Assembly (NCBI RefSeq): GCF_000023985.1
Contig: NC_013156.1
Location: 484,363-548,362, forward strand
Direction: 5' to 3'
DNA from: Methanocaldococcus fervens AG86
GTDB taxonomy: Archaea > AGJL01 > Methanococci > Methanococcales > Methanocaldococcaceae
Length of the DNA stretch: 64,000 nt
Shown here: positions 1-64,000 of the stretch, in pieces
Layout: the number at the start of each line of letters is the position of its first letter
Numbering within the stretch: the first letter of the stretch is position 1
Notes under the pieces: model-generated
Database searches by the model: none
What the model saw: the letters and a program-made list of their open reading frames with translations, nothing else
What the model was told of the DNA's origin: nothing
Made by a program: the position numbers and the translations under genes

Positions 1-2
1 TA

Positions 3-293
3 AATATCTATTTAAATGGAAATTTGATATATACAATTGACGATTCCAATGACGCCTCTCCCGCATATAAGAAAAATGTCACAATAGATATAACAAATTA
101 TTTAAAGGATGGAAAAAACATTTTAAAAGTTGAAGCTGTAAATCTAATTGGAAATGAGAGTTATCATCCCTATTATACCTTAAAAGATGTTTATATAAAT
201 GAGCCACAAACTAAAACTCCAATAAGTTTTGGGTTAATAGTTATTACTTTGTTAATTATGAGTTTTTTAATATACAAACGTGGGATATCATGA
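3..293 (+). CDS. C-terminal part of a membrane-anchored extracellular protein (5' cut by window)
   Basis: The frame is open from the first bases of the window, so this is the tail of a gene beginning outside it. The visible part (about 96 residues) looks like the end of an immunoglobulin-like beta-sandwich (alternating hydrophobic strands, a KNILKVEAVN segment). One membrane helix (FGLIVITLLIMSFLIY) and a short basic end (KRGIS) follow, a topology expected for a protein displayed outside the cell and anchored by its C-terminus. Its stop overlaps the next start in ATGA, so it is translated in one operon with the glycosyltransferase genes downstream. The family cannot be named from the fragment. 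Confidence 0.6.
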   Translation, partial: NIYLNGNLIYTIDDSNDASPAYKKNVTIDITNYLKDGKNILKVEAVNLIGNESYHPYYTLKDVYINEPQTKTPISFGLIVITLLIMSFLIYKRGIS

Positions 294-1402
294 ATAAAAT
301 TTCAATTCTAAGGAATATTGATAGGTATTTTGGAAATCTTATAATAACCTTTTTATCTATTTTTAATAAAATCTATAAAAAAGAAGAAAAAAATCCAAAA
401 AATATTTTAATTATTAGATTATGGACATTGGGGGAAAGTTTATTAACACTCCCAATGATAAAAAGATTAAAAAAAGAAGGCTACAATATCTCTGTTTTAG
501 TAACTAAAAGAAGCAAAGGAGTTTTTGAAAATGTTGATTTTGTTGATGAAATTGTTGATTTAGAAGATTTTATTAGCGTAATTAAAAAATTTAAAAAATA
601 CGATGTTGTTATTGATACAGAGCCGTATCTTAATATATCAGCTATATTGGGTTGGTTTTTAGGAAAAAAAGTTATTGGATTTAAAGGACTTTTTAGAGAT
701 AAGTTGTATGATTTCAAAATTGAATATAACGACAAAATTCATGCCGTTTATAATTTTTGTAATATGTTAAAACCATTTGGCATTAATTATAAACCAGAAA
801 AATTGATTCCTTTAAAATATACAGAAAAAGATGAGGAAAACGTTAATAAGCTGTTGAAAGAATATAACTTGGATAATAAAAAATTAATTGGTATCCATTG
901 CGGAACTGCTGAAACAGCACCGTGGAGAAGTTGGAAAAAAGAGAAGTTTGCTAAATTAATTGAAAAATTAGTTGAAGATGGATTTTATATTATTTTAACT
1001 GGAAGTAAAGGAGATTATGAAGTAAATGAGAAAGTTTTAAATTTGGTTGATAAAAAATTTAAAGATAAAGTATTTAACTTTGCAGGTAAAACTAATTTAA
1101 GAGAGTTTGCTTATTTATTGACTAAGTTTGAAGTGTTTATTTCCAATGACACTGGACCTATGCATTTTAGTGCTGCTATGGGAACCAAAACAATTGGCTT
1201 GTTTGGGCCAAATTTACCTGAAAGATTTGCTCCTTTTGGTAAAGGGAATATTGCCATATATAAAGCGAGGAATTTAGAATGTTCTCCATGTATAAATGTC
1301 CATAAAGGTGAATTTAAAGAGTGTAAGTTAAATGGAAAATGTATGGATTTGATTGAAGTAGATGATGTTTATAATGTTGTTCTAAATATGGTGAAAAAAT
1401 GA
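290..1402 (+). CDS. Glycosyltransferase family 9 (heptosyltransferase-type), paralogue 1
   Basis: 370 residues, the usual length of GT9 enzymes, which transfer heptose from ADP-heptose onto a growing glycan. The N-terminal domain begins around residue 40 with RLWTLGESLLTLPM, the GT9 acceptor-side opening. The nucleotide-binding C-terminal domain has SNDTGPMH near residue 285 followed by GLFGPN. A cysteine cluster near the C-terminus (ECSPC, then ECKLNGKC) is common in this family. It overlaps both neighbours by 4 bases (ATGA), so it sits in a tight operon with a second GT9 and an HldD-type epimerase. GT9 membership is clear; heptose as the sugar is inferred from the ADP-heptose genes elsewhere in the window. 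Confidence 0.85.
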   Translation: MNKISILRNIDRYFGNLIITFLSIFNKIYKKEEKNPKNILIIRLWTLGESLLTLPMIKRLKKEGYNISVLVTKRSKGVFENVDFVDEIVDLEDFISVIKKFKKYDVVIDTEPYLNISAILGWFLGKKVIGFKGLFRDKLYDFKIEYNDKIHAVYNFCNMLKPFGINYKPEKLIPLKYTEKDEENVNKLLKEYNLDNKKLIGIHCGTAETAPWRSWKKEKFAKLIEKLVEDGFYIILTGSKGDYEVNEKVLNLVDKKFKDKVFNFAGKTNLREFAYLLTKFEVFISNDTGPMHFSAAMGTKTIGLFGPNLPERFAPFGKGNIAIYKARNLECSPCINVHKGEFKECKLNGKCMDLIEVDDVYNVVLNMVKK

Positions 1403-2439
1403 AAGTCCTATTATTTAAAATCGGAGCTATAGGAGACACTTTAATGACAACACCTTTAATAAGACAACTAAGAAAAAATTTTAAAAATGCTACTATTGAT
1501 TATTTAATCGGGAAACATTCTTATAGAGTTTTAGAAGGAAACAAACATTTAGATAATATAATTAAATTTGATGAAAAGATATTTTTTGAAAAGGACTTTA
1601 AAGAATGGATAAAATTGATTTTTAAAATTAGAAAAAGAGATTATGATGTGATTTTTGTTTTGGATAAACATTGGATTTTTAATTTAACTGCTTTTTTATT
1701 TGGAATTGAAAAAAGAATAGGCTTTGATAGATGTGGTGAGGGAAAGTTTTTGACATATAAAGTCCCTTACTTCGGAAGGAAGCATGAAATTTTTTATTAT
1801 TTGGATTTATTGAGAGGATTAGGAATTGAACCAAATTATGAAGATTGGGAGATGGAAATATTTTTAAATGAGAAAGATTTAGAATTTGCAGAAAGATTTT
1901 GGAATGAGAATAATTTAAATGACAAAGTTGTTGTGGGGATATGTCCAGGAGGAGCAAGAAATATTGGAGTTGGAGATGATGATTTAAGAAGATGGGATAT
2001 TGAAAAATATAAAGAATTGATAAAAAAATTGAAAGAAAGAGGGTTTGAGGTTTTATTAATTGGGGGGAAGACGGATAAAGAAATTGAAGATGAAATTTTA
2101 AAAGAAGTTAAATGTGTCTCTGCCATAGGAAAAACTTCTTTAAAAGAAAGTGCTGCTTTATTAAAAAAATGTGATGTTGTTGTTTGTAATGATAGCGGAC
2201 CAATGCATTTAGCAGCAGCAGTTAATAAAAAAGTTGTGAGCATTTTTGGCCCAACACATCCTTCTGAGAAAGCTCCATTACATAAAAAGAGTAAATATAT
2301 TTGGAAGCAAGTTGGGTGTAATCCATGTTATGATTTGTGGGGAAGATGCCCAAATCCTTGCCCTTATAAAAAGAAATGTACAGATAAAATAGAAGTTGAA
2401 GAACTTTTAAATATTATCATTAATACAGTATCACAATGA
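1399..2439 (+). CDS. Glycosyltransferase family 9 (heptosyltransferase-type), paralogue 2
   Basis: 346 residues. The start is FKIGAIGDTLMTTPLI, the canonical GT9 N-terminus with GD in the first loop. VCNDSGPMHLAAA near residue 264 and IFGPTHP mark the ADP-sugar binding domain. The C-terminus has a CNPC and CPNPCPYKKKC cluster. The ATG overlaps the preceding GT9 stop, indicating coupled translation. It keeps the best-conserved GT9 motifs of the four family members in this window, so it is the strongest candidate for an active heptosyltransferase. Acceptor and position in the glycan are unknown. Confidence 0.88.
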   Translation: MKVLLFKIGAIGDTLMTTPLIRQLRKNFKNATIDYLIGKHSYRVLEGNKHLDNIIKFDEKIFFEKDFKEWIKLIFKIRKRDYDVIFVLDKHWIFNLTAFLFGIEKRIGFDRCGEGKFLTYKVPYFGRKHEIFYYLDLLRGLGIEPNYEDWEMEIFLNEKDLEFAERFWNENNLNDKVVVGICPGGARNIGVGDDDLRRWDIEKYKELIKKLKERGFEVLLIGGKTDKEIEDEILKEVKCVSAIGKTSLKESAALLKKCDVVVCNDSGPMHLAAAVNKKVVSIFGPTHPSEKAPLHKKSKYIWKQVGCNPCYDLWGRCPNPCPYKKKCTDKIEVEELLNIIINTVSQ

Positions 2440-2463
2440 TAAATACAAAATTTGGTGAAAATG

Positions 2464-3384
2464 ATGAAGGTTTTGGTTACTGGTGGAGCTGGATTTATTG
2501 GCTCTAATTTAGCTTTGGAATTACAAGATAGAGGTTATGAAGTTATAGTTTTAGATGATTTTTCATCGGGGCATTTCAAAAATCTCATTGGATTCGAGGG
2601 GGATGTTGTAACTGAAAGTATTTTAGATGTTGATTTAAATAGGTTTAGGGATGTAGATATTATTTTTCATCAGGCGGCAATAACTGATACTACTATTCAA
2701 GACCAAAAATTAATGATGCAGATTAACACAGAAGGATTTAGAAGGTTTTTAGATTTTGCAATTGAAAATAATATTAAATTTATCTATGCTTCATCAGCTG
2801 CGACTTATGGAAATGCCCCAGCACCACAAAAAGAAGAATATGCAGGAAAGCCAAACAATATTTATGGCTTTTCAAAATGGATTTGTGATTGTATAGCAAA
2901 AAAATACATGGAAAAATATCCAGATGCTCATATAATTGGATTAAGATATTTTAACGTGTTTGGACCAAGAGAACAGTATAAGGGAAAAATGGCATCTATG
3001 ATTTGGCAATTAGCAAAGCAAATGATTGAAGGAAAAAATCCAAAAATCTTCAAATGGGGGGAACAGAAGAGGGACCAAGTATATGTTAAAGATGTTGTTA
3101 GAGCTAACTTATTAGCTATGGATGCTAAGGAAAGTTGTATTGTAAATGTTGGTAGTGGAAGGGCTGTTAGCTTTAATTATATAATAGAAGTTTTAAACAA
3201 GGTTTTAGGATTTGATTACACACCCGAATATATCGATAACCCATATAAAGAATTTTATCAAGAACATACGGAGGCAGATTTAAGTAAAGCTAAGAAATAT
3301 TTAGGCTACAAACCAGAATGGAAATTTGAAAAAGCAGTAGAAGATTATATTAAGTGGTTAAAGAAAAATAAATATATTAAATGA
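2464..3384 (+). CDS. hldD: ADP-L-glycero-D-manno-heptose 6-epimerase-type SDR enzyme (HldD/RfaD-like)
   Basis: 306 residues from the ATG at 2464, which lies 5 bases after GGTGA (2454-2458); an ATG at 2461 is also possible. The Rossmann opening is [13 protein letters not shown]. The catalytic pair is in YGFSK (YxxxK), after the Ser/Thr region SSAATYGNA. Two stretches are HldD-like rather than generic epimerase: FGPREQYKGKMAS and WGEQKRDQVYVKDVVRANL. HldD inverts C6 of ADP-D-glycero-D-manno-heptose, the last step before heptosyl transfer. It follows two GT9 genes in the same operon. The other four pathway genes lie 15 kb to the right. A related sugar epimerase remains possible, but the motif match and context favour HldD. 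Confidence 0.8.
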   Translation: MKVLVTGGAGFIGSNLALELQDRGYEVIVLDDFSSGHFKNLIGFEGDVVTESILDVDLNRFRDVDIIFHQAAITDTTIQDQKLMMQINTEGFRRFLDFAIENNIKFIYASSAATYGNAPAPQKEEYAGKPNNIYGFSKWICDCIAKKYMEKYPDAHIIGLRYFNVFGPREQYKGKMASMIWQLAKQMIEGKNPKIFKWGEQKRDQVYVKDVVRANLLAMDAKESCIVNVGSGRAVSFNYIIEVLNKVLGFDYTPEYIDNPYKEFYQEHTEADLSKAKKYLGYKPEWKFEKAVEDYIKWLKKNKYIK

Positions 3385-3393
3385 GTGGTTTTT

Positions 3394-4629
3394 ATGAAAT
3401 TTCTATTTGTTGCCGAATATTTTCCTCCCTTTGTTATGGGAGGAGCTGAGATAAGTTTAAAAATCTTAGTGGATGAACTTGTAAAAAATGGTCATGAAGT
3501 TGTAGTTTTAACTCCAAATTATAGCTCATTTAAAACTGAAATTGGGAAAAAAGATAATTTAAGAATTATAAGATTTAAATCTTTTAGGAGTTTTTTATTC
3601 AAAAAAAGAGAAAAAACATCCCATGAAATATATAAAAAAACAAAACCCATTTTTTACTTACTTTTGGAGCAATACCTCAAATATTCATCCTATGAGCTTA
3701 AAAAAAATATTAAAAAAATTTTAGAAAAAGAAGAGTTTGATGTAATTCACGCTAATAATTTAGAATCTATTTTAGCTTTAAATAATATAAAGACATCTGC
3801 CAAAAAAATTGCTCATTTAAGAGATTTTAGTTTATTTTGTTATAATAGAGGTTTAAACAATAAAGGTAATCTTTGCTGTGGATGTTCAGAAAACAACTTA
3901 AAGAGTTGTATGGATGCTAAGGGGTTTGTTAATAGATTACTACTTATTGAAATGAGAAAAAGAGTTAATAATCTGCATGGATTATCATCTTTTAATTTAC
4001 TAATTGCAATAAGCAAATTTGTTAGACAACAATATGTTAATATTTTAGGAGCTGACGAAAATAGAATAGAAGTTTTATACAATCCTATATCCAATGATAT
4101 TATTTCAAATTTATCTAAAGAAGAAGCAAGGAAATTATTAAATTTACCGGAAGATAAGAAGATTGTTTTATTTGTTGGAAGTTTAACAGAAAAAAAAGGA
4201 GCTCACTTAATTCCTAAGATTGCTGAGAAATTAAAAGATTATTTATTTATTGTTATTGGAGATGGGGTGTTAAAAGGCTTATTTTTAAAAAATAAATGGA
4301 ATAACATAATTTATCTTGGACATTTGCCAATTTCGGAACTTAGACATTATTATAGAGCATCAGATATTTTATTAGTCCCTTCTCTTTGGTATGAACCATT
4401 TGGCAGGGTTGTTTTAGAAGGGGCATATAATGGATGTTATGTTATTGGTAGCAATAGAGGAGGAATCCCTGAAGTTATAGATTGGTTAAAATGTGGGGTT
4501 TATATCGAGCCAACTGTTGAAAATTTTGTAATGGAAATAAAAAAGTTTAATGAAAGTAAATTGAAAGAACTAAAATTAGAAAAATATAATTATTATAATG
4601 AATTTATGAAATTATTGAAGCAAGTTTAA
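3394..4629 (+). CDS. Glycosyltransferase family 4
   Basis: 411 residues from ATG 3394; a GTG at 3385 in frame is more likely part of the ribosome binding region. It shows the GT-B fold of GT4 retaining enzymes: an N-terminal PPFVMGGAEISLKILVDEL glycine-rich acceptor motif. The C-terminal half has FVGSLTEKKGAH, then ASDILLVPSLWYEPFGRVVLEG, whose EPFGRVVLE is the GT4 EX7E nucleotide-sugar motif. A cysteine-rich insert near residues 150-175 (CYNRG, CCGC, SC) is unusual and may bind metal. The gene starts 9 bases after hldD and ends convergently, overlapping the next gene by 18 bases. Donor sugar is not predictable. Confidence 0.85.
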   Translation: MKFLFVAEYFPPFVMGGAEISLKILVDELVKNGHEVVVLTPNYSSFKTEIGKKDNLRIIRFKSFRSFLFKKREKTSHEIYKKTKPIFYLLLEQYLKYSSYELKKNIKKILEKEEFDVIHANNLESILALNNIKTSAKKIAHLRDFSLFCYNRGLNNKGNLCCGCSENNLKSCMDAKGFVNRLLLIEMRKRVNNLHGLSSFNLLIAISKFVRQQYVNILGADENRIEVLYNPISNDIISNLSKEEARKLLNLPEDKKIVLFVGSLTEKKGAHLIPKIAEKLKDYLFIVIGDGVLKGLFLKNKWNNIIYLGHLPISELRHYYRASDILLVPSLWYEPFGRVVLEGAYNGCYVIGSNRGGIPEVIDWLKCGVYIEPTVENFVMEIKKFNESKLKELKLEKYNYYNEFMKLLKQV

Positions 4630-5670
4630 TGAACTTATATGTTTTTTTATAGATTCAAACACATCCTCTGGCTTCAAATTTATCAGTAAATTTTTTGGAT
4701 TTTTAATAAACCCAAAGTATGGAACATAAAATACTTCATAATTGGGAGGAGTTATTATATTAACATTAGATGAAAAAGGAGCTATGTGAATATAACTCGT
4801 CCCTCCAAAGATCACACTTTGAGGAATGTTAAATAAAGAAGCACAATGTGATAAACCACTATCATTACTAATGAAGTAATCACACTTACTTATTAATGAA
4901 ATTGTATCTTTTAGTGGGATATTTTTTACTACAACAACATTTTCAAAATTTTTAAAATATTTTTCATATTCAATTTCATCAGGACCTAAAAATACCAAAA
5001 ATTTAATTTTATTTTTATAATCATTTTTAAATAAGCTGATTAATTTTTGCCAGTTTTTTATATCCCATCTTTTCCACGTCATATCATTTTTTCCACCGGG
5101 ATGAATTCCAATAATAAATTTATCAATTAAATCATTCTCTTTTAAAAATTTATTGGCAAATTCAATTTCTTTTTCAGCTAAATGATATGAATACTGGATA
5201 TCATTATTATCATATTCAATATTTAAATTTTTTATTAAATCTAAGTTTATAAATACGCTATGTTTATTTTCTATTTCTGGAGAATATGTCAAAAACCAAT
5301 TTATATTTTTAAAAATTTTAAAATTATACTTATGTTGAATTCTTTCTTTGGCATTGATTAACTTCATTAAAAGGGCCGAAAAAATACCTTGTGAAGGATA
5401 AATAGTTATCGCAATATCATAGTTGTTTAATTTTAATTGTGTTATTAAATTCTTAGTTTCATCATTTAGGAATATATCTTTTATAGAGTGTGATTTAAGA
5501 ACAAAAATTTTATTTACAAAAGGTTGATTTTCTAAAATTTCTTTGGTACCTCTTGGTGCTACTAAAAAATCTATTTTTGCATTAGGATAGTTCTTTTTAA
5601 GCATTTGTATCATTGGAAACGCCATAATCAAATTTCCAATTCCTGAGAGTGCAATTATTAAGATTTTCAT
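4612..5670 (-). CDS. Glycosyltransferase family 9, paralogue 3
   Basis: 352 residues. It opens with ILIIALSGIGNLIMAFPMIQML, close to the GT9 N-terminal signature, and has ISNDSGLSHCASL near residue 268 in place of NDSGPMH. The C-terminal cysteine cluster of paralogues 1 and 2 is absent. It faces the GT4 gene and their 3' ends overlap by 18 bases. The gene upstream on the same strand (5672-6841) ends one base before this start, so the two are co-transcribed. GT9 fold is clear; donor specificity may differ because of the changed PMH region. Confidence 0.78.
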   Translation of the reverse strand: MKILIIALSGIGNLIMAFPMIQMLKKNYPNAKIDFLVAPRGTKEILENQPFVNKIFVLKSHSIKDIFLNDETKNLITQLKLNNYDIAITIYPSQGIFSALLMKLINAKERIQHKYNFKIFKNINWFLTYSPEIENKHSVFINLDLIKNLNIEYDNNDIQYSYHLAEKEIEFANKFLKENDLIDKFIIGIHPGGKNDMTWKRWDIKNWQKLISLFKNDYKNKIKFLVFLGPDEIEYEKYFKNFENVVVVKNIPLKDTISLISKCDYFISNDSGLSHCASLFNIPQSVIFGGTSYIHIAPFSSNVNIITPPNYEVFYVPYFGFIKNPKNLLINLKPEDVFESIKKHISSLNLLQ

Positions 5671-5671
5671 T

Positions 5672-6841
5672 TTAATCCCATGTATAATGTTTAACGATTT
5701 TATAAATATTTTCTGGAGTGATGGAGAACATACATTCTTTGAATTTTTTATTATAGCAAACTAAGGATTCACAGGTATGACAAACATTGAAATTTTTAAT
5801 TAAATAATAATTTTTATTTTTTTTCATTAAAAAAGGAACACTTGGGCCGCAAATTATTATTTGTGGTTTATTGAATATAAAGCCTATATGTTGGATTCCT
5901 GTCTCTACAGTAATAATCAACTTCGAATTTTTTATTATATAAAAAACTTCCTTTATAGATGTTTTTTTACATAAATTTACTATATTTTCGTTATTTATAA
6001 TATTTTTAAATTCTTTAGGTAAGTCTTTATTTCCAACAAGAACGATTTTGACGCTGTTAAAGTTAGTTTGTATTCTATCAATTAACTCTACCCAATATTT
6101 ATTAACCCACTCTTTTGGAGAGCCAATCTTATCGGCAAATATGCTAATTATTATATATTCATCTCTTTTCAAATTAAATTTATTTAGTATTTTTTCTTCT
6201 TCATCTTTTGATAAAGTAATATACGGAAGTTTGTCAAACTTACATTGATTTTTAATTAATTTTTTGAATGATTTTATTAAAGTATTAGTAATTTCTTCAT
6301 ATGCAAAATAAACTTTTTTGTATTTTTTACTATAATTTCTTTCATAATGAGGAGGAGTTAGAATTAAGTTATCTTTTGGGAACACATCTGCATTATAGGG
6401 ATGGAACAATACTAATTTATGTTTTGTATTAATATCGTTGAGGAAATCTAACTTATGTATATTTGTTAGTATTATGGCAATATCAAAATCAATATCTAAG
6501 TTTTGATGAAAAAGATAGACATTTTTATAATTATAGTCAAATATTTCAATCAAATCTTTCCATCGATTGTCAATACTTACATAAATTTCAGCATTTTTAT
6601 TTATTTCTTTTATAATTGGTAGTGATACAAACAACTTAATTATACAATCTCCCAAATTTTCATTATTGAGAACAATTAAAACTTTATTTAATGATTTTAA
6701 TTTATGGTCATAAACTATTTCTTGCATCAAATACTTAGGATATGTTTTTAAAAAATATAATGCTTTTGATATTAGGTAATAAATATAAGTATTTTTTATT
6801 TTTATTTTTAACAATTCCCACTTATTATATCGATGGTCCAT
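5672..6841 (-). CDS. Divergent glycosyltransferase family 9-like protein, paralogue 4
   Basis: 389 residues. The central stretch NKVLIVLNNENLGDCIIKLFVSLPII is a weakened GT9 N-terminal motif (the GD pair is kept), preceded by an extra ~50-residue hydrophobic/aromatic lead. In the C-terminal domain the usual NDTGPMH is VETGIQH, followed by FNKPQIIICGPS. A cysteine pattern CHTCESLVC ... C near residues 355-375 recalls paralogues 1 and 2. The loss of the Asp suggests altered donor binding or reduced activity. It forms a pair with the GT9 downstream; the methyltransferase at 6859-7527 lies just upstream on the same strand. Confidence 0.65.
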   Translation of the reverse strand: MDHRYNKWELLKIKIKNTYIYYLISKALYFLKTYPKYLMQEIVYDHKLKSLNKVLIVLNNENLGDCIIKLFVSLPIIKEINKNAEIYVSIDNRWKDLIEIFDYNYKNVYLFHQNLDIDFDIAIILTNIHKLDFLNDINTKHKLVLFHPYNADVFPKDNLILTPPHYERNYSKKYKKVYFAYEEITNTLIKSFKKLIKNQCKFDKLPYITLSKDEEEKILNKFNLKRDEYIIISIFADKIGSPKEWVNKYWVELIDRIQTNFNSVKIVLVGNKDLPKEFKNIINNENIVNLCKKTSIKEVFYIIKNSKLIITVETGIQHIGFIFNKPQIIICGPSVPFLMKKNKNYYLIKNFNVCHTCESLVCYNKKFKECMFSITPENIYKIVKHYTWD

Positions 6842-6858
6842 AATATCACACAGTTTAA

Positions 6859-7527
6859 TTATTTTTTTGCTAAAGCTTGTAAATTAACCCCAATAACATT
6901 ATGGACAAAAGTCCAAAAATCTACAAATATTAAATACCAAAATATTTTAACAGATTTTCTATTTCTCATTCGTGATAATTTAATAACTTTTAACCCATTT
7001 TCTTCAATTAATCTTCTTAATGATGCCCTATTAAAAGGCCTAACATGTGTATAATCTTGCCAAAAATTTAAATTCCCTGGTAGAAAAATTCTTAAAGTTG
7101 ATGGGACTCCTATATATAATAAACCATCCTTTTTTAATACCCTTTTTATTTCACTCATCGCTCTTTGTGGGTAATACAAATGCTCAAAAACCTGTTGGGT
7201 ATGAACTAAATCAAAGTAATCATCTGGAAAAGGTAATGGCTCTTCATCTACATTAACTCTATAGAACTTTATATTTAAATCTTTTGGTAATAATTCTTCT
7301 ACATCTGCTATATCAATACCATAAAATTCTAAATCATTTCTAATTTTAGATAACGCAACAAAAAATCCTCCCGCTGCACAACCAATATCTAAAATTTTAG
7401 CTCCTTTTGGTAACTTTTTTATATATTCAAAAAATTCTTTTGGATATGTATTTTCAATGTCGGGTATAACACCTACATAATTTTCATGATATTTTTTTGG
7501 GAATCTATTTTTATTGTTATTTTTCAT
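6859..7527 (-). CDS. Class I SAM-dependent methyltransferase
   Basis: 222 residues. Motif I is AKILDIGCAAGGFFVAL (around residue 40), followed by FYGIDIAD and, further on, FDLVHTQQVFEHLYYPQRAMSEIKRVLKKDGLLYIGVPS, the usual motifs IV-VI of methyltransferases acting on small molecules or glycans. Its promoter is visible: a TATA-like CTATATAAAG on the minus strand (7555-7564) followed by GGTGATG and the ATG. That promoter lies inside a repeat copied at 11618-11725. It reads with the two GT9 genes 3' to it, so methylation of a glycan sugar is likely but inferred. Confidence 0.82.
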   Translation of the reverse strand: MKNNNKNRFPKKYHENYVGVIPDIENTYPKEFFEYIKKLPKGAKILDIGCAAGGFFVALSKIRNDLEFYGIDIADVEELLPKDLNIKFYRVNVDEEPLPFPDDYFDLVHTQQVFEHLYYPQRAMSEIKRVLKKDGLLYIGVPSTLRIFLPGNLNFWQDYTHVRPFNRASLRRLIEENGLKVIKLSRMRNRKSVKIFWYLIFVDFWTFVHNVIGVNLQALAKK

Positions 7528-7541
7528 AATACATCACCTAT

Positions 7542-7642
7542 TTAAAATAGCATTCTTTATATAGGCAAATATCTACTACAACATCTAATCTCCCATGTAA
7601 TCTCAATACGCCACCATCATTCTTCGATATGAACAAATATAC
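7542..7642. repeat. Left copy of a ~100-bp imperfect direct repeat
   Basis: This block and 11618-11725 share long identical stretches in the same orientation: TATAGGCAAATATCTACT, ACAACAT, CAATACG and ATCATTCTTCGATAT. Small insertions and substitutions separate them. The block contains the promoter of the methyltransferase to its left. The two copies bracket five genes (7835-11356). The whole interval 7528-7834 has no other gene; beyond the repeat it holds A/T-rich sequence and the ribosome binding site for the next gene. Confidence 0.8.
7555..7564 (-). promoter_or_regulatory. TATA-type promoter element of the methyltransferase gene
   Basis: Minus-strand CTATATAAAG lies about 30 bases upstream of the ATG at 7527, with GGTGATG between them. 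It is embedded in the left copy of a ~100-bp repeat. In the right copy this box is split by about seven extra bases, so only the left copy should be a normal promoter. Confidence 0.5.
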
Positions 7643-7834
7643 TTCGACACTTTACTATATAAGTTATTAATTATTAATTAAACAAAGTAGTTTTTATTTA
7701 TATGGGTGAAGATTAAAGAACGGTTTTGATTTTAAATAGAATATTAATATAATAAAATATATAATAAATGGGCTCCTAGGTTTTATTAGACCTGTATTAT
7801 TCGACTTTAAAATGGTTTTGGAAGGTGTGAGAAA

Positions 7835-8548
7835 ATGAGTTTGTATTCAAAAATTCAAGAAAAAGTTTATTTAAGGGTTATAAATGATTTTAGATCGTAT
7901 TTCCATGCTTATATTATTTATAATTGGGTCAAAGATAAAAATAAAATTTTAAATGTTGGAAGTGGTGATGGAAGGGATTATTTTTACCTAACTTTAAAAG
8001 GTAAAAAAGTTGTAAATGTAGATATTGCAGAACATAAAGATTACCCATATGTTAAAGCAGATGTTACGAGAGGATTACCATTTAATGATAAAGAATTTGA
8101 TGCTGTAATAATTGCAGAAGTATTAGAGCATTTATTTGAAGATTTTATTGCACTTAAAGAAATTAGAAGAGTATTAAAGGATGATGGCATTTTAATAGTT
8201 ACTGTACCTTTTTATAGTGATGGTGCAGAATATCATGTAAGAATTCATTCAGATAAAACAATTAAAAGGTTATTAAAATATTGTGGATTTCAAATTGAAG
8301 ATTTTATTTATAAAGGAGGGTTATTTATTACAATATCCCCCTATGGATTTAATTTTATACTTAAAAATATTAGAAAATTCTTTGGAATAGACTTATACCC
8401 TTTATTCATAAAGCTTGATATCATATTAAGTAAAACCCCAATAAAGATACTATTTAGATTTAGCAAATACTATGGATGTCTGATAAAATGCAAAAAAGGA
8501 AAACAGATGGACTATCGAGAACTAAATATAAGAGAATTTGGTGATTAA
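7835..8548 (+). CDS. Class I SAM-dependent methyltransferase
   Basis: 237 residues, preceded by a strong GGAAGGTG ribosome binding site. Motif I is KILNVGSGDGRDYFYL near residue 38; VVNVDIAEH follows as the acidic loop, and FDAVIIAEVLEHLFEDFIALKEIRRVLKDDGILIVTVP covers motifs IV-VI. The C-terminal ~70 residues are hydrophobic/basic and could rest on the membrane, as in methyltransferases acting on lipid-linked sugars. First gene of a plus-strand run of glycan genes (GT2, FkbM, GT4) bracketed by the direct repeats. Confidence 0.8.
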   Translation: MSLYSKIQEKVYLRVINDFRSYFHAYIIYNWVKDKNKILNVGSGDGRDYFYLTLKGKKVVNVDIAEHKDYPYVKADVTRGLPFNDKEFDAVIIAEVLEHLFEDFIALKEIRRVLKDDGILIVTVPFYSDGAEYHVRIHSDKTIKRLLKYCGFQIEDFIYKGGLFITISPYGFNFILKNIRKFFGIDLYPLFIKLDIILSKTPIKILFRFSKYYGCLIKCKKGKQMDYRELNIREFGD

Positions 8549-8565
8549 CATTATTGGTGAAATCC

Positions 8566-9453
8566 ATGAAAGCATCTATCGTTGTTGCAACCTACAATAG
8601 AAAAGACAAGCTTAAAAAATGTCTAAATGCCTTAGAAAATCAGACGTATCCAAAAGAAGATTATGAAATTATTATAGTGGATGATGGTTCAACAGATGGA
8701 ACTTATGAATTTTTAAAAGAAAAACAGAAAGAAATAAAAAATTTAAGGATATTCAGACAAAATAATAAAGGTCCTGCAGCAGCGAGAAATTTAGGAGTTA
8801 AAAATGCAAAAGGGGAAGTAATATTTTTTACAGATGATGACGTTATTGTCCCAAACAATTGGATTGAAGAATTTTTAAAGGTCTTTGAAAAATATCCCGA
8901 AGTTGTTGCAGTCGGAGGATATATAGAAGCATCAGAAGAAATGATAAAAAAGAATATTTTTGCAAAGTATGAAGCATACATGTCAAGATTAGTTTATAAT
9001 ATGCCTAATGGGCCATATATTGGAGGTTTTGAAACATTTGGTGTTGTAACTTGTAATGCAGCGTACAAAAAGAAAGTCATTGAAGAGGTTGGTTATTTTG
9101 ATGAAACGTTTCCTGTTGCTGCTGGGGAAGATGCTGATTTAAAATTAAGAGTAGCTTTAAAAGGTTATAAATTTGCCTTTATTCCTTTAAAGGCAATTCA
9201 TATACAGGACTATAACTTCAAAAGATTCTGGAGACAACAAGTAGCAAGAGGAATTGGAAATGTGTATTTTTCAAAAAAATGGGAAAATGTATTAAAAACT
9301 GATAAAGAAAAGGATAAATACAATGCAAAACCAAAATACGATATACCTTTGAAAATCTTAAAGGATTTAAAATTTGATATATTTATGTTATTTATTATTT
9401 CAGTTTTAGCAAGTAGATATGGAAAATGGAAAGCTAAAAGGGTGATTAAATGA
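8566..9453 (+). CDS. Glycosyltransferase family 2
   Basis: 295 residues from ATG 8566, 5 bases after GGTGA (8556-8560). GT-A fold: SIVVATYNRKDKLKKCLNAL at the start, IIIVDDGSTDGT, then GPAAARNLGVKNAKGEVIFFTDDDV with the metal-binding DDD (DxD equivalent). The catalytic region GYFDETFPVAAGEDADLKLR contains the ED pair of inverting GT2 enzymes. A short hydrophobic segment near the C-terminus (IFMLFIISVLA) may tether it to the membrane. The ATG of the next gene overlaps its stop. Sugar and acceptor are unknown. Confidence 0.88.
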   Translation: MKASIVVATYNRKDKLKKCLNALENQTYPKEDYEIIIVDDGSTDGTYEFLKEKQKEIKNLRIFRQNNKGPAAARNLGVKNAKGEVIFFTDDDVIVPNNWIEEFLKVFEKYPEVVAVGGYIEASEEMIKKNIFAKYEAYMSRLVYNMPNGPYIGGFETFGVVTCNAAYKKKVIEEVGYFDETFPVAAGEDADLKLRVALKGYKFAFIPLKAIHIQDYNFKRFWRQQVARGIGNVYFSKKWENVLKTDKEKDKYNAKPKYDIPLKILKDLKFDIFMLFIISVLASRYGKWKAKRVIK

Positions 9454-10227
9454 ACATTCAAAATGCTATAAAAAAGGCATTATATCCAATTAATTCAAAA
9501 TTATATCCACAAACAATGAAAATAAAGTTATCATTTAACTTCTTTAAAATAGTTTTCTTTGAAATGCTAAATTTTACCTTAAAATATAAAGATGAAAATT
9601 TTAAATTTTTAGGACATACTCTTTATATTAATCCCAATATATATATCCCATTTAGCATTACTTTTAGAAATTTTTTATACAGACACTTATGGAATTAAAA
9701 AATTAAACAATCCAGAACCAACAATATTCGATTTGGGAGCAAATATTGGAGTGGCAACATTATATTTTAAAACACTCTATCCAAATAGCAAAATATATGC
9801 CTTTGAACCAGTTCCAGAAACTTTTGAACTACTAAAAAAGAATGTTGGTAACTTAGAGGGAGTTGAAATATTTCCTTATGCAGTAGGTAGTGAAGGAGAA
9901 ATTACCATAAGTTATTCAGAAGCTGGAGATGTTCTATCTCATAAAAATGGAAACTTAAAAAAGAATGTGGTTGTGAAATCAATATCTATCAAAAAATTCA
10001 TAGAAGAAAACAAAATAAATCATATAGATATATTGAAACTTGATATTGAAGGTTCAGAAATTGAAGTTTTAAGGGATTTAAAAGATAATTTTAATATCAT
10101 TGACAATATAGTTATGGAATGGCACTATTCAATTGAAGATTTTAAAAATCTCTCAAAAGAATTAAATTTAAAAAAATATTATAACATCCAAATCAGTAAT
10201 AACATAATCAAACTTACAAGGGATTAG
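9450..10227 (+). pseudogene. FkbM-family methyltransferase interrupted by a frameshift
   Basis: Two consecutive frames make one FkbM methyltransferase. The first (9450-9698) encodes the N-terminal ~80 residues up to NPNIYIPFSI, then runs into a stop at 9696. In the next frame, with no start codon needed, reading continues EIFYTDTYGIKKLNNPEP then IFDLGANIGVATLYF, the SAM-binding motif, and later KLDIEGSEIEVLRDL, the FkbM signature. The break lies at about 9640-9670 and needs a one-base shift. Joined length would be about 258 residues, normal for the family. It may be a real inactivating mutation, a sequencing error, or recoding; a separate gene from TTG 9733 is unlikely because conserved sequence extends upstream of it. 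Confidence 0.8.
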
Positions 10228-10228
10228 A

Positions 10229-11356
10229 ATGAAAAAAATAAAGTTGGGAGTTATATATGCATTACCAGAAAAATATGCAACCTCTATAAGAATAAAAAAT
10301 CTAACTGAAAGATTAGAAAATGTTGAAATTATAAAAATTCAGCCAAATAACTGGCCAAATAATTTGTTTGGAAAAATATTAGTAATTATAAAAAACTGCC
10401 TTAAAGTTTTAAATCCTAAATTTAAGCCAGATGTTGTTTATGCTTCTGCTCCATTAATTGCAAGTTCAATTCCTGCAATTTTAGCTAAAAAAATTAAAAA
10501 AATCCCACTAATAATTGATTGGGATGATTGCTTTGTGGATTTTTCAAAATATAAACCAAAACCTTGGAATTTATGTTATTGGGAATATTTGGCTGTTAAA
10601 AATGCTGATAAAGTTGTTGTTGTTAGTGATAAGTTAAAGGAACTTGCCATGTTTTTAGGAAAAAAGGAAGAAGATATCGAATACATTCCAAATGGTGTTG
10701 ATTTAAATCTATTTAATCCTGAAAAATATAAAGAAGATAGGATAAAAATAAGAAAAAAGTATAAAATCAAAGATGATGAAATTGTCGTTGGATTTGTTGG
10801 AAATATCAATGATTTAGGAAATAACAATTTTGTTGGGAAAGATGTTGTTAATTGTGCAATAAAATTAAAAAAAGAAGGAATTTTAGATAAATTCAGGTTT
10901 TTGATTGTAGGTTTTGGAAGTGGATTGAACTTATTTAAAGATTATGTTAAAAAGAACGAGATAAAAGATAGATTTATATTTACAGGATATGTTAAACATG
11001 AAGATATTCCTAAATACATTAGTGCAATGGATGTTGCTTTGATTCCTGTTGGTAAAAATTTCACTGATTTGACACGAAGTTCTTGTAAGTTAAAAGAATT
11101 TATGGCTATGGAAAAAATTGTAATTACAGTAAATTTCGGTTCTTTTAAAAAAGAGACCATTAATGGAAAATATGCATTATTAGTAGATAATAACGAAGAT
11201 TTTCACAAAATATTAAAAATGTTGGATAAACATAAATATATTAATAAAAATTTAAGGAATTATATAAAACAGAATTATGATTACAAAATATTGAGTGAAA
11301 GATTAGAAAATATAATTTTTGAAGTGGTTAAAAATTGCAAAAAATGTAAATTTTAA
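10229..11356 (+). CDS. Glycosyltransferase family 4-like
   Basis: 375 residues, starting one base after the FkbM stop. GT-B fold: the N-terminal half has DVVYASAPLIASSIPAILA and a WDDCFVDFS stretch. The C-terminal half has VVVSDKLKELA, EYIPNGVDLNLFNP, GFVGNINDLG, and ALIPVGKNF ... SCKLKEFMAMEKIVI, which replaces the usual EXFG of GT4 by a glycine-poor version seen in glycosyltransferases such as those of archaeal cell-surface clusters. Four lysine/cysteine-rich residues close the protein. Last intact gene before the right-hand direct repeat. Confidence 0.78.
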   Translation: MKKIKLGVIYALPEKYATSIRIKNLTERLENVEIIKIQPNNWPNNLFGKILVIIKNCLKVLNPKFKPDVVYASAPLIASSIPAILAKKIKKIPLIIDWDDCFVDFSKYKPKPWNLCYWEYLAVKNADKVVVVSDKLKELAMFLGKKEEDIEYIPNGVDLNLFNPEKYKEDRIKIRKKYKIKDDEIVVGFVGNINDLGNNNFVGKDVVNCAIKLKKEGILDKFRFLIVGFGSGLNLFKDYVKKNEIKDRFIFTGYVKHEDIPKYISAMDVALIPVGKNFTDLTRSSCKLKEFMAMEKIVITVNFGSFKKETINGKYALLVDNNEDFHKILKMLDKHKYINKNLRNYIKQNYDYKILSERLENIIFEVVKNCKKCKF

Positions 11357-11498
11357 AAGTAGGCTATGGAGTGGAAGATATTTCCTCTTAAAAAGATTCA
11401 TAAGAGTATGTCAAGATTTAGAATTAAATGTTGTAGATATAGAAAAGTACAGAATTTTTTTATTCTCTCAATTCATAATTAATTATTTTAATATTTAA
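11345..11498 (+). pseudogene. Possible 3' gene remnant after the GT4 gene
   Basis: Overlapping the GT4 end in another frame, about 50 codons are open and end at TAA 11496-11498. The translation contains SRLWSGRYFLLKRFIRVCQ and LNVVDIEKYRIFLF, which looks protein-like rather than random, with amphipathic basic segments. No start codon or ribosome binding site fits. It could be the tail of a methyltransferase or glycosyltransferase lost by recombination at the repeat. The family is not identifiable. Confidence 0.3.
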
Positions 11499-11586
11499 AT
11501 ATTTTCAAATACAAAAATAAATTTTCATAAATTAGTATAATTATCAATATAGCAATTAAAATTGTCTGAATTAATCTCCCAATCAT
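11488..11586 (-). other. Possible 32-residue hydrophobic small ORF
   Basis: Minus-strand ATG at 11586 opens a 32-codon frame dominated by Ile/Leu (IQTILIAILIIILIY), a single membrane helix, ending at 11488. It lies immediately downstream, on the minus strand, of the right repeat copy, in the position where the left copy drives a methyltransferase. There is no clear GGTGA before the start, so translation is doubtful; in such A/T-rich DNA hydrophobic ORFs arise by chance. Confidence 0.2.
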
Positions 11587-11617
11587 TTTCAGATTTATCT
11601 AAGTTTATACTCCTTAC

Positions 11618-11725
11618 CTTTTAAAATAACACTCTTTAAATCCACATATAGGCAAATATCTACTAACAACATTTAATCACCCATATAACCCCAATACGTC
11701 ACATCATTCTTCGATATAACAAATA
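11618..11725. repeat. Right copy of the ~100-bp imperfect direct repeat
   Basis: It matches 7542-7642 in the same orientation with a few insertions, one of which (about seven bases) splits the TATA-like box. The gene-free interval 11357-11749 contains this copy, the possible remnant at 11345-11498 and the 32-codon ORF. Nothing else is recognisable there. Because the copy lies beyond the 3' end of the UDP-glucuronate decarboxylase gene, it does not serve as a promoter of a standing gene. Confidence 0.8.
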
Positions 11726-11749
11726 ATCTAATATAATTTAAAAAATATA

Positions 11750-12745
11750 TTAAACACCCTTTCTAATGAATAATTCTCTAAAATACTCAATAGTTTTTTT
11801 CAATCCCTCCTCTAACTTAACTTTAGGCTCCCAACCCAAAACTTCCTTAGCCATCGTTATATCCGGTCTCCTCCTAACTGGGTCATCTTTTGGTAGTGGT
11901 TTAAATACAATGTCACTTTCACTCTCGGGAATTAATTCTAAAACCTTATAAGCTAATTCTAAGATAGTAAATTCTTCTGGATTGCCCATATTTAACACAG
12001 GGACAGTATCCCAATTAAATTTATCTTTTAATTTATTTTCTAATTTATTTTTATCTACTTCCATATATTTCAACATTCCCTCAACTAAATCATCAATGTA
12101 TTGAAAACTTCTTGTCTGTTTTCCATCTCCATAAACAGTTAATGGCTCATTTTTTAATGCTTGAATTATAAAGTTACTAACAACCCTCCCATCGTTTGGA
12201 TCCACATATGGACCATAAGTATTAAAAATTCTAACAATCCTAATATCTAATCCAAAGCTTTTCCAATACTCATAACAATAAGTTTCTGCAACTCTTTTTC
12301 CTTCATCATAACAAGCTCTTGGTCCAATAGGATTAACATTTCCCCAGTAACTCTCTTTTTGAGGATGTTCTAACGGATTTCCATAAACTTCTGAAGTTGA
12401 AGCATGTAAAACTTTAGCATTATGTTTTTTTGCCAACTCTAAAATATTAATTATGCCAAAGATAGAAGTATTCAATGTGAAAATTGGACTTTTTTGATAA
12501 TGTGGAGGTGAAGCAGGACAAGCCAAGTTGTAAATCTCATCTATTTCTTTCTCAATTTTAATAGGTTTTGTTATATCATGTTTAATAAACTTAAAGTTAG
12601 GATTATTTAAGAATTGTTTTATGTTCTCAAACCTTCCAGTATAATTATTGTCTATGCAGATAACTTTGTTATTATCTTCTAATAATCTTTTTATTAAATT
12701 AGTTCCAATAAAGCCAGCTCCACCAGTAACCAATATTGTTTTCAT
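11750..12745 (-). CDS. UDP-glucuronate decarboxylase (UDP-xylose synthase)-type SDR enzyme
   Basis: 331 residues. [18 protein letters not shown] binds NAD. The run [10 protein letters not shown], then [25 protein letters not shown], and [12 protein letters not shown] is the signature of the UXS family, with catalytic Tyr and Lys in YDEGK. These enzymes convert UDP-glucuronate to UDP-xylose, or stop at the 4-keto intermediate. The gene directly upstream in the same operon is UDP-glucose dehydrogenase, which makes the substrate (ATGA overlap at 12742-12745). Together with GalU at 20936 they give a route from glucose-1-phosphate to a UDP-pentose for the surface glycan. Confidence 0.88.
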
Positions 12746-14070
12746 CTTCCCACTCCATGATATCTGAATCCTAATTTTTTAATCTTTTCAACATTTAAAA
12801 TATTCCTCCCATCGAATATGACTTTTTCTTTAACTAAGTTTGCTATTTTTTCCCAATCTTCTTTATTAAACCTATCATACTCAACAGTTATTATTATTCC
12901 ATCAACATCTTTAACTGTTTCATACAAATCATCCAATATATATAAATTATACCCATAAAATGCTTTTGTCTTATCAAATTTATACATATTGATGGTATTT
13001 TCCCTTGCTTTTTTTACATAATCAAAGCCCTTAACTATTGTACCTTCTTCCAATAGAATATCAATTAACTTTATAGCCCTACTTTCTCTTAAATCATCAG
13101 TGTTTGGTTTAAATGCCAATCCCAAAACAGCAAAAACTTTCCCATTCAAATCTCCATAATAGTTTTTAATCTTTTCGAAAAACCACTTTATCTGCTCTTC
13201 ATTAACTTTGTCAGTCGCTTTAATTAATATCGGATCTATGTTGTTATTTTCAAATTGTTTTATCAGTGCTTTAACATCTTTCGGAAAACAGCTCCCACCA
13301 TACCCAATTCCTGCATTTAAGAATTTATTTCCAATTCTCGGGTCTAAACCCATAGCATAACTTACTGTTTTTATATCCGCCCCAACTTTATCAGATAATT
13401 TTGCCAACTCATTTATAAAAGATAACTTTGTCGCTAAAAAAGCATTTGATGCATATTTTATTAACTCTGCTGTTTCCCAATTTGTTATTACAAAAGGAAT
13501 ATTTTTCTCTTTGAAACAATAATATATGCTTTCCATTATCTTTATTGGCTTCTTATTTTTCAAATTTTCAAAACCTAAAACAATCCTCTCCGGATTGAAA
13601 AAATCATATACTGCTATACCCTCCCTCAAAAACTCTGGATTTGAGACAACATCAACATTATATTCACTTAAAAGTTCTTTAACCTTCCTATTTGTCCCTA
13701 CTGGGACAGTTGATTTTATAACAATAACCTTATAATCATCCTTACTTATTGTTTCCTTTATCTTCTCAACAGCTGAAAATAAAAATCTCAAATCAGCATT
13801 TCCATCTCTATCCTGTGGTGTCCCAACACATAAAAAGATAACATCAGAATCCTTTATCGGTTCATAAGAAGTTGTAAATGTTAGATTTTTATTTATATGT
13901 TTTTTCAATAACTCTTCTAAACCCTCTTCGTATAACGGACATTTTCCCTTATTTAATTGTTTTACCTTTGTTTCGTCAATATCAATTCCAACAACATTGA
14001 AACCAAACTCAGCTAAACCCACTGCCTGAATCAAACCAACATAACCAGTTCCTATAACTGAAATTTTCAT
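12742..14070 (-). CDS. UDP-glucose 6-dehydrogenase family (Ugd)
   Basis: 442 residues. The N-terminus [30 protein letters not shown] binds [21 protein letters not shown] carries the catalytic cysteine of UDP-glucose/mannose dehydrogenases, and the C-terminal domain has [16 protein letters not shown] and FDGRNIL. It oxidises UDP-glucose to UDP-glucuronate. The pairing with the decarboxylase 3' of it argues for UDP-glucose rather than UDP-ManNAc as substrate. Its start overlaps the flippase stop, and its stop overlaps the decarboxylase start, so all three are translated from one message. Confidence 0.9.
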
Positions 14071-15590
14071 TTAAATCCCCTAAAATTTTTTATCACACTA
14101 AAAATTTCCTTAATGTCAATTATTTTCAGTCCTAATATTCCAACTAAGTAAATACCAAAATAAACTACCCCCCCAACAATTAACTGCAAAATAATGTTAT
14201 TTATAATTTTCGTTATTAATATTAAAGGAATTAAACTAAAAATCGAAACTAAAAGTGATAATATCCACTTTTTAATTAAAAATGAATAATTCAAAAACCT
14301 ACTTAAATACCATGCCTGCAAAACCCACATTAATAAATAGCCAAAAACAGTAGTTAAAGAAGCTCCAACAATTCCTAACTTAGGAATCAATAAAATATTA
14401 AACATCAAATTAAAAATAGCTCCAAAATATAAAATCTTAGTAGATAACATTGGTTTCCCAATACCATTTAAAACTGTAAATCCAATGTTATTTAAAGTTA
14501 AAAATATAGTTCCTAAACTTAAAATCCTTATAGCTGGAACAGCAGATAAATATTGAGGATTAAAAAATAGATTTATAATAACCTCTGGAAAATATGCCAT
14601 TAATATTGCCACTGGAAGAACTAAAACAAAAGAGTATAGACATATTCTCTCAACTCCATAGCCCAATGCCTCTTTATAACCCTTTTCCCACAACTCAGAA
14701 CTTAGTGGAAAGAGAACAGAGCTAACAGCAGAGGCAAAATAACTTAATATAGAAACAGTAGGCATAGCAACATTTCTATAATCAGCAACAGCATTTAATC
14801 CAGTAAAGTAAGTTAAGCAAATCCCATCAACATATCCTAAAACCAAACTTCCTGCACTTCCTAACATAACAGGCAATCCATAAGAAAACAAGTCCTTAAT
14901 CAACTTTTTTGAAAATAAAAGCTTCTCTTTAAAAAATTCTGGAAATATCTTTTTAATAAATATATGGCCATAAATCAAAATTAATAAAATTGGAGTTATG
15001 GTGTAAGCGTAAGTTGGAGCAAAAGCATTATGCATTCCAAATATGTAAATAAATATTACTGATAAAATCAAAATTAAAGAAATTCTAACAAAATTTATTG
15101 TTCCAAAGTATTTTTGATTTTGAAAACCTTGTATAGAATTAGATATAATATCCACAATACTCTGAAACCAATATCCAATACTCAAAATAACCAAAATATC
15201 AATAACTAAATCCAAATGCCCGGTAAATTGCCCTTGATTGTTTATATAATACTTAGCAATAAATGGAGCTAACAAAATTATCAAAATTGTTATAATCAAA
15301 GAAACAGAACTCTGCAAAATTCCAACACTAATTATTGCTGATTTAACCAAATCCTTCCTCTTCTCATGTAAAAATTTTGGAATATATCTAACTAATGCCG
15401 CACTTAACCCCAAATCCTTAAAAATAGCAACCATACAGCAAAAGTCCAAAACAGCATAAAATAAACCAACCTCTAACTTAGGAATTTCATTTGCATAGAG
15501 CATTCTAACTAAATATCCAATTGGTGCTGCCAAAATTAATAACAAAAAATTCCAACTAATGCCTTTTATAGCCCTCTCCTTATAATTCAA
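14067..15590 (-). CDS. Wzx-type oligosaccharide flippase (MATE/MOP superfamily)
   Basis: 507 residues with about 12-14 hydrophobic helices spread over the whole length and an N-terminal motif GISWNFLLLILAAPIGYLVRMLYA typical of polysaccharide exporters. Such proteins move lipid-linked oligosaccharides across the cytoplasmic membrane. It is the first gene of the flippase-ugd-uxs set and lies between glycosyltransferases and the heptose genes, which fits export of the finished glycan, for example for protein or S-layer glycosylation. Family assignment is secure, cargo is inferred. Confidence 0.87.
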   Translation of the reverse strand: MNYKERAIKGISWNFLLLILAAPIGYLVRMLYANEIPKLEVGLFYAVLDFCCMVAIFKDLGLSAALVRYIPKFLHEKRKDLVKSAIISVGILQSSVSLIITILIILLAPFIAKYYINNQGQFTGHLDLVIDILVILSIGYWFQSIVDIISNSIQGFQNQKYFGTINFVRISLILILSVIFIYIFGMHNAFAPTYAYTITPILLILIYGHIFIKKIFPEFFKEKLLFSKKLIKDLFSYGLPVMLGSAGSLVLGYVDGICLTYFTGLNAVADYRNVAMPTVSILSYFASAVSSVLFPLSSELWEKGYKEALGYGVERICLYSFVLVLPVAILMAYFPEVIINLFFNPQYLSAVPAIRILSLGTIFLTLNNIGFTVLNGIGKPMLSTKILYFGAIFNLMFNILLIPKLGIVGASLTTVFGYLLMWVLQAWYLSRFLNYSFLIKKWILSLLVSIFSLIPLILITKIINNIILQLIVGGVVYFGIYLVGILGLKIIDIKEIFSVIKNFRGFK

Positions 15591-15600
15591 CCCATCACCT

Positions 15601-16710
15601 TTATACCAACTTCTTTATTGCATTCCAGATTAAAAATGATTGTGGCTTTAAAATTCCTTTTTGTGGATTTAGGAATAAGATATTTTTCTTAACTAGATAA
15701 ACATAAACTGGCAAAGATATGTCTTTTTTATTAACTTCATATTCATCTTTAAATAATTTTAATGCCTTTATTATATCCTCTTTTTTAATCTCAATAACTT
15801 TATTACCAATCTCTATTTTTGGTTTTGAATAATCTAAAACCTCTAAAAACATATCCAATTTAGAAATCTCATCGTTTAGCATAAAGTCCAAAACCTCTCT
15901 TAGGTCTTTAAATGTGCTTTCTTCAACAACATACTTTATATCCTTTGCCTTCCCTCCAACATAAGAATAAATTAGCTCTTTATCTTCGTTAGTTAAGTTA
16001 ATATTTTCTTCTATTGCTAAAAAATCCATAAATTTTAAAGCAGTTTCTTTATCAAAATCATCTACTAATAGATACTTAGCCCTCCCCTCCAACTCTCCAG
16101 TGTTATAAACATACTCAATAAACAAACTATCAGAACTTAGACAAAGACAGTGTGCTATGTGCCTCTCCTTTGTTAAAGAAACCAAAAATTGGAATAAACT
16201 TTTTAACAAAGGCTTTTTACCGTTCATAACAATATCTTTAATCATCTGCAACTCATCTAAAATGAATACTGGTTGAACTCCCTTCTTATTTAAACTCATA
16301 AACAAATCTCTAATAAACTTAAAAACTAATCTTCCTTTTTCCTTTTCTCCAAATAATTTATTTAATATTGGCTCTGGGACTTTTATACCATAGTATAGAT
16401 TTATAATATCATTTACGCTCTTTGTAAAGCTTTCTATATACGATTTTATTGTCTTTTCTTTTGAATTTTCGTCTATCTCAAATAATGCCTCGACAAAATT
16501 ATCCATCGATGAAATATCATACTCCCTAAAATTAACATAAAAGACAGCATATTTTTTATTGGATTTTTTCAATTCATTGTTTATTATGTGGTTTATTAGA
16601 GCAGTTTTACCACTGTTTAACGGACCATATATAAAATAAATATCATCAGGCTCCCTATTTAAAATTCGAAGTATCTCATTAATCTCCCTCTCTCTGTTGA
16701 AGAATTTCAT
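15601..16710 (-). CDS. Archaeal P-loop ATPase (PF01637-type), tandem copy 2
   Basis: 369 residues from the ATG at 16710, which lies 5 bases after GGTGA on the minus strand. [14 protein letters not shown], then [19 protein letters not shown] (Walker A) and [10 protein letters not shown] (Walker B with E) define the STAND-like archaeal ATPase family, expanded in Methanocaldococcus. The C-terminal half is a winged-helix-like region ending [20 protein letters not shown], shared nearly word for word with the neighbouring copy. Function is unknown; these ATPases are often suspected of roles with mobile elements. Tandem duplicate of 16758-17807. Confidence 0.8.
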
Positions 16711-16757
16711 AGAAATCACCACTTGATATCTACTTTTTTCATGAAATCACCTATATT

Positions 16758-17807
16758 TTATAACAATCCCTTTATCGCATTCCAAACCAAATAACTCTGA
16801 GGTTTTAAAATCCCTTTTTGTGGATTTAAAAATAGGACATTCTTTTTAACTAAAAACTCTCTAATTTTCTTAGGTATTTTTATATCTTCAACTTCATAAG
16901 CTTCCTTAAACAATCTTAATGCATCAACAACCTTATTGTAAAGCTCTTTATCCTCTTCTTCAACATCCTCTAAGAAATATTTTAATTTTTGAATCTCATC
17001 TCTAAGCATTTCCTTTAAAACTTCTTTTAAATTTCTAATGCTACTCTCTTCAACAACATACTTTATATCTTTTGGCTTTCCCCCCACATAAGAATATATT
17101 AACTCCTTTTCATTATCAGATAGTTTTTTATTTAAAATCTCCTCAGATAAAAAGTCCATAAATTTTATTGCTGTCTCTTTATCAAAGTCATCCACTAAAA
17201 TATATTTACATCTACCATATAACATTGCCTCACTATAAACCCTCTCAATGAATAAACTATCAGAACTTAGGCAGAAAACATGACATAGATGCTTATGCTT
17301 AGTTAAGGAGACAAAATAATTGAACAACTCGTAGATTAAAAATCCATTTAATTTTAAATCCCCAATTTTTTGTAGTTCATCAATAATAATTATTGATTGT
17401 TTTCCTTCTTTTTTAATGTCCATTAATACATTAGTTATATACCTAAAAACATTTTTAGTTGTTTTTTTCTTTAAAATTTCCTCTAAAGTATTTTTTGGAA
17501 TAGGAATACCATACAAAGAAGGAATATCTTTTATTAAGCTTTTTATTACTTCTGTCGGTTTTTTATCATACTCATACTCTTCAAACAATACTTCAATGAA
17601 ATCATCATATTTTGAAATAAAAATCTCTCTCAAATCAAAGTAAAATACAACATATTTGTCTTTATTTAATCTATTATTAATAATCTCATTAATTAAGGCA
17701 GTTTTTCCTGAATTTATAGGACCATAAATAAAATAAATATCGTCCGGCTCTCTATTTAAAATATGTAAAATATACTCCATCTCTTTTTCTCTGTTAAAAA
17801 ACTTCAT
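16758..17807 (-). CDS. Archaeal P-loop ATPase (PF01637-type), tandem copy 1
   Basis: 349 residues. Walker A is [15 protein letters not shown] and Walker B is [26 protein letters not shown] is sensor-like. The opening [27 protein letters not shown] and the end [24 protein letters not shown] nearly repeat those of the next copy, so the two arose by tandem duplication and have drifted in the middle. The ATG at 17807 lies 4 bases after GGTGA, which abuts the stop of the nucleotidyltransferase fragment upstream; the three genes would share one transcript. Confidence 0.8.
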
Positions 17808-17816
17808 TCTTTCACC

Positions 17817-18083
17817 TTATAAAATCTCAACACCTTCATTTAAAATTGTTGAGTAAAAACTACTATATCTTAATTTATTGAATTCATTTTCACTTTTAAT
17901 TATAACATTGATTAAAATCCCGTATTTAACCATAATATCAACAACTAAATCTATAATATCATCTAATTTGATATCTCCAATAACTAAAATGTCAATATCG
18001 CTCTCTTCGTTATAATCCCCTCTTGCATAAGAACCAAATAAAATAACCTTCTTTATTTTATTTCCAATTATGCATATTAACCG
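17817..18083 (-). pseudogene. 5'-truncated MNT-type nucleotidyltransferase fragment
   Basis: The minus strand is open for about 88 codons, reading KKVILFGSYARGDYNEESDIDILVIGD and ending GVEIL at the stop 17817-17819. This is the GSYARG ... DxD core of the small MNT/Pol-beta nucleotidyltransferase family, the antitoxin half of HEPN-MNT pairs. No ATG, GTG or TTG precedes the core in frame; a TAG lies nine codons upstream of KKVI (18084-18086), so the usual N-terminal ~20-30 residues are missing. It may be a decayed gene, or start from an unusual codon. It sits between gmhB and the two ATPases. Confidence 0.65.
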
Positions 18084-18583
18084 CTATTTTTTATAATCTC
18101 AACACAATCATACAAACTTTTAGCAATAAAATCCGCTTCTGTTTCTTCATCCTCATAAAGAATCCTTATTGTCTTACATCCAACACTCTTTCCGCAGATT
18201 ATATCCCTTTCACTATCTCCAATCATCCAACTTTTTTTAAAGTCAATACCCCATTTTTCCCTTGCCTTTAAAAGCATACCGTTTCTTGGCTTTCTGCAAT
18301 TGCAAGTTCCCTCCAAATGTGGGCAATAAAAGATGTCATCAATCTCTGGCAGTAATTTAAGCATGTAATCATGAATAACTTTTAAATCTTCTTCTGTCAT
18401 AACACCTTTGGCAACTCCCTGCTGATTGGTTACAACTATCAACAGATAACCCATTTTTTTAAATTCAACTAACGCCTCCCTAACTTTTGGTAGTAATTTA
18501 AACTCCTCTATTTTTTTAACGTAGTCCCCAATTAGTCGTTTATTGATAACCCCATCCCTATCTAAAAAAATTGCTTTATTCAT
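18077..18583 (-). CDS. gmhB: D-glycero-beta-D-manno-heptose 1,7-bisphosphate 7-phosphatase (GmhB-like HAD)
   Basis: 168 residues from ATG 18583; an upstream in-frame start would add 33 unrelated residues. HAD motif I is FLDRDGVIN with the two catalytic Asp residues 8 and 10, motif II VVTNQQGVAKG. The zinc-binding loop CPHLEGTCNCRKP is specific to the GmhB/histidinol-phosphatase branch, and motif IV is MIGDSERDI. GmhB removes the 7-phosphate between the kinase and nucleotidyltransferase steps of ADP-heptose synthesis. The hldA, hldC and gmhA genes lie directly upstream on the same strand, which separates it from histidinol phosphatase. Confidence 0.88.
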   Translation of the reverse strand: MNKAIFLDRDGVINKRLIGDYVKKIEEFKLLPKVREALVEFKKMGYLLIVVTNQQGVAKGVMTEEDLKVIHDYMLKLLPEIDDIFYCPHLEGTCNCRKPRNGMLLKAREKWGIDFKKSWMIGDSERDIICGKSVGCKTIRILYEDEETEADFIAKSLYDCVEIIKNSG

Positions 18584-18597
18584 AATATCCCAAAAAA

Positions 18598-18793
18598 TTA
18601 TCTTAATATTAGCCCAATACTCTTTAACACTTCTGGTATAAATGGAGAAATTATAATCAATATTATCAGAATCTTTATCCAAAAATCAATTTTTTGATTT
18701 AATAATTCAATTTTTCTCTAATCTTTCCTCTACTAATAAAATATCTTCATTTATAGCTAAGTTTTTTAAATCATTGATTGTTATATTTGACAT
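18598..18793 (-). pseudogene. Small coiled-coil/membrane protein split by a frameshift in an A-run
   Basis: An ATG at 18793 sits 4 bases after a perfect GGTGA and opens MSNITINDLKNLAINED, then LLVEERLEKN, stopping after 28 codons (TGA 18707-18709). If one A is dropped from the run of five As just before the stop, reading continues KIELLNQKIDFWIKILIILIIIS and ends PFIPEVLKSIGLILR at 18598, giving a coherent 64-residue protein with a short coiled coil and one membrane helix. The strong ribosome site and coherent continuation suggest a real gene broken, or slippery, at the homopolymer. It lies between hldA and gmhB in the heptose operon; function unknown. Confidence 0.55.
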
Positions 18794-18808
18794 ATTCTCA
18801 CCAAAAAA

Positions 18809-19726
18809 TTATTCCTCACCAAATAACTCATCTAAACTAACTGTTGCAGTTCCAACCTTTCCAACAACAATTGAACTTGCCTTATTTGCCAATTTAACCG
18901 CATCAACTAAATCATAACCCTTATCTAAGGCATAACCCAAAACAGCAATAAATGTATCTCCAGCCCCTGAAACGTCATGAACCTCTTTAACTTCTGTTGG
19001 GATATGGAAGATGTCTCCATCAAGTGTTATTAAAGTAGCTCCTTTTTCACTTCTTGTTATAACAAAGTTTGAATTGTATTTATCAACCAATTCCAATCCA
19101 GCTTTTTCCAATTCATTATTTTTATTCTCTATCTCCCTTCCTAAAATTTGGGAAGCTTCTTTTAAATTAGGTTTTATCAAATAAACATCCTTATAAAATT
19201 CTATGTTTTTTGGTTTTGGATCTACTAAGATTTTTCCCTTAAATTCTTTTTTTATGCCATCCATAAGTTCTTCTGTAATCAATCCTTTCGCATAATCAGA
19301 GATTATTAATATCTTTGATTCTCCATTGAGATTTTTAATAACTTCTAAGATTTTTTTAGCTAAGTTATCATTTATTGGATAAATTTTTTCATAATCAACC
19401 CTAAGCAACTGTTGATTATAACCCATAGCAACAAATCTATGCTTCACTATCGTTGGTCTCCCATCAGAAACAAAACAATATTTAATATTATTCTCATTAC
19501 ATAACTCTTCAATACATTTCCCAAACTCATCGTGGTTTAATATGCTTATTAAAAACACATCGTGATTTAAGGAAGATATATTGTTTGCAACATTTCCAGC
19601 TCCTCCTAAGGTATATCTTTCCTCAACAACATTTAATATTGGAACAGGAGCTTCTGGATTTATCCTTTCAACCTTTCCATAGGTATATTTATCAAGCATA
19701 ACCTCTCCTAAAACAATTATCATCAT
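18809..19726 (-). CDS. hldA: D-glycero-beta-D-manno-heptose-7-phosphate 1-kinase (HldA / HldE kinase domain)
   Basis: 305 residues, matching the N-terminal kinase domain of HldE (RfaE). PfkB-family features: VLGEVMLDKYTYG at the start, INPEAPVPILN, YTLGGAGNVANNI for sugar binding, and VSGAGDTFIAVLGYAL near the end with the catalytic Asp in GAGD. The opening with INPEAPVPI is specific for RfaE kinases rather than ribokinases. It phosphorylates heptose-7-phosphate at C1. Two ATGs lie side by side (19726, 19723); the second has better spacing from GGGAG. The nucleotidyltransferase is a separate gene nine bases upstream, the split arrangement known as HldA/HldC. Confidence 0.9.
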   Translation of the reverse strand: MMIIVLGEVMLDKYTYGKVERINPEAPVPILNVVEERYTLGGAGNVANNISSLNHDVFLISILNHDEFGKCIEELCNENNIKYCFVSDGRPTIVKHRFVAMGYNQQLLRVDYEKIYPINDNLAKKILEVIKNLNGESKILIISDYAKGLITEELMDGIKKEFKGKILVDPKPKNIEFYKDVYLIKPNLKEASQILGREIENKNNELEKAGLELVDKYNSNFVITRSEKGATLITLDGDIFHIPTEVKEVHDVSGAGDTFIAVLGYALDKGYDLVDAVKLANKASSIVVGKVGTATVSLDELFGEE

Positions 19727-19735
19727 TCTCCCTCT

Positions 19736-20209
19736 TTATTTATACTTATTTAAAATCCACTTAATTATTTTTGTTGTTGAATAACCCTCAATTAAAGGAA
19801 TTATTTTTATCTCACCACCATAACCTTTAACAATCTCTGCCTCTGGTAAATCCTCCTCTTTATAATCCCCACCTTTCACATGAACATCTGGTTTAATGAT
19901 TTTTATCAATTCTATCGGGGTTTCTTCATCAAAAGGGACAACAAAATCAACTGCCTTCAAGTTATCTAAAACATAAGCTCTTGAATACAAAGGAATTATA
20001 GGTCTTTTATCTCCTTTTATCTTTTTTACTGATTCATCTGAATTTATCCCAACTATTAAAACATCTCCCAACTTTTTTGCCTTATTTAAATATTCAATAT
20101 GCCCCCTATGGAGTATATCAAAACAGCCATTGGTAAAGACAATTTTTAAATTCTGGCTTTTTAATTCTCTAACTATACTTTTTAATAATTTTCTATCCCC
20201 AATTATCAT
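19736..20209 (-). CDS. hldC: D-glycero-beta-D-manno-heptose-1-phosphate adenylyltransferase (HldC / HldE second domain)
   Basis: 157 residues, the size of a free-standing RfaE second domain. KIVFTNGCFDILHRGHIEYL contains the HxGH nucleotidyltransferase motif; VGINSDESVKKIKGDKRPI, PFDEETPIELI, VHVKGGDY and a closing EGYSTTKII are all RfaE-type. It activates heptose-1-phosphate with ATP. Whether the nucleotide is ADP, or another NDP as in GDP-heptose S-layer pathways, cannot be settled by eye, but the sequence looks more like HldE than HddC. Next to hldA in the same operon. Confidence 0.88.
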   Translation of the reverse strand: MIIGDRKLLKSIVRELKSQNLKIVFTNGCFDILHRGHIEYLNKAKKLGDVLIVGINSDESVKKIKGDKRPIIPLYSRAYVLDNLKAVDFVVPFDEETPIELIKIIKPDVHVKGGDYKEEDLPEAEIVKGYGGEIKIIPLIEGYSTTKIIKWILNKYK

Positions 20210-20287
20210 ATTTTCCCCACTGTTCTTAAATAACCTATTTTTTAGTTAAATAATAAAAGATTTTTAACAATTAGAGTATTGCTATAA

Positions 20288-20845
20288 TTAACCAAACAAC
20301 CTCTTCTCAACCTCTTCACATATAACATGATAAATTGTCAGATGACACTCTTGTATCCTTGCTGTGTCATTAGAAGGGACTATTAAAGCTAAATCAACAA
20401 TATCCTTTAATTTTCCCCCACTCTTTCCCAACAATCCAATTGTATAAATTCCCATTTCCTTAGCTTTATCAACCGCCTTTATAACATTCTCTGAGTTTCC
20501 ACTTGTAGATATTCCAACTAAAATATCTCCCTCTTTTCCCAACGCCTCAACTTGCCTCTCAAAAATTCTGTCAAAACCATAATCATTACTAATAGCTGTT
20601 AAAATTGATGTGTCAGTTGTTAATGCAATTGCAGGCATACCTTTCCTTTCCAATTTAAACCTTCCTACGATTTCAGCGGCAAAATGTTGGGAATCACTTG
20701 CTGAACCACCATTTCCACAAATTAAGATTTTATTTCCCTCTTTTAATGCATTATATATAACATCAATAGCTTTTTTTAACTTCTCTTCATTTTCTTCAAT
20801 AAATTTTAACTTTACATTTGCACTTTCCTCGAAATACTTTTTCAT
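20288..20845 (-). CDS. gmhA: Sedoheptulose-7-phosphate isomerase (GmhA-like SIS protein)
   Basis: 185 residues, the standard GmhA length. SIS domain: [24 protein letters not shown], then [18 protein letters not shown], and a C-terminal [19 protein letters not shown] containing the metal-binding His/Glu region of GmhA. It turns sedoheptulose-7-phosphate into D-glycero-D-manno-heptose-7-phosphate, the first step to activated heptose. It is the first gene of the gmhA-hldC-hldA-(small ORF)-gmhB run. DiaA-like proteins share the fold, but the context decides for GmhA. Confidence 0.9.
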
Positions 20846-20935
20846 AATACCACCAAATCTATTTATACCTAACTATGTAATATTATTTTATTGGGGATAA
20901 TTTAAACTTAACTAAAATTTACTTAAAGTGGGAAA

Positions 20936-21787
20936 ATGGTAAAGAAAGCAGTGATTCCAGTAGCTGGTTTTGGAACTCGATTGTTGCCAATAACGAAAGC
21001 ACAGCCAAAAGAAATGCTTCCAGTAGTTAATAAGCCAATAGTTCAGTATGTCGTTGAGGATTTAGTAGAAGCAGGAGTAAAAGATATTTTGTTTGTGACT
21101 GGGAAGGGAAAGCAGGCAATAGAAAACCACTTTGACATGAATTATGAATTAGAATGCAAATTAGAGAAATCTGGAAAATATGAACTTTTAAAAATTATTA
21201 AAGAAATTGACAAGTTAGGAAATATATTTTATGTTAGGCAGAAAGAGCAGAAAGGTTTGGGCGATGCCATCTCATATGGGGAGGACTTTGTTGGGGATGA
21301 ATACTTTATAGCAATGGTTGGAGATACAATTTACTCCAAGAATATTGTAAAGGACTTAATAAAAGCCCATAAAAAATACGGTTGCTCAGTTATTGCATTA
21401 GAGAGAGTTCCTAAGGAAGAAGTTCATAAGTATGGAGTAATTGAGGGGGAAGAGATAGATGATGGAGCTTACAAAATAAAAAATATGGTTGAAAAGCCAA
21501 AGGTTGAAGAAGCTCCTTCAAATTTAATTATAACAGGGGCTTATCTTTTATCCCCAAAAATATTTGAGAAAATTAAACAAACACCTCCTGGAAGAGGGGG
21601 AGAGGTGCAAATTACAGACGCTATGAATTTATTATTAAAGGAGGAGGATATTGTAGGGATTGAGATTGACTGTAAAAGATACGATATTGGGGATGTTCTT
21701 GGATGGTTAAAGGCAAATGTAGAGATTGGAGCTGAGAAACTTCCTGAATTTAGGGAGTTTTTAAAAGAATTTGTTAAAAATTTATGA
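20936..21787 (+). CDS. galU: UTP-glucose-1-phosphate uridylyltransferase
   Basis: 283 residues. AVIPVAGFGTRLLPITKAQPKEMLPVVNKPIVQYVVEDL is the GalU nucleotide-binding opening; ENHFDMNYELE, GLGDAI, GDTIY, VEKPKVEEAPSNLIITGAYL and PPGRGGEVQITDA follow in normal order. It makes UDP-glucose, the substrate of the Ugd at 12742. It is divergent from gmhA, sharing a ~90-bp promoter region. Its last 35 bases and the following ~15 bases are duplicated at 21901-21949, flanking a hairpin element (see repeats). Confidence 0.92.
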   Translation: MVKKAVIPVAGFGTRLLPITKAQPKEMLPVVNKPIVQYVVEDLVEAGVKDILFVTGKGKQAIENHFDMNYELECKLEKSGKYELLKIIKEIDKLGNIFYVRQKEQKGLGDAISYGEDFVGDEYFIAMVGDTIYSKNIVKDLIKAHKKYGCSVIALERVPKEEVHKYGVIEGEEIDDGAYKIKNMVEKPKVEEAPSNLIITGAYLLSPKIFEKIKQTPPGRGGEVQITDAMNLLLKEEDIVGIEIDCKRYDIGDVLGWLKANVEIGAEKLPEFREFLKEFVKNL

Positions 21788-21800
21788 TTAACTTATAGTT
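21753..21800. repeat. galU 3'-end segment, first copy of a ~49-bp direct duplication
   Basis: The last 35 bases of galU plus 13 bases beyond the stop recur at 21901-21949 with about four differences (for example GGGAGTTTTT against GGGAGCTTTT, and a one-base insertion). The second copy does not encode anything. The 100 bases between the copies carry two hairpins, so the duplication looks like a long target duplication around an inserted element, or a tandem duplication with an intervening insert. Confidence 0.8.
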
Positions 21801-21837
21801 AATGTTATCAAAATTAATAAATGAAATTCGCTAATTT

Positions 21838-21896
21838 ACACCTCCGAACGTAGTGAGGAGGTGTTATAAGTATCGCAATAGGAGTTTCTCCTATGC
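21838..21896. repeat. Palindromic element of two hairpins between duplicated galU tails
   Basis: Hairpin 1 has 8-bp arms ACACCTCC (21838-21845) and GGAGGTGT (21857-21864) around GAACGTAGTGA. Hairpin 2 has 7-bp arms ATAGGAG (21878-21884) and CTCCTAT (21888-21894) with a TTT loop, extended by GC/GC after a bulged A. The element is much richer in G+C than its surroundings. It could be a small non-autonomous mobile element, a structured RNA end of the galU message, or a transcription barrier before the next gene. Confidence 0.65.
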
Positions 21897-21900
21897 TTAT

Positions 21901-21949
21901 GGGAGCTTTTAAAAGAATTCGTTAAAAATTTATAATTAAACTTATAGTT
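21901..21949. repeat. Second copy of the galU 3'-end duplication
   Basis: Aligns with 21753-21800: GGGAGCTTTTAAAAGAATTC followed by GTTAAAAATTTATAATTAAA then CTTATAGTTT. The galU stop TGA is TAA here, and the reading frame has no start. It immediately precedes the promoter-proximal sequence of the EamA-like gene at 21961. Confidence 0.8.
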
Positions 21950-21960
21950 TTTGTGAGATT

Positions 21961-22374
21961 ATGGATATAGCCATAATATTGGGGCTTTTAGTGGCATTGT
22001 TTTATGGCGTTGGAACATTCTTTGCAAAAATTGTTTGTGAAAAAAACCCTTTATTTCAATGGGTAGTGGTAAATGTAGTTGGGATTATACTATGTTTAAT
22101 CATATTAATCAAATATAAAAATATAATTATAACTGAGCAAAAAATTCTTGGCTATGCTATAATATCGGCAATATTAGTTGTTATTGGTTCTCTAATATTA
22201 TATTATGCATTATACAAAGGAAAGGCAAGTATTGTTGTTCCATTATCATCAATAGGACCAGCGATAACAGTGGCTTTATCAATACTGTTTTTAAAAGAGA
22301 CGCTAACAACATACCAAATGATTGGTATAGTCCTCATAATTGTTGGCATCATTCTTCTTTCAATATCTAATTAA
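21961..22374 (+). CDS. Small EamA/DMT-family membrane transporter
   Basis: 137 residues with five hydrophobic segments, half the size of a ten-helix drug/metabolite transporter. The C-terminal half reads GSLILYYALYKGKASIVVPLSSIGPAITVALSILFLKETLT and then YQMIGIVLIIVGIILLS, the typical EamA ending with the conserved ...LKE.LT..Q.IGI.LI..GI.L pattern. Such half-size members likely dimerise in the membrane. No substrate is suggested by neighbours: galU lies to the left with a hairpin element between, and the next gene is on the other strand. Confidence 0.75.
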   Translation: MDIAIILGLLVALFYGVGTFFAKIVCEKNPLFQWVVVNVVGIILCLIILIKYKNIIITEQKILGYAIISAILVVIGSLILYYALYKGKASIVVPLSSIGPAITVALSILFLKETLTTYQMIGIVLIIVGIILLSISN

Positions 22375-22429
22375 AAATTTTAAAAATAACAAAAATTATC
22401 AAAAATTTTTTTAACACAGAAAACATTTG

Positions 22430-22687
22430 CTATTGCTGTCCTTCTAAGGTTAATAAATACCTCCTTGCTCCCTGAATTCCAAGCTGTAATTTTATTGCCT
22501 TTATAAGCTCATATACATCTTCAACGGTCTCAGCATCATATAACGCCTCTTTAAACTTCTCTCTTTTTGATGGCTCTATTAAATTTAATAGATATTCAAC
22601 TGTGGCAACCAACTCAATGTATTTCCTTTCCCTATTCATTAAATTATCTAATTCATTTATTATCTCTTGAATTTTTTCAGATGGCAT
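22430..22687 (-). CDS. Conserved hypothetical protein, 85 residues
   Basis: A short, charged, all-helical protein (IINELDNLMNRERKYIELVA, LLNLIEPSKREKFKEALYDAE, ending GIQGARRYLLTLEGQQ). No membrane helix, cysteine motif or known catalytic pattern is visible. The start ATG at 22687 has GTGAAATAA upstream, a plausible ribosome site. It stands alone between two plus-strand genes. I do not recognise its family; the codon use looks like a real gene. Confidence 0.6.
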   Translation of the reverse strand: MPSEKIQEIINELDNLMNRERKYIELVATVEYLLNLIEPSKREKFKEALYDAETVEDVYELIKAIKLQLGIQGARRYLLTLEGQQ

Positions 22688-22873
22688 TTATTTCACCACA
22701 CACCTTTAACTTTTGAATGTGATTAAGTTAATTTAGTCGTAGGTAATATATATATTTTAATATGATTATTCATCCCCCAAAAGTGTTTTATAATTATACA
22801 CAATACCTCTTTTAAACTACAAAAAAATTCAAAAAATAAAAATCAAAAAATAACAAAAATTTATGGTGATAAC

Positions 22874-24055
22874 TTGGCAATGATTGGTTTAGTAGGGAAA
22901 CCAAACGTAGGAAAATCAACAATGTTTAACGCTTTAACTGAAAAACCTGCTGAGATAGGCAATTATCCATTTACAACAATACAGCCAAATAAAGGAATTG
23001 CTTATATAACAAGCTCCTGCCCATGTAAAGAGTTAGGAGTAAAATGCAATCCAAGAAATTCAAAATGTATAGATGGAGTTAGATACATCCCAGTTGAAGT
23101 TATAGATGTTGCTGGCTTAGTTCCAGGGGCACATGAAGGTAGAGGGATGGGAAATAAGTTTTTAGATGATTTAAGGCAGGCAGATGCATTTATATTGGTT
23201 GTAGATGCCTCTGGAAAGACAGATGCTGAGGGAAATCCAACAGACAACTACGACCCAGTTGAGGATGTTAAATTCCTATTAAATGAGATAGACATGTGGA
23301 TTTATAGTATTTTAACTAAAAATTGGGATAAATTGGCGAGAAGGGCTCAGCAAGAGAAAAACATAGTTAAAGCTTTAAAAGACCAACTAAGTGGGTTAAA
23401 TATAGATGAAGATGATATAAAGATGGCTATTAGAGATATGGATGAAAGCCCAATTAAATGGAGTGAAGAAGATTTATTAAATTTAGCTAAAAAGCTTAGA
23501 AAAATCTCAAAACCAATGATTATTGCAGCGAATAAAGCAGACCACCCAGATGCAGAGAAGAATATTGAAAGATTAAAGAAAGAGTTTGAAGATTATATAG
23601 TTATTCCAACATCTGCTGAGATAGAGTTGGCTTTAAAAAGGGCTGAAAAGGCAGGAATTATAAAGAGGAAAGGTAATGACTTTGAGATAATTGATGAGAG
23701 TAAGTTAAATGTGCAGATGAAAAGAGCTTTTGACTATATAAAAGAGTTTCTGGAAAAATATGGAGGAACAGGAGTTCAAGAATGCATAAATAAAGCATAC
23801 TTTGATTTACTAAATATGATTGTTGTCTATCCGGTTGAAGATGAGAATAAATTTTCAGATAAGCAAGGAAATGTTCTGCCAGATGCTTTTTTAGTTAAAA
23901 AAGGAACTACTGCAAGAGATTTAGCTTATAAAGTGCATACTGAATTGGGAGATAAATTTATTTATGCAATAGATGCAAAAAAGAAAATTAGGATTGGGGC
24001 TGATTATGAATTAAAGCACAATGATATCATTAAAATTGTCTCAGCCGCAAAATAA
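22874..24055 (+). CDS. Obg/YchF-family GTP-binding protein with TGS domain
   Basis: 393 residues from a TTG at 22874, preferred because GGTGA (22865-22869) is 4 bases upstream; the ATG at 22880 would have 10. G1 motif VGKPNVGKSTMFNAL, switch GNYPFTTI, G3 DVAGLVPGAHEGRGMG, G4 ANKADHP. A cysteine-bearing insert CPCKELGVKCNPRNSKC follows the switch, characteristic of the archaeal/eukaryotic members. The last ~80 residues form a TGS domain (LPDAFLVKKGTTARDLAYKVH). YchF-type GTPases bind ribosomes. Stand-alone gene. Confidence 0.9.
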   Translation: MAMIGLVGKPNVGKSTMFNALTEKPAEIGNYPFTTIQPNKGIAYITSSCPCKELGVKCNPRNSKCIDGVRYIPVEVIDVAGLVPGAHEGRGMGNKFLDDLRQADAFILVVDASGKTDAEGNPTDNYDPVEDVKFLLNEIDMWIYSILTKNWDKLARRAQQEKNIVKALKDQLSGLNIDEDDIKMAIRDMDESPIKWSEEDLLNLAKKLRKISKPMIIAANKADHPDAEKNIERLKKEFEDYIVIPTSAEIELALKRAEKAGIIKRKGNDFEIIDESKLNVQMKRAFDYIKEFLEKYGGTGVQECINKAYFDLLNMIVVYPVEDENKFSDKQGNVLPDAFLVKKGTTARDLAYKVHTELGDKFIYAIDAKKKIRIGADYELKHNDIIKIVSAAK

Positions 24056-24088
24056 AGCTAAATACTTAAAAAAGTTTTTTACATATAC

Positions 24089-24526
24089 CTATGGCTCAAA
24101 AACCTTACTCATACACCCAGCCAATAAACCGGCTATAGCATCATCCAAAAACATGAAGCCTTTTCTATCCAACTCTCCAATTATCCCAGGTTTTTTAGCA
24201 TCATAGAATCTAAAGTTAAATATTGCCTTAGTTCCAGCAATCTCATTTGCTATGGCTAATCCAATGACCTCATCGACATACACATAATTCGGGTCTTCGT
24301 TATAATTGAATGGCAAATTGTTAGCTTTACCCTCTCTATCTAATAAAATTGCCGCAATCAACAAAGTTGATACATTTGGATTACTTAATTGCTTTAACAA
24401 AACGTCTTTAAGTTTTTCTTTAACTTTATCTTTCTCCCCCTCCTCTCCAATATATAATGCCATTCCAGTATCTAACAAACTCTCTATAGTTATACCTAAA
24501 GATTTTAACTTCTCAATAATGTCCAT
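24089..24526 (-). CDS. PgpA-family phosphatase, likely alpha-ribazole phosphatase (CobZ-type)
   Basis: 145 residues. The second half, with EVIGLAIANEIAG and KKPGIIGELDRKGFMFLDDAIAGLLAG, matches the phosphatidylglycerophosphatase A fold (conserved LDD..AGL with acidic pair). In methanogens a PgpA relative called CobZ removes phosphate from alpha-ribazole phosphate in cobamide synthesis. A cobalt/nickel uptake operon 2.6 kb away agrees with a corrinoid role, but the helicase between them weakens the link. Start ATG 24526 follows GGTGGGAGA. Confidence 0.6.
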   Translation of the reverse strand: MDIIEKLKSLGITIESLLDTGMALYIGEEGEKDKVKEKLKDVLLKQLSNPNVSTLLIAAILLDREGKANNLPFNYNEDPNYVYVDEVIGLAIANEIAGTKAIFNFRFYDAKKPGIIGELDRKGFMFLDDAIAGLLAGCMSKVFEP

Positions 24527-24549
24527 TCTCCCACCACCAAGTGATTATT

Positions 24550-27186
24550 ATGGAAGATGTATTTAAAGGAATTGGAAAAGAAATTGTAAAGATTTACAAA
24601 ATCCCTGAAAGGAAAGGGAGATTCTCTAACTTCAATTTTAAAAATAAAGAGGTTAATGGGCTAATTAATGCATTGGGATTTAAACTATATACTCACCAAG
24701 TTAAAGCTCTAAAATATTTATATAAAGGGAATGATGTGGTTGTTACAACATCAACAGCGAGTGGAAAGAGCGAGATTTTTAGATTAACCATATTTGACAA
24801 CTTTTTATCAAATCCTAATGACAGATATCTGCTAATTTACCCAACGAGGGCTTTGATAAACAATCAATATGAAAAATTTTCCATAGAAAATGAGTTATTT
24901 TATAAGATAACTAAAAAAAGAGTTAAAGCTGAGATACTAACTGGAGATGTTAATATTAAAAAAAGAAGAGAAATTTTAAAGGATAAGCCAAACGTGCTAT
25001 TTACAACGCCAGATATGCTTCACTATCAAATATTGAGGAACCATAACAGCTATTTATGGATTTTAAAGAATTTAAAGTTATTAGTTGTTGATGAACTCCA
25101 CGTTTATAGGGGAGTTTTTGGAACTAACATGGTCTATGTTTTTAAGAGATTGTTAAAGCTGTTGGAAAAATTAAATAATAATTTACAGATACTCTGCCTC
25201 TCAGCTACGTTAAAAAATCCTAAAGAGTTTGCTAAGCTATTATTCAACAGAGATTTTAAGGTTGTTGACAAAAGCTATAATCCTTCACCAAGAAAGTATT
25301 TAGCCATCTTAGAGCCAAGAAATTTAGATAATAAGCAGTTATTGAAAAGACTGATAGAGAGCTTAATAAACAAGAATATAAAAACACTCGTATTCTTTGA
25401 TACAAGGAAAGAAACTGAAAAACTTATGAGATTTTTGATAACATCAAATGTTTTTAATAAACTCTCAACTTATAAAGGCACTCTTCCAAAGTATGTTAGG
25501 GAGGAAGTAGAGGAGAAGTTTAAAAATGGAGAGTTATTAGGGTTGTTAACAACAAACGCATTAGAATTAGGAATTGACATTGGAGATTTAGACGCTGTAA
25601 TAAACTATGGCATTCCACCGGATGGCATTTTTTCTTTAATACAAAGGTTTGGTAGGGCTGGGAGAATAGGGAGAGAGGCGTTAAACATCATAATCTTAAG
25701 AAAGGATGGGTTGGATTATTACTATAGGGAGCATTTAAATGAGCTTTATGAGAAAATTAGGAAAGGAATTATTGAATACATGCCGGTAAATACAAAAAAC
25801 AAGTTTGTTGCTAAAAAGCATCTCCACTACTTAATCTCTGAATTAGGAATAGTTAATTTCAATGAATTTAACGATTTTGAGAAAGAGTTAATTAAAGAAT
25901 TAGAGAAGGAAGGGAAGGTTAAGATTTACAAAAATTTGATAACAGATGGGGTTGAAGTAAAGGCTTTAAAAAAGCCGATGTATTCATCAATAAGAACTGC
26001 GAGTGATGAGAGCTATTATTTGGTTTTAGACAAACCATGGATAAAAATTAGGTTGTTGGAGAAAAATGAAAGTGAGATTTTAGGGTTTATAAATTGGCTT
26101 AAAGTTAAGGGATATGTTGTTGAAGAAGTTGATAAAGATGAATATTTTCGCTCATTAATTACCGGAATGCCATATTTCTCAAGAGGAAGGCTTTATATGG
26201 TAAAAGATATGTTAAATTTTGGAAAATTCAACTTTATCTTTGCAGATGAATTAAATATATCCTGGGATGTTGAGGCATTACAGAAAAAAGAGGAAGAGAT
26301 TGATATTTTAGATATTTATGATAAAAAGAGCTATAAAGATGTGGAAATATATCATGGAAGATTGAGAGTTAGGAAAATTTACAGTGGATTTATAGTTAAA
26401 GGAAACGATGTAGATAGATATTACGAGGAGCTTTTATCTCTAAAGGATAAAGGCATTTTAGATGCTGAGATAGAGCTTTTTAAAGACTTCTTTGGTTTAA
26501 ACTTCATAAGCGTTAGATTTAAAAAAGAGGTTATAAGGGACTTTGAAACTGATGGAATGTGGTACGTATTTCCAGAGAGCGTTAGGGATGTAGCTGATGA
26601 AGAATTCTTTGAATTTTTAAATGCCATAGATGAGGATGATTTGGCCATTTCAATATATAGAAATAAAAAACTTAGCAGAAAAGAGCTGTTTCCAATCTAT
26701 TTAGGAGCTACTACTCACTATATAAAAAATATCATAAAAAATAAAGTTAAAGAACATTTAAATGTTAAAAAAGACACTAAAGACGTTGAAGAGCTAACTT
26801 ACAAAATAAAAAAGCTTATTGACAGCAAGGATAGAATTGCTGGAGGATTGCATGCTATAGAGCATAATGTAATAAAGATAACTCCAATTTTCACATATAT
26901 AGACAGTAGAGAAGTTGGTGGCTACAGCTACGAGAGATTTAACAAAAATCCATTTAGAGATAGGGCTGTTATCTTTATCTACGATGGAAATGAAGGAGGT
27001 TTTGGATTAGCTGAAATATTATATGGATATGCTGAAAAACTTCTAAACAAAAGCTTGGAACATTTAAAAAACTGCAAATGTATAGATGGCTGTCCTCTCT
27101 GCATATATTCAACAAAATGTGGAACATTTAATGAATTCTTGGATAAATGGCAGGCAATAAAGATTTTAGAAAAATTGGTTAAATAG
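24550..27186 (+). CDS. Superfamily 2 helicase with C-terminal DUF1998 (MrfA/YprA-like)
   Basis: 878 residues. N-terminal helicase core: YTHQVKALKYL, Walker A TSTASGKSEIF, LIYPTRALINNQYEKF, motif II VDELHVYRG, motif III LSATL, and motif VI QRFGRAGRIGR. The C-terminal ~200 residues include AGGLHAIEHNVIKITP and a four-cysteine site CKCIDGCPLC ... KCG, the DUF1998 metal-binding unit found in MrfA and Hrq1-type DNA repair helicases. It should unwind DNA 3' to 5', probably in excision repair of damaged DNA; the repair role is inferred from relatives. Its 3' end overlaps cbiQ convergently by 21 bases. Confidence 0.85.
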   Translation: MEDVFKGIGKEIVKIYKIPERKGRFSNFNFKNKEVNGLINALGFKLYTHQVKALKYLYKGNDVVVTTSTASGKSEIFRLTIFDNFLSNPNDRYLLIYPTRALINNQYEKFSIENELFYKITKKRVKAEILTGDVNIKKRREILKDKPNVLFTTPDMLHYQILRNHNSYLWILKNLKLLVVDELHVYRGVFGTNMVYVFKRLLKLLEKLNNNLQILCLSATLKNPKEFAKLLFNRDFKVVDKSYNPSPRKYLAILEPRNLDNKQLLKRLIESLINKNIKTLVFFDTRKETEKLMRFLITSNVFNKLSTYKGTLPKYVREEVEEKFKNGELLGLLTTNALELGIDIGDLDAVINYGIPPDGIFSLIQRFGRAGRIGREALNIIILRKDGLDYYYREHLNELYEKIRKGIIEYMPVNTKNKFVAKKHLHYLISELGIVNFNEFNDFEKELIKELEKEGKVKIYKNLITDGVEVKALKKPMYSSIRTASDESYYLVLDKPWIKIRLLEKNESEILGFINWLKVKGYVVEEVDKDEYFRSLITGMPYFSRGRLYMVKDMLNFGKFNFIFADELNISWDVEALQKKEEEIDILDIYDKKSYKDVEIYHGRLRVRKIYSGFIVKGNDVDRYYEELLSLKDKGILDAEIELFKDFFGLNFISVRFKKEVIRDFETDGMWYVFPESVRDVADEEFFEFLNAIDEDDLAISIYRNKKLSRKELFPIYLGATTHYIKNIIKNKVKEHLNVKKDTKDVEELTYKIKKLIDSKDRIAGGLHAIEHNVIKITPIFTYIDSREVGGYSYERFNKNPFRDRAVIFIYDGNEGGFGLAEILYGYAEKLLNKSLEHLKNCKCIDGCPLCIYSTKCGTFNEFLDKWQAIKILEKLVK

Positions 27187-27951
27187 ACTCCCAATATAAT
27201 ATGAAACTACTATAAATGTTATTATTAGGCATAGATAAATAATATCCAATAGCGTTATTTTGATGTCATACAACGATATTTCGCTATTTTCATTATATCC
27301 TCTTGATACCATCGCTAAATACGTCCTCTCTCCCTGTTCATAGGCCCTTATAAATAAGCTCCCAACAGTATATCCAAAAATTTTTAGTGCGTCTTTAAAC
27401 TTCAAATTTTTTCTATTGTATCCTCTTGATTTCTGTGCCTTTATGGTTTTTTCCATAACGTCATACATTAAAAACAAATACCTTATCATCAAACCAAGAA
27501 GCATTGCCATGATATTTGGCATTCCCAACTTCCTGGAGGCGCTTATTACCTGATACATGGTTGTTGTTGACGATAATATCATTATTGCAGAGACACACAC
27601 CAAAAATTTTAAAAACATGGTTATTCCAAACATCAACCCTTCATAATAAACTGGATACCCAAACAAATTATAAATTATTGTTTCCCCTCTAACAAATGGT
27701 TGAAATGCTGCTAAAAAGACGCCAAAAGGTAAAACAACAATTGTTCTTTTAACCACATCAAAAAACGTCTTTGATAAAATCATTAAAAAAACCAAAAATA
27801 TTTCCAAAATTATTAAAGAGTATATATTGCTCTGTAAATTTGCAAATAAAACTATTATAAAAATAGAAATTAACTTTATTCTTGCGTCAATTCTATGCAT
27901 CAAACTTTCTTTTGTATATAACCTCTCTAAAGTATAAACACTACCATGCAT
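27166..27951 (-). CDS. cbiQ: Cobalt/nickel ECF transporter transmembrane protein CbiQ
   Basis: 261 residues, six hydrophobic segments. KESLMHRIDARIKLISIFIIVLFA at the start and the cytoplasmic ARG-type signatures KAQKSRGYNRK and YLAMVSRGYNENSE are those of the T component that couples to the ATPase. Downstream in the order CbiM-CbiN-CbiQ the ATPase CbiO would be expected, but the next gene is the convergent helicase, overlapping by 21 bases. The ATPase must be supplied from elsewhere. Confidence 0.88.
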   Translation of the reverse strand: MHGSVYTLERLYTKESLMHRIDARIKLISIFIIVLFANLQSNIYSLIILEIFLVFLMILSKTFFDVVKRTIVVLPFGVFLAAFQPFVRGETIIYNLFGYPVYYEGLMFGITMFLKFLVCVSAIMILSSTTTMYQVISASRKLGMPNIMAMLLGLMIRYLFLMYDVMEKTIKAQKSRGYNRKNLKFKDALKIFGYTVGSLFIRAYEQGERTYLAMVSRGYNENSEISLYDIKITLLDIIYLCLIITFIVVSYYIGSLFNQFF

Positions 27952-28004
27952 AATAGCTCCCTGATTTTAGCTGTAAATTGAAAATAAAAAAGGAAAAAGA
28001 TAAT

Positions 28005-28322
28005 TTAGTTTGAGCTTGGCTTTTTTAAAACTATTGCTACTCCATAAGCAAGAGCTACCATTATTAATGTCCCTACAATCATTGCAATAACTTCTCCAAC
28101 TTTACCCATTCCCTCTATTGAGTAGTCTGGCATTGGTGAAGGAGCTACTGTTCCCTCTTCTTCAAGACCTAAAGCTTGTAAGTTTTTATGTAAAGCTTCT
28201 TCATTTATAACCTTTTCAGCTGTGCTTTCTAAACCGTCTGGATTGCTTGAAGCTAAGAATGGAGCTAATATGGCAATTATTATAGCAACAACTAACCCTC
28301 CAACGAGTATTTTGTTATCCAT
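28005..28322 (-). CDS. cbiN: Cobalt/nickel transporter accessory protein CbiN-like (PDGLE domain)
   Basis: 105 residues. An N-terminal membrane helix (ILVGGLVVAIIIAILAPFLA) is followed by SSNPDGLESTAEK, the PDGLE hallmark, an extracellular linker, and a second helix (VIAMIVGTLIMVALAYGVAIVL). This two-helix layout is that of CbiN/NikN, which assists metal insertion into CbiM. It lies between cbiM and cbiQ on the same strand; the order fixes the function. Confidence 0.88.
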   Translation of the reverse strand: MDNKILVGGLVVAIIIAILAPFLASSNPDGLESTAEKVINEEALHKNLQALGLEEEGTVAPSPMPDYSIEGMGKVGEVIAMIVGTLIMVALAYGVAIVLKKPSSN

Positions 28323-28337
28323 TCAATACCACCCTAT

Positions 28338-28964
28338 TTATTGTGTGTTTAAGCTTTTTAATAACTCAGGTTTTGCTGACTTTAAATAAGCTACAACTAT
28401 TGCAGTAATAATACCTTCAATAATTCCTATGAAGAAGTGGTAGAGACCCATGTACATTAATCCCTTATCTATTGGGAACACTCCACCAATAGCCAATTCA
28501 ATAGCACATATTATAGCAGCTATAAATGTAGCGCTCCATCCACCTAAGAAAGATGCCAAGGCAACATTTGATTTTTTCAAAGCCTTGAAAACATAATAAC
28601 CAACAAATGCTCCAACAACTCCCATGTTGAAGATGTTAGCTCCCATGGCCAATATTCCACCATCTGCAAAGAATACACCTTGAACAATTAAAACCAACGT
28701 TAACATTAAAATTCCAGCCCATGGGCTGTCAAATACAATTGCTGTCAATGCTGAACCGACCATGTGTCCACTTGTACCCCATGGAATAGGCATGTTCATT
28801 GCCTGGATTGCAAAGATACCTGCAGCTAAAGCTGCAAACAATGGAACTGACTTCTCATCTAAGTTGTTCTTTGCCCACATTATTGACTTTGCCACAAATA
28901 TCAGAGATATTATCCAAAAAAGGGCACTTTCCCATAGTGGTAGAAATCCATCTGGTATGTGCAT
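28338..28964 (-). CDS. cbiM: Cobalt/nickel ECF transporter substrate-binding protein CbiM
   Basis: 208 residues starting [11 protein letters not shown]; the N-terminal Met-His is the metal ligand in CbiM/NikM, and [18 protein letters not shown] provides the second metal-binding histidine. Seven hydrophobic segments follow. Ni2+ and Co2+ cannot be distinguished by eye; methanogens need both (F430 and cobamides). It is the first gene of the operon, preceded by GGTGA and a repeat-containing promoter region (28998-29029). Confidence 0.9.
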
Positions 28965-28997
28965 GTTTTCACCTTTTAATATTATCCAATTGTAACA

Positions 28998-29029
28998 TAA
29001 TACTTAGTATAAGTAATACTATTTAAACT
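28998..29029 (-). promoter_or_regulatory. cbiM promoter with candidate metal-regulator operator
   Basis: Two direct copies of TAATACT (28998-29004 and 29014-29020) lie 16 bases apart. The inverted pair TACTTA / TAAGTA (29001-29006 and 29010-29015) overlaps them. On the minus strand a TATA-like TTTAAATAG (21-29 of this block's last third) precedes them, so a bound protein would block initiation. A nickel or cobalt repressor is a reasonable guess; nothing shows which protein binds. The remaining gene-free sequence up to the restriction gene (29030-29257) shows only A/T-rich DNA. Confidence 0.4.
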
Positions 29030-29276
29030 TTTTTACTCGTTATTTATTAAAAATGTCTTGAGTTAATATAAAAAATGTTACATAAAATTAAAATTAAAGA
29101 AATTGAGATACTAAATATTATTTAGATGGAATTCTTTAATATTTGAAAAATAGCAATTCTCATTTTAAGGATGATTCATGTATTAAAAAAGATAACGGAT
29201 AAAAATTTGTTGAAGCCATTAAGATTATGTTTTCATTTTTGTAACTTACCAAAATAATTTTATATGTTTGTGTGTT

Positions 29277-29298
29277 TTGTATATTATACAATATACAA
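29277..29298. promoter_or_regulatory. 22-bp palindrome at the promoter of the restriction-modification gene
   Basis: Perfect 9-bp arms TTGTATATT and AATATACAA separated by ATAC. A TATA-like TTTATATG lies at 29258-29265, so transcription should begin inside or next to the palindrome, and the GGTGA of the gene is at 29312. This position suits a repressor or control protein. No obvious small control-protein gene is adjacent. Confidence 0.45.
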
Positions 29299-29321
29299 TT
29301 ATAATGTTATCGGTGAGGATT

Positions 29322-32300
29322 ATGATAGATGAAAAATCAACAATTATGAAAAATATTAAACGAGGAATTGAAGAAGGGATTATTGAATTAGTAGATAATG
29401 AATCAAAAATTATTTATTATGCCTCTAAAGAGTTTAAAACAAATTTTAAAAATCCTGAAGAAAAGGTTAGAGCATCTTATTTTGTTGAATTAGTTTTGGA
29501 TTATAAATATCCACCAAATAGAATTGATTTTGAAGTTCAAGTTCCAAGAAGGACACCAACAGATAGAGCAGATATTGTTGTTTTTGAAGATGATGAATTG
29601 AAAAAGCCATTTATTGTTGTTGAATGTAAGAGAGAAGGAATAACAGACGCAGAATTTGAACAAGCTATTGAGCAGTTATTTGGGAATGCAAACAGTTTAA
29701 AGGCAAAATATGGAATTGTTGTTGCTGGATTAAGAAGGAGAGCGTTTAATATTGCTGATTATCCACCATTAGAAAGGAAGAAAAATATTATTTCCGATAT
29801 TCCAATAAAATATGGAAAACCAGTTAAATATAGGTTTAAAAAAGGAGGAAATATTTTTGAAGAGTTAAAGGTTGTATCAAGGGATGAATTAATAAGAGTT
29901 TTAGAGAAAGTGCATGATACTGTCTGGCAGGGAGGGAAATTAGCACCTACAACAGCTTTTGATGAAGTCTCTAAGTTAATATTTTGTAAAATTTGGGATG
30001 AAAAAACTACAAGAAAAGGGGAATATTACAGGTTTCAGATTGGTTCAAATGAAAGTGCAAAAGATGTTTTTGATAGAATAAAGAAAATTTATGAAGATGC
30101 AAAGAAAAAAGACCCTTATGTATTTGCAGAGGATATTAAATTAGAGCCAGAAATTGTTTATTCAGTAGTTGAACAATTGCAGGAAATTAATCTTAAAGAC
30201 ACTGATTTAGATACAAAAGGAGTGGCATTTGAAAGATTTATGGAAGACTTCTTTAAAGGGAAGATGGGACAGTATTTCACACCAAGAGAGATAATTAACT
30301 TTATGGTTGAATTTGCTATGTTGCATTTCGATGAAGATGAATATTTAAATTTAAAAGTTTTAGACCCTGCATGTGGTAGTGGTGGCTTTTTGTTGCATGT
30401 TTTGGACTTTATAAGGAGATGGGCAGAGGGTAATTATGATAAATTTGAAGCATACCAGCATTGGCATGAATTTGCTAAAAATAACATTTATGGAATTGAA
30501 ATAAATGAGCAAATATCAAGAGTTTGTAAGATGAATATGATATTACATGATGATGGACATACAAACATTATAAGCTTTGATGCTTTGGAAGATTTTGAGA
30601 AGATTGAAAAAATTCATAAGGACTTTAAAAAAGGAAGTTTTGATTTAATTTTGACAAATCCACCATTTGGAGCAAAGATAAAAAAGAGTGAAAGAAAATA
30701 TATTGAAAACTATGAATTAGGAAAAGGAAGAACAAGCCAAAAAACAGAGATTTTATTTATTGAGAGATGTTGGGAATTTTTAAAAGAAGGAGGGATTTTG
30801 GGAATTGTCTTACCAGATGGAATTTTAACAAATAGCACTTTACAGTATGTAAGGGACTTTATTTTAAATAGATTTAGAGTTTTAGCAGTTATTTCACTGC
30901 CAAACTTTGCATTTACTCATTACGGTGCAGGAGTTAAAAGTTCATTAGTGTTTTTACAAAAGAAGAAAGAAGGGGAAGATTTAGGAAATTATCCAATATT
31001 TATGGCAATTGCTGAACATATTGGCTATGATGCAACAGGAAGGAAGGATGAAAAAAATGATTTACCTGATATTTTAGAAGCATATAAAGAATTTTTAAAA
31101 ACTGGTAAATTAAAAAAAAATTTAAATTTTGAGGGTTTTATTGTTTATAGAAATGAATTAGAAGGAAGGTTGGATGCTTATTATTACAAAGATGAGTTTA
31201 GAGAGTTGGAAAAGAAGTTAAAAAAATCAAAATTCAAAATTACGACTCTTGGAAAAATTGCTCATGTATTTGATGGGCCTTTTGGCTCAGAATTAAAAAA
31301 TGAAGAGTATGTTGATAGTGGAATACCACTTATAAGGGTTCAGAATATTAAAGATAATAGGTTAGTACTTACACGAGATAATACTGTATATATTAGCGTA
31401 GAAAAACATCAAAAATTAAAACGGTCAGAAGTTCTGCCTGGTGATGTTGTTGTAACAAAAACAGGATGGCTGGGAAATGCCGCAGTTGTACCAGAAGAAG
31501 TTAAGAAAGCAAACATTAGAGCGGATATTGCAGGAATCAGAATTAAATCAGAAGAAATAAGCCCAGAATATCTTGCTATTTATATTAGTTCAAATATTGG
31601 TAAAAAATTGTGTTATAGACTATCTTCTGGAAGTACAAGAGACAGAATAATAATTGAAAATCTTAGAAAACTAAAAATTATAGTTCCACCAAAAGACATT
31701 CAAGAAAAAATAGTTCAAATAATGGAGAATGCCTATAAATTAAAAAAACAGAAAGAAAAAGAAGCAGAAGAATTATTAAATTCAATTGATGACTATGTTT
31801 TAAAAGAGTTGGGTATAGAAATACCAGAAATTGAAGAAAGTAAAATATTTATTGTTGATTTTAATGATATTATAAAAAATAAAAGGTTAGATGCTGAATT
31901 TAACCAAGAAAAATATAAAATTCTAATGGATGCAGTTGAAAAAGGGAAATATAAGACGGTTGAAGTTGGGAAGGTATTTAAATATATTAAAAAAGGTATA
32001 GAAGTTGGTTCAAATGCATATACAAAAGAAGGTATTCCATTCATTAGAGTTTCAGATATTGACGATTATAAAATACATTTTGAGAATGCAGATAAAAAAA
32101 TAAATCCTAAACTCTACAAAGAATTAAAAGATAAATACAAGCCACAAGTTGGAGATTTATTATATTCAAAAGATGGAACTATAGGATTTTGTGTAATGGT
32201 TGAAGAAGACAGAGATTTTATAATAAGTGGGGGAATTCTAAGATTAAAAGTTAAAGATAATATAAATCCATACTACATAAAAGTAATATTATCAACTAAG

Positions 32301-32528
32301 CTTTTAAAGACATTAGCCGAGCAGAGAAGCATAGGGGCAGTTATAAAACATCTGAGGGAAGTAGAATTTAAAAAATTAAAAATTCCATTACCACCAAAAG
32401 AAATTCAAGATAAAATAGCAGAAGAAGTAAAAAGAAGAATAAAAAAAGCACAACAATTAAAAAAAGAAAGTAAAAAAGTTATTGAAGAAGCAAAAAAAGA
32501 GGTTGAGAAAATTTTATTGGGTGAATAA
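29322..32528 (+). CDS. Single-chain restriction-modification enzyme: nuclease + N6-adenine methyltransferase + two-domain specificity subunit
   Basis: 1068 residues from ATG 29322 (GGTGA 29312-29316, spacing 5). Domains in order: an HsdR N-terminal-type PD-(D/E)xK nuclease (about residues 1-190) with ADIVVFEDD (Asp 84) and VVECKREG (Glu 101, Lys 103). Next an HsdM-like part (about 200-600) with GQYFTPREI, DPACGSGGF (motif I, near 348) and LTNPPFG (motif IV, near 446). Then two HsdS target-recognition repeats (about 620-1068), each closing with PPK.IQ.KI and a lysine/glutamate-rich coiled coil. No helicase/translocase motor is present, so cleavage should be near the site, as in AloI-type type IIB/IIG enzymes. 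The next gene follows after two bases. Confidence 0.88.
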   Translation: MIDEKSTIMKNIKRGIEEGIIELVDNESKIIYYASKEFKTNFKNPEEKVRASYFVELVLDYKYPPNRIDFEVQVPRRTPTDRADIVVFEDDELKKPFIVVECKREGITDAEFEQAIEQLFGNANSLKAKYGIVVAGLRRRAFNIADYPPLERKKNIISDIPIKYGKPVKYRFKKGGNIFEELKVVSRDELIRVLEKVHDTVWQGGKLAPTTAFDEVSKLIFCKIWDEKTTRKGEYYRFQIGSNESAKDVFDRIKKIYEDAKKKDPYVFAEDIKLEPEIVYSVVEQLQEINLKDTDLDTKGVAFERFMEDFFKGKMGQYFTPREIINFMVEFAMLHFDEDEYLNLKVLDPACGSGGFLLHVLDFIRRWAEGNYDKFEAYQHWHEFAKNNIYGIEINEQISRVCKMNMILHDDGHTNIISFDALEDFEKIEKIHKDFKKGSFDLILTNPPFGAKIKKSERKYIENYELGKGRTSQKTEILFIERCWEFLKEGGILGIVLPDGILTNSTLQYVRDFILNRFRVLAVISLPNFAFTHYGAGVKSSLVFLQKKKEGEDLGNYPIFMAIAEHIGYDATGRKDEKNDLPDILEAYKEFLKTGKLKKNLNFEGFIVYRNELEGRLDAYYYKDEFRELEKKLKKSKFKITTLGKIAHVFDGPFGSELKNEEYVDSGIPLIRVQNIKDNRLVLTRDNTVYISVEKHQKLKRSEVLPGDVVVTKTGWLGNAAVVPEEVKKANIRADIAGIRIKSEEISPEYLAIYISSNIGKKLCYRLSSGSTRDRIIIENLRKLKIIVPPKDIQEKIVQIMENAYKLKKQKEKEAEELLNSIDDYVLKELGIEIPEIEESKIFIVDFNDIIKNKRLDAEFNQEKYKILMDAVEKGKYKTVEVGKVFKYIKKGIEVGSNAYTKEGIPFIRVSDIDDYKIHFENADKKINPKLYKELKDKYKPQVGDLLYSKDGTIGFCVMVEEDRDFIISGGILRLKVKDNINPYYIKVILSTKLLKTLAEQRSIGAVIKHLREVEFKKLKIPLPPKEIQDKIAEEVKRRIKKAQQLKKESKKVIEEAKKEVEKILLGE

Positions 32529-32530
32529 TA

Positions 32531-33691
32531 ATGGTTAGAGTTTCCTATCAAGTAATTTTTAGGGGGGAGGATTTTAGGGAAGTATTAAAATCAATATTAG
32601 AAGAAACTTTTGAAGATGTGTTTGATGAGTTTATTGAGAGTATTCCTTTAGAAGAGATTAGTATTGAAATAAAATATTACTATCAAGTTCCCAATAGTGA
32701 GATATGTATTATTGGATTTAGTTTAGATTTACCTGAAGTATCTAAATCTGAAGAATGGGAATATATTGACAAATTTATAAGAACATTTAACAAAGAACTT
32801 TTGAAAAATGATAATATAGATACTGCATTTAAGTTTTATGATGAAAACTTATTAAATCAATTAGAAAAACTGTATAAAGAAATATTTGAAGTAGAAATGA
32901 AATTAAGGGAAGTTTTAACTTTTATTTTTATTGATAATTATAAAGATGACAATTATTATGATTTATTAAGAGATTACAAATTTAATAATAAATCATCATT
33001 ATATTCTCTATACCCTAATCTAAAAAATGTAAAACAAAAAGAAGAATTTCTAAAGAAAAAATTAGAAAATGAATTTTTCTATCTGCTTTTTAGCAACTAT
33101 AAAGAATTTAAAAAAGAAAATCTTAAAGAATTGAATAATAAAGATTTAGTTAAATATATACAAAATGCTGAAGATTTTAACAAATATAAAGAAATTATTG
33201 AAAACAGAGGGATAATTATACCTGAATATGAAGATTTTTTATTATCAATTGAAGAAGATTTAAATAATTTAGAGAAAATTAGAAATTGTGTTGCACACAA
33301 TAGAACCCCTACAAAAAAAGAATTAGAAAATTATGAAAAAGCTGTAAAAGATATTAAAAATAAAATTAACACATTTTTAGATAATATAAACTCGAAAATT
33401 AAGCCTTCTACAATTTATATAGAAGAACTTATAAAGCCAAAAGTCATTTTTGCTACAATTTATGTAGAAGAAATGCCCAATATGCCTGGCGTATATAGAC
33501 AAAATGCTACAACTTTAGAATTTGAAAATGGAGAAATTGAGGAAGTGGATATTGGGGATGAAATGATTCATGGGGATAATATCTATGAAGTAGAAGATGA
33601 CTTTAAAAAACTGCTATTAAACTATTTAAAAGAAAATGGCTATGATGTTAGTTATTTAGACAAATCAAATATTGAGATAGAAAAGATATAA
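32531..33691 (+). CDS. HEPN-motif protein linked to the restriction-modification gene (candidate RNase effector)
   Basis: 386 residues. In the middle, a long helix YKEIFEVEMKLREVLTFIF (about residues 115-133) and, further on, LNNLEKIRNCVAHNRTPT with R251 and H256 form an Rx4H motif preceded by the usual L..IRN and followed by HNR, as in HEPN ribonucleases of abortive-infection systems and PrrC/RloC-like anticodon nucleases. The N-terminal ~110 residues and the C-terminal ~90 residues (PNMPGVYRQNATTLEFENGEIEEVD) are not recognised and may sense or bind a partner. The ATG is two bases after the upstream stop and uses GGGTGA inside it, so both are co-translated. HEPN assignment is by motif only. 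Confidence 0.6.
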   Translation: MVRVSYQVIFRGEDFREVLKSILEETFEDVFDEFIESIPLEEISIEIKYYYQVPNSEICIIGFSLDLPEVSKSEEWEYIDKFIRTFNKELLKNDNIDTAFKFYDENLLNQLEKLYKEIFEVEMKLREVLTFIFIDNYKDDNYYDLLRDYKFNNKSSLYSLYPNLKNVKQKEEFLKKKLENEFFYLLFSNYKEFKKENLKELNNKDLVKYIQNAEDFNKYKEIIENRGIIIPEYEDFLLSIEEDLNNLEKIRNCVAHNRTPTKKELENYEKAVKDIKNKINTFLDNINSKIKPSTIYIEELIKPKVIFATIYVEEMPNMPGVYRQNATTLEFENGEIEEVDIGDEMIHGDNIYEVEDDFKKLLLNYLKENGYDVSYLDKSNIEIEKI

Positions 33692-33764
33692 CAAATTTCT
33701 TTTTTAATATAGAACAACAATTTAGCATTCAGTTATTAGTATAAGAACTATTTTTTGTGATACC

Positions 33765-33917
33765 ATGAACTGGATTGAGAAATATATAGAAATATTACAA
33801 TGTCCTTACTGCAGAGGAGATTTATATTTAGATAAGGATAAAAATAAGTTGATATGTAAAAAATGTGGTAAGGTTTATGATATAATCGATGGAATCCCTA
33901 TATTATTAAGATACTGA
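33765..33917 (+). CDS. Small Trm112-like zinc-ribbon protein
   Basis: 50 residues, ATG 33765, stop 33915-33917. The whole protein is a zinc ribbon: LQCPYCRGDLYLDKD, then LICKKCGKVYDIIDGIPILL, with two CxxC pairs and the YxI.dGIP.LL ending of the Trm112/YcaR family. Archaeal Trm112 activates several SAM-dependent methyltransferases of RNA and proteins. The LigT-like gene starts nine bases after the stop. Ribosome site upstream is weak (TTTTGTGATACC). Confidence 0.75.
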   Translation: MNWIEKYIEILQCPYCRGDLYLDKDKNKLICKKCGKVYDIIDGIPILLRY

Positions 33918-33925
33918 GGGATAGG

Positions 33926-34447
33926 ATGAGGTTGTTTTTAGCAATTGATATCCCAGAAGAGATAAAAGAAGAAATAGCTAAGTTTCAAGAGCAATTTAAA
34001 ATGAAAGGGATAAAGTTGGTAGAAAAAGAGAATTTACATATAACAGTTAAATTTTTAGGAGAAGTTGATGAAGAAAAATTAAAAGAAATATTGGATTTAG
34101 ATTTATCAATTCAGCCAATAAAAATAAAATTAAAACACATTGGAACTTTTCCAAACTCTAACTATATAAGAGTCATCTGGATTGGGGCTTATAACAATAA
34201 CCTTATAGAGATTTTTAAAGAAGTTGATAAAAAACTATCAAACTTAGGATTTAAAAGAGAAAGAGAATACGTTCCACATTTAACAATAGGAAGAGTTAAA
34301 TTCATAGATAACAAGAAAAAACTAAAAGATAGAATTGAAAAATATAAAGATATTGACTTTGGAGAGTTTGAAGCAAAGCATATAAAGCTCTATAAATCAA
34401 CTTTAACCCCAAACGGCCCAATATATGAGGTTATAAAAGAGTGGTGA
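33926..34447 (+). CDS. thpR: RNA 2',3'-cyclic phosphodiesterase (LigT/ThpR family)
   Basis: 173 residues. Two HxTx motifs of the 2H superfamily are present: [12 protein letters not shown] near residue 40 and [12 protein letters not shown] near residue 118. The N-terminus [21 protein letters not shown] is the LigT opening. Such enzymes hydrolyse 2',3'-cyclic phosphates or join tRNA halves with 2'-5' bonds in vitro; the in vivo RNA target is not established. It lies between a zinc ribbon gene and an unknown gene in one direction, with close spacing. Confidence 0.9.
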
Positions 34448-34449
34448 TT

Positions 34450-34971
34450 ATGCTCTCTGAGAATCAGCAAAAGATACACTACATCATCAACTTATTAACA
34501 AATGGGGGTAAAAAGAAATGGGTAAAGCAGACAGTTTTATTTGCTCTTATTTATTATTTTATAAAATTGGGTATTTTTAGGGGATATGATTATGCTCCAA
34601 CACCGTTTATGTGGGAAGATAAGATAAAATTCATAAACATATCTTATGATGCAATAAATGATTTAAATTTTCTCTTAGATAACAATTATTTAAATGAAAT
34701 TTTGCTATCAGTTAAAGGTTTAAATGAATTTATTGTTGGATATAGCATTAGAAAAAAGATAGATTACAATTTCAACCCAAAAGATAAGGAAATAATTGAT
34801 AACACATTATTTGAGAATGGAAATTTAAAAGAAATACAAATAACTGAAGATGGGGCAATAATAAAGTCAAAAAAAGAAGATATTGAAATAAAAATTACAA
34901 ACATTGATAAAATCAGCTATAAATCAAAAAGCTACATAATGAAGGTATCGTTATGGGATTCAAATATTTAA
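34450..34971 (+). CDS. Unknown protein, 173 residues, paired with the next gene
   Basis: From ATG 34450, three bases after the LigT gene's stop. It starts with a helical segment ([36 protein letters not shown]) that could be a DNA-binding winged helix or a membrane-facing helix. Then comes an alpha/beta region ending [16 protein letters not shown]. No known motif was recognised. The last 19 bases overlap the start of the 447-residue gene, which argues for translational coupling and a shared function. Confidence 0.55.
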
Positions 34972-36296
34972 AAATAAAAAATCCAAAGGTAATTTTGACT
35001 GAGTGGATTCCTTTTGGTAAGAATTACATGACAGAATTTATAGATAGGATTACATTGAAAGGATATCAAAGAAAGAGAATTAAGTATTTTACAGCATCTG
35101 AAAAAAGAGATATAAAGGATAAAGCAATTTTTGAAACCTCAGAGTATCAAACAACTGTAAATATTATAGACTTTATTCCAGAAACCTCAGTAAAGTTCAC
35201 AGCAGAAATTACTGGAAATGGAAAGAAAGACGTCTTTATCTATGTTGATTATCTTGGAAGATGTATCTACGCTTCAGAAATAACTAAAGCTGGAGATGAA
35301 GAGGAGGAGATAAGTTTAGATAACCTCTCATTTATAATTCCTGATTTAATCTTAGATTCTTCAAGAATCATGAGCCATTTAATTGCTCCACCACAGAGAT
35401 ATTTGTTGGAAACTCTATATGGCGAGATAAAGGTATATAAACACGTTACTGTTTTGACAGAAACAGAAATCACCATAAATGAAAATACTTTGGTAGAGAT
35501 TAGCCAAGTTATTGGTGCTGTTAAAAATATAATTAGAGTAGATAACGGCTTAATAATATTCGGAGATTTTGGAATATTCATATCAAATCCAAATCCAGAG
35601 AAGTTCGAAAAATTCATCTACTACTACCCATTTATAAGGAGTATTACCGGAGTTTCAAGGGATTTGTTTTTTAAATTGAACACGATATCTTCAAGATTGG
35701 AGATCATCAGTAGTAATCTCGAATCAGGAGTTGATTTAGAGGATATATCTGAAATTAGAGGAGAGTTGAGTAGGATTGATAGAGAGTTAGCAGTTATAGG
35801 AATTGTTTATGGGTATTTAAAAGAAATCGTTGAATTTTTAAACTCCTCATATCCTCCAAACTTTGGAGATTTTGATTTAATGATTTTAGAGAAAATTGAA
35901 ACAGAGAGGAAGTTAAAAAGATTGAATTATAGGATTGAAGAGATAGGAAACGTTTTAGCAAGTAACAACAGTTTAGCAACAAGCTTAGCAAGATTATTGA
36001 CAACAATATCTGAGGATTTAGAAAGAAAGATAGCCAATCAATTAGCTGAAAATACAAAATACCAAGTAGCTATTGGAGAGGCAATGGAAGTTTTAGAAAT
36101 TGGAATTTTTGGAGTCTATGCGTTGGAAGCAGCCCATATTTTACTACTAACCTCTGGAAAAGAAAATATACTGAAATATGCCAAAATATTTGGATTCCCT
36201 TTAGAATTTTGGATAATACTGACTGTTACAATCCTTGGAATTTACATTGGGAAGGTTATTATTGAATATAGAAAAAAGAGAGTTTTAAGAGAATAA
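34953..36296 (+). CDS. Unknown coiled-coil protein with C-terminal membrane helix
   Basis: 447 residues. The first ~200 residues are mixed alpha/beta, including [32 protein letters not shown]. The middle (about 235-360) is helical and heptad-like ([43 protein letters not shown]). The C-terminus has one membrane helix ([21 protein letters not shown]) and a basic tail. Such an architecture suits a membrane-tethered sensor or scaffold. The stop is overlapped convergently by the HerA gene (12 bases). Family not recognised. Confidence 0.6.
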
Positions 36297-37826
36297 ATCA
36301 TCTTCTCCAAACGCATTATCTTCAATATTATCTGATTTTTTTAGATTTTCAGATTCCATATAATCTTCTTCCCATATTTTAACAATATCTAAATCTTCTC
36401 CTCCATATCTTCCATCAAATCTATCCACTTTAACAATTGCAGGCACCTTTATGCAAGGCCCCAAAACTATAGCCTCTCCAATGTTTAAACTTGTTAATTG
36501 CCTAATTAAATCCTCACTTAAATTTTCAGATGCCATTTGAACGTGTTTTTGGTCTGTAGGCTCAATAAGCTTAGATATTATTAAGTTAGAGCATTGGGAG
36601 AGGGTTTCAGCATCTAAGGTTTTAGGTCTTTGTGAGACGAGGCAGAGACCAACTCCGAACTTTCTTCCCTCCCTTGCTATCCTACTTAAATAATATTTAG
36701 CCCTTGTTTTTCTATTTTGAGGGGCTATTAAATGAGCTTCTTCAAAAATCATAAATATTGGTTTAGCAGCTCTTCTCCCATTATTAATAATAATCTTCTT
36801 CCTATCATCTAAAACTGCTTTAATTATATATGAAACAACGATATCTACTGCATTCTCATCCAACTCTTCCATTGGGATTACATTTATGTAATGCTCTTTA
36901 ATGTCATTAATTGGATTGTAGTGGAGGGTTATGATATTTTTTCTAAACTGTAGCATATCCTCCAATCTAAATATAGCCGTTTGAATACTACTCTCATCTT
37001 TTTTGTAGTTGTCATCTGACTTATACTCATCCAATTTTTCAATTATTGCATTTATATAATCTTCAACTGTACTAAAATCACTTTCTTTAAACTTTTCTTG
37101 GATTTCCTTAACTGCCTTCCTTATGTATGGCCTTTGCTTTGTTGCCTGTGCATCTACTCCAGCCAAATCACATAAATCTTCGTTATTTATCCTATAAATG
37201 TTTATTTTTGGCTCAATAACATGAACTCTAAGCTTTTCACTTTCACAGTAAATATCTCTATACTCCCCATGCATATCAAAGACCAAAACAGTTGCTTTAA
37301 GCTTATTAAGCTCTCTAAGCAAAACAGCCACTGTATTTGACTTACCCATCCCGGTCATCGCCAATATTGCCAAATGCCTTGAGCATAGCTTGTTTGCATC
37401 TAATTTAACCTCCACATCTTCCCTTGTAACCAAACGCCCTATCTTTAAATGCCCACTACCAAAAACCTTTTTTAACAATTCATCTTCAGCTTTATAAATT
37501 GGAATTCCTGGTTTTGGCGGAACTCTTGGCAACTTTAAAGCCCCATTTTCCTCCAATTCCCCAACATCTCCTAAAACCTTTATTTTTCCCAGTATGTAGT
37601 AGGAGGAATTATCTTCAAATTCTCTAATCTTTTCTAAATGCTCAATATTTAAAATATCCTCTAAAGCCATGTTTCCTTGGATTGTGCTTTCAACCATTCC
37701 CAATAATTCGGAGTTATCATAATTTATTTTAACATAATCTCCAACTTTTGGAGCTTCCTTCGCCAAAAATGTTAGTTCATCAATCCTTGTCTCTCCTACT
37801 GTATATCCAATAACTCCATTATTCAT
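36285..37826 (-). CDS. herA: HerA-like hexameric DNA-translocating ATPase
   Basis: 513 residues. The N-terminal ~110 residues are a HAS-barrel-like beta region (PKVGDYVKINYDNSELLGMVE). Walker A is MTGMGKSNTVAVLLREL near residue 160 and Walker B is IFMIFEEAHLIAP near residue 353; SRIAREGRKFGVGLCLVSQRP is the HerA arginine-finger/sensor segment. HerA pumps DNA in end resection, usually with the nuclease NurA, which is not seen here. The gene upstream on the same strand is a UPF0201 protein; GGTGATTAG contains both that gene's stop and the ribosome site. Confidence 0.85.
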   Translation of the reverse strand: MNNGVIGYTVGETRIDELTFLAKEAPKVGDYVKINYDNSELLGMVESTIQGNMALEDILNIEHLEKIREFEDNSSYYILGKIKVLGDVGELEENGALKLPRVPPKPGIPIYKAEDELLKKVFGSGHLKIGRLVTREDVEVKLDANKLCSRHLAILAMTGMGKSNTVAVLLRELNKLKATVLVFDMHGEYRDIYCESEKLRVHVIEPKINIYRINNEDLCDLAGVDAQATKQRPYIRKAVKEIQEKFKESDFSTVEDYINAIIEKLDEYKSDDNYKKDESSIQTAIFRLEDMLQFRKNIITLHYNPINDIKEHYINVIPMEELDENAVDIVVSYIIKAVLDDRKKIIINNGRRAAKPIFMIFEEAHLIAPQNRKTRAKYYLSRIAREGRKFGVGLCLVSQRPKTLDAETLSQCSNLIISKLIEPTDQKHVQMASENLSEDLIRQLTSLNIGEAIVLGPCIKVPAIVKVDRFDGRYGGEDLDIVKIWEEDYMESENLKKSDNIEDNAFGEDDLFS

Positions 37827-38336
37827 CTAATCACCATAATTCTCAATTACTTTTATCTTTAAATTATTTTCCTCTTCATTTTTAACTTCATTTTTAATTT
37901 CTTCAGTATTTTCTCCCTCTTCTTCCAATTCATCCTCATTAATTATAACTCCTCCTTTAGTTCTTGGGGCAATATCTTTAATTATTTTCATAATGTCTTC
38001 ATTCTCATCAGCTAATATTTTGACGAATATTCCTCCGTGTGTGTCTATATCAAAATTCACCGCCCCTACATAGGCAGCTTGCTTATTTAAATAAAATTTT
38101 GTTGCCTTTTCACTCATCCCTTTCTCTAAAACCATTCTTGCAGCATCCAGTATAGCCTGACTTCTTAAAAGCTCTTTTAATCTATCTACATTTCTTGTTT
38201 TTCCTTCCCATTTCCTAAACTCGTTATCTTCTTCAATAAAGTTCAATTTTGCTCTTGGGAATATATTTAGTATAGCTTTTTTGACCTTATATTTGTCTTC
38301 AGTGGGCTTCACCCTTGCTCTAATTACAACCTCCAT
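37827..38336 (-). CDS. UPF0201 family protein
   Basis: 169 residues. EVVIRARVKPTEDKYKVKKAILNIFPRA and the later RLKELLRSQAILDAARMVL, GMSEKATKFYLNKQAAYVGAVNF match the archaeal UPF0201 family, which has a ribosomal-protein-L5-like fold and is thought to bind RNA. The last 40 residues are an acidic tail (EEEGENTEEIKNEVKNEE) probably disordered. It overlaps the HerA ribosome site; conserved adjacency hints at a nucleic-acid function, but no activity is known. Confidence 0.8.
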   Translation of the reverse strand: MEVVIRARVKPTEDKYKVKKAILNIFPRAKLNFIEEDNEFRKWEGKTRNVDRLKELLRSQAILDAARMVLEKGMSEKATKFYLNKQAAYVGAVNFDIDTHGGIFVKILADENEDIMKIIKDIAPRTKGGVIINEDELEEEGENTEEIKNEVKNEEENNLKIKVIENYGD

Positions 38337-38414
38337 AATATCACCAAATTTTAAAATATTTTATATTTTTTATATTTATTTTAGTTTCATTATTATCTCA
38401 ATTATCTCATTAAA

Positions 38415-39569
38415 TTATTTTTTTATATTCAAATAACAGATAGTTCCAATGAGGATTATAAATATTGCTGAAAACTTATACATCCCTGCTATTCCTAAAA
38501 TATCTGCCAAAAATCCAAATGAAACTGCACCTATAAGCATCCCAATATTTATACTTGTTGTAAAAAGCCCCATAGCTTCGCCCTTCCTGTATATTGGAAT
38601 ATCTTTAATTGCGAGAGAGGTTGTTGAATTTGAAGTTATCGAGCCGCCAATTGCCACAATTGTTAATGAAGCTAATATATTCAAAAATGTTGTTGACATT
38701 GAAAGCAGATACATGCCTAAAGCTACTATAAAAACTCCAATAATAATGGTTATATTCCCAAACTTATCGTAGAGTTTCCCAAATCTTCTTTGAAAAATAG
38801 CTATTAATATGTTTGTTGCTGCAATTATAAAACCAACTTGAGATATGGAGATGCCATACATGATTGCATATAACGCCAAATAGGCAATTATTCCTGAATT
38901 TATCATTATATAAGAGGTGTTAATAATAAAAGAGGATAAGAAATTCCTATTTTTTAAAAATTCATAAGAAAACAAATTTGATACCTTAATATCTTTTTTT
39001 ATATTTTCATTGAAAGCTATATCTTTCAACTTTGCATAACTTATAATCGCTGCCAAAATTCCCAAAAATCCGCAAACATAAAATGGCGTTTTAATCCCAT
39101 ACATATCTGCGAGAAGCCCTCCTACAAACGGTCCAACTCCAAAACCCAATGTAATTGATGAGTTAAAAATTCCCATATACTCTCCTAATCGCCCTTTTGG
39201 AGCTATAGCAGCTATATAAGAGCCAGCTACAGGTGTTACAAAGGCTGAAAAGATTCCTGTAAAAATCCTCACAATTAAAAGACCTAAAACACTGCTAACA
39301 AAACTATACATTAAGGTAAAAATTCCATAAAAAAAGGTTCCACAAACGATGAAAAATTTCTTCCCGTATATGTCAGATAACACCCCAACAGGAATTTGAG
39401 CTATAGTCCTTGCTAGTGCAAATGAACCAAATATTATGCCAATTTCCAAATTTGAAGCCCCCAGTGTTTGGGCAAATATTGCCATTATTGGAGCTATGAA
39501 TCCAACGCCAAGCATTGTTATGAATGTGGTAATCCAAACGATAAAAATATCTCCGCCAAAAAATTTCAT
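38415..39569 (-). CDS. Major facilitator superfamily transporter
   Basis: 384 residues with about twelve hydrophobic segments. The cytoplasmic loop after helix 2 has GVLSDIYGKKFFIVCG, the MFS G-x-L-(S/a)-D-x-x-G-K-K signature, and the middle loop has FQRRFGKLYDKFGN. It is the last gene of the minus-strand operon running from 43750. MFS proteins of this type are often drug or metabolite exporters; the neighbouring RND-type exporter and regulator agree with export or detoxification. Confidence 0.88.
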   Translation of the reverse strand: MKFFGGDIFIVWITTFITMLGVGFIAPIMAIFAQTLGASNLEIGIIFGSFALARTIAQIPVGVLSDIYGKKFFIVCGTFFYGIFTLMYSFVSSVLGLLIVRIFTGIFSAFVTPVAGSYIAAIAPKGRLGEYMGIFNSSITLGFGVGPFVGGLLADMYGIKTPFYVCGFLGILAAIISYAKLKDIAFNENIKKDIKVSNLFSYEFLKNRNFLSSFIINTSYIMINSGIIAYLALYAIMYGISISQVGFIIAATNILIAIFQRRFGKLYDKFGNITIIIGVFIVALGMYLLSMSTTFLNILASLTIVAIGGSITSNSTTSLAIKDIPIYRKGEAMGLFTTSINIGMLIGAVSFGFLADILGIAGMYKFSAIFIILIGTICYLNIKK

Positions 39570-39625
39570 AAAACCACCGAAAATTTAAAATTTTATACCA
39601 ATCTAAAAAATAAAAAGAAAAAGAG

Positions 39626-41302
39626 TTATTCTTTATTTTTTCTCTTGAATACATACCACACAACTAACGCAATAGCTACAACTACCGCTAATACTCCCAA
39701 CAATGACCAAGCCTTTGAAGCAGAGTTTTTCACAACTACTTTTAATGGTTCTTGGTAGACATAGACGTTGTCGTCTCCTTCTTCACTATCTCCAGCACAT
39801 CTTATTTCTAAGGTTATATAATATGGTTTTGATTCAGCACTTCTGTCTGGTGTTATTGTTATAGATCCAACACCTGTTTGGTTAGGGTAGAGAGTTCCTA
39901 TGGTGTCACTTTTAACTGGGTAGTCAAACGGCTGTCCTGATATTTTAATTACTGAAATCTTAACTCTTTCCGCTTTTTCGTTACCAATATTTTTTATCAT
40001 TATCTGTACTTGGTTGTCTCTTCCAGCAATTACATTAACTTCTTTTGTTACAATTTCAAATAATGGTTTTGGTTTAACATAAATGTCTATATATTTTTCA
40101 GCTTTATATTCGTTGTTTGCTGCATCTAAGTAAGTGATTTCAATTGGTAGTTTGTAGTGTTTAGCAGGGGCGTATTTATCTATATCAACATAGAAAGAAA
40201 CTGTTTTTGAAACTCCTGGCAATAAGTTGCCAATATTTTTTATATTGCAGTTACTCCAGCTATCTTCAAATGGTTCATCAGTTACTAATCTTAATTCAAC
40301 ATCTTTTGCCTCTGCATGTCCATTGTTTGTTACTGTTACATCAATTCTTGCGTAAGTGATTCCTGGCTTTATTTCTACGGGGTCGGTTACAACATTTGAT
40401 ACATCCAATGTTATGTCTCCTTTTACATAAGCTCCAATAGTTATTTGCTCAGCCCTTTTAGTTCCATCTTCATCTATCCATGTAATTACTGCAGGAATTT
40501 GATAGCTACCTTCAACCAAATTACTTGCAGTATGTAAGTTTAAGTTTATTACCTTACCATCACCTGGCTCTAAAGCTCCTATATAGAACTTTGTTTCTCC
40601 TACTGGTGAAATTGGCAGATTAGATAAAGGAACTGCTATTGGGTAATATAAAGCCTTCTGCTGATTTTTTGTTGTTCCATAGGCAGAGATTGTTATTGAC
40701 TCAGAACCTGCATTTACAGAGCTTAAAGAATATCCCACATATAAATTAACCTCTTTAGCGGTTCCAGTTCCTTTATTCACAATTTTAATAGGAACTGTTT
40801 GTGTCTTTGAAGGAATTAAGCTAAAATTCCCACCAATTTCAAAGCTTGCTATTCCATATACGTGTATGTAGTATATTTTTGTGAATTCGTAGTGGTGAGT
40901 GTCTTCATCATCAACTTCATCATAACTTACCTTCACATCAATCCTATAATCTCTTGATGGAGCGTTTTCATCAACATGTAGTTTGAAGTGGACGGTATCA
41001 GCTTCTCCAGGGTTTAGATGGCTTATTGTTGCCTTTCCCTTAATTGGATTTACCTGCCTTAATTCAAATGGATAGTGTGGGGATATTTCAACAACTATGT
41101 CCTTAACCTCATCATCATAATTGTCGTTAGTTACCTTAATCCAAACATCAACGTCATCCCCTGGATGAATGACGTTAGGCTGATACTGAAGCTCATCAAC
41201 CTGTAAGGCAGAAACTGAAGATATAGCCACAAGCAAAATCATCGACAAAGCTATCTTTTTAAATACTTCTTTTAACCCAAGCTTGTATCTTCCTACATTC
41301 AT
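39626..41302 (-). CDS. COG1361-type surface protein (CARDB/NEW3-like beta-sandwich repeats)
   Basis: 558 residues. A signal peptide (KIALSMILLVAISSVSALQ) is followed by four to five beta-sandwich domains of about 100 residues. They contain repeated phrases such as VWIKVTNDNYDDEVKDIVVEI, IVNKGTGTAKEVNLYV, VTNNGHAEAKDVELRL and IKNIGNEKAERVKI. A C-terminal membrane helix (AWSLLGVLAVVVAIALVVWYVF) and KRKNKE end the protein. Such proteins lie on the outer face of the membrane. It is co-transcribed with an RND/MMPL transporter, with which archaeal COG1361 proteins commonly occur; an adaptor role is inferred. Confidence 0.85.
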   Translation of the reverse strand: MNVGRYKLGLKEVFKKIALSMILLVAISSVSALQVDELQYQPNVIHPGDDVDVWIKVTNDNYDDEVKDIVVEISPHYPFELRQVNPIKGKATISHLNPGEADTVHFKLHVDENAPSRDYRIDVKVSYDEVDDEDTHHYEFTKIYYIHVYGIASFEIGGNFSLIPSKTQTVPIKIVNKGTGTAKEVNLYVGYSLSSVNAGSESITISAYGTTKNQQKALYYPIAVPLSNLPISPVGETKFYIGALEPGDGKVINLNLHTASNLVEGSYQIPAVITWIDEDGTKRAEQITIGAYVKGDITLDVSNVVTDPVEIKPGITYARIDVTVTNNGHAEAKDVELRLVTDEPFEDSWSNCNIKNIGNLLPGVSKTVSFYVDIDKYAPAKHYKLPIEITYLDAANNEYKAEKYIDIYVKPKPLFEIVTKEVNVIAGRDNQVQIMIKNIGNEKAERVKISVIKISGQPFDYPVKSDTIGTLYPNQTGVGSITITPDRSAESKPYYITLEIRCAGDSEEGDDNVYVYQEPLKVVVKNSASKAWSLLGVLAVVVAIALVVWYVFKRKNKE

Positions 41303-41323
41303 AAAATCACCATTATTTAATTT

Positions 41324-42481
41324 TTATTGCCCCATTAATCTTCTTTTTAATCTTGCCATCATTGGTAGGAGATATTTATCTTCAAGCACCAATACTGCTG
41401 GTAAGAACACAACTGTTAAGATACAACAGAACGCAATCCCTACTGCACAAACCTTACCAAGGTTTGCCATTGCTGGAAGTGGAGCTATAGTCAATGATAA
41501 AAGCCCTGCTGCAGTTGTTGCTGCACTTGCTAAAACTGAAGATCCTGCATACGTTACAGTTGTTATTGCAGCTTCTTCTGGACTTTTTCCTTTTTCCCTC
41601 TCTTCTTTATACCTACTTCCAAAGTAAATCCCATAATCGATACCTAAACCTAAAATTAACGAACCTACTGAAGTTGTAGCCATATCCAATGGAAGTCCAA
41701 ATAATCCCATAAACCCTCCAGTCCAGATAAGGGTGAATATCAATGGTGATAATAACGCAACTGACGTTATTTTTTTAAAGTGAAGGACTATAATCAGCAT
41801 TATGGCAAGGAAAGCAACTGTAGTTGTTACCGCTTGACTCTCATCCATTAGACGTCCAACAATTGCACTCATTGGAATTGATCCAGTTGGAACTGCCTCA
41901 ACTCCTGCTGGGAAGGGAGTTTCTTCAATTCTCTCCTTAACTGCATTATAAAGGGCATCACATTTCTTTTCATCTGCACCAACATCTGTAAACGCTGTAA
42001 TAACCATCACTGAGTAATCCTTGTTGAACATCCTCTCTCTTTGTGATTCGGGGATATACCTCATAAGCTCCTTAACTCTATCAATACTTTGAGGAACTGT
42101 CCCTCCATTCATCTCTATTAAAACATCTACTGGAGAAGAAACGCTTGTTATTCCATCTACTGTTTTTAAGTTATCTTCAAGCATTTTCACCGCTCTTAGA
42201 ACCCTCGGGTCTCTTATGTCAGTTACTTTATCGCTTGAATCTGATGGAACCACTTTCACTGCTATTGTAACAATATCCGTTCCTCCAAATTCATCCCTGA
42301 CCTCATAAACCTCCTGAACTTCAGGAAGGTCTTGAGGAAGCATTTTTTCATATGATGTTTGTTTCTTTATATTTGGTATGAATGTTGCAGCAAATATCGT
42401 TAATAAGATAACTATCCCAATCACAACCATTGGTTTTTTTGCCGAAAATTCACCAACTTTGCTTAGAATTTCTTTTAACAT
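41324..42481 (-). CDS. RND/MMPL-family exporter (half-size)
   Basis: 385 residues. One membrane helix near the N-terminus, an outside loop of ~150 residues (SYEKMLPQDLPEVQEVYEVRDEFGG), then five more helices. They contain TTVAFLAIMLIIVLHFK and GLGIDYGIYFGSRYKEER, the MMPL/SSD acidic charge-relay region. It ends after six helices, half a typical RND protein, so a homodimer is likely. The operon holds a regulator and a surface protein either side. Substrate is unknown; lipid-like or toxic hydrophobic molecules are handled by relatives. Confidence 0.85.
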   Translation of the reverse strand: MLKEILSKVGEFSAKKPMVVIGIVILLTIFAATFIPNIKKQTSYEKMLPQDLPEVQEVYEVRDEFGGTDIVTIAVKVVPSDSSDKVTDIRDPRVLRAVKMLEDNLKTVDGITSVSSPVDVLIEMNGGTVPQSIDRVKELMRYIPESQRERMFNKDYSVMVITAFTDVGADEKKCDALYNAVKERIEETPFPAGVEAVPTGSIPMSAIVGRLMDESQAVTTTVAFLAIMLIIVLHFKKITSVALLSPLIFTLIWTGGFMGLFGLPLDMATTSVGSLILGLGIDYGIYFGSRYKEEREKGKSPEEAAITTVTYAGSSVLASAATTAAGLLSLTIAPLPAMANLGKVCAVGIAFCCILTVVFLPAVLVLEDKYLLPMMARLKRRLMGQ

Positions 42482-42487
42482 AGTTAT

Positions 42488-42949
42488 CTACCTTATATTA
42501 CATTTTTCAAGCTCATCAAACAATTCAAGCGTCTTTTCAGAAACTTTTTTTAATCTTTCAATGCCCTTAATTTTTTGCTTTATAAATTCTCTCTCTTCTT
42601 CACTACAACTTTCCTCCAATTTTTTTAGATCTTCATAAGCTTTTACAATTAAATTGTATTTTTTCTTAACAACATCTTTAAATGATGTAAATCCATCAAC
42701 AATTATGTAATAATTTTTTCTTTCCCCTTTAATCCATGCCTTTTTTACAAATCCAAGCTCTTCAAGTTTTTTTAAAGACATGCTAACATTTCCTTTGCTA
42801 ATCTTTAACTCTTCCATGATATCTGAGATTGTTAAAGGTTTATTGGATAAATATAGAACGGCATAAACCGCCCCTACAGATTTGTTAAGCCCATGAATTT
42901 TTGCAATCTCTGAAAACAGTTCAATAATTAATCTCTTAGCTTCTTCCAT
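42488..42949 (-). CDS. GbsR/MarR-type winged-helix transcriptional regulator
   Basis: 153 residues from ATG 42949, one base after the FmdE-like stop. Two upstream frame extensions are ignored because they overlap that gene and lack a ribosome site; AGGGGATAGG precedes this ATG. The DNA-binding part reads [58 protein letters not shown], a winged helix of the GbsR family, and the C-terminal half is a helical dimerisation region. The operator palindrome upstream of this operon (43769-43788) is its likely target. Confidence 0.85.
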
Positions 42950-42950
42950 C

Positions 42951-43550
42951 CTATCCCCTAACCAGCTTTTCAAAACATTCTTTACAGACAATTTTCCCAT
43001 TTATCACTCTTCCTTTAATTTCCATGAAATACTCCCCACATTCTTGACATTTTATGGATGGAAAGAGCTTAGCTTTTTTAGGAGGTTCTATTTCAACCTC
43101 TTTTACATCAAATAAATCATCATCTTTGGCATTTAGTATATTGTTGGTTGCTTCAGATCTTATTTTATTAAATAATTCCAATTCTTCTTTACTTAACTCT
43201 CCAGAGTTGTATTTTTTAAGGAACTCTTTAACATGGAATTTATCACTAAATTCTTCAAACATATATTTTTTAAAATAAATTCTAATTGCTTTTCCAGTAT
43301 TTCTTGAATAGAAGGTATAGACGTGCTTTCCATTATCTTTAAATATCAAATTTCCCTTTCCAAAGGTGCAGCTTAGCATATACTGTATTGCATCGACACT
43401 GCAGGAGTTGTTTTCAACAATAGCTACTAACTCCTCATCCTCTGACTTTTTGAAAAATTTTTGGACATATTTAGCTACTCTATAACCAATAGCCAATCCT
43501 GGACAAAGATGCCCATGAAATTCAACAACTTTTTTTAATTCCTCATCCAC
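42951..43550 (-). CDS. FmdE-family protein with C-terminal zinc ribbon
   Basis: 199 residues from GTG 43550, chosen because GGTGA (43556-43560 on the minus strand) is five bases before it; an ATG at 43562 lies on that site itself. [18 protein letters not shown] contains the conserved HxxLCPG metal-binding motif of FmdE proteins. The C-terminal [29 protein letters not shown] is a zinc ribbon. Relatives sit next to molybdenum/tungsten formylmethanofuran dehydrogenase or with cofactor genes, but the reaction is not known. Co-transcribed with a tautomerase and a regulator. Confidence 0.8.
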
Positions 43551-43567
43551 ACTAATCACCATTATAA

Positions 43568-43750
43568 TTACTTTTTCCTATCTATCAATAATTTTCCATT
43601 AATTCCAACATTTTCAGGAGAATTTTCTTTAATAAGGATTACTATATGACCTATCCCATAAATATCTGAAGCTATTTCATAAATTTTCTTAACGAGTTCT
43701 CTCTTCTTTTCAACATTAAGTTTTGGTCCTTCTATAACTATTGTTGGCAT
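43568..43750 (-). CDS. 4-oxalocrotonate tautomerase-family protein
   Basis: 60 residues from ATG 43750 (GGTGA five bases upstream). After Met removal the protein starts Pro-Thr-Ile-Val-Ile-Glu-Gly, giving the N-terminal proline catalytic base, and continues LNVEKKRELVKKIYEIASDIYGI, the usual tautomerase helix. Size and start match the 60-70-residue 4-OT subunits that form hexamers. Substrate is unknown. It is the first gene of the operon ending at 38415 and lies right behind the palindromic operator. Confidence 0.85.
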   Translation of the reverse strand: MPTIVIEGPKLNVEKKRELVKKIYEIASDIYGIGHIVILIKENSPENVGINGKLLIDRKK

Positions 43751-43768
43751 TCTTTTCACCTCAGCTAA

Positions 43769-43788
43769 TGTTCAAAAATTTTTGAACA
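43769..43788. promoter_or_regulatory. Perfect 20-bp palindromic operator of the tautomerase-FmdE-exporter operon
   Basis: Arms TGTTCAAAAA and TTTTTGAACA meet without a spacer. A further half-site TTGAACA lies at 43791-43797. The operon's TATA-like box TTTATATA is at 43820-43827 on the minus strand, placing the start of transcription near 43797, so a protein bound here would block it. The regulator encoded third in the operon is the natural candidate for autoregulation. Confidence 0.6.
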
Positions 43789-43927
43789 AATTGAACAAAA
43801 GATTATAATAAACATCGGGTATATAAACCTTATCAAAATTCATTAATTGAAAAATTGAAATGCAGTTAATGTTAAATTTTTATGTTAAATTTAAATAATT
43901 ATTTAGCTACCTAAAATTGGTGAAAGG

Positions 43928-44150
43928 ATGATTTCAAAAAATGCACGAATAGCTAAAGGAGCTGTAATAGTTGGAGATGTGAGGAGCTAACGCATTAGTC
44001 ACTCAAAATAAAGAAATTCCACCAAATAGCTTAGTTTTAGGTGTCCCCGGTAGAGTTGTTAGAGAGCTTACAGATGAGGAGATTAAAAGTATAAAAGAGA
44101 ATGCATTGAGATACGTTAAATTATCTGAAACTTTAGAAAATTATAAATAA
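43928..44150 (+). pseudogene. Gamma-carbonic-anhydrase-like protein with internal deletion
   Basis: GGTGA at 43919-43923, then ATG 43928 and MISKNARIAKGAVIVGDV, the N-terminus of the hexapeptide-repeat gamma-carbonic-anhydrase-like family. After GTG and one extra A the sequence resumes, in another frame, with GANALVTQNKEIPPNSLVLGVPGRVVRELTDEE and ends at 44150. From the normal length of about 160 residues, roughly 85 central residues carrying the metal-binding histidines are missing. The gene cannot work. The junction is clean, so the deletion is recent. It precedes ribH. Confidence 0.85.
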
Positions 44151-44198
44151 AAATTGGACTAAATAGGATAACAAAAATCTTTATTGAAAGGTGGTAAA

Positions 44199-44615
44199 AT
44201 GGTAAATCTCGGCTTTGTAATTGCTGAATTCAATAGGGATATAACCTATATGATGGAAAAAGTTGCTGAAGAACATGCTGAATTTTTAGGAGCTAAAGTT
44301 AAATACAAAGTTGTAGTTCCTGGAGTTTTTGACATGCCTTTAGCTGTTAAAAAATTGCTGGAAAAGGAAGATGTTGATGCAGTTGTAACAATTGGATGTG
44401 TTATTGAAGGAGAAACTGAGCATGACGAGATAGTTGTTCATAACGCAGCGAGAAAAATAGCTGATTTATCTTTAGAGTACAATAAACCAGTAACTTTAGG
44501 TATTTCAGGGCCAGGTATGACAAGATTACAAGCTCAGGAAAGAGTTGATTACGGTAAGAGAGCTGTTGAAGCGGCTGTTAAAATGGTTAAGAGATTAAAA
44601 GCTTTGGAAGAATAA
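44199..44615 (+). CDS. ribH: 6,7-dimethyl-8-ribityllumazine synthase
   Basis: 138 residues from ATG 44199, after [28 protein letters not shown] is the pyrimidine-substrate end; [16 protein letters not shown] and [24 protein letters not shown] contain the catalytic His and phosphate-binding residues; [19 protein letters not shown] follows. It makes the penultimate intermediate of riboflavin, which methanogens need for flavins and for the deazaflavin F420 route. The next gene hisE follows closely. Confidence 0.93.
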
Positions 44616-44627
44616 GAAGTGATGTTT

Positions 44628-44915
44628 ATGATTTTGGAGGAAGTTTATGAGGTTATTAAGCAGAGGATTAGAGAGAAACCTGAAGGCTCTTATGTTGCAA
44701 GATTAACAATCGATGACAAAAAAACTGCAATAAACAAAATATGTGAAAAGGTTGGAGAAGAGGCAACAGAGTTAATATTGGCGGCTAAAGATGACAAAAA
44801 GGATGAGATTATTTATGAAGCTGCTGATTTAATATTCCATACAATGGTGTTATTAGCTTACAAAAATATAGAGTTTGAAGAGCTTTTAAAAGAGTTTGAA
44901 AGAAGAAAAAAATAA
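44628..44915 (+). CDS. hisE: Phosphoribosyl-ATP pyrophosphohydrolase
   Basis: 95 residues from ATG 44628, five bases after [47 protein letters not shown] contains the ExxE ... ExxD magnesium-binding sites of the MazG-like HisE fold. It performs the second step of histidine synthesis. Neighbouring ribH is 12 bases upstream and unrelated in pathway. Followed by a T-rich stretch (44916-44943) where transcription likely ends opposite the LysR gene. Confidence 0.92.
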
Positions 44916-44943
44916 TTTTTATTTATTTTATATTTTTTAATTT

Positions 44944-45834
44944 TTAAATTTTTGTGACAAACTCCCAGAATGATTTAACTGCACTTGGATTTTTAGGTCT
45001 TCTACTTTTAACTAAATATAAATACCTAACAACATCTAAATCTACGACTGGAACTATCTTAACTAAACCAGCATCCTCTGCCTTTTTAGCAGGGATTTCT
45101 GAGACAACACTAACTCCATAACCTTCAGACACTGCAGTTATAACTGCTGAATGACTACCCAATCTCATTATTACATTTAAATCCATTATTGAATAGCCTT
45201 TATCATTTAAAGCCTTTATAAAAGCTTCCCTTGTTCCAGAACCTTCTTCTCTGTCAATGTAATCCTCCTTTAATATATCCTCAAGCTTGGCTACACCTTT
45301 CTCTGCAAGTGGATGATTTGGTGGAACAATTAAAACCAACCTATCCTTTCCTATAATTGTATGCTCATAGTTTTTGTTTTTCAAATAACCTACTGCAGCA
45401 ATATCAGCTAATCCTTCATCCAAAGCTTTAAAACATCTCTCAGAGTCTGTTATTGTAATCTCAAAATCAACATTTTTGTAAGTGTTTTTATACTCCTTGA
45501 TGATTGATGGGAGTATATGCTCCCCAGGAGTTGTTGATGCATAAATTCTAATAAAACCTTCTGGGTTTTCGTGTATAGCTCTCATTAACAATTTTGCCTC
45601 ATTCAACAAATCCAAAATTTTTTCAGCTCTTTCATAAAATATTTTTCCCTCCGGGGTTAAATCAACACCTTCTGGAGTTCTTAAAAAGAGTTGGGCATCA
45701 AAATATTTCTCAAGAGCTGATATGTGATTGCTAACAGTTCCTTGAGTAATCCCCAATCTTTTAGCTGCCTTCGAAAAACTTTTTGTTTTACTTGCAACTA
45801 TGAATGTTTGGAAGTAACTTATTTTTGGATCCAA
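44944..45834 (-). CDS. LysR-family transcriptional regulator
   Basis: 296 residues. The N-terminal winged helix reads FQTFIVASKTKSFSKAAKRLGITQGTVSNHISALEKYFDAQLFLRTPEGVDLTPEGKIFYERA, the LysR signature. The rest is a substrate-binding domain with two alpha/beta lobes (IRIYASTTPGEHILPSII, LADIAAVGY). Divergent from the FBP aldolase/phosphatase gene with 146 bases between them, an arrangement usual for LysR regulators and their targets. The effector is unknown. Confidence 0.9.
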   Translation of the reverse strand: MDPKISYFQTFIVASKTKSFSKAAKRLGITQGTVSNHISALEKYFDAQLFLRTPEGVDLTPEGKIFYERAEKILDLLNEAKLLMRAIHENPEGFIRIYASTTPGEHILPSIIKEYKNTYKNVDFEITITDSERCFKALDEGLADIAAVGYLKNKNYEHTIIGKDRLVLIVPPNHPLAEKGVAKLEDILKEDYIDREEGSGTREAFIKALNDKGYSIMDLNVIMRLGSHSAVITAVSEGYGVSVVSEIPAKKAEDAGLVKIVPVVDLDVVRYLYLVKSRRPKNPSAVKSFWEFVTKI

Positions 45835-45860
45835 ATTATCACCTTTATACTATTTAATTC

Positions 45861-45879
45861 CTATTAGGATAACTAATAG
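45861..45879. promoter_or_regulatory. Inverted repeat at the LysR promoter
   Basis: CTATTAG (45861-45867) and CTAATAG (45873-45879) around GATAA, a 19-bp symmetric site. The LysR gene's TATA-like box lies at about 45884-45893 on the minus strand, so the site covers its start point. The FBP gene has its own TATA-like TTATATAC at 45919-45926. Fits autoregulation by the LysR protein. Confidence 0.45.
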
Positions 45880-45980
45880 TTCCCATATATAAAGTTAATG
45901 CGTAAATTAAAAGTTAAGTTTATATACGGGATTATCCAAAATGTCAAAAGTATTATAACAAAATTTAATGGTGAGTTCGT

Positions 45981-47141
45981 ATGGAAAACGATAAAGTAAC
46001 AATCAGCGTTATAAAGGCGGATGTTGGAGGTTTATGTGGACACTCATTAGCTCCAGATGAGTTGTTAGAAGCTTGTGAAGCTGTTTTGGAGGAGGCTGTT
46101 GATGAGATAATATTGGATTATTATGTCACAAGATGTGGGGATGATATTGATTTAATAATGAGCCACAAATTAGGTTGCGATAATGAAAAAGTTCATAAAT
46201 TAGCTTGGGATGCTTTTGAAGAGGCAACAAAAGTAGCTAAAGAACTAAAACTCTATGGAGCTGGACAGGATTTATTATCTGACAGCTTTTCAGGTAACGT
46301 CAGAGGTATGGGTCCAGGATGTGCTGAGATGGAATTTGTTGAAAGAAAGAGTGAGCCAATCGTTGTTTTCTGCTGTGATAAGACTGATCCAACAGCATTT
46401 AACTACCCATTATACAAGATGTTCGCAGATCCATTTAACACAGCTGGTTTAGTTTTCGACCCTTCAATGATTTCAGGATTTAAGTTTGAAGTTCACGATA
46501 TTGTTGGGCATAAAAAAGTATTTTTAGACACTCCAGAAGAGATGTATATGCTCTTAGCTTTAATTGGAGACTATGAGAAGTATGCAATCAAAAGAGTTTA
46601 TAGAAGAAGAGATAATGAAATTGCTGCTGTTGTCAGTACTGAAAAATTAAACTACATAGCTGGGGAGTATGTTGGTAAAGATGACCCAGTTGCTATAGTT
46701 AGAGCTCAAAGTGGATTCCCAGCAGTTGGAGAGGTCTTAGAGCCATTTGCTAACCCACACTTTGTTCCAGGATGGATGAGAGGTAGCCACTGGGGTCCAT
46801 TAATGCCAGTTGGAGAAGAGGATGCAACACCTACAAGATTTGACGGACCGGCAAGAATTATAGCATTAGGGTTCCAAGTTTGCGATGGAATGTTAATTGG
46901 TCCTAACGATTTATTTGCAGATAAGGGCTTTGATAAGGCAAGAGAAAAGGCATTAGAGATGGCAGATATAATAAGAAGAATGGGTCCATTCCAACCACAC
47001 AGATTACCAGCAACAATGATGGAATACACAACAGTTCCAAAGGTTTTAAAAGCTTTAGAAGATAGATTTATTCCTTTAGAAGGTTTAGAGTTAGTAGAAG
47101 AGGGGGGAATTACAAGAAAAGATAGAGGAGAAGTTGAATAG
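45981..47141 (+). CDS. fbp: Fructose-1,6-bisphosphate aldolase/phosphatase (bifunctional, archaeal type)
   Basis: 386 residues. The opening ISVIKADVGGLCGHSLAPDELLEA contains the metal-binding Asp and His; GMGPGCAEMEF, FCCDKTDPTAFNYPLYKMFADPFNTAGLV and FDGPARIIALGFQVCDG follow, all hallmarks of the type V FBPase that both condenses triose phosphates and removes the 1-phosphate. It is the committed gluconeogenic enzyme of autotrophic archaea, acting downstream of the pyruvate carboxylase at 61521. GGTGA lies at 45971-45975. Confidence 0.95.
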   Translation: MENDKVTISVIKADVGGLCGHSLAPDELLEACEAVLEEAVDEIILDYYVTRCGDDIDLIMSHKLGCDNEKVHKLAWDAFEEATKVAKELKLYGAGQDLLSDSFSGNVRGMGPGCAEMEFVERKSEPIVVFCCDKTDPTAFNYPLYKMFADPFNTAGLVFDPSMISGFKFEVHDIVGHKKVFLDTPEEMYMLLALIGDYEKYAIKRVYRRRDNEIAAVVSTEKLNYIAGEYVGKDDPVAIVRAQSGFPAVGEVLEPFANPHFVPGWMRGSHWGPLMPVGEEDATPTRFDGPARIIALGFQVCDGMLIGPNDLFADKGFDKAREKALEMADIIRRMGPFQPHRLPATMMEYTTVPKVLKALEDRFIPLEGLELVEEGGITRKDRGEVE

Positions 47142-47316
47142 GTAAATTAGCAATATTATTTTTTATTTTCTAAATTTTTAAAACATTTTGGGAAGTTCAT
47201 TTACTTTTTTACCAAAATTAATAAAGGGCTTATATGTTGTTCTTTCAGAAGTTTAGTTATAACTTATTGTAAAATTTCCATACTGTACTAGTCTATTTTC
47301 TCATTCATGGTATTAT

Positions 47317-47685
47317 GTTTCCATTCCGAAACGGTCTGATTTTAACAATATGCGTGATTAAGCCATGCTGTCTAATTTGTAATTTCCATTCCGAAACGGT
47401 CTGATTTTAACTTAATTGATGAAGGATATAAAAAAGAGAGCATCTACAATTTCCATTCCGAAACGGTCTGATTTTAACCAGGACTTTATTACTGCACTCC
47501 CAACCTGCTAACTTTAGAAAATTTCCATTCCGAAACGGTCTGATTTTAACTTTAGGTAGCTCTTCAAAGCCTGACTTAGACGATGCTCCCATTTCCATTC
47601 CGAAACGGTCTGATTTTAACATGTGTTGTTACAATATGAGCTAAGATAACAAGGTATTTCCATTCCGAAACGGTCTGATTTTAAC
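47317..47685 (-). CRISPR. CRISPR array, six repeats and five spacers
   Basis: Repeats of 30 bases at 47317-47346, 47382-47411, 47449-47478, 47521-47550, 47591-47620 and 47656-47685. On the plus strand each begins ATTTCCATTCCG and ends CTGATTTTAAC; the leftmost has G instead of A as its first base. Spacers are 35, 37, 42, 40 and 35 bases, all different. The minus-strand repeat starts GTTAAAATCAGACC and ends GGAATGGAAAT, the M. jannaschii repeat type with a GAAA-containing 3' handle, so transcription is leftward. The degenerate leftmost repeat marks the distal end. No cas gene is present in the window. Confidence 0.97.
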
Positions 47686-48054
47686 AGGCAATTATTCGAG
47701 ATAAGTATATTTTCAGCATTCTTAATATTTATATTTTTCCCTACCTTATAAGTCGAAGGGCACTTAACCCTATTTATTTATATACCTCTGCTCGTATATA
47801 AATTTTGCTTTTTATGACTAAAAAAGAATTTTAAAGCTATTATTTTTTAAAATATAACTTATTTATTGTGGGAACTTTATTTTAAAAGATAATTAGTTAA
47901 AATCTTTTAAAAATGCCTATAATTTAATTAATCTAAATACTTAAAATAATTAAAATAAGCTACCCTTCGAAATTTTTTGAAAATCCTTAAAATCTAAAAA
48001 TAAGTCATAAAAAACCTTTATTTCGAAAATAGAACTCTTTCAGTGAGATAAATA
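47686..48054 (-). promoter_or_regulatory. CRISPR leader region
   Basis: 369 bases without genes on the high-coordinate side of the array, very A/T rich. On the minus strand a TATA-like TATATAAATAAAT (47773-47787) stands about 90 bases from the first repeat. In M. jannaschii such arrays begin with a long A/T-rich repeat of about 400 bases, and this block has the right place and size. A pair CTTATAAGTCGAAGGG / CTACCCTTCGAAATTT-like (about 47748 and 47960) recurs in opposite senses around it. No coding sequence is visible. Confidence 0.65.
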
Positions 48055-48513
48055 TCATCTTAACTCTTTTAAAATATTTTTAGCAAATTCTTTTACCTTT
48101 TTTATATCATCATCATTTGGATGATTTTTGTTAAAACCACCAAATAATTTAGAAATACCATAAGTGTAGTAACCTTTGCAAGAAAATTCTCCAATAATTT
48201 CAAATCCTTTGCTTTTTAGTTTATTCCTAAGTTCTTTATGAAACATATTCTTTAAGAACGGCATTCCAGCTGTGGAGAAAATGAAAGCTTTTTTATCTGT
48301 TTTATTAATTTTATCTAAAAATTTAAATAATGATTTGTGATGCTTTCCAAAATAAATTCCAGACCCAAAGCCGATAATATCGTAATTATCAATTATATCC
48401 GGCTTTACTTTATCAACATCATACACATCTGCATTTAACTCTTCAGCTATTGCCTTAGCTATCTTCTCAGTATTTTTATGGTGAATAGATTTATATAAAA
48501 TTAGAGCTTTCAT
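48055..48513 (-). CDS. Flavodoxin-domain protein
   Basis: 152 residues. KALILYKSIHHKNTEKIAKAIAEEL is the FMN phosphate-binding loop region (S/T-rich, with HKNT), and YDIIGFGSGIYFGKHHKSLFKFLD and FIFSTAGMPF are flavodoxin-like. Its ATG overlaps the stop of the metallo-hydrolase upstream (4 bases), so the two work as a unit, resembling a split flavodiiron (FprA-type) protein in parts, though the metallo-hydrolase lacks that family's length. Electron transfer is the likely role. Confidence 0.8.
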   Translation of the reverse strand: MKALILYKSIHHKNTEKIAKAIAEELNADVYDVDKVKPDIIDNYDIIGFGSGIYFGKHHKSLFKFLDKINKTDKKAFIFSTAGMPFLKNMFHKELRNKLKSKGFEIIGEFSCKGYYTYGISKLFGGFNKNHPNDDDIKKVKEFAKNILKELR

Positions 48514-49067
48514 AATATCTCCTCCTTATAAACAATTCCCTCATGTCCAGTGATAACGTTCTTTTTCAACTCTCTAATCTTTTTTAAACTCTCTAAAGCT
48601 AATTTTTCATCCACATTTAATTTTGGAGGAATCATCTTTAAAATGTTGTTTTTTAATGGGGAGACGTCGCCAACAACAACATAATCTTTATAAATAACAG
48701 ATATAGAGCCGTAAGTATGCCCAGGCGTTTCAATAATCTCAATTTCTTTATCTTTAAACTTCCTAAAATCTTCAAAGTTATTGTTAAATCCAAACTCCCT
48801 TGGAGAGGCATAAAAAGTAGCGTTTTTAAATAAATCGTTGTTTTCTATATGATCATAGTGAAGATGAGTATTTATGACCACATCTATATCATTTAGGGAT
48901 AAATTTAACTCAGATAAACCTTTAATAATGACATCTCTCATATCCTTAGTTGAGGTATCAACGATTATGTTGTTGTTATTTGTCATAATCAACGTTGATG
49001 ATGAAGAAGCTTTTTTAATGATGTTATTTTCCCTTATTAAGATACCTTCATATAGAAGCTTTATCAT
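48510..49067 (-). CDS. Metallo-beta-lactamase fold hydrolase
   Basis: 185 residues. VVINTHLHYDHIENNDLF is the HxHxDH zinc/iron site; IIETPGHTYGSISVIYKDYVVVGDVSP supplies the later His and Asp, and NVITGHEGIVY the last His. The substrate is unknown; candidates are small thioesters or lactones. It is translationally coupled to the flavodoxin-domain gene 3' of it and divergent from fdhD. Confidence 0.85.
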   Translation of the reverse strand: MIKLLYEGILIRENNIIKKASSSSTLIMTNNNNIIVDTSTKDMRDVIIKGLSELNLSLNDIDVVINTHLHYDHIENNDLFKNATFYASPREFGFNNNFEDFRKFKDKEIEIIETPGHTYGSISVIYKDYVVVGDVSPLKNNILKMIPPKLNVDEKLALESLKKIRELKKNVITGHEGIVYKEEIL

Positions 49068-49130
49068 ACTTCCACCATTAAAACTTTAAATAAAATTTAA
49101 ACATACTAATATATATTATTGAGGGTTAAT

Positions 49131-49799
49131 ATGATTAAAAAAGTAAAAATAAAAAGGTTTGATGGCAAAAAATTTCATGATGTTGAGGACTATGTAGCTG
49201 TTGAAGAAAGCTATAATATTTTTATCAATGAAGAGTTTGTTAGGCCCTTATCATTATCTCCAAATTTTTTACATGAGTTTGCTGTAGGATTTGCCATAAG
49301 TGAAGGATTTTTAGATAAAGTTGATAAAGTTAAGATTGAGGATAAAAACATACATATTTTTGGAGAAAAAACCAATAAAACTAAAAATAATAAAGAAATA
49401 AAAATTGATATTGAAACTTTGAAAAAAATAATCTCTTATGAAATAAAACCCAAATATTGGGAAATTACTGGAAGCTTCCACTGGGCTTCAATGTTTGATT
49501 TGAAAGGAAATGAGATAATTTTTGTTGAGGATATCGGAAGGCACAATGCAGTTGATAAAGTTATTGGTTATTCCATATTAAACAACTACAATTTAAATGA
49601 GTTAATATTGAGATATAGCGGAAGAATTCCTTATGAAATTGTAAAAAAGGCTGTAAATAGCGATTTAAAGACAATTGTCTCAAAATCTCCACCAACAGAT
49701 AAAGCCATTGATTTGGCAGAGGAAAATAACATCATATTAATAGGTTTTGCAAGAAATGGGAAATTTAACATCTATACTGGGAGATTATGGGAAGGATAG
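49131..49799 (+). CDS. fdhD: FdhD-family protein, cysteine-free
   Basis: 222 residues from ATG 49131 (GAGGG upstream); a TTG at 49119 is in frame but less likely. RPLSLSPNFLHEFAVGFAISEGFL, YWEITGSFHWASMFD and VEDIGRHNAVDKVIGYSI are the FdhD motifs; the last binds the nucleotide part of the molybdenum/tungsten cofactor. FdhD passes sulfur to the cofactor of formate dehydrogenase in bacteria through a CxxC pair; this protein has no cysteine at all, so it may only bind or insert the cofactor. It overlaps lhr by 13 bases. Confidence 0.85.
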   Translation: MIKKVKIKRFDGKKFHDVEDYVAVEESYNIFINEEFVRPLSLSPNFLHEFAVGFAISEGFLDKVDKVKIEDKNIHIFGEKTNKTKNNKEIKIDIETLKKIISYEIKPKYWEITGSFHWASMFDLKGNEIIFVEDIGRHNAVDKVIGYSILNNYNLNELILRYSGRIPYEIVKKAVNSDLKTIVSKSPPTDKAIDLAEENNIILIGFARNGKFNIYTGRLWEG

Positions 49800-52312
49800 A
49801 ATATTTAAAAAAAGAGTATTCTGATGAAGAGATTTATGAAATTTTGGAAGAGCCGGTTAAAGAATGGTTCAGAAGAAAGTATAAAACTTTCACACCTCCG
49901 CAGAGGTATGCAATTAAAGAAATCCATGAAAGAAAGAATGTTTTAATTTGCTCACCAACTGGTAGTGGAAAGACATTATCAGCTTTTTTAGCAGGGATAA
50001 ATGAATTGATAAAGTTATCAATGGAAAATAAGTTAGAAGATAGGATTTATATCTTATATGTATCCCCATTAAGAGCTTTAAACAATGACATTGAAAGGAA
50101 TTTAAAAGAGCCATTAAAAGAAATTTATGAGGTTGCTAAGGAGATTGGTGTAGAGTTGGATGAGATTAGAGTTGCTGTAAGAACAAGTGACACGACAAGC
50201 TCACAAAAACAAAAAATGCTAAAAAAACCTCCTCATATTTTAATAACAACTCCAGAATCTTTGGCTATTGCTTTAAACTCTCCGAAATTTTCTAAATTTT
50301 TAGAAGGAATTAAATATGTCATAGTTGATGAAATCCACGCTTTAACTAACAAAAGAGGGGTTCATCTTTCCCTTTCTTTGGAGAGGTTGAATAGAATAGC
50401 CAATTTTATAAGAATTGGTTTATCAGCAACTATCTCTCCATTAACCGAGGTTGCCAAATTTTTAGTTGGAAATGGAAGGAGTTGCTATATTGTAGATGTT
50501 AGCTATAGAAAAGAGATTGAGATAAAGGTCATCTCACCAGTAGATGATTTTATCTATACTTCTTCAGAAGAGATTAGTAAAAAACTCTACAGTTTGTTAA
50601 AAAAGCTTATAGAGGAGCATAGAACAACCTTAATATTTACAAATACACGAAGTGCTACTGAGAGAGTAGCGTTTTATTTAAAGCAGATGGGAGTTGAAAA
50701 AATAGAAACCCATCATTCTTCTTTAAGTAGAGAACATAGGTTGGAAGTTGAGGAGAAATTGAAAAAAGGAGAGCTTAAATGTGTTATTAGCTCGACATCA
50801 TTGGAATTAGGTGTAGATATTGGAAGTATCGACTTAGTTATTCTACTCGGCTCTCCAAAAAGTGTTTCAAGGGCTCTACAGAGGATAGGTAGAAGTGGGC
50901 ATAGGTTGCATGAAAAAAGTAAAGGAATTATAATTCCATTTGATAGAGATGATTTGGTAGAAAATGTGGTTTTAGCATATGATGCAAAAATTGGGAAGAT
51001 TGACAGGGTTTACATTCCAAAAAACTGCCTGGATGTTTTAGCCCAACATTTGGTTGGAATGGCTTTAGAAAAGGTTTGGGACGTTGATGAGGCTTACAAC
51101 TTAGTTAAAAAAGCCTATCCATACAAAGATTTAAGTAAAGAGGATTTTTTAGATGTTTTAAATTATTTAGCTGGAGGTATTAAAGAAAAAAGCGTTTATG
51201 CGAAAATTTGGCTTAAAGATAACAAATTTGGAAGGAGAGGGAAGAGCGTTAGGGCAATATACTACATGAATGTTGGAACTATCCCAGATGAAACGTCAGT
51301 AGCTGTTATTGCGGATGGTAAATATGTTGGAGAGGTTGAGGAAGAGTTTGCTGAAAAGTTGATGAAGGGAGATGTTTTTGTTTTAGGGGGAAGAACTTAC
51401 AAATGTTTAGGAGGGAAAGGAAATAAAATTAGAGTTAAAGAGGTTTTTGATGAAAAACCAACTATTCCAGCATGGTTTTCTGAGCAGTTGCCGTTAGCTT
51501 ATGATTTAGCTTTAGACATTGAAAAATTTAGGAAAGAAGCTTTATTTTCAGATATTGAAGATATTGAAGAGAAATATGATGTGGATGAAAAGACAGCTAA
51601 AGCAATTAAAAACTATATGGAAGAGCAGGACAAATTTGCAATAGTTCCAGATGATGAAAAGATATTGATAGAGCATTTTGAAGAAGAGAAGAGGGGATAT
51701 TATATATTCCACTTTGTGGCTGGGAGGAGGGCTAATGAGGCAATTGCAAGGGCTTTCGCCAACTATATCTCAAAAATGAAGAAATGTAATGTAAGGATAT
51801 CAGTAAATGATTACGGCTTTGCCCTAATACTTCCAAAAAATAGGAAGATAAAGAGGGTAGATATAGTAGAGCTTTTTAATTTGGATATTGTTAAAAATGT
51901 AAAGGAGAGTATAGAAAGGAGTGAGATTTTAAAGAGGAGATTTAGGCACGTAGCTACAAGAGGATTTATGATTTTGAGGAGATATATGAAGAGAAAAATA
52001 AGCGTTGACAGACAACAGTTTAATGCTGAAATGCTCTTAAAATACTGTAAAGAGGTTAATCATCCTCTATATAGAGAAACAATAAGGGAAATTTTGGAGG
52101 ATAGCTTAGATATTGAAAATGCTTTAGATTATTTTGAAAAAGTTAAAAAGAGGAAAATTTATTATTTAGAGTTACCTTCTCCTTCACCGTTTGCATTTAA
52201 TTTGGTTGTCTCAGCCTCATCAGATGTTGTGTTTATGGAAGATAAGAAGAAGATGATTGCAGAACTTCACAAGAAGGTTATGGAATTCATCTCAATGAAA
52301 AGAAATAAATAG
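49787..52312 (+). CDS. lhr: Lhr-family ATP-dependent helicase
   Basis: 841 residues. FTPPQRYAIKEIHERKNVLICSPTGSGKTLSAFLAGI holds the Q motif and Walker A; LYVSPLRALNNDIERNL, TTPESLAIALNS, VDEIHALTNKRG (motif II, DEIH), GLSATIS, ISSTSLELGVDIGSIDLVI and ALQRIGRSGHRL (VI) follow. The C-terminal half (winged helix plus beta region, ending ASSDVVFMEDKKKM) is the Lhr core-type extension. Archaeal Lhr proteins unwind DNA or RNA:DNA hybrids in repair. It starts within fdhD, so both are read from one message, though functions look unrelated. Confidence 0.9.
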   Translation: MGRIEYLKKEYSDEEIYEILEEPVKEWFRRKYKTFTPPQRYAIKEIHERKNVLICSPTGSGKTLSAFLAGINELIKLSMENKLEDRIYILYVSPLRALNNDIERNLKEPLKEIYEVAKEIGVELDEIRVAVRTSDTTSSQKQKMLKKPPHILITTPESLAIALNSPKFSKFLEGIKYVIVDEIHALTNKRGVHLSLSLERLNRIANFIRIGLSATISPLTEVAKFLVGNGRSCYIVDVSYRKEIEIKVISPVDDFIYTSSEEISKKLYSLLKKLIEEHRTTLIFTNTRSATERVAFYLKQMGVEKIETHHSSLSREHRLEVEEKLKKGELKCVISSTSLELGVDIGSIDLVILLGSPKSVSRALQRIGRSGHRLHEKSKGIIIPFDRDDLVENVVLAYDAKIGKIDRVYIPKNCLDVLAQHLVGMALEKVWDVDEAYNLVKKAYPYKDLSKEDFLDVLNYLAGGIKEKSVYAKIWLKDNKFGRRGKSVRAIYYMNVGTIPDETSVAVIADGKYVGEVEEEFAEKLMKGDVFVLGGRTYKCLGGKGNKIRVKEVFDEKPTIPAWFSEQLPLAYDLALDIEKFRKEALFSDIEDIEEKYDVDEKTAKAIKNYMEEQDKFAIVPDDEKILIEHFEEEKRGYYIFHFVAGRRANEAIARAFANYISKMKKCNVRISVNDYGFALILPKNRKIKRVDIVELFNLDIVKNVKESIERSEILKRRFRHVATRGFMILRRYMKRKISVDRQQFNAEMLLKYCKEVNHPLYRETIREILEDSLDIENALDYFEKVKKRKIYYLELPSPSPFAFNLVVSASSDVVFMEDKKKMIAELHKKVMEFISMKRNK

Positions 52313-52427
52313 AATGACATTAGATTTATATACCCTTAAAACCATACCATACATTAACTATTTTTAATATTTATAATACAATAATAAATTTACAGTAATA
52401 AAATTAAAAACTATTTTGGTGATGTTT

Positions 52428-52820
52428 ATGACAGAAGAGCAGAAGAGAAAACTTACAGGAAAAATGAAGAGAATGCTTAGAGCTAAAGCTCATCATTTAG
52501 AACCTGTTGTATGGGTTGGAAAAGAAGGTAGTGACAAGGTAATCAAAGAGGTCGATAGACAGTTGAAAGATAGAGGATTGATAAAGGTTAAAATAAGGAG
52601 AGCTGCTTTGTTGTATGAAGATAAATATGATATTGCTGAAAAGCTTGCCAAAGCATGTGATGCAGAGGTCGTTAGCGTTGTAGGACATGTTATAACATTA
52701 TTTAGGCCAAGAGAGGGGTGGAAAAAATACTTAGCTAAAAAACCATCTAAAAAAGTTAAAAAAGATGAAAAGATTATTGAATTGTTTGAAAAGTTTAAAA
52801 AGAGGGCTGTTAAAGAGTAG
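52428..52820 (+). CDS. YhbY/CRM-domain RNA-binding protein
   Basis: 130 residues from ATG 52428, five bases after GGTGA (52418-52422). RMLRAKAHHLEPVVWVGKEGSDKVIKEVDRQLKDRGLIKVKI, then CDAEVVSVVGHVITLFRP, is the CRM (chloroplast RNA splicing and ribosome maturation) domain; the GxxG-like loop is WVGKEG. The last 35 residues are basic. In bacteria the homologue YhbY binds the large-subunit precursor. The sppA gene follows 16 bases on. Confidence 0.88.
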   Translation: MTEEQKRKLTGKMKRMLRAKAHHLEPVVWVGKEGSDKVIKEVDRQLKDRGLIKVKIRRAALLYEDKYDIAEKLAKACDAEVVSVVGHVITLFRPREGWKKYLAKKPSKKVKKDEKIIELFEKFKKRAVKE

Positions 52821-52836
52821 ATAATTGAGGGGTAGG

Positions 52837-53772
52837 ATGAAAAAAATCTACGCCATTATTTTAATTCTTTTTATAATTTTAATCAGTTTAGTGGGGGCAG
52901 GCATAGTATTGATTATGAGCTTATCAGGAGAAAATATTAATTTATTTGGTGGGGAAAGGATAGCTAAGGTATACTTATGTAATGAAATCTATTTTGATTA
53001 CAACCAAGATTCTGGACTTTTTATGCAACAAAAAAAGGATGCGAGATATTACATAAATTTGTTAGACGATTTGGAAAAGGATGATTCAGTTAAAGGAGTT
53101 TTGTTGGTTGTTAATTCTCCTGGAGGAGAGGTTATAGCAAGTGAAAAATTAGCAAGAAAGGTTGAAGAACTTGCAAATAAAAAGCCAGTAGTTGTTTATG
53201 TTGAGGGCTTAGATGCTTCTGGAGCTTATATGGTCTCAGCTCCAGCAGATTACATAGTTGCTGAAAAGCATTCGATAGTTGGGAGCATTGGGGTTAGAAT
53301 GGATGTTATGCATTATTATGGGTTAATGAAAAAGCTTGGTGTAAATGTAACTACAATAAAAGCTGGAAAATATAAAGATATCGGCTCTCCATTCAGACCT
53401 ATGACAGAAGAGGAGAGGGAATATTTACAAAAGATGATAAATGAAACATACATGGATTTTGTTGAGTGGGTGGCAGAACATAGGGGACTATCAATAAATT
53501 ACACCTTAAAAATTGCTGATGGGAAAATATACTCTGGAGAGGATGCTAAAAAAGTTGGATTGGTTGATGAGGTTGGAACTGAAGAAACAGCCCTAAAAAA
53601 ATTGGAAGAATTAGCCAACATATCAAATCCTGAGATTGTTGAATACGGATTAGAGGAGAATAGAGGATTATTTGGATTGACGTATTATTTAGGTTATGGA
53701 ATTGGGAAAGGAATTGGAGAAGTTTTATATGGAATGGAGAAAGTTAATGAAAGAGTTGAATTATTGAGCTAA
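52837..53772 (+). CDS. sppA: Signal peptide peptidase SppA-type membrane protease
   Basis: 311 residues from ATG 52837. An N-terminal helix (IYAIILILFIILISLVGAGIVLI) anchors it. LLVVNSPGGEVIASEKLARKV is the ClpP-like oxyanion region, DASGAYMVSAPADYIVAEKHSIVGSIGV carries the nucleophile Ser in SGAY, and TIKAGKYKDIGSPFRPMTEEE holds the general-base Lys in KAGKYK. It cuts leftover signal peptides in the membrane. The gene follows a CRM-domain gene; its stop is two bases from the convergent NADH oxidase stop. Confidence 0.9.
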   Translation: MKKIYAIILILFIILISLVGAGIVLIMSLSGENINLFGGERIAKVYLCNEIYFDYNQDSGLFMQQKKDARYYINLLDDLEKDDSVKGVLLVVNSPGGEVIASEKLARKVEELANKKPVVVYVEGLDASGAYMVSAPADYIVAEKHSIVGSIGVRMDVMHYYGLMKKLGVNVTTIKAGKYKDIGSPFRPMTEEEREYLQKMINETYMDFVEWVAEHRGLSINYTLKIADGKIYSGEDAKKVGLVDEVGTEETALKKLEELANISNPEIVEYGLEENRGLFGLTYYLGYGIGKGIGEVLYGMEKVNERVELLS

Positions 53773-53774
53773 TT

Positions 53775-55118
53775 TTATTTACCTAACTTTTTTAAAGCAT
53801 TTTCAGCAGCTAAAGATAACGGTTCATTTACCATAGATACTGGAGGGGCGTAGCAGAATTCCATATTTGCAAGCTCCTCTGCTGTAGTTCCTTTAAATAT
53901 CGCTATTGACATCGCATCTATCCTCTCAGCAACTCTCTCGCCACCAACTATTTGGCAACCAACAACTCTTCCATCTTCATTAAATATCATTTTTATCTCA
54001 ATCTCTTTTCCTCCTGGGTAGTATCTTGCCCTTGTTAATGCCTTAGCCCTACCAATAACAATTGGAATTCTTTTTAAATTAGCTGAAAACGCAGTTAGTC
54101 CAGTTCCCCCAATCTCTAACTCCCCTATTTTACTAACAGCTGAGTTTAAAACTGGATAAAACTTCGCTTCAACTCCAGCTATATTTTTTCCTGCAACTTT
54201 TCCCTGCCTTACAGCAGTGGTTCCAAACGGAGATAATGTCTTCTCCCCAGTTATAAAATCAACTACCTCAACACAATCCCCAACTGCATATATGTTTGGT
54301 ATAGAGGTTTGCATCTTCTCATTTACCTCTATTGCAAATCTTCCTATTTTACATCCAGCTTTTTTAGCTAATTCAACGTTTGGCCTTACACCTGTAGCCA
54401 TAATAACCATATCAGCATCGTAAAGCTTTCCATCAACGCAAACAGCCTCAACCTTCTCGTTTCCAATAATCTTTTCTAATGGTTTTGATAATATAATATT
54501 AATTCCCTCTTTTTCCAAATATTTTTGAACTATCTCAGCCATATCTGGGTCTAAAAATCTTGGTAACACTTGCGGAGCCATTTCGACAACTAAAACTTCC
54601 AAACCTCTCTTTTTTAAACCATAAGCCATTTCCAAACCAATAGCTCCAGCCCCAACAACAGCTACTTTTTTGCAGTCATTCTCTTCGATATATTTTAATA
54701 TGGCCCTACCATCTTCAATACTCCTAACTTTGAATACCCCTTCCAAATCTTTTCCTTCAATTGGAGGAATAAACGGTTCTGCTCCAGTTGCTAAAACTAA
54801 GTAATCATAACCCATCTCAAACTCATTTCCATCCTTATCTATGCACTTTATTTTGTTATTTTTTGAATCAACATCTACAACAGTGGTTTCAGTCAATACA
54901 TCAATGTTTCTTTCTTTTTTATAATCCTCTGGTGTGTGCATAACAATGTCATCAAAGCTCTTTATTGCTCCCTCAATAACATAAGGAATTGCACAAGGTG
55001 AATAAGCTATCTCCTTCTCTTTTGTTATAACAACTACTTCCATATCTTTGTTGTATTTTCTAATTGTTGATGCAGTTGTCAATCCACCAGCTCCACTTCC
55101 TACTATTATGGCTCTCAT
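53775..55118 (-). CDS. NADH oxidase / CoA-disulfide reductase-type flavoprotein
   Basis: 447 residues, the class size. IVGSGAGGLTTASTI binds FAD; AYSPCAIPYVIEG has the single redox Cys (near residue 43); VAVVGAGAIGLEMAYGLKKRGLEVLVVE binds NAD(P)H; and IYAVGDCVEV closes the FAD site. The C-terminal dimerisation domain ends with FCYAPPVSMVNEPLS. Family members reduce oxygen to water or peroxide, or cleave CoA disulfides; in an anaerobe an oxygen-protective role is plausible. Stand-alone gene. Confidence 0.9.
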   Translation of the reverse strand: MRAIIVGSGAGGLTTASTIRKYNKDMEVVVITKEKEIAYSPCAIPYVIEGAIKSFDDIVMHTPEDYKKERNIDVLTETTVVDVDSKNNKIKCIDKDGNEFEMGYDYLVLATGAEPFIPPIEGKDLEGVFKVRSIEDGRAILKYIEENDCKKVAVVGAGAIGLEMAYGLKKRGLEVLVVEMAPQVLPRFLDPDMAEIVQKYLEKEGINIILSKPLEKIIGNEKVEAVCVDGKLYDADMVIMATGVRPNVELAKKAGCKIGRFAIEVNEKMQTSIPNIYAVGDCVEVVDFITGEKTLSPFGTTAVRQGKVAGKNIAGVEAKFYPVLNSAVSKIGELEIGGTGLTAFSANLKRIPIVIGRAKALTRARYYPGGKEIEIKMIFNEDGRVVGCQIVGGERVAERIDAMSIAIFKGTTAEELANMEFCYAPPVSMVNEPLSLAAENALKKLGK

Positions 55119-55278
55119 TTCTTCACCATTTTCATTAGGGTTATTTGATTTTCTATTAGGTTGCTTCTCTTATATTCTTTTTTATATACATGATTGTGTC
55201 ACAAAAATAAACTTTCATAATAAGATTTAAAATTTAAAAAAGCTTTATATATAAAATACAAACTTAATGAGTGATTCT

Positions 55279-55986
55279 ATGAAGAAAATTAAAATCAAAG
55301 ATTTTTATATAACAATTGATAGGTGCTTAATTTACAAGGATTATGGAATAATAGCTGACACTCATATAGGATTCGATGTCTTTTTTGGTGAAGGTGGAGC
55401 TAATTTCCCATTACTTCAAAAGGATGAGGTTATAAAAAAAGCCTTAAACATAGTTGAAAAATATAAAATCAGCAATTTAATAATTAATGGAGATATAAAG
55501 CATAATTTTAAACCATTTCCTAAAGAAATTGAATTTTTAAAAGAATTTATTGATTTTATGAGTGAGTATGTTAATGTTATTTTAATTAAAGGAAATCATG
55601 ACACCTTTATATCCCCAACTGGTTATGAAATTTTTGATTACTTTGAGATTGACAATTATATAATTTTTCATGGTGATAGAGAAATAAATAAGGATTTATT
55701 AAAAAACAAATTTTGGATTTTAGGGCATGAGCATCCGTCGATAAAACTTAGGGATGAAGTTGGAGCGATTATAAAGCTTCCAGCTTATCTATTAAATAAA
55801 AATTATATTGTTTTACCGGCCTTTAATCCTTTATCTCCAGGAAATGATTTAATTAACAATCCCGCATCATCTAAGGTTATAAAAAAAGATTATTTGAATT
55901 CAGAAGTTATAGCAATAACTGATATTGGATTATTAAACTTTGGAACGCTTAGGAAGTTAAGAGAATTTGCCAAATCACATCTTTAG
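55279..55986 (+). CDS. Calcineurin-like metallophosphoesterase (SbcD/MJ0037-type)
   Basis: 235 residues from ATG 55279, four bases after AGTGA; an ATG at 55267 is also in frame. [15 protein letters not shown] (DxH), INGDIKHNF (GDxxH-like), [11 protein letters not shown] (GNHD), IIFHGD, and [11 protein letters not shown] (GHxH) are the five metal-binding motifs. Small archaeal relatives are phosphatases or nucleases of unknown targets. Its stop is immediately followed by the convergent DUF655 gene end. Confidence 0.88.
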
Positions 55987-56634
55987 CTATTCCTTTAAAT
56001 AGAAAGCCATGTTATCTTCATCCAATATAATCCCCTTCTTCCATTTTACAAATAAATAGTATTTGTCTTTTTTATCATCTGAAAGCTCTTTTTCAATTCT
56101 TTTAGCAATAATTCTTACTGGGTCTTTTCCTATTCTCTCCTCAAAATCCTTAAAGCTTTCAAATTTTTTTGCCTCCCTTTCTTCAATAATCTTCCACATA
56201 TATTTCTTTTTAATTTCTGGAAGTAACTCCAAGCTATGCAGCCTTGTGGTTACAGGTGGACATTCATTTAGAAATTTAACGAATCTATCTTCCTGCATTT
56301 TTACTGCTTCCATTATAACGTATAAAAGCTCTGATTTTGCTGTTGGAGTTAAATTATCGTATTTAATCATCCTTCTAACATGGTCTATTTTATCCCTCTT
56401 ACCCTTTCCAATATAAACCCTCTCTCCCAATTCAATCTCTACATTTGGCTTTGGAATCATTTCCATTAATACAAATTGATACTCTCCAAGACCTTGGACT
56501 ATGGGTTCATTTGGTTTGTTAGGATAGCCGTAAGGTAAATAATCCAAAACCCATGCATAATTTTCAAATTTTTGTGGTTTATTCTTTTTAGGGAATCTCC
56601 TCTCCTTACTTTCTTTATAATGTCCTCTAACCAT
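55987..56634 (-). CDS. DUF655 helix-hairpin-helix protein
   Basis: 215 residues, ATG 56634 after GGTGA (spacing 6). YAWVLDYLPYGYPNKPNEPIVQGLGEYQFVLMEMI and VEIELGERVYIGKGKRDKIDHV match the DUF655 family. The PVTTRLHSLELLPEIKKKYMWKIIEERE stretch is a helix-hairpin-helix nucleic-acid-binding segment with an OB-like N-terminal half. Conserved in archaea near ribosomal protein L21e and RNA polymerase F genes, as here, so a role in RNA processing or transcription is likely but unproven. Confidence 0.85.
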   Translation of the reverse strand: MVRGHYKESKERRFPKKNKPQKFENYAWVLDYLPYGYPNKPNEPIVQGLGEYQFVLMEMIPKPNVEIELGERVYIGKGKRDKIDHVRRMIKYDNLTPTAKSELLYVIMEAVKMQEDRFVKFLNECPPVTTRLHSLELLPEIKKKYMWKIIEEREAKKFESFKDFEERIGKDPVRIIAKRIEKELSDDKKDKYYLFVKWKKGIILDEDNMAFYLKE

Positions 56635-56684
56635 AAAATTTCACCTTTAATTTAAATCTATGAATTTAAATGAGTAATAAAAAA

Positions 56685-57008
56685 TTAGATGTATTTCCTA
56701 ACAACCTCTAAGATTTCTTCAGCATTCTCTGGCATGTCTCTTTTGTAATATATGGCCCTCAAATCGTCCAAATCTTCAGGAAGGATATCAGCTATTTTAA
56801 CAGCTGTTTTCTCGTCCACTCCCAAAGATATCAATTCTTCAACCAATTTTTTTGCCTCTTCTTTATCCAACTTAGCGAATTTTTGTAAATAATCTAAAGC
56901 ACATCCTTGTTCATAAGACAACTCTCCAATTTGAGCTCTTTTATTCATAATTTCGGCAGCCTCTGATAATGTTACATACCTCTCTCCAAGGATTCTTTTG
57001 CCTATCAT
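56685..57008 (-). CDS. rpoF: DNA-directed RNA polymerase subunit F (Rpo4)
   Basis: 107 residues from ATG 57008, after GAGGGAGAG; an upstream ATG at 57032 would add eight residues absent from relatives. MIGKRILGERYVTLSEAAEIM, LSYEQGCALDYLQKFAKLDKEEAKKLVEEL and KIADILPEDLDDLRAIYYKR are those of Rpo4/RpoF, which pairs with RpoE (Rpo7) to form the polymerase stalk. It follows rpl21e on the same strand after a 112-base gap. Confidence 0.93.
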   Translation of the reverse strand: MIGKRILGERYVTLSEAAEIMNKRAQIGELSYEQGCALDYLQKFAKLDKEEAKKLVEELISLGVDEKTAVKIADILPEDLDDLRAIYYKRDMPENAEEILEVVRKYI

Positions 57009-57119
57009 ACTCTCCCTCTCAACTAAATGCAAATAAAATAAAAAACTTAAATTTAATTTAAAATTTATAGAAAAATAATTAATTAAGTGTTTCGAGAAAT
57101 TAATAAAAATTTAATTAAT

Positions 57120-57416
57120 TTAAGCTGTAGCAGGTCTTAAATGCTGTGGGTAGGCAATTATTTGCTTGTATTTTCCTCCATCTCTTACTCTAACAATAAA
57201 TGCTCTTCCCTGCTTACCAACAACAACTCCAGTTCTTCCGTGGAATCTTGGGTGTGGCATTCCCTTGTGGACTGATGGGTCTATAACTATGTGTACATAC
57301 TCTCCTTCTTTAAACTCCCTTAAAGCTCTTGTTATTGGATAAAGTCCTCTTTCTCTTGGGTGTTTTGATAATTTCTTTCTTGTTTTTCTTCTAAATCCTT
57401 CACTCATTTGAACCAT
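57120..57416 (-). CDS. rpl21e: 50S ribosomal protein L21e
   Basis: 98 residues from ATG 57416, five bases after GGTGA (57422-57426). [50 protein letters not shown] and [12 protein letters not shown] are the complete archaeal/eukaryotic L21e. Its first 17 bases overlap the end of pus10, so the ribosomal protein is translated from the same message. Confidence 0.96.
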
Positions 57417-58725
57417 AATTCTCACCTTCGTCGTCATGTATTTTTAAAACATCCAATTCCTTACATATACAGTTTTTGTTTAATATGGATGAGACGGATG
57501 GGTTTGTTCTCCCATCATCTCCGCTGATTAGCTCTTTTATATATAATCCACCATCACAGTATATAATCATCTCAAAATGATTGTCATCTACTTTATTGGT
57601 TTTAACTTTATATACCTTACGGATTCTCTCTAAATCAGCTCTTCTATGCAAAACTCTTCTTGGTGTTTTTTGATAGATAGTTCTATTTTCAAGCTCTTTT
57701 TCAAGAAGTTTTAAATCATCGTCAGTAATTTTCTCTGAACATTCAACCAAAGCTCTATAGGTCTTTCTATGTGGTGTGTTTTTAAATATAACTTTATCTT
57801 TCCTAACACCAAACTCTAAGTTTAAAACCTCCACCCTACCATCTTTATTAATCTCTTCAGCAATTTTATCCAAATCTATTTTTCTTATTTTTGGCTCTTT
57901 AATTTCTAAAACAAATGGTCTCCCATCTCCAAGCATTCTAACATCTATATCCTCTCTTCCAGCTCCATGGAATTTGGCGTCTTTTCCTTTTGTAGCTTCC
58001 AAGAAAGGTTTGGCAATAATCTCTTCAACAGATATTGGATATTTTTTACCAGTGTAGTTGCAGAGCTCACAACCTTTTCCCCTACACTTCCTACAAGGCC
58101 ATCTCGTTTGTGGAATGCCCCTAATTAACTTCCTATACCTCCCTTTAATAAATAGAGGATTTACTTGCAGGTAAATTTCTTCAGTGTACGGGTTTATATG
58201 AACAACAATATCAGGATATTCTTTATTTGGAGCTTTATCTAATCTAACAGCTAATACTTTCCCAAATTCCCTACCAAATTCCTGCTTTATACTCTCCATA
58301 AATTCTGTTTCAATCTCTTTTTCAAGTTCTTTAATTTCTTCTGGTAAATGAGTTCCTACTAAAAATGTCTCAAAATCATATTCCTTTAAAAGTTCAATTG
58401 CTTTATTTAGAAGTTTTTCCATTTTTTGTTTGCTAAAAATACCCCTACACCAAGGGCAACTCTCCTTTTCAGCGTTTGCTTCTTCCAACCTTATCTCATC
58501 CACTCCACTTTTTGCCAAAGCTTTTAATAGCTCCAACTCATCCTTGTAATCAATTTCTTTTTCTTTAGCTTTTTTTATTCTTGCCTCAAGTTCTAAAGCT
58601 TTATATAGCTTTAAAGCTCTACCTCTTTCAGTGTTTGTTGTATGTAATAGCTTAGCATACAACCTTCCAAAGCATCTATCACAAAGAGGATATTTTTTTA
58701 ATATTTCATAATTTATAATCTCCAT
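57400..58725 (-). CDS. pus10: tRNA pseudouridine synthase Pus10
   Basis: 441 residues. The N-terminal zinc-binding and THUMP-like region has [17 protein letters not shown] and CPWCRGIF, and [20 protein letters not shown] adds four more cysteines. The catalytic domain has [22 protein letters not shown], with the catalytic Asp in DIDVRML, and [15 protein letters not shown]. It makes pseudouridine 54/55 in tRNA in archaea. The gene precedes rpl21e with a 17-base overlap. Confidence 0.92.
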
Positions 58726-58831
58726 GCTCTCCCCATAATGTGTTTTAATTGATAAAAAGCAACACTAAATTAATAAATTAATTTATCATATAATTATTGC
58801 TTTCTAATAACTTCAGTACTAAGGGGATTAA

Positions 58832-59830
58832 ATGGAAACTCATGAAAAGATAGAACTAGGAATTTTAGCTATAATTTTGTTAATTTTTATTGAGTCAGGC
58901 ATATTAATGATAACTGAAGGGTGGGATTTCTTCATAGCTTTTTATACGTCGGTTGTTACCATCTCAACAGTTGGTTATGGAGATTACGTTCCAAAAACAT
59001 TTATCGGAAAGCTTTCAGTCATAATTTATATATTTGTTGGTGTAGGAACGGTGGCATATACATTAGGGAATGTAGCAGGGTTTTTAATTGAAGGACATTT
59101 TAGAAAATACTTTAGGTTGAGAAAAATGGAAGATAAGATAAAAAAACTGAACAATCACTATATTATTTGTGGTTATGGAAGACTAGGAAAAATTGTAGCA
59201 GAAGAATTTAAAAAATCAAAGATACCATTTGTTATAATTGATTCAGATGAAAAAGTACTTGAAGAAGCTCTTGAAAAAGACCCAAACCTTATCTGTATCG
59301 TTGGAGATGCAACATCCGATGATGTTTTAAAGAAGGCAAGGATTGAAAAAGCTAGGGGGTTGATTACAGTAGTTACCTCAGACGCTGAAAATGTCTTTAT
59401 AACTTTATCGGCAAAAAAATTAAATCCTAATATATATGTTGTTGCGAAGGCAGATAAACCTTCAACATTGGATAAATTAATAAAAGCAGGAGCTGATAGG
59501 GCAGTCTGTCCTTATATAGTTGGAGGAATGGAAATTGCCAGAATAGCCATAAACCCAGATATTGTTGAGTTCATCCATTCTTTAATTGCTGTAGAAGAGG
59601 ATATAGAAGTTAGGAGATATGTTATAAAAAACAAAGAGCTTGATAATAAACTTTTAAAAGATTCTGGCATTAGGGAAAAATCTGGAGCTACAATTTTAGC
59701 AATTAAAAAAGGAAACAAAATGATTACTAGCCCTCCTTCCGATATAGTAATTAATGTTGGGGATGTTATATATGCCTTTGGAACTAGAGAACAGCTGGAA
59801 AAACTAAAAAAATACGTTGAAGGGTTATAA
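58832..59830 (+). CDS. Potassium channel with cytoplasmic TrkA (RCK) domain
   Basis: 332 residues. Two membrane helices flank the pore: IIALLIFIESGILMIT-like and VIIYIFVGVGTVAYTLG, with the filter STVGYGDYVP at about residue 46-51 (TVGYGD, K+-selective). The RCK/TrkA-N domain begins YIICGYGRLGKIVAEEF with VIIDSDEKVL as its acidic NAD loop; a TrkA-C domain (ATILAIKKGNKMITSPPSDIVINVGD) ends it. Tetramers gated by Ca2+ or nucleotide are known for relatives. Same layout as M. jannaschii MthK-like channels. Confidence 0.92.
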   Translation: METHEKIELGILAIILLIFIESGILMITEGWDFFIAFYTSVVTISTVGYGDYVPKTFIGKLSVIIYIFVGVGTVAYTLGNVAGFLIEGHFRKYFRLRKMEDKIKKLNNHYIICGYGRLGKIVAEEFKKSKIPFVIIDSDEKVLEEALEKDPNLICIVGDATSDDVLKKARIEKARGLITVVTSDAENVFITLSAKKLNPNIYVVAKADKPSTLDKLIKAGADRAVCPYIVGGMEIARIAINPDIVEFIHSLIAVEEDIEVRRYVIKNKELDNKLLKDSGIREKSGATILAIKKGNKMITSPPSDIVINVGDVIYAFGTREQLEKLKKYVEGL

Positions 59831-60316
59831 GTATAATTTTTGTTTAATCTCATCTTTTACTATTTCAGAGACATCTATTTCTTTTTGAATATCTATTGCC
59901 ACATTTATTTTTGTTACAATTAAATTAACTGTTACATTACCTATAATCTGAACAGGTACCTTTGTGCTTTTACTTTTTACAACAGCTTCAACGAGTTTTT
60001 TGTTAGACAAAGTTACAGGTATGGTGAATGTATTATTTCCAGAAGTTATTTTAATATCTCTCTGCTCTCCATGTCCCAAATAAATCTTATCTCCATTAAC
60101 TAAAGCGTAGATGTCAAATGAAACCTCATCTAAATTAACACCTATAGGATTTGGATTCTCAACCAAAACCACGATATCTATTTTTGTATTATCTGCATTT
60201 AATTTTTGAATCTTATGCCCAACAACCTCTATTTCTGGCTTTTCTAAGCAACCTGAAAACCCAACTAATACAATTGTTGCAAAAATTAAAATGAGGAGTT
60301 TTTTAATGCTTTCCAT
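59825..60316 (-). CDS. LEA14-like lipoprotein (WHy domain)
   Basis: 163 residues. A lipoprotein signal (KLLILIFATIVLVGFSGC) with lipobox GFSGC anchors it outside. One LEA2/WHy beta-sandwich domain follows (IDIVVLVENPNPIGVNLDEVSFDIYALVNG, NNTFTIPVTLSNKKLVEAVV). Such proteins are linked to desiccation tolerance in plants; in archaea their role is unknown. Divergent from the CBS-domain regulator with 130 bases between, so both may share the control region at 60391-60419. Its 3' end overlaps the channel gene by six bases. Confidence 0.82.
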   Translation of the reverse strand: MESIKKLLILIFATIVLVGFSGCLEKPEIEVVGHKIQKLNADNTKIDIVVLVENPNPIGVNLDEVSFDIYALVNGDKIYLGHGEQRDIKITSGNNTFTIPVTLSNKKLVEAVVKSKSTKVPVQIIGNVTVNLIVTKINVAIDIQKEIDVSEIVKDEIKQKLYL

Positions 60317-60390
60317 AACAACCCCTAATATGTCATTTCACATTTCAAATTAAATTCGATAACTATATATTTATTTTGCTGCAATAAATA

Positions 60391-60419
60391 TTTATCATAT
60401 ATCTCAATAATTTATCATA
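60391..60419. promoter_or_regulatory. Tandem TTTATCATA sites between divergent genes
   Basis: TTTATCATA occurs at 60391-60399 and again at 60411-60419, exactly 20 bases (two helical turns) apart, with AATA before each. A TATA-like ACTATATATTTA is at about 60362-60373, so the sites lie between promoter and the ATG at 60447. Suits binding by a dimeric helix-turn-helix regulator such as the one encoded immediately downstream. Confidence 0.4.
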
Positions 60420-60446
60420 ATTTATAATCATCAATAGGGGATTTTT

Positions 60447-61340
60447 ATGGAACTAACTGTAGTTCAAAAAGAAATACTGCAAGAGTTAATAAACCTATAC
60501 CGGGAAAAAAATAGACCAATAAAAGGAACTGAAATTGCTTTAAGATTAAATAGAAACCCAGGAACTATAAGAAACCAAATGCAGGCTTTAAGAGCTTTAG
60601 ATTTGGTTGATGGTGTTCCAGGTCCTAAGGGGGGATATGTTCCAACAAGCAAAGCATACAGGGCTTTAGGATTGGGAGATGAAGGAGAAATAATAGTGCC
60701 AATTTACAAAGATGGAAAGAAGGTTGAGGGAGTTAAGGTAGTAAAAATAGAATTTGACACGGTTTCACATGAAAAATACTGTTCTTCAAAAATTCACATT
60801 GAAGGGGATACAAAACATTTCAACATTGGGGATATTATTAGGGTTGGCCCAACTTATCACAACAAAATTATCATAAATGGAAGGATTATAGGTAGAGACG
60901 ATATACATAGGATATTGTTGATTGATGTCTTAGGAGTTTCAAGTATTCCAAACGTAAAAGTTGGTGAAGTTGGAATTCAGAAAGTTTATACTCTAAACCC
61001 AGATAACACCTTAAAGGAAGCTGCTAAATTGTTCGCTGAAAAAAATATTAGCGGAGCTCCAGTTGTCGATAATGACAACCTAATCGGAATAATCAGCTTA
61101 CACGATATTGCTGAAAATATAGAAAACGTTGATAGGAAAGTTAAAGAGGTTATGAATAAAAACGTTCTAACAATACATAAAGATGAAAAAATATACGATG
61201 CATTAAAAATTATGAACAAAAATAACGTTGGTAGGTTGGTTATAGTAGACGATAATAACAAAATCGTCGGAATTATAACGAGAACAGACATATTAAAGAT
61301 CATTAGCGGAAAATTTCCAAGGAGTTTCCATACTCAATAG
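60447..61340 (+). CDS. Winged-helix transcriptional regulator with CBS-domain pair
   Basis: 297 residues. N-terminal winged helix: VQKEILQELINLYREKNRPIKGTEIALRLNRNPGTIRNQMQALRALDLVDGVPGPKGGY, a DNA-binding domain followed by a beta region (~75-170). The C-terminal ~130 residues hold two CBS motifs (NTLKEAAKLFAEKNISGAPVVDNDNLIGIISLHDI and VLTIHKDEKIYDALKIMNKNNVGRLVIVDDN). CBS pairs sense adenosyl ligands. It lies 180 bases upstream of pycB, whose expression it may control. Confidence 0.85.
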   Translation: MELTVVQKEILQELINLYREKNRPIKGTEIALRLNRNPGTIRNQMQALRALDLVDGVPGPKGGYVPTSKAYRALGLGDEGEIIVPIYKDGKKVEGVKVVKIEFDTVSHEKYCSSKIHIEGDTKHFNIGDIIRVGPTYHNKIIINGRIIGRDDIHRILLIDVLGVSSIPNVKVGEVGIQKVYTLNPDNTLKEAAKLFAEKNISGAPVVDNDNLIGIISLHDIAENIENVDRKVKEVMNKNVLTIHKDEKIYDALKIMNKNNVGRLVIVDDNNKIVGIITRTDILKIISGKFPRSFHTQ

Positions 61341-61387
61341 TGCCTAAGTAAAGCATATATATCATTTTAGATAATACTAAAACTACG

Positions 61388-61398
61388 AGTATATAAAG
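61388..61398 (+). promoter_or_regulatory. Promoter upstream of pycB
   Basis: AGTATATAAAG at 61388-61398 is a typical TATA box, giving a start near 61422 and a leader of about 100 bases before pycB. The A/T-rich interval also contains a hairpin with T-run (61452-61480). Confidence 0.5.
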
Positions 61399-61451
61399 AG
61401 AGGAATTTTATCACAAACTTTTAACTCAATTTTATCTTTATGAGTATAACC

Positions 61452-61480
61452 GCACTACCTTATTTTGGTGGTGCCTTTTT
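61452..61480 (+). terminator. Hairpin with T-run in the pycB leader, candidate attenuator
   Basis: Arms GCACTACC (61452-61459) and GGTGGTGC (61466-61473) pair with one G-T wobble around TATTTT, followed by CC and seven T residues. It lies between the predicted promoter and the pycB start. A terminator located inside the 5' leader points to attenuation, or to the end of a short separate transcript. Confidence 0.55.
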
Positions 61481-61520
61481 TATATCTAACGGAATAAAAT
61501 TTACCTAATGAGGGATAAGT

Positions 61521-63224
61521 ATGGTTAAGATTGTAGATACTACTTTTAGGGATGCACAACAGTCATTGATAGCTACAAGAATGAGAACTGAGGATATGCT
61601 ACCAATTGCAGAAAAAATGGATGAAGTTGGTTTTAGTTCTATGGAGGTATGGGGAGGTGCTACTTTTGATGCGTGTATAAGATATTTAAATGAAGACCCA
61701 TGGGAGAGGTTAAGAGCTTTAAAAAAGAGGATTCAAAACACTCCATTACAGATGCTTTTAAGAGGGCAGAACTTAGTTGGTTACAGGCATTATCCAGATG
61801 ATATTGTAGAGAAGTTCGTTATAAAAGCTCATGAAAATGGAATTGATATTTTTAGAATTTTTGACGCTTTAAACGATGTAAGAAACATGGAAACTGCAAT
61901 AAAAACAGCTAAAAAAGTAGGAGCTGAAGTTCAAGGAGCTATATGTTATACAATAAGCCCTGTTCATACAATCGACCAATACGTTGAGCTTGCAAAAAAA
62001 TTAGAAGAGATGGGTTGTGATTCAATATATATTAAAGATATGGCAGGTCTTTTAACTCCTTACGAAGGATATGAATTAGTTAAAAGATTGAAAGAGGAGG
62101 TTTCAGTTCCAATTGGTGTTCATAGCCACTGCACCAGCGGTTTAGCCCCAATGACTTATTTGAAGGTTATAGAGGCAGGAGCTGATATGGTAGATTGTAC
62201 AATATCACCATTTGCCATGGGAACTTCTCAGCCACCAACAGAAAGTATTGTTGTAGCGTTAAAAGGAACTAAATATGACACTGGCTTAGATTTGAAGTTA
62301 TTGAATGAGATTAGAGATTACTTCATGAAAGTTAGGGAGAAATATAAAATGCTATTCTCTCCAATATCCCAAATTGTTGATGCAAGGGTTTTGGTATATC
62401 AAGTTCCAGGGGGGATGTTGTCTAACTTAGTATCTCAGCTCAAAGAGCAGGGAGCTTTGGATAAGTTTGAGGATGTTTTAAAAGAGATTCCAAGGGTTAG
62501 AAAGGATTTGGGTTATCCTCCATTAGTTACCCCAACCTCTCAGATAGTTGGAACTCAAGCAGTTTTAAATGTCTTAACTGAAGAGAGATACAAGATTATA
62601 ACAAATGAAGTAGTTAACTATGTAAAAGGCTTTTATGGAAAACCACCAGCTCCAATCAACCCAGAGTTGTTGAAGAGAGTTTTAGATGAAGGGGAGAAGC
62701 CAATTACCTGCAGACCTGCAGATTTATTAGAGCCAGAATGGGAGAAAGTTAAAAAGGAAGCTGAAGAAAAAGGAATTGTTAAGAAAGAGGAGGATATATT
62801 AACCTATGCATTGTATCCACAAATTGCTGTTAAGTTCTTAAGAGGGGAGTTGAAAGCTGAGCCCATACCAAAAGAAAAAGATATTGGAAAGATTTTAGAG
62901 ATCCCAACAGAGTATATTGTAGAAGTTGATGGGGAGAAATTTGAAGTTAGAGTAGAACCAAAGATTGGGACAGAGTTGAAGAGGAAGAAAGAAATTGTAA
63001 CTGCAGAAATGGAAGGGGCTGTGACATCACCATTTAGAGGAATGGTAACCAAGATTAAGGTTAAAGAAGGAGACAAAGTTAAGAAAGGAGATGTCATTGT
63101 TGTATTAGAGGCAATGAAGATGGAGCATCCAATAGAAAGCCCTGTTGAGGGAACAGTTGAGAAGATATTGATTGATGAAGGAGATGCCGTGAATGTTGGA
63201 GACGTAATTATGATTATTAAATAA
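61521..63224 (+). CDS. pycB: Pyruvate carboxylase subunit B (carboxyltransferase + biotin carrier)
   Basis: 567 residues. The carboxyltransferase TIM barrel starts VDTTFRDAQQSLIATRM, with MEVWGGATFDACIRYLNEDPW and GIDIFRIFDALND; VHSHCTSGLAP and the metal-binding residues follow. The C-terminal ~75 residues are a biotinyl domain with LEAMKMEHPI near residue 530, where Lys is biotinylated. It transfers CO2 from biotin to pyruvate, giving oxaloacetate for glutamate and gluconeogenesis precursors. The partner pycA is 62 bases downstream. Confidence 0.95.
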   Translation: MVKIVDTTFRDAQQSLIATRMRTEDMLPIAEKMDEVGFSSMEVWGGATFDACIRYLNEDPWERLRALKKRIQNTPLQMLLRGQNLVGYRHYPDDIVEKFVIKAHENGIDIFRIFDALNDVRNMETAIKTAKKVGAEVQGAICYTISPVHTIDQYVELAKKLEEMGCDSIYIKDMAGLLTPYEGYELVKRLKEEVSVPIGVHSHCTSGLAPMTYLKVIEAGADMVDCTISPFAMGTSQPPTESIVVALKGTKYDTGLDLKLLNEIRDYFMKVREKYKMLFSPISQIVDARVLVYQVPGGMLSNLVSQLKEQGALDKFEDVLKEIPRVRKDLGYPPLVTPTSQIVGTQAVLNVLTEERYKIITNEVVNYVKGFYGKPPAPINPELLKRVLDEGEKPITCRPADLLEPEWEKVKKEAEEKGIVKKEEDILTYALYPQIAVKFLRGELKAEPIPKEKDIGKILEIPTEYIVEVDGEKFEVRVEPKIGTELKRKKEIVTAEMEGAVTSPFRGMVTKIKVKEGDKVKKGDVIVVLEAMKMEHPIESPVEGTVEKILIDEGDAVNVGDVIMIIK

Positions 63225-63286
63225 AACATTAATTAAACTTTTTTTACTTTATAAAATTTACAACTAAACTTATTTTTGGTGAAATC

Positions 63287-64000
63287 ATGTTTAACAAAGT
63301 TTTAATCGCAAATAGGGGGGAAATAGCAATTAGAATTATAAGGGCATGTTGGGAGTTAGGGATTAAGACGGTTGCAGTTTACTCTGAAGCAGATAAAAGG
63401 TCTCTGCATGTAACTTTAGCTGATGAAGCCTACTGCATAGGTCCATCTCCAGCAGCGAAGAGTTATCTAAACATTGATGCTATTCTAAACGTCGCTGAAA
63501 AGGCAAAAGTTGATGCTATTCATCCAGGTTATGGATTCTTAGCCGAAAATGCTGAATTTGCGAGAGCTGTTAAAAAAGCAGGTTTTGAATTTATTGGTCC
63601 AAATCCCAAAGCTATAGAGGCAATGGGGAGTAAAATTAACGCTAAAAAAATCATGAAAAAAGCAGGAGTTCCTTTAATCCCTGGTAGTGATGGTGCTGTT
63701 GAAGATGTTGATGAGGCAATAGAGATAGCTGAAGCTATTGGTTTTCCAGTAGTTGTTAAGGCCTCCGCTGGCGGTGGAGGAATGGGGATGAGCGTTGCCT
63801 ACAGTAAAGAAGAATTAAAGGATGTTATAGAATCTGCAAAAAATATTGCTAAAAGTGCATTTGGTGATCCAACAGTATTTATTGAAAAATATTTGGAAAA
63901 TCCAAGACATATTGAAATCCAACTTTTAGGAGATAAACATGGAAATATCATCCATTTAGGAGATAGGGAATGTTCTATCCAAAGAAGACATCAAAAATTG
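63287..64000 (+). CDS. pycA: Pyruvate carboxylase subunit A (biotin carboxylase), 3' cut by window end
   Basis: Open from ATG 63287 (GGTGA 63278-63282) to the last base, 238 residues so far of a usual ~500. [25 protein letters not shown] is the biotin carboxylase opening; [35 protein letters not shown] (ATP-grasp glycine loop) and [20 protein letters not shown], then [15 protein letters not shown], are all in order. It carboxylates the biotin on PycB with ATP and bicarbonate. Confidence 0.95.

Follow-up and report, generated by a model that had tools for sequence, protein, structure and literature searches.

A short hairpin element lies between two near-identical copies of the galU tail in Methanocaldococcus fervens AG86 and is a member of a dispersed family confined to the genus Methanocaldococcus. 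We consider it probable that this is a short protein-less mobile element, that its long target duplication arises through a widely staggered cut, and that gene conversion or exact loss of the element between the two copies may follow later.

The locus lies in a window of 64,000 nucleotides (NC_013156.1, positions 484,363 to 548,362), and its layout is given in Table 1. An initial annotation of this DNA had described a 59-bp segment with two hairpins bordered by a 49-bp near-identical duplication of the galU 3' end. Both hairpins are present with the arms described but 100 bp, and not 59, separate the two copies, while the duplication itself was recovered in full: an ungapped 39-nt repeat (21753-21791 and 21901-21939) shows 92% identity and with one gap the repeat reaches 48/49 nt. 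Copy 2 retains the natural upstream sequence of the downstream gene. To the left of hairpin 1, positions 21824-21837 (AAATTCGCTAATTT) are similar to the sequence preceding hairpin 1 in other copies of the family (L022, L023, L097, L110), and to its right the ATAAG/CTTAT arms may be an extension of the second hairpin of the window copy. The element folds with z-scores of -4.6 as DNA and -4.2 as RNA, with none of the shuffled sequences as stable.

Table 1 Features of the galU locus and its hairpin element (positions are those of the window)
Feature	Position	Strand	Description	Basis
galU (UTP-glucose-1-phosphate uridylyltransferase)	20936..21787	+	ORF; the left half of copy 1 consists of its last 32 nt and stop codon
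Duplication copy 1	21753..21800	+	Joined to galU; takes in the galU stop codon	
AT-rich left part of insert	21801..21837	+	37 bases between copy 1 and hairpin 1
Hairpin 1	21838..21864	+	ACACCTCC-GAACGTAGTGA-GGAGGTGT; arms ACACCTCC at 21838-21845 and GGAGGTGT at 21857-21864
Hairpin 2	21866..21900	+	Core ATAGGAG-TTT-CTCCTAT (arms at 21878-21884 and 21888-21894), outer arms ATAAG/CTTAT; right end of element
Duplication copy 2 (orphan galU tail)	21901..21949	+	Begins straight after hairpin 2
Small EamA-like membrane transporter gene	21961..22374	+	Intact despite the duplication; gene order same in relatives	Named by sequence alone

Orthologs of galU were found in 13 of the 14 genomes of the genus (73-100% amino acid identity), and the tail of the gene is single in G001, in the MAG G011 and in others. 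Compared with the empty allele of G011 the window element, in genome G000, is a 146-bp insert accompanied by one substitution in copy 1, two in copy 2 and indels. Because this allele is 98.7% identical in galU and has no insert, the recent event is either the insertion itself or an exact loss of the element, and the view in the initial annotation that the insertion is not recent may or may not hold. We fetched ten further gene-end families across up to 14 genomes, the duplication in families F9 to F11 being read off directly, outside the duplication script. A duplication was present at most filled sites and at none of the empty orthologs, with copy 2 decayed or missing at a few filled sites (F6 in G000, F3 in G004 and F5 in G009). 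Two clean near-isogenic pairs were obtained, galU in G000 (filled) against G011 (empty) and a porB-like gene in G005 against G004, and in both the flanks are near-isogenic on either side. Comparison of filled with empty sites demonstrates that the element inserted, duplicated a long stretch of its target and left both neighbouring genes intact. Over roughly 3 kb around window positions 20936-22374 the galU locus of G011 (L041/L118, contig C132) matches that of the window's genome at 96-99% identity, and other gene ends of the two genomes are 80-91% identical; the high identity at galU reflects either allele exchange or a mis-binned contig.

From species to species a given gene end carries different chains of modules with the left boundary of the duplication unchanged, and a simple one-off insertion does not explain differing chains at one boundary. 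At the identical base galU of G006 carries another chain of hairpins, and here too the tail is duplicated; at this locus (L044) the element supplies a different end to the gene, the C-terminus changing from NL to NLL.

A DNA search matched seven places in the element's own genome, and the 197-bp query matched 13 of the 14 genus genomes, some through the galU tail only. The hairpin 1 pattern, ACACCTCCG-N(3-12)-GGAGGTGTT, had exact matches in 9/14 genomes of the genus and in none of 22 other genomes of the order, and the reversed pattern used as a control gave no matches. In a scan of 84,980 species, which may not include records close to the window's genome, the pattern occurred in Methanocaldococcus records only, and viral contigs gave no match. 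The proposal in the initial annotation of a non-autonomous mobile sequence with target duplication is borne out by this multi-copy family and by the empty galU ends in relatives, so that the element is neither a single occurrence nor enclosed by duplicated tails that all relatives share. One match, at window position 55531, was rejected; it falls within a coding region and probably reflects AT-rich chance similarity. In total we collected 67 unique copies by sampling stretches around the matches, and the copy counts are lower bounds.

The element is modular, consisting of one or more hairpin modules with no protein gene. Hairpin 1 has a constant loop across the family (GAGCGNAGCGA or a near form) and a mostly constant stem. 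The window copy has GAACGTAGTGA at this position and, because the family consensus loop is GAGCGTAGCGA, its G>A and C>T changes in hairpin 1 are compensatory. Hairpin 2 (CAATAGGG..CCCTATG) is variable, with core arms that are complementary in 16 of 17 copies through eight different arm sequences, and additional hairpins may come after or before, either as a third one (GATGAAACTTT..AAAGTTTC) or as a chain. Composite copies (L022, L023, L032) carry inverted hairpin 2 modules at their left which simple copies such as that of the window do not. Other composite forms (L060, L066, L072, L087) adjoin CRISPR arrays or CRISPR-repeat-like sequence, and an Rfam search of the loci matched CRISPR repeats alone, at six loci with E up to 1.

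The long duplication is widespread in the family. We compared the left and right flanks of the 67 unique copies, a number that leaves out those embedded in CRISPR arrays, with control placements at a distance of 700-900 bp within each locus. Direct repeats above 99% of the null flank 33/67 copies compared with 5/261 control placements, and some of the control matches are explained by an internal repeat of a ferredoxin-like gene (L027 and L014) or by a CRISPR array (L087). In 30 of the 33 duplicated copies, 42-97 nt separate the start of the duplication from hairpin 1, and copy 2 begins at or near the 3' arm of the last hairpin of the element. Duplicated targets include 3' gene ends (galU, trpB-like) as well as 5' gene ends (L011, L031, L084), and at L032 the gene is continuous with the copy on the right, as would be expected under target duplication. 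The duplicated sequences differ at every gene examined and have no common core. About half of the copies show no detectable duplication, through decay or absence.

Differences between the two copies fall at 35/203 third codon positions as against 19/398 first and second positions, and with this third-position bias the orphan copy has therefore not simply drifted. Across species pairs we counted 81 concerted sites, where the copies agree within a genome and differ between genomes, 39 orthologous sites, where first copy matches first copy and second matches second across the genomes, and 14 crossed sites, these counts being pooled over overlapping pairs and not independent. Family F2 shows this best: the sister genomes G007 and G013 each carry two nearly identical tails unlike those of other species. 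Together with the third-position bias, the concerted pattern points to gene conversion between the copies as its best account, repeated insertion at one site being the alternative. Exact empty sites near filled relatives would fit recombinational loss between the copies, or recent insertion. At the end of the porB-like gene (L014, L027) G005 and G010 share an identical orphan copy while their coding copies differ at several positions, a pattern which suggests that the downstream side may have been exchanged between species with the element as boundary. Over the 10 nt of copy 2 that adjoin the right end of the element there is an excess of mismatches, 41/250 against 22/250, and these are biased from A in copy 1 to G in copy 2 (17, against 4 from G to A); these figures come from 25 site/genome pairs, with pairs and starts chosen by hand, and serve as a lead only.

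We propose that the element joins its target, the joining form probably being either a folded single strand or a duplex with hairpin ends. The two target strands would be cut at positions 40-100 nt apart and filling in of the gap would create the long duplication. As the duplication extends into the end of the gene, the gene would be rebuilt on one side of the element with the neighbour keeping its own upstream sequence on the other, and insertion in very short intergenic regions would be tolerated. Gene conversion may later move sequence between the copies, and the element may be excised exactly when they recombine. Counting against this explanation are the variable length of the duplication, unlike that made by most transposases, the failure to find a transposase or autonomous partner in the classes searched, the half of the copies that show no duplication, the differing module chains at one left boundary, and the possibility that independent insertions at a single site produced the concerted pattern.

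Candidates for the mobilising enzyme were sought in three classes (RVT_1, Y1 and DDE_Tnp_1_6), which proved absent or rare, and no transposase or autonomous partner for the element was found among them. Target-primed reverse transcription, in the manner of a SINE, by a resident reverse transcriptase would be consistent with duplications that are long and variable and with a structured 3' end; this is very improbable and largely refuted by the absence of any reverse transcriptase match (RVT_1, PF00078) in all 14 genus genomes, with positive controls. An IS1182-type transposase (DDE_Tnp_1_6, PF13751) was likewise not found in the genus. The hairpins, the single-strand folding and the intergenic dispersal recall REP or IS200-IS605 type elements moved by a Y1 transposase, and the initial annotation had entertained a REP-like identity. 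In the strict sense this is not supported, there being no Y1/RAYT transposase in the element's own genome or in 11 of the 13 others; the Y1 domain (PF01797) occurs in 2/14 genomes only, and neither the window's genome nor the copy-rich G003 is one of them. The gene is intact in G006 (L203) and broken by TAG stops in G013 (L204, L205). REP/IS200 elements are not known to make a target duplication, which sets them against the long duplications seen here, and we regard such an origin as unsupported and exceedingly improbable. Because reverse transcriptase and the IS1182-type transposase went undetected and Y1 occurs in two genomes only, we tentatively infer a staggered-cut insertion.

The main rival to staggered-cut insertion is template switching during replication, in which a stalled nascent strand peels back 40-100 nt, copies the element from elsewhere and returns upstream by microhomology, with no transposase involved; the peeled stretch is copied twice because the strand returns upstream of its point of departure. 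The variable length of the duplication, the hairpin-rich, modular and interchangeable elements and the failure to find a transposase all speak for this model, as does the excess of mismatches in the first 10 nt past the junction. Elements ending in CTATGCTTAT also often meet a TTA/TTAT target (galU, L024, L096, L097), a candidate tendency that would favour it too. Template switching should however also give downstream or distant returns, and with them deletions or much longer duplications, whereas the copies mostly show 42-97 nt, and the defined ends of the element argue for end recognition. We therefore hold template switching to be a serious contender, if an unlikely one. The copies might instead reflect replacement by a donor tail, a gene end from another species recombining, with its element, within the gene and being joined illegitimately, which would make copy 1 the foreign one and leave copy 2 as the native one. 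Differences between the copies are mostly synonymous with copy 2 still readable, and in family F3 of G000 copy 2 is closer than copy 1 to the empty relatives, as this would predict; both copies are nevertheless nearly identical with the same species-specific tail at several sites (F2 in G007 and G013), and the flanks on both sides of the G005/G004 and G000/G011 pairs are near-isogenic, leaving donor-tail replacement improbable. Direct repeats of a gene 3' end bordering foreign DNA are also typical of attL/attR, and the element could be what is left of a site-specific integrative element after the plasmid or virus was deleted. Since the targets are many unrelated genes, struck at 5' and 3' ends alike, with no core in common and with one small element recurring in all of them, this remnant reading is not supported and is highly improbable.

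Duplications of usually 42-97 nt imply either that the target is cut with a very wide stagger or that insertion is coupled to replication. An element of this kind can spread in a compact genome, the long duplication rebuilding the gene end that is struck, and the second copy feeds gene conversion and can alter the C-terminus of the gene, as in the changed galU tail of G006. Near-isogenic filled and empty alleles make the insertion process testable. It is possible, if somewhat doubtful, that the family represents a new mechanistic class of archaeal mobile DNA in which hairpin modules with duplications of about 40-100 nt, and with no recognisable transposase or reverse transcriptase, duplicate and later convert host gene ends.

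Most prokaryotic target duplications are 2-15 bp, and a literature search, with most subscription journals outside its coverage, returned no account of duplications of 40-100 nt. The window family has several traits of MITEs, being short, protein-less, dispersed and multi-copy, with filled and empty orthologous sites and a target duplication far longer than is usual. MITEs such as RUP, NEMIS/Correia and those of Sulfolobus are likewise short, protein-less, dispersed and target-duplicating, but their ends are terminal inverted repeats, their duplications are short and a partner transposase moves them, whereas the window family has separate hairpin ends, with inverted hairpin 2 modules at the left of composite copies, and no partner was found in the classes searched. 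REP/BIME elements with RAYT share the modular intergenic hairpins, and differ in that the window's genome is without a Y1 transposase and the duplication here is long. Direct repeats of the IS1182 family are variable and long, up to 60 bp, and in this respect alike, although DDE_Tnp_1_6 is without a match in Methanocaldococcus. For IS1272 an inverted-repeat-replacing mechanism is reported (PMC5678879).

Within the genus itself, the palindromic repeats of M. jannaschii were reportedly named MJRE1-3 by Suyama and colleagues in 2005. These repeats resemble the window family in genus, palindromic structure, dispersal and mostly intergenic sites. Two papers (PMC2229807, PMC2996958) cite them (Suyama, Lathe & Bork 2005, FEBS Lett 579:5281) as archaeal repeats with coding potential, and the two families are probably the same. 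The nearest precedent found for a variable target duplication is YPAL/RU-2 of Yersinia, an intergenic element of about 168 bp with internal inverted repeats, known empty sites and duplications of 3-26 bp (PMC2229807). Its size class, inverted repeats and variable duplications are similar to those of the window family, the duplications being 3-26 bp there compared with about 40-100 nt here, a resemblance of form for which we claim no kinship in sequence.
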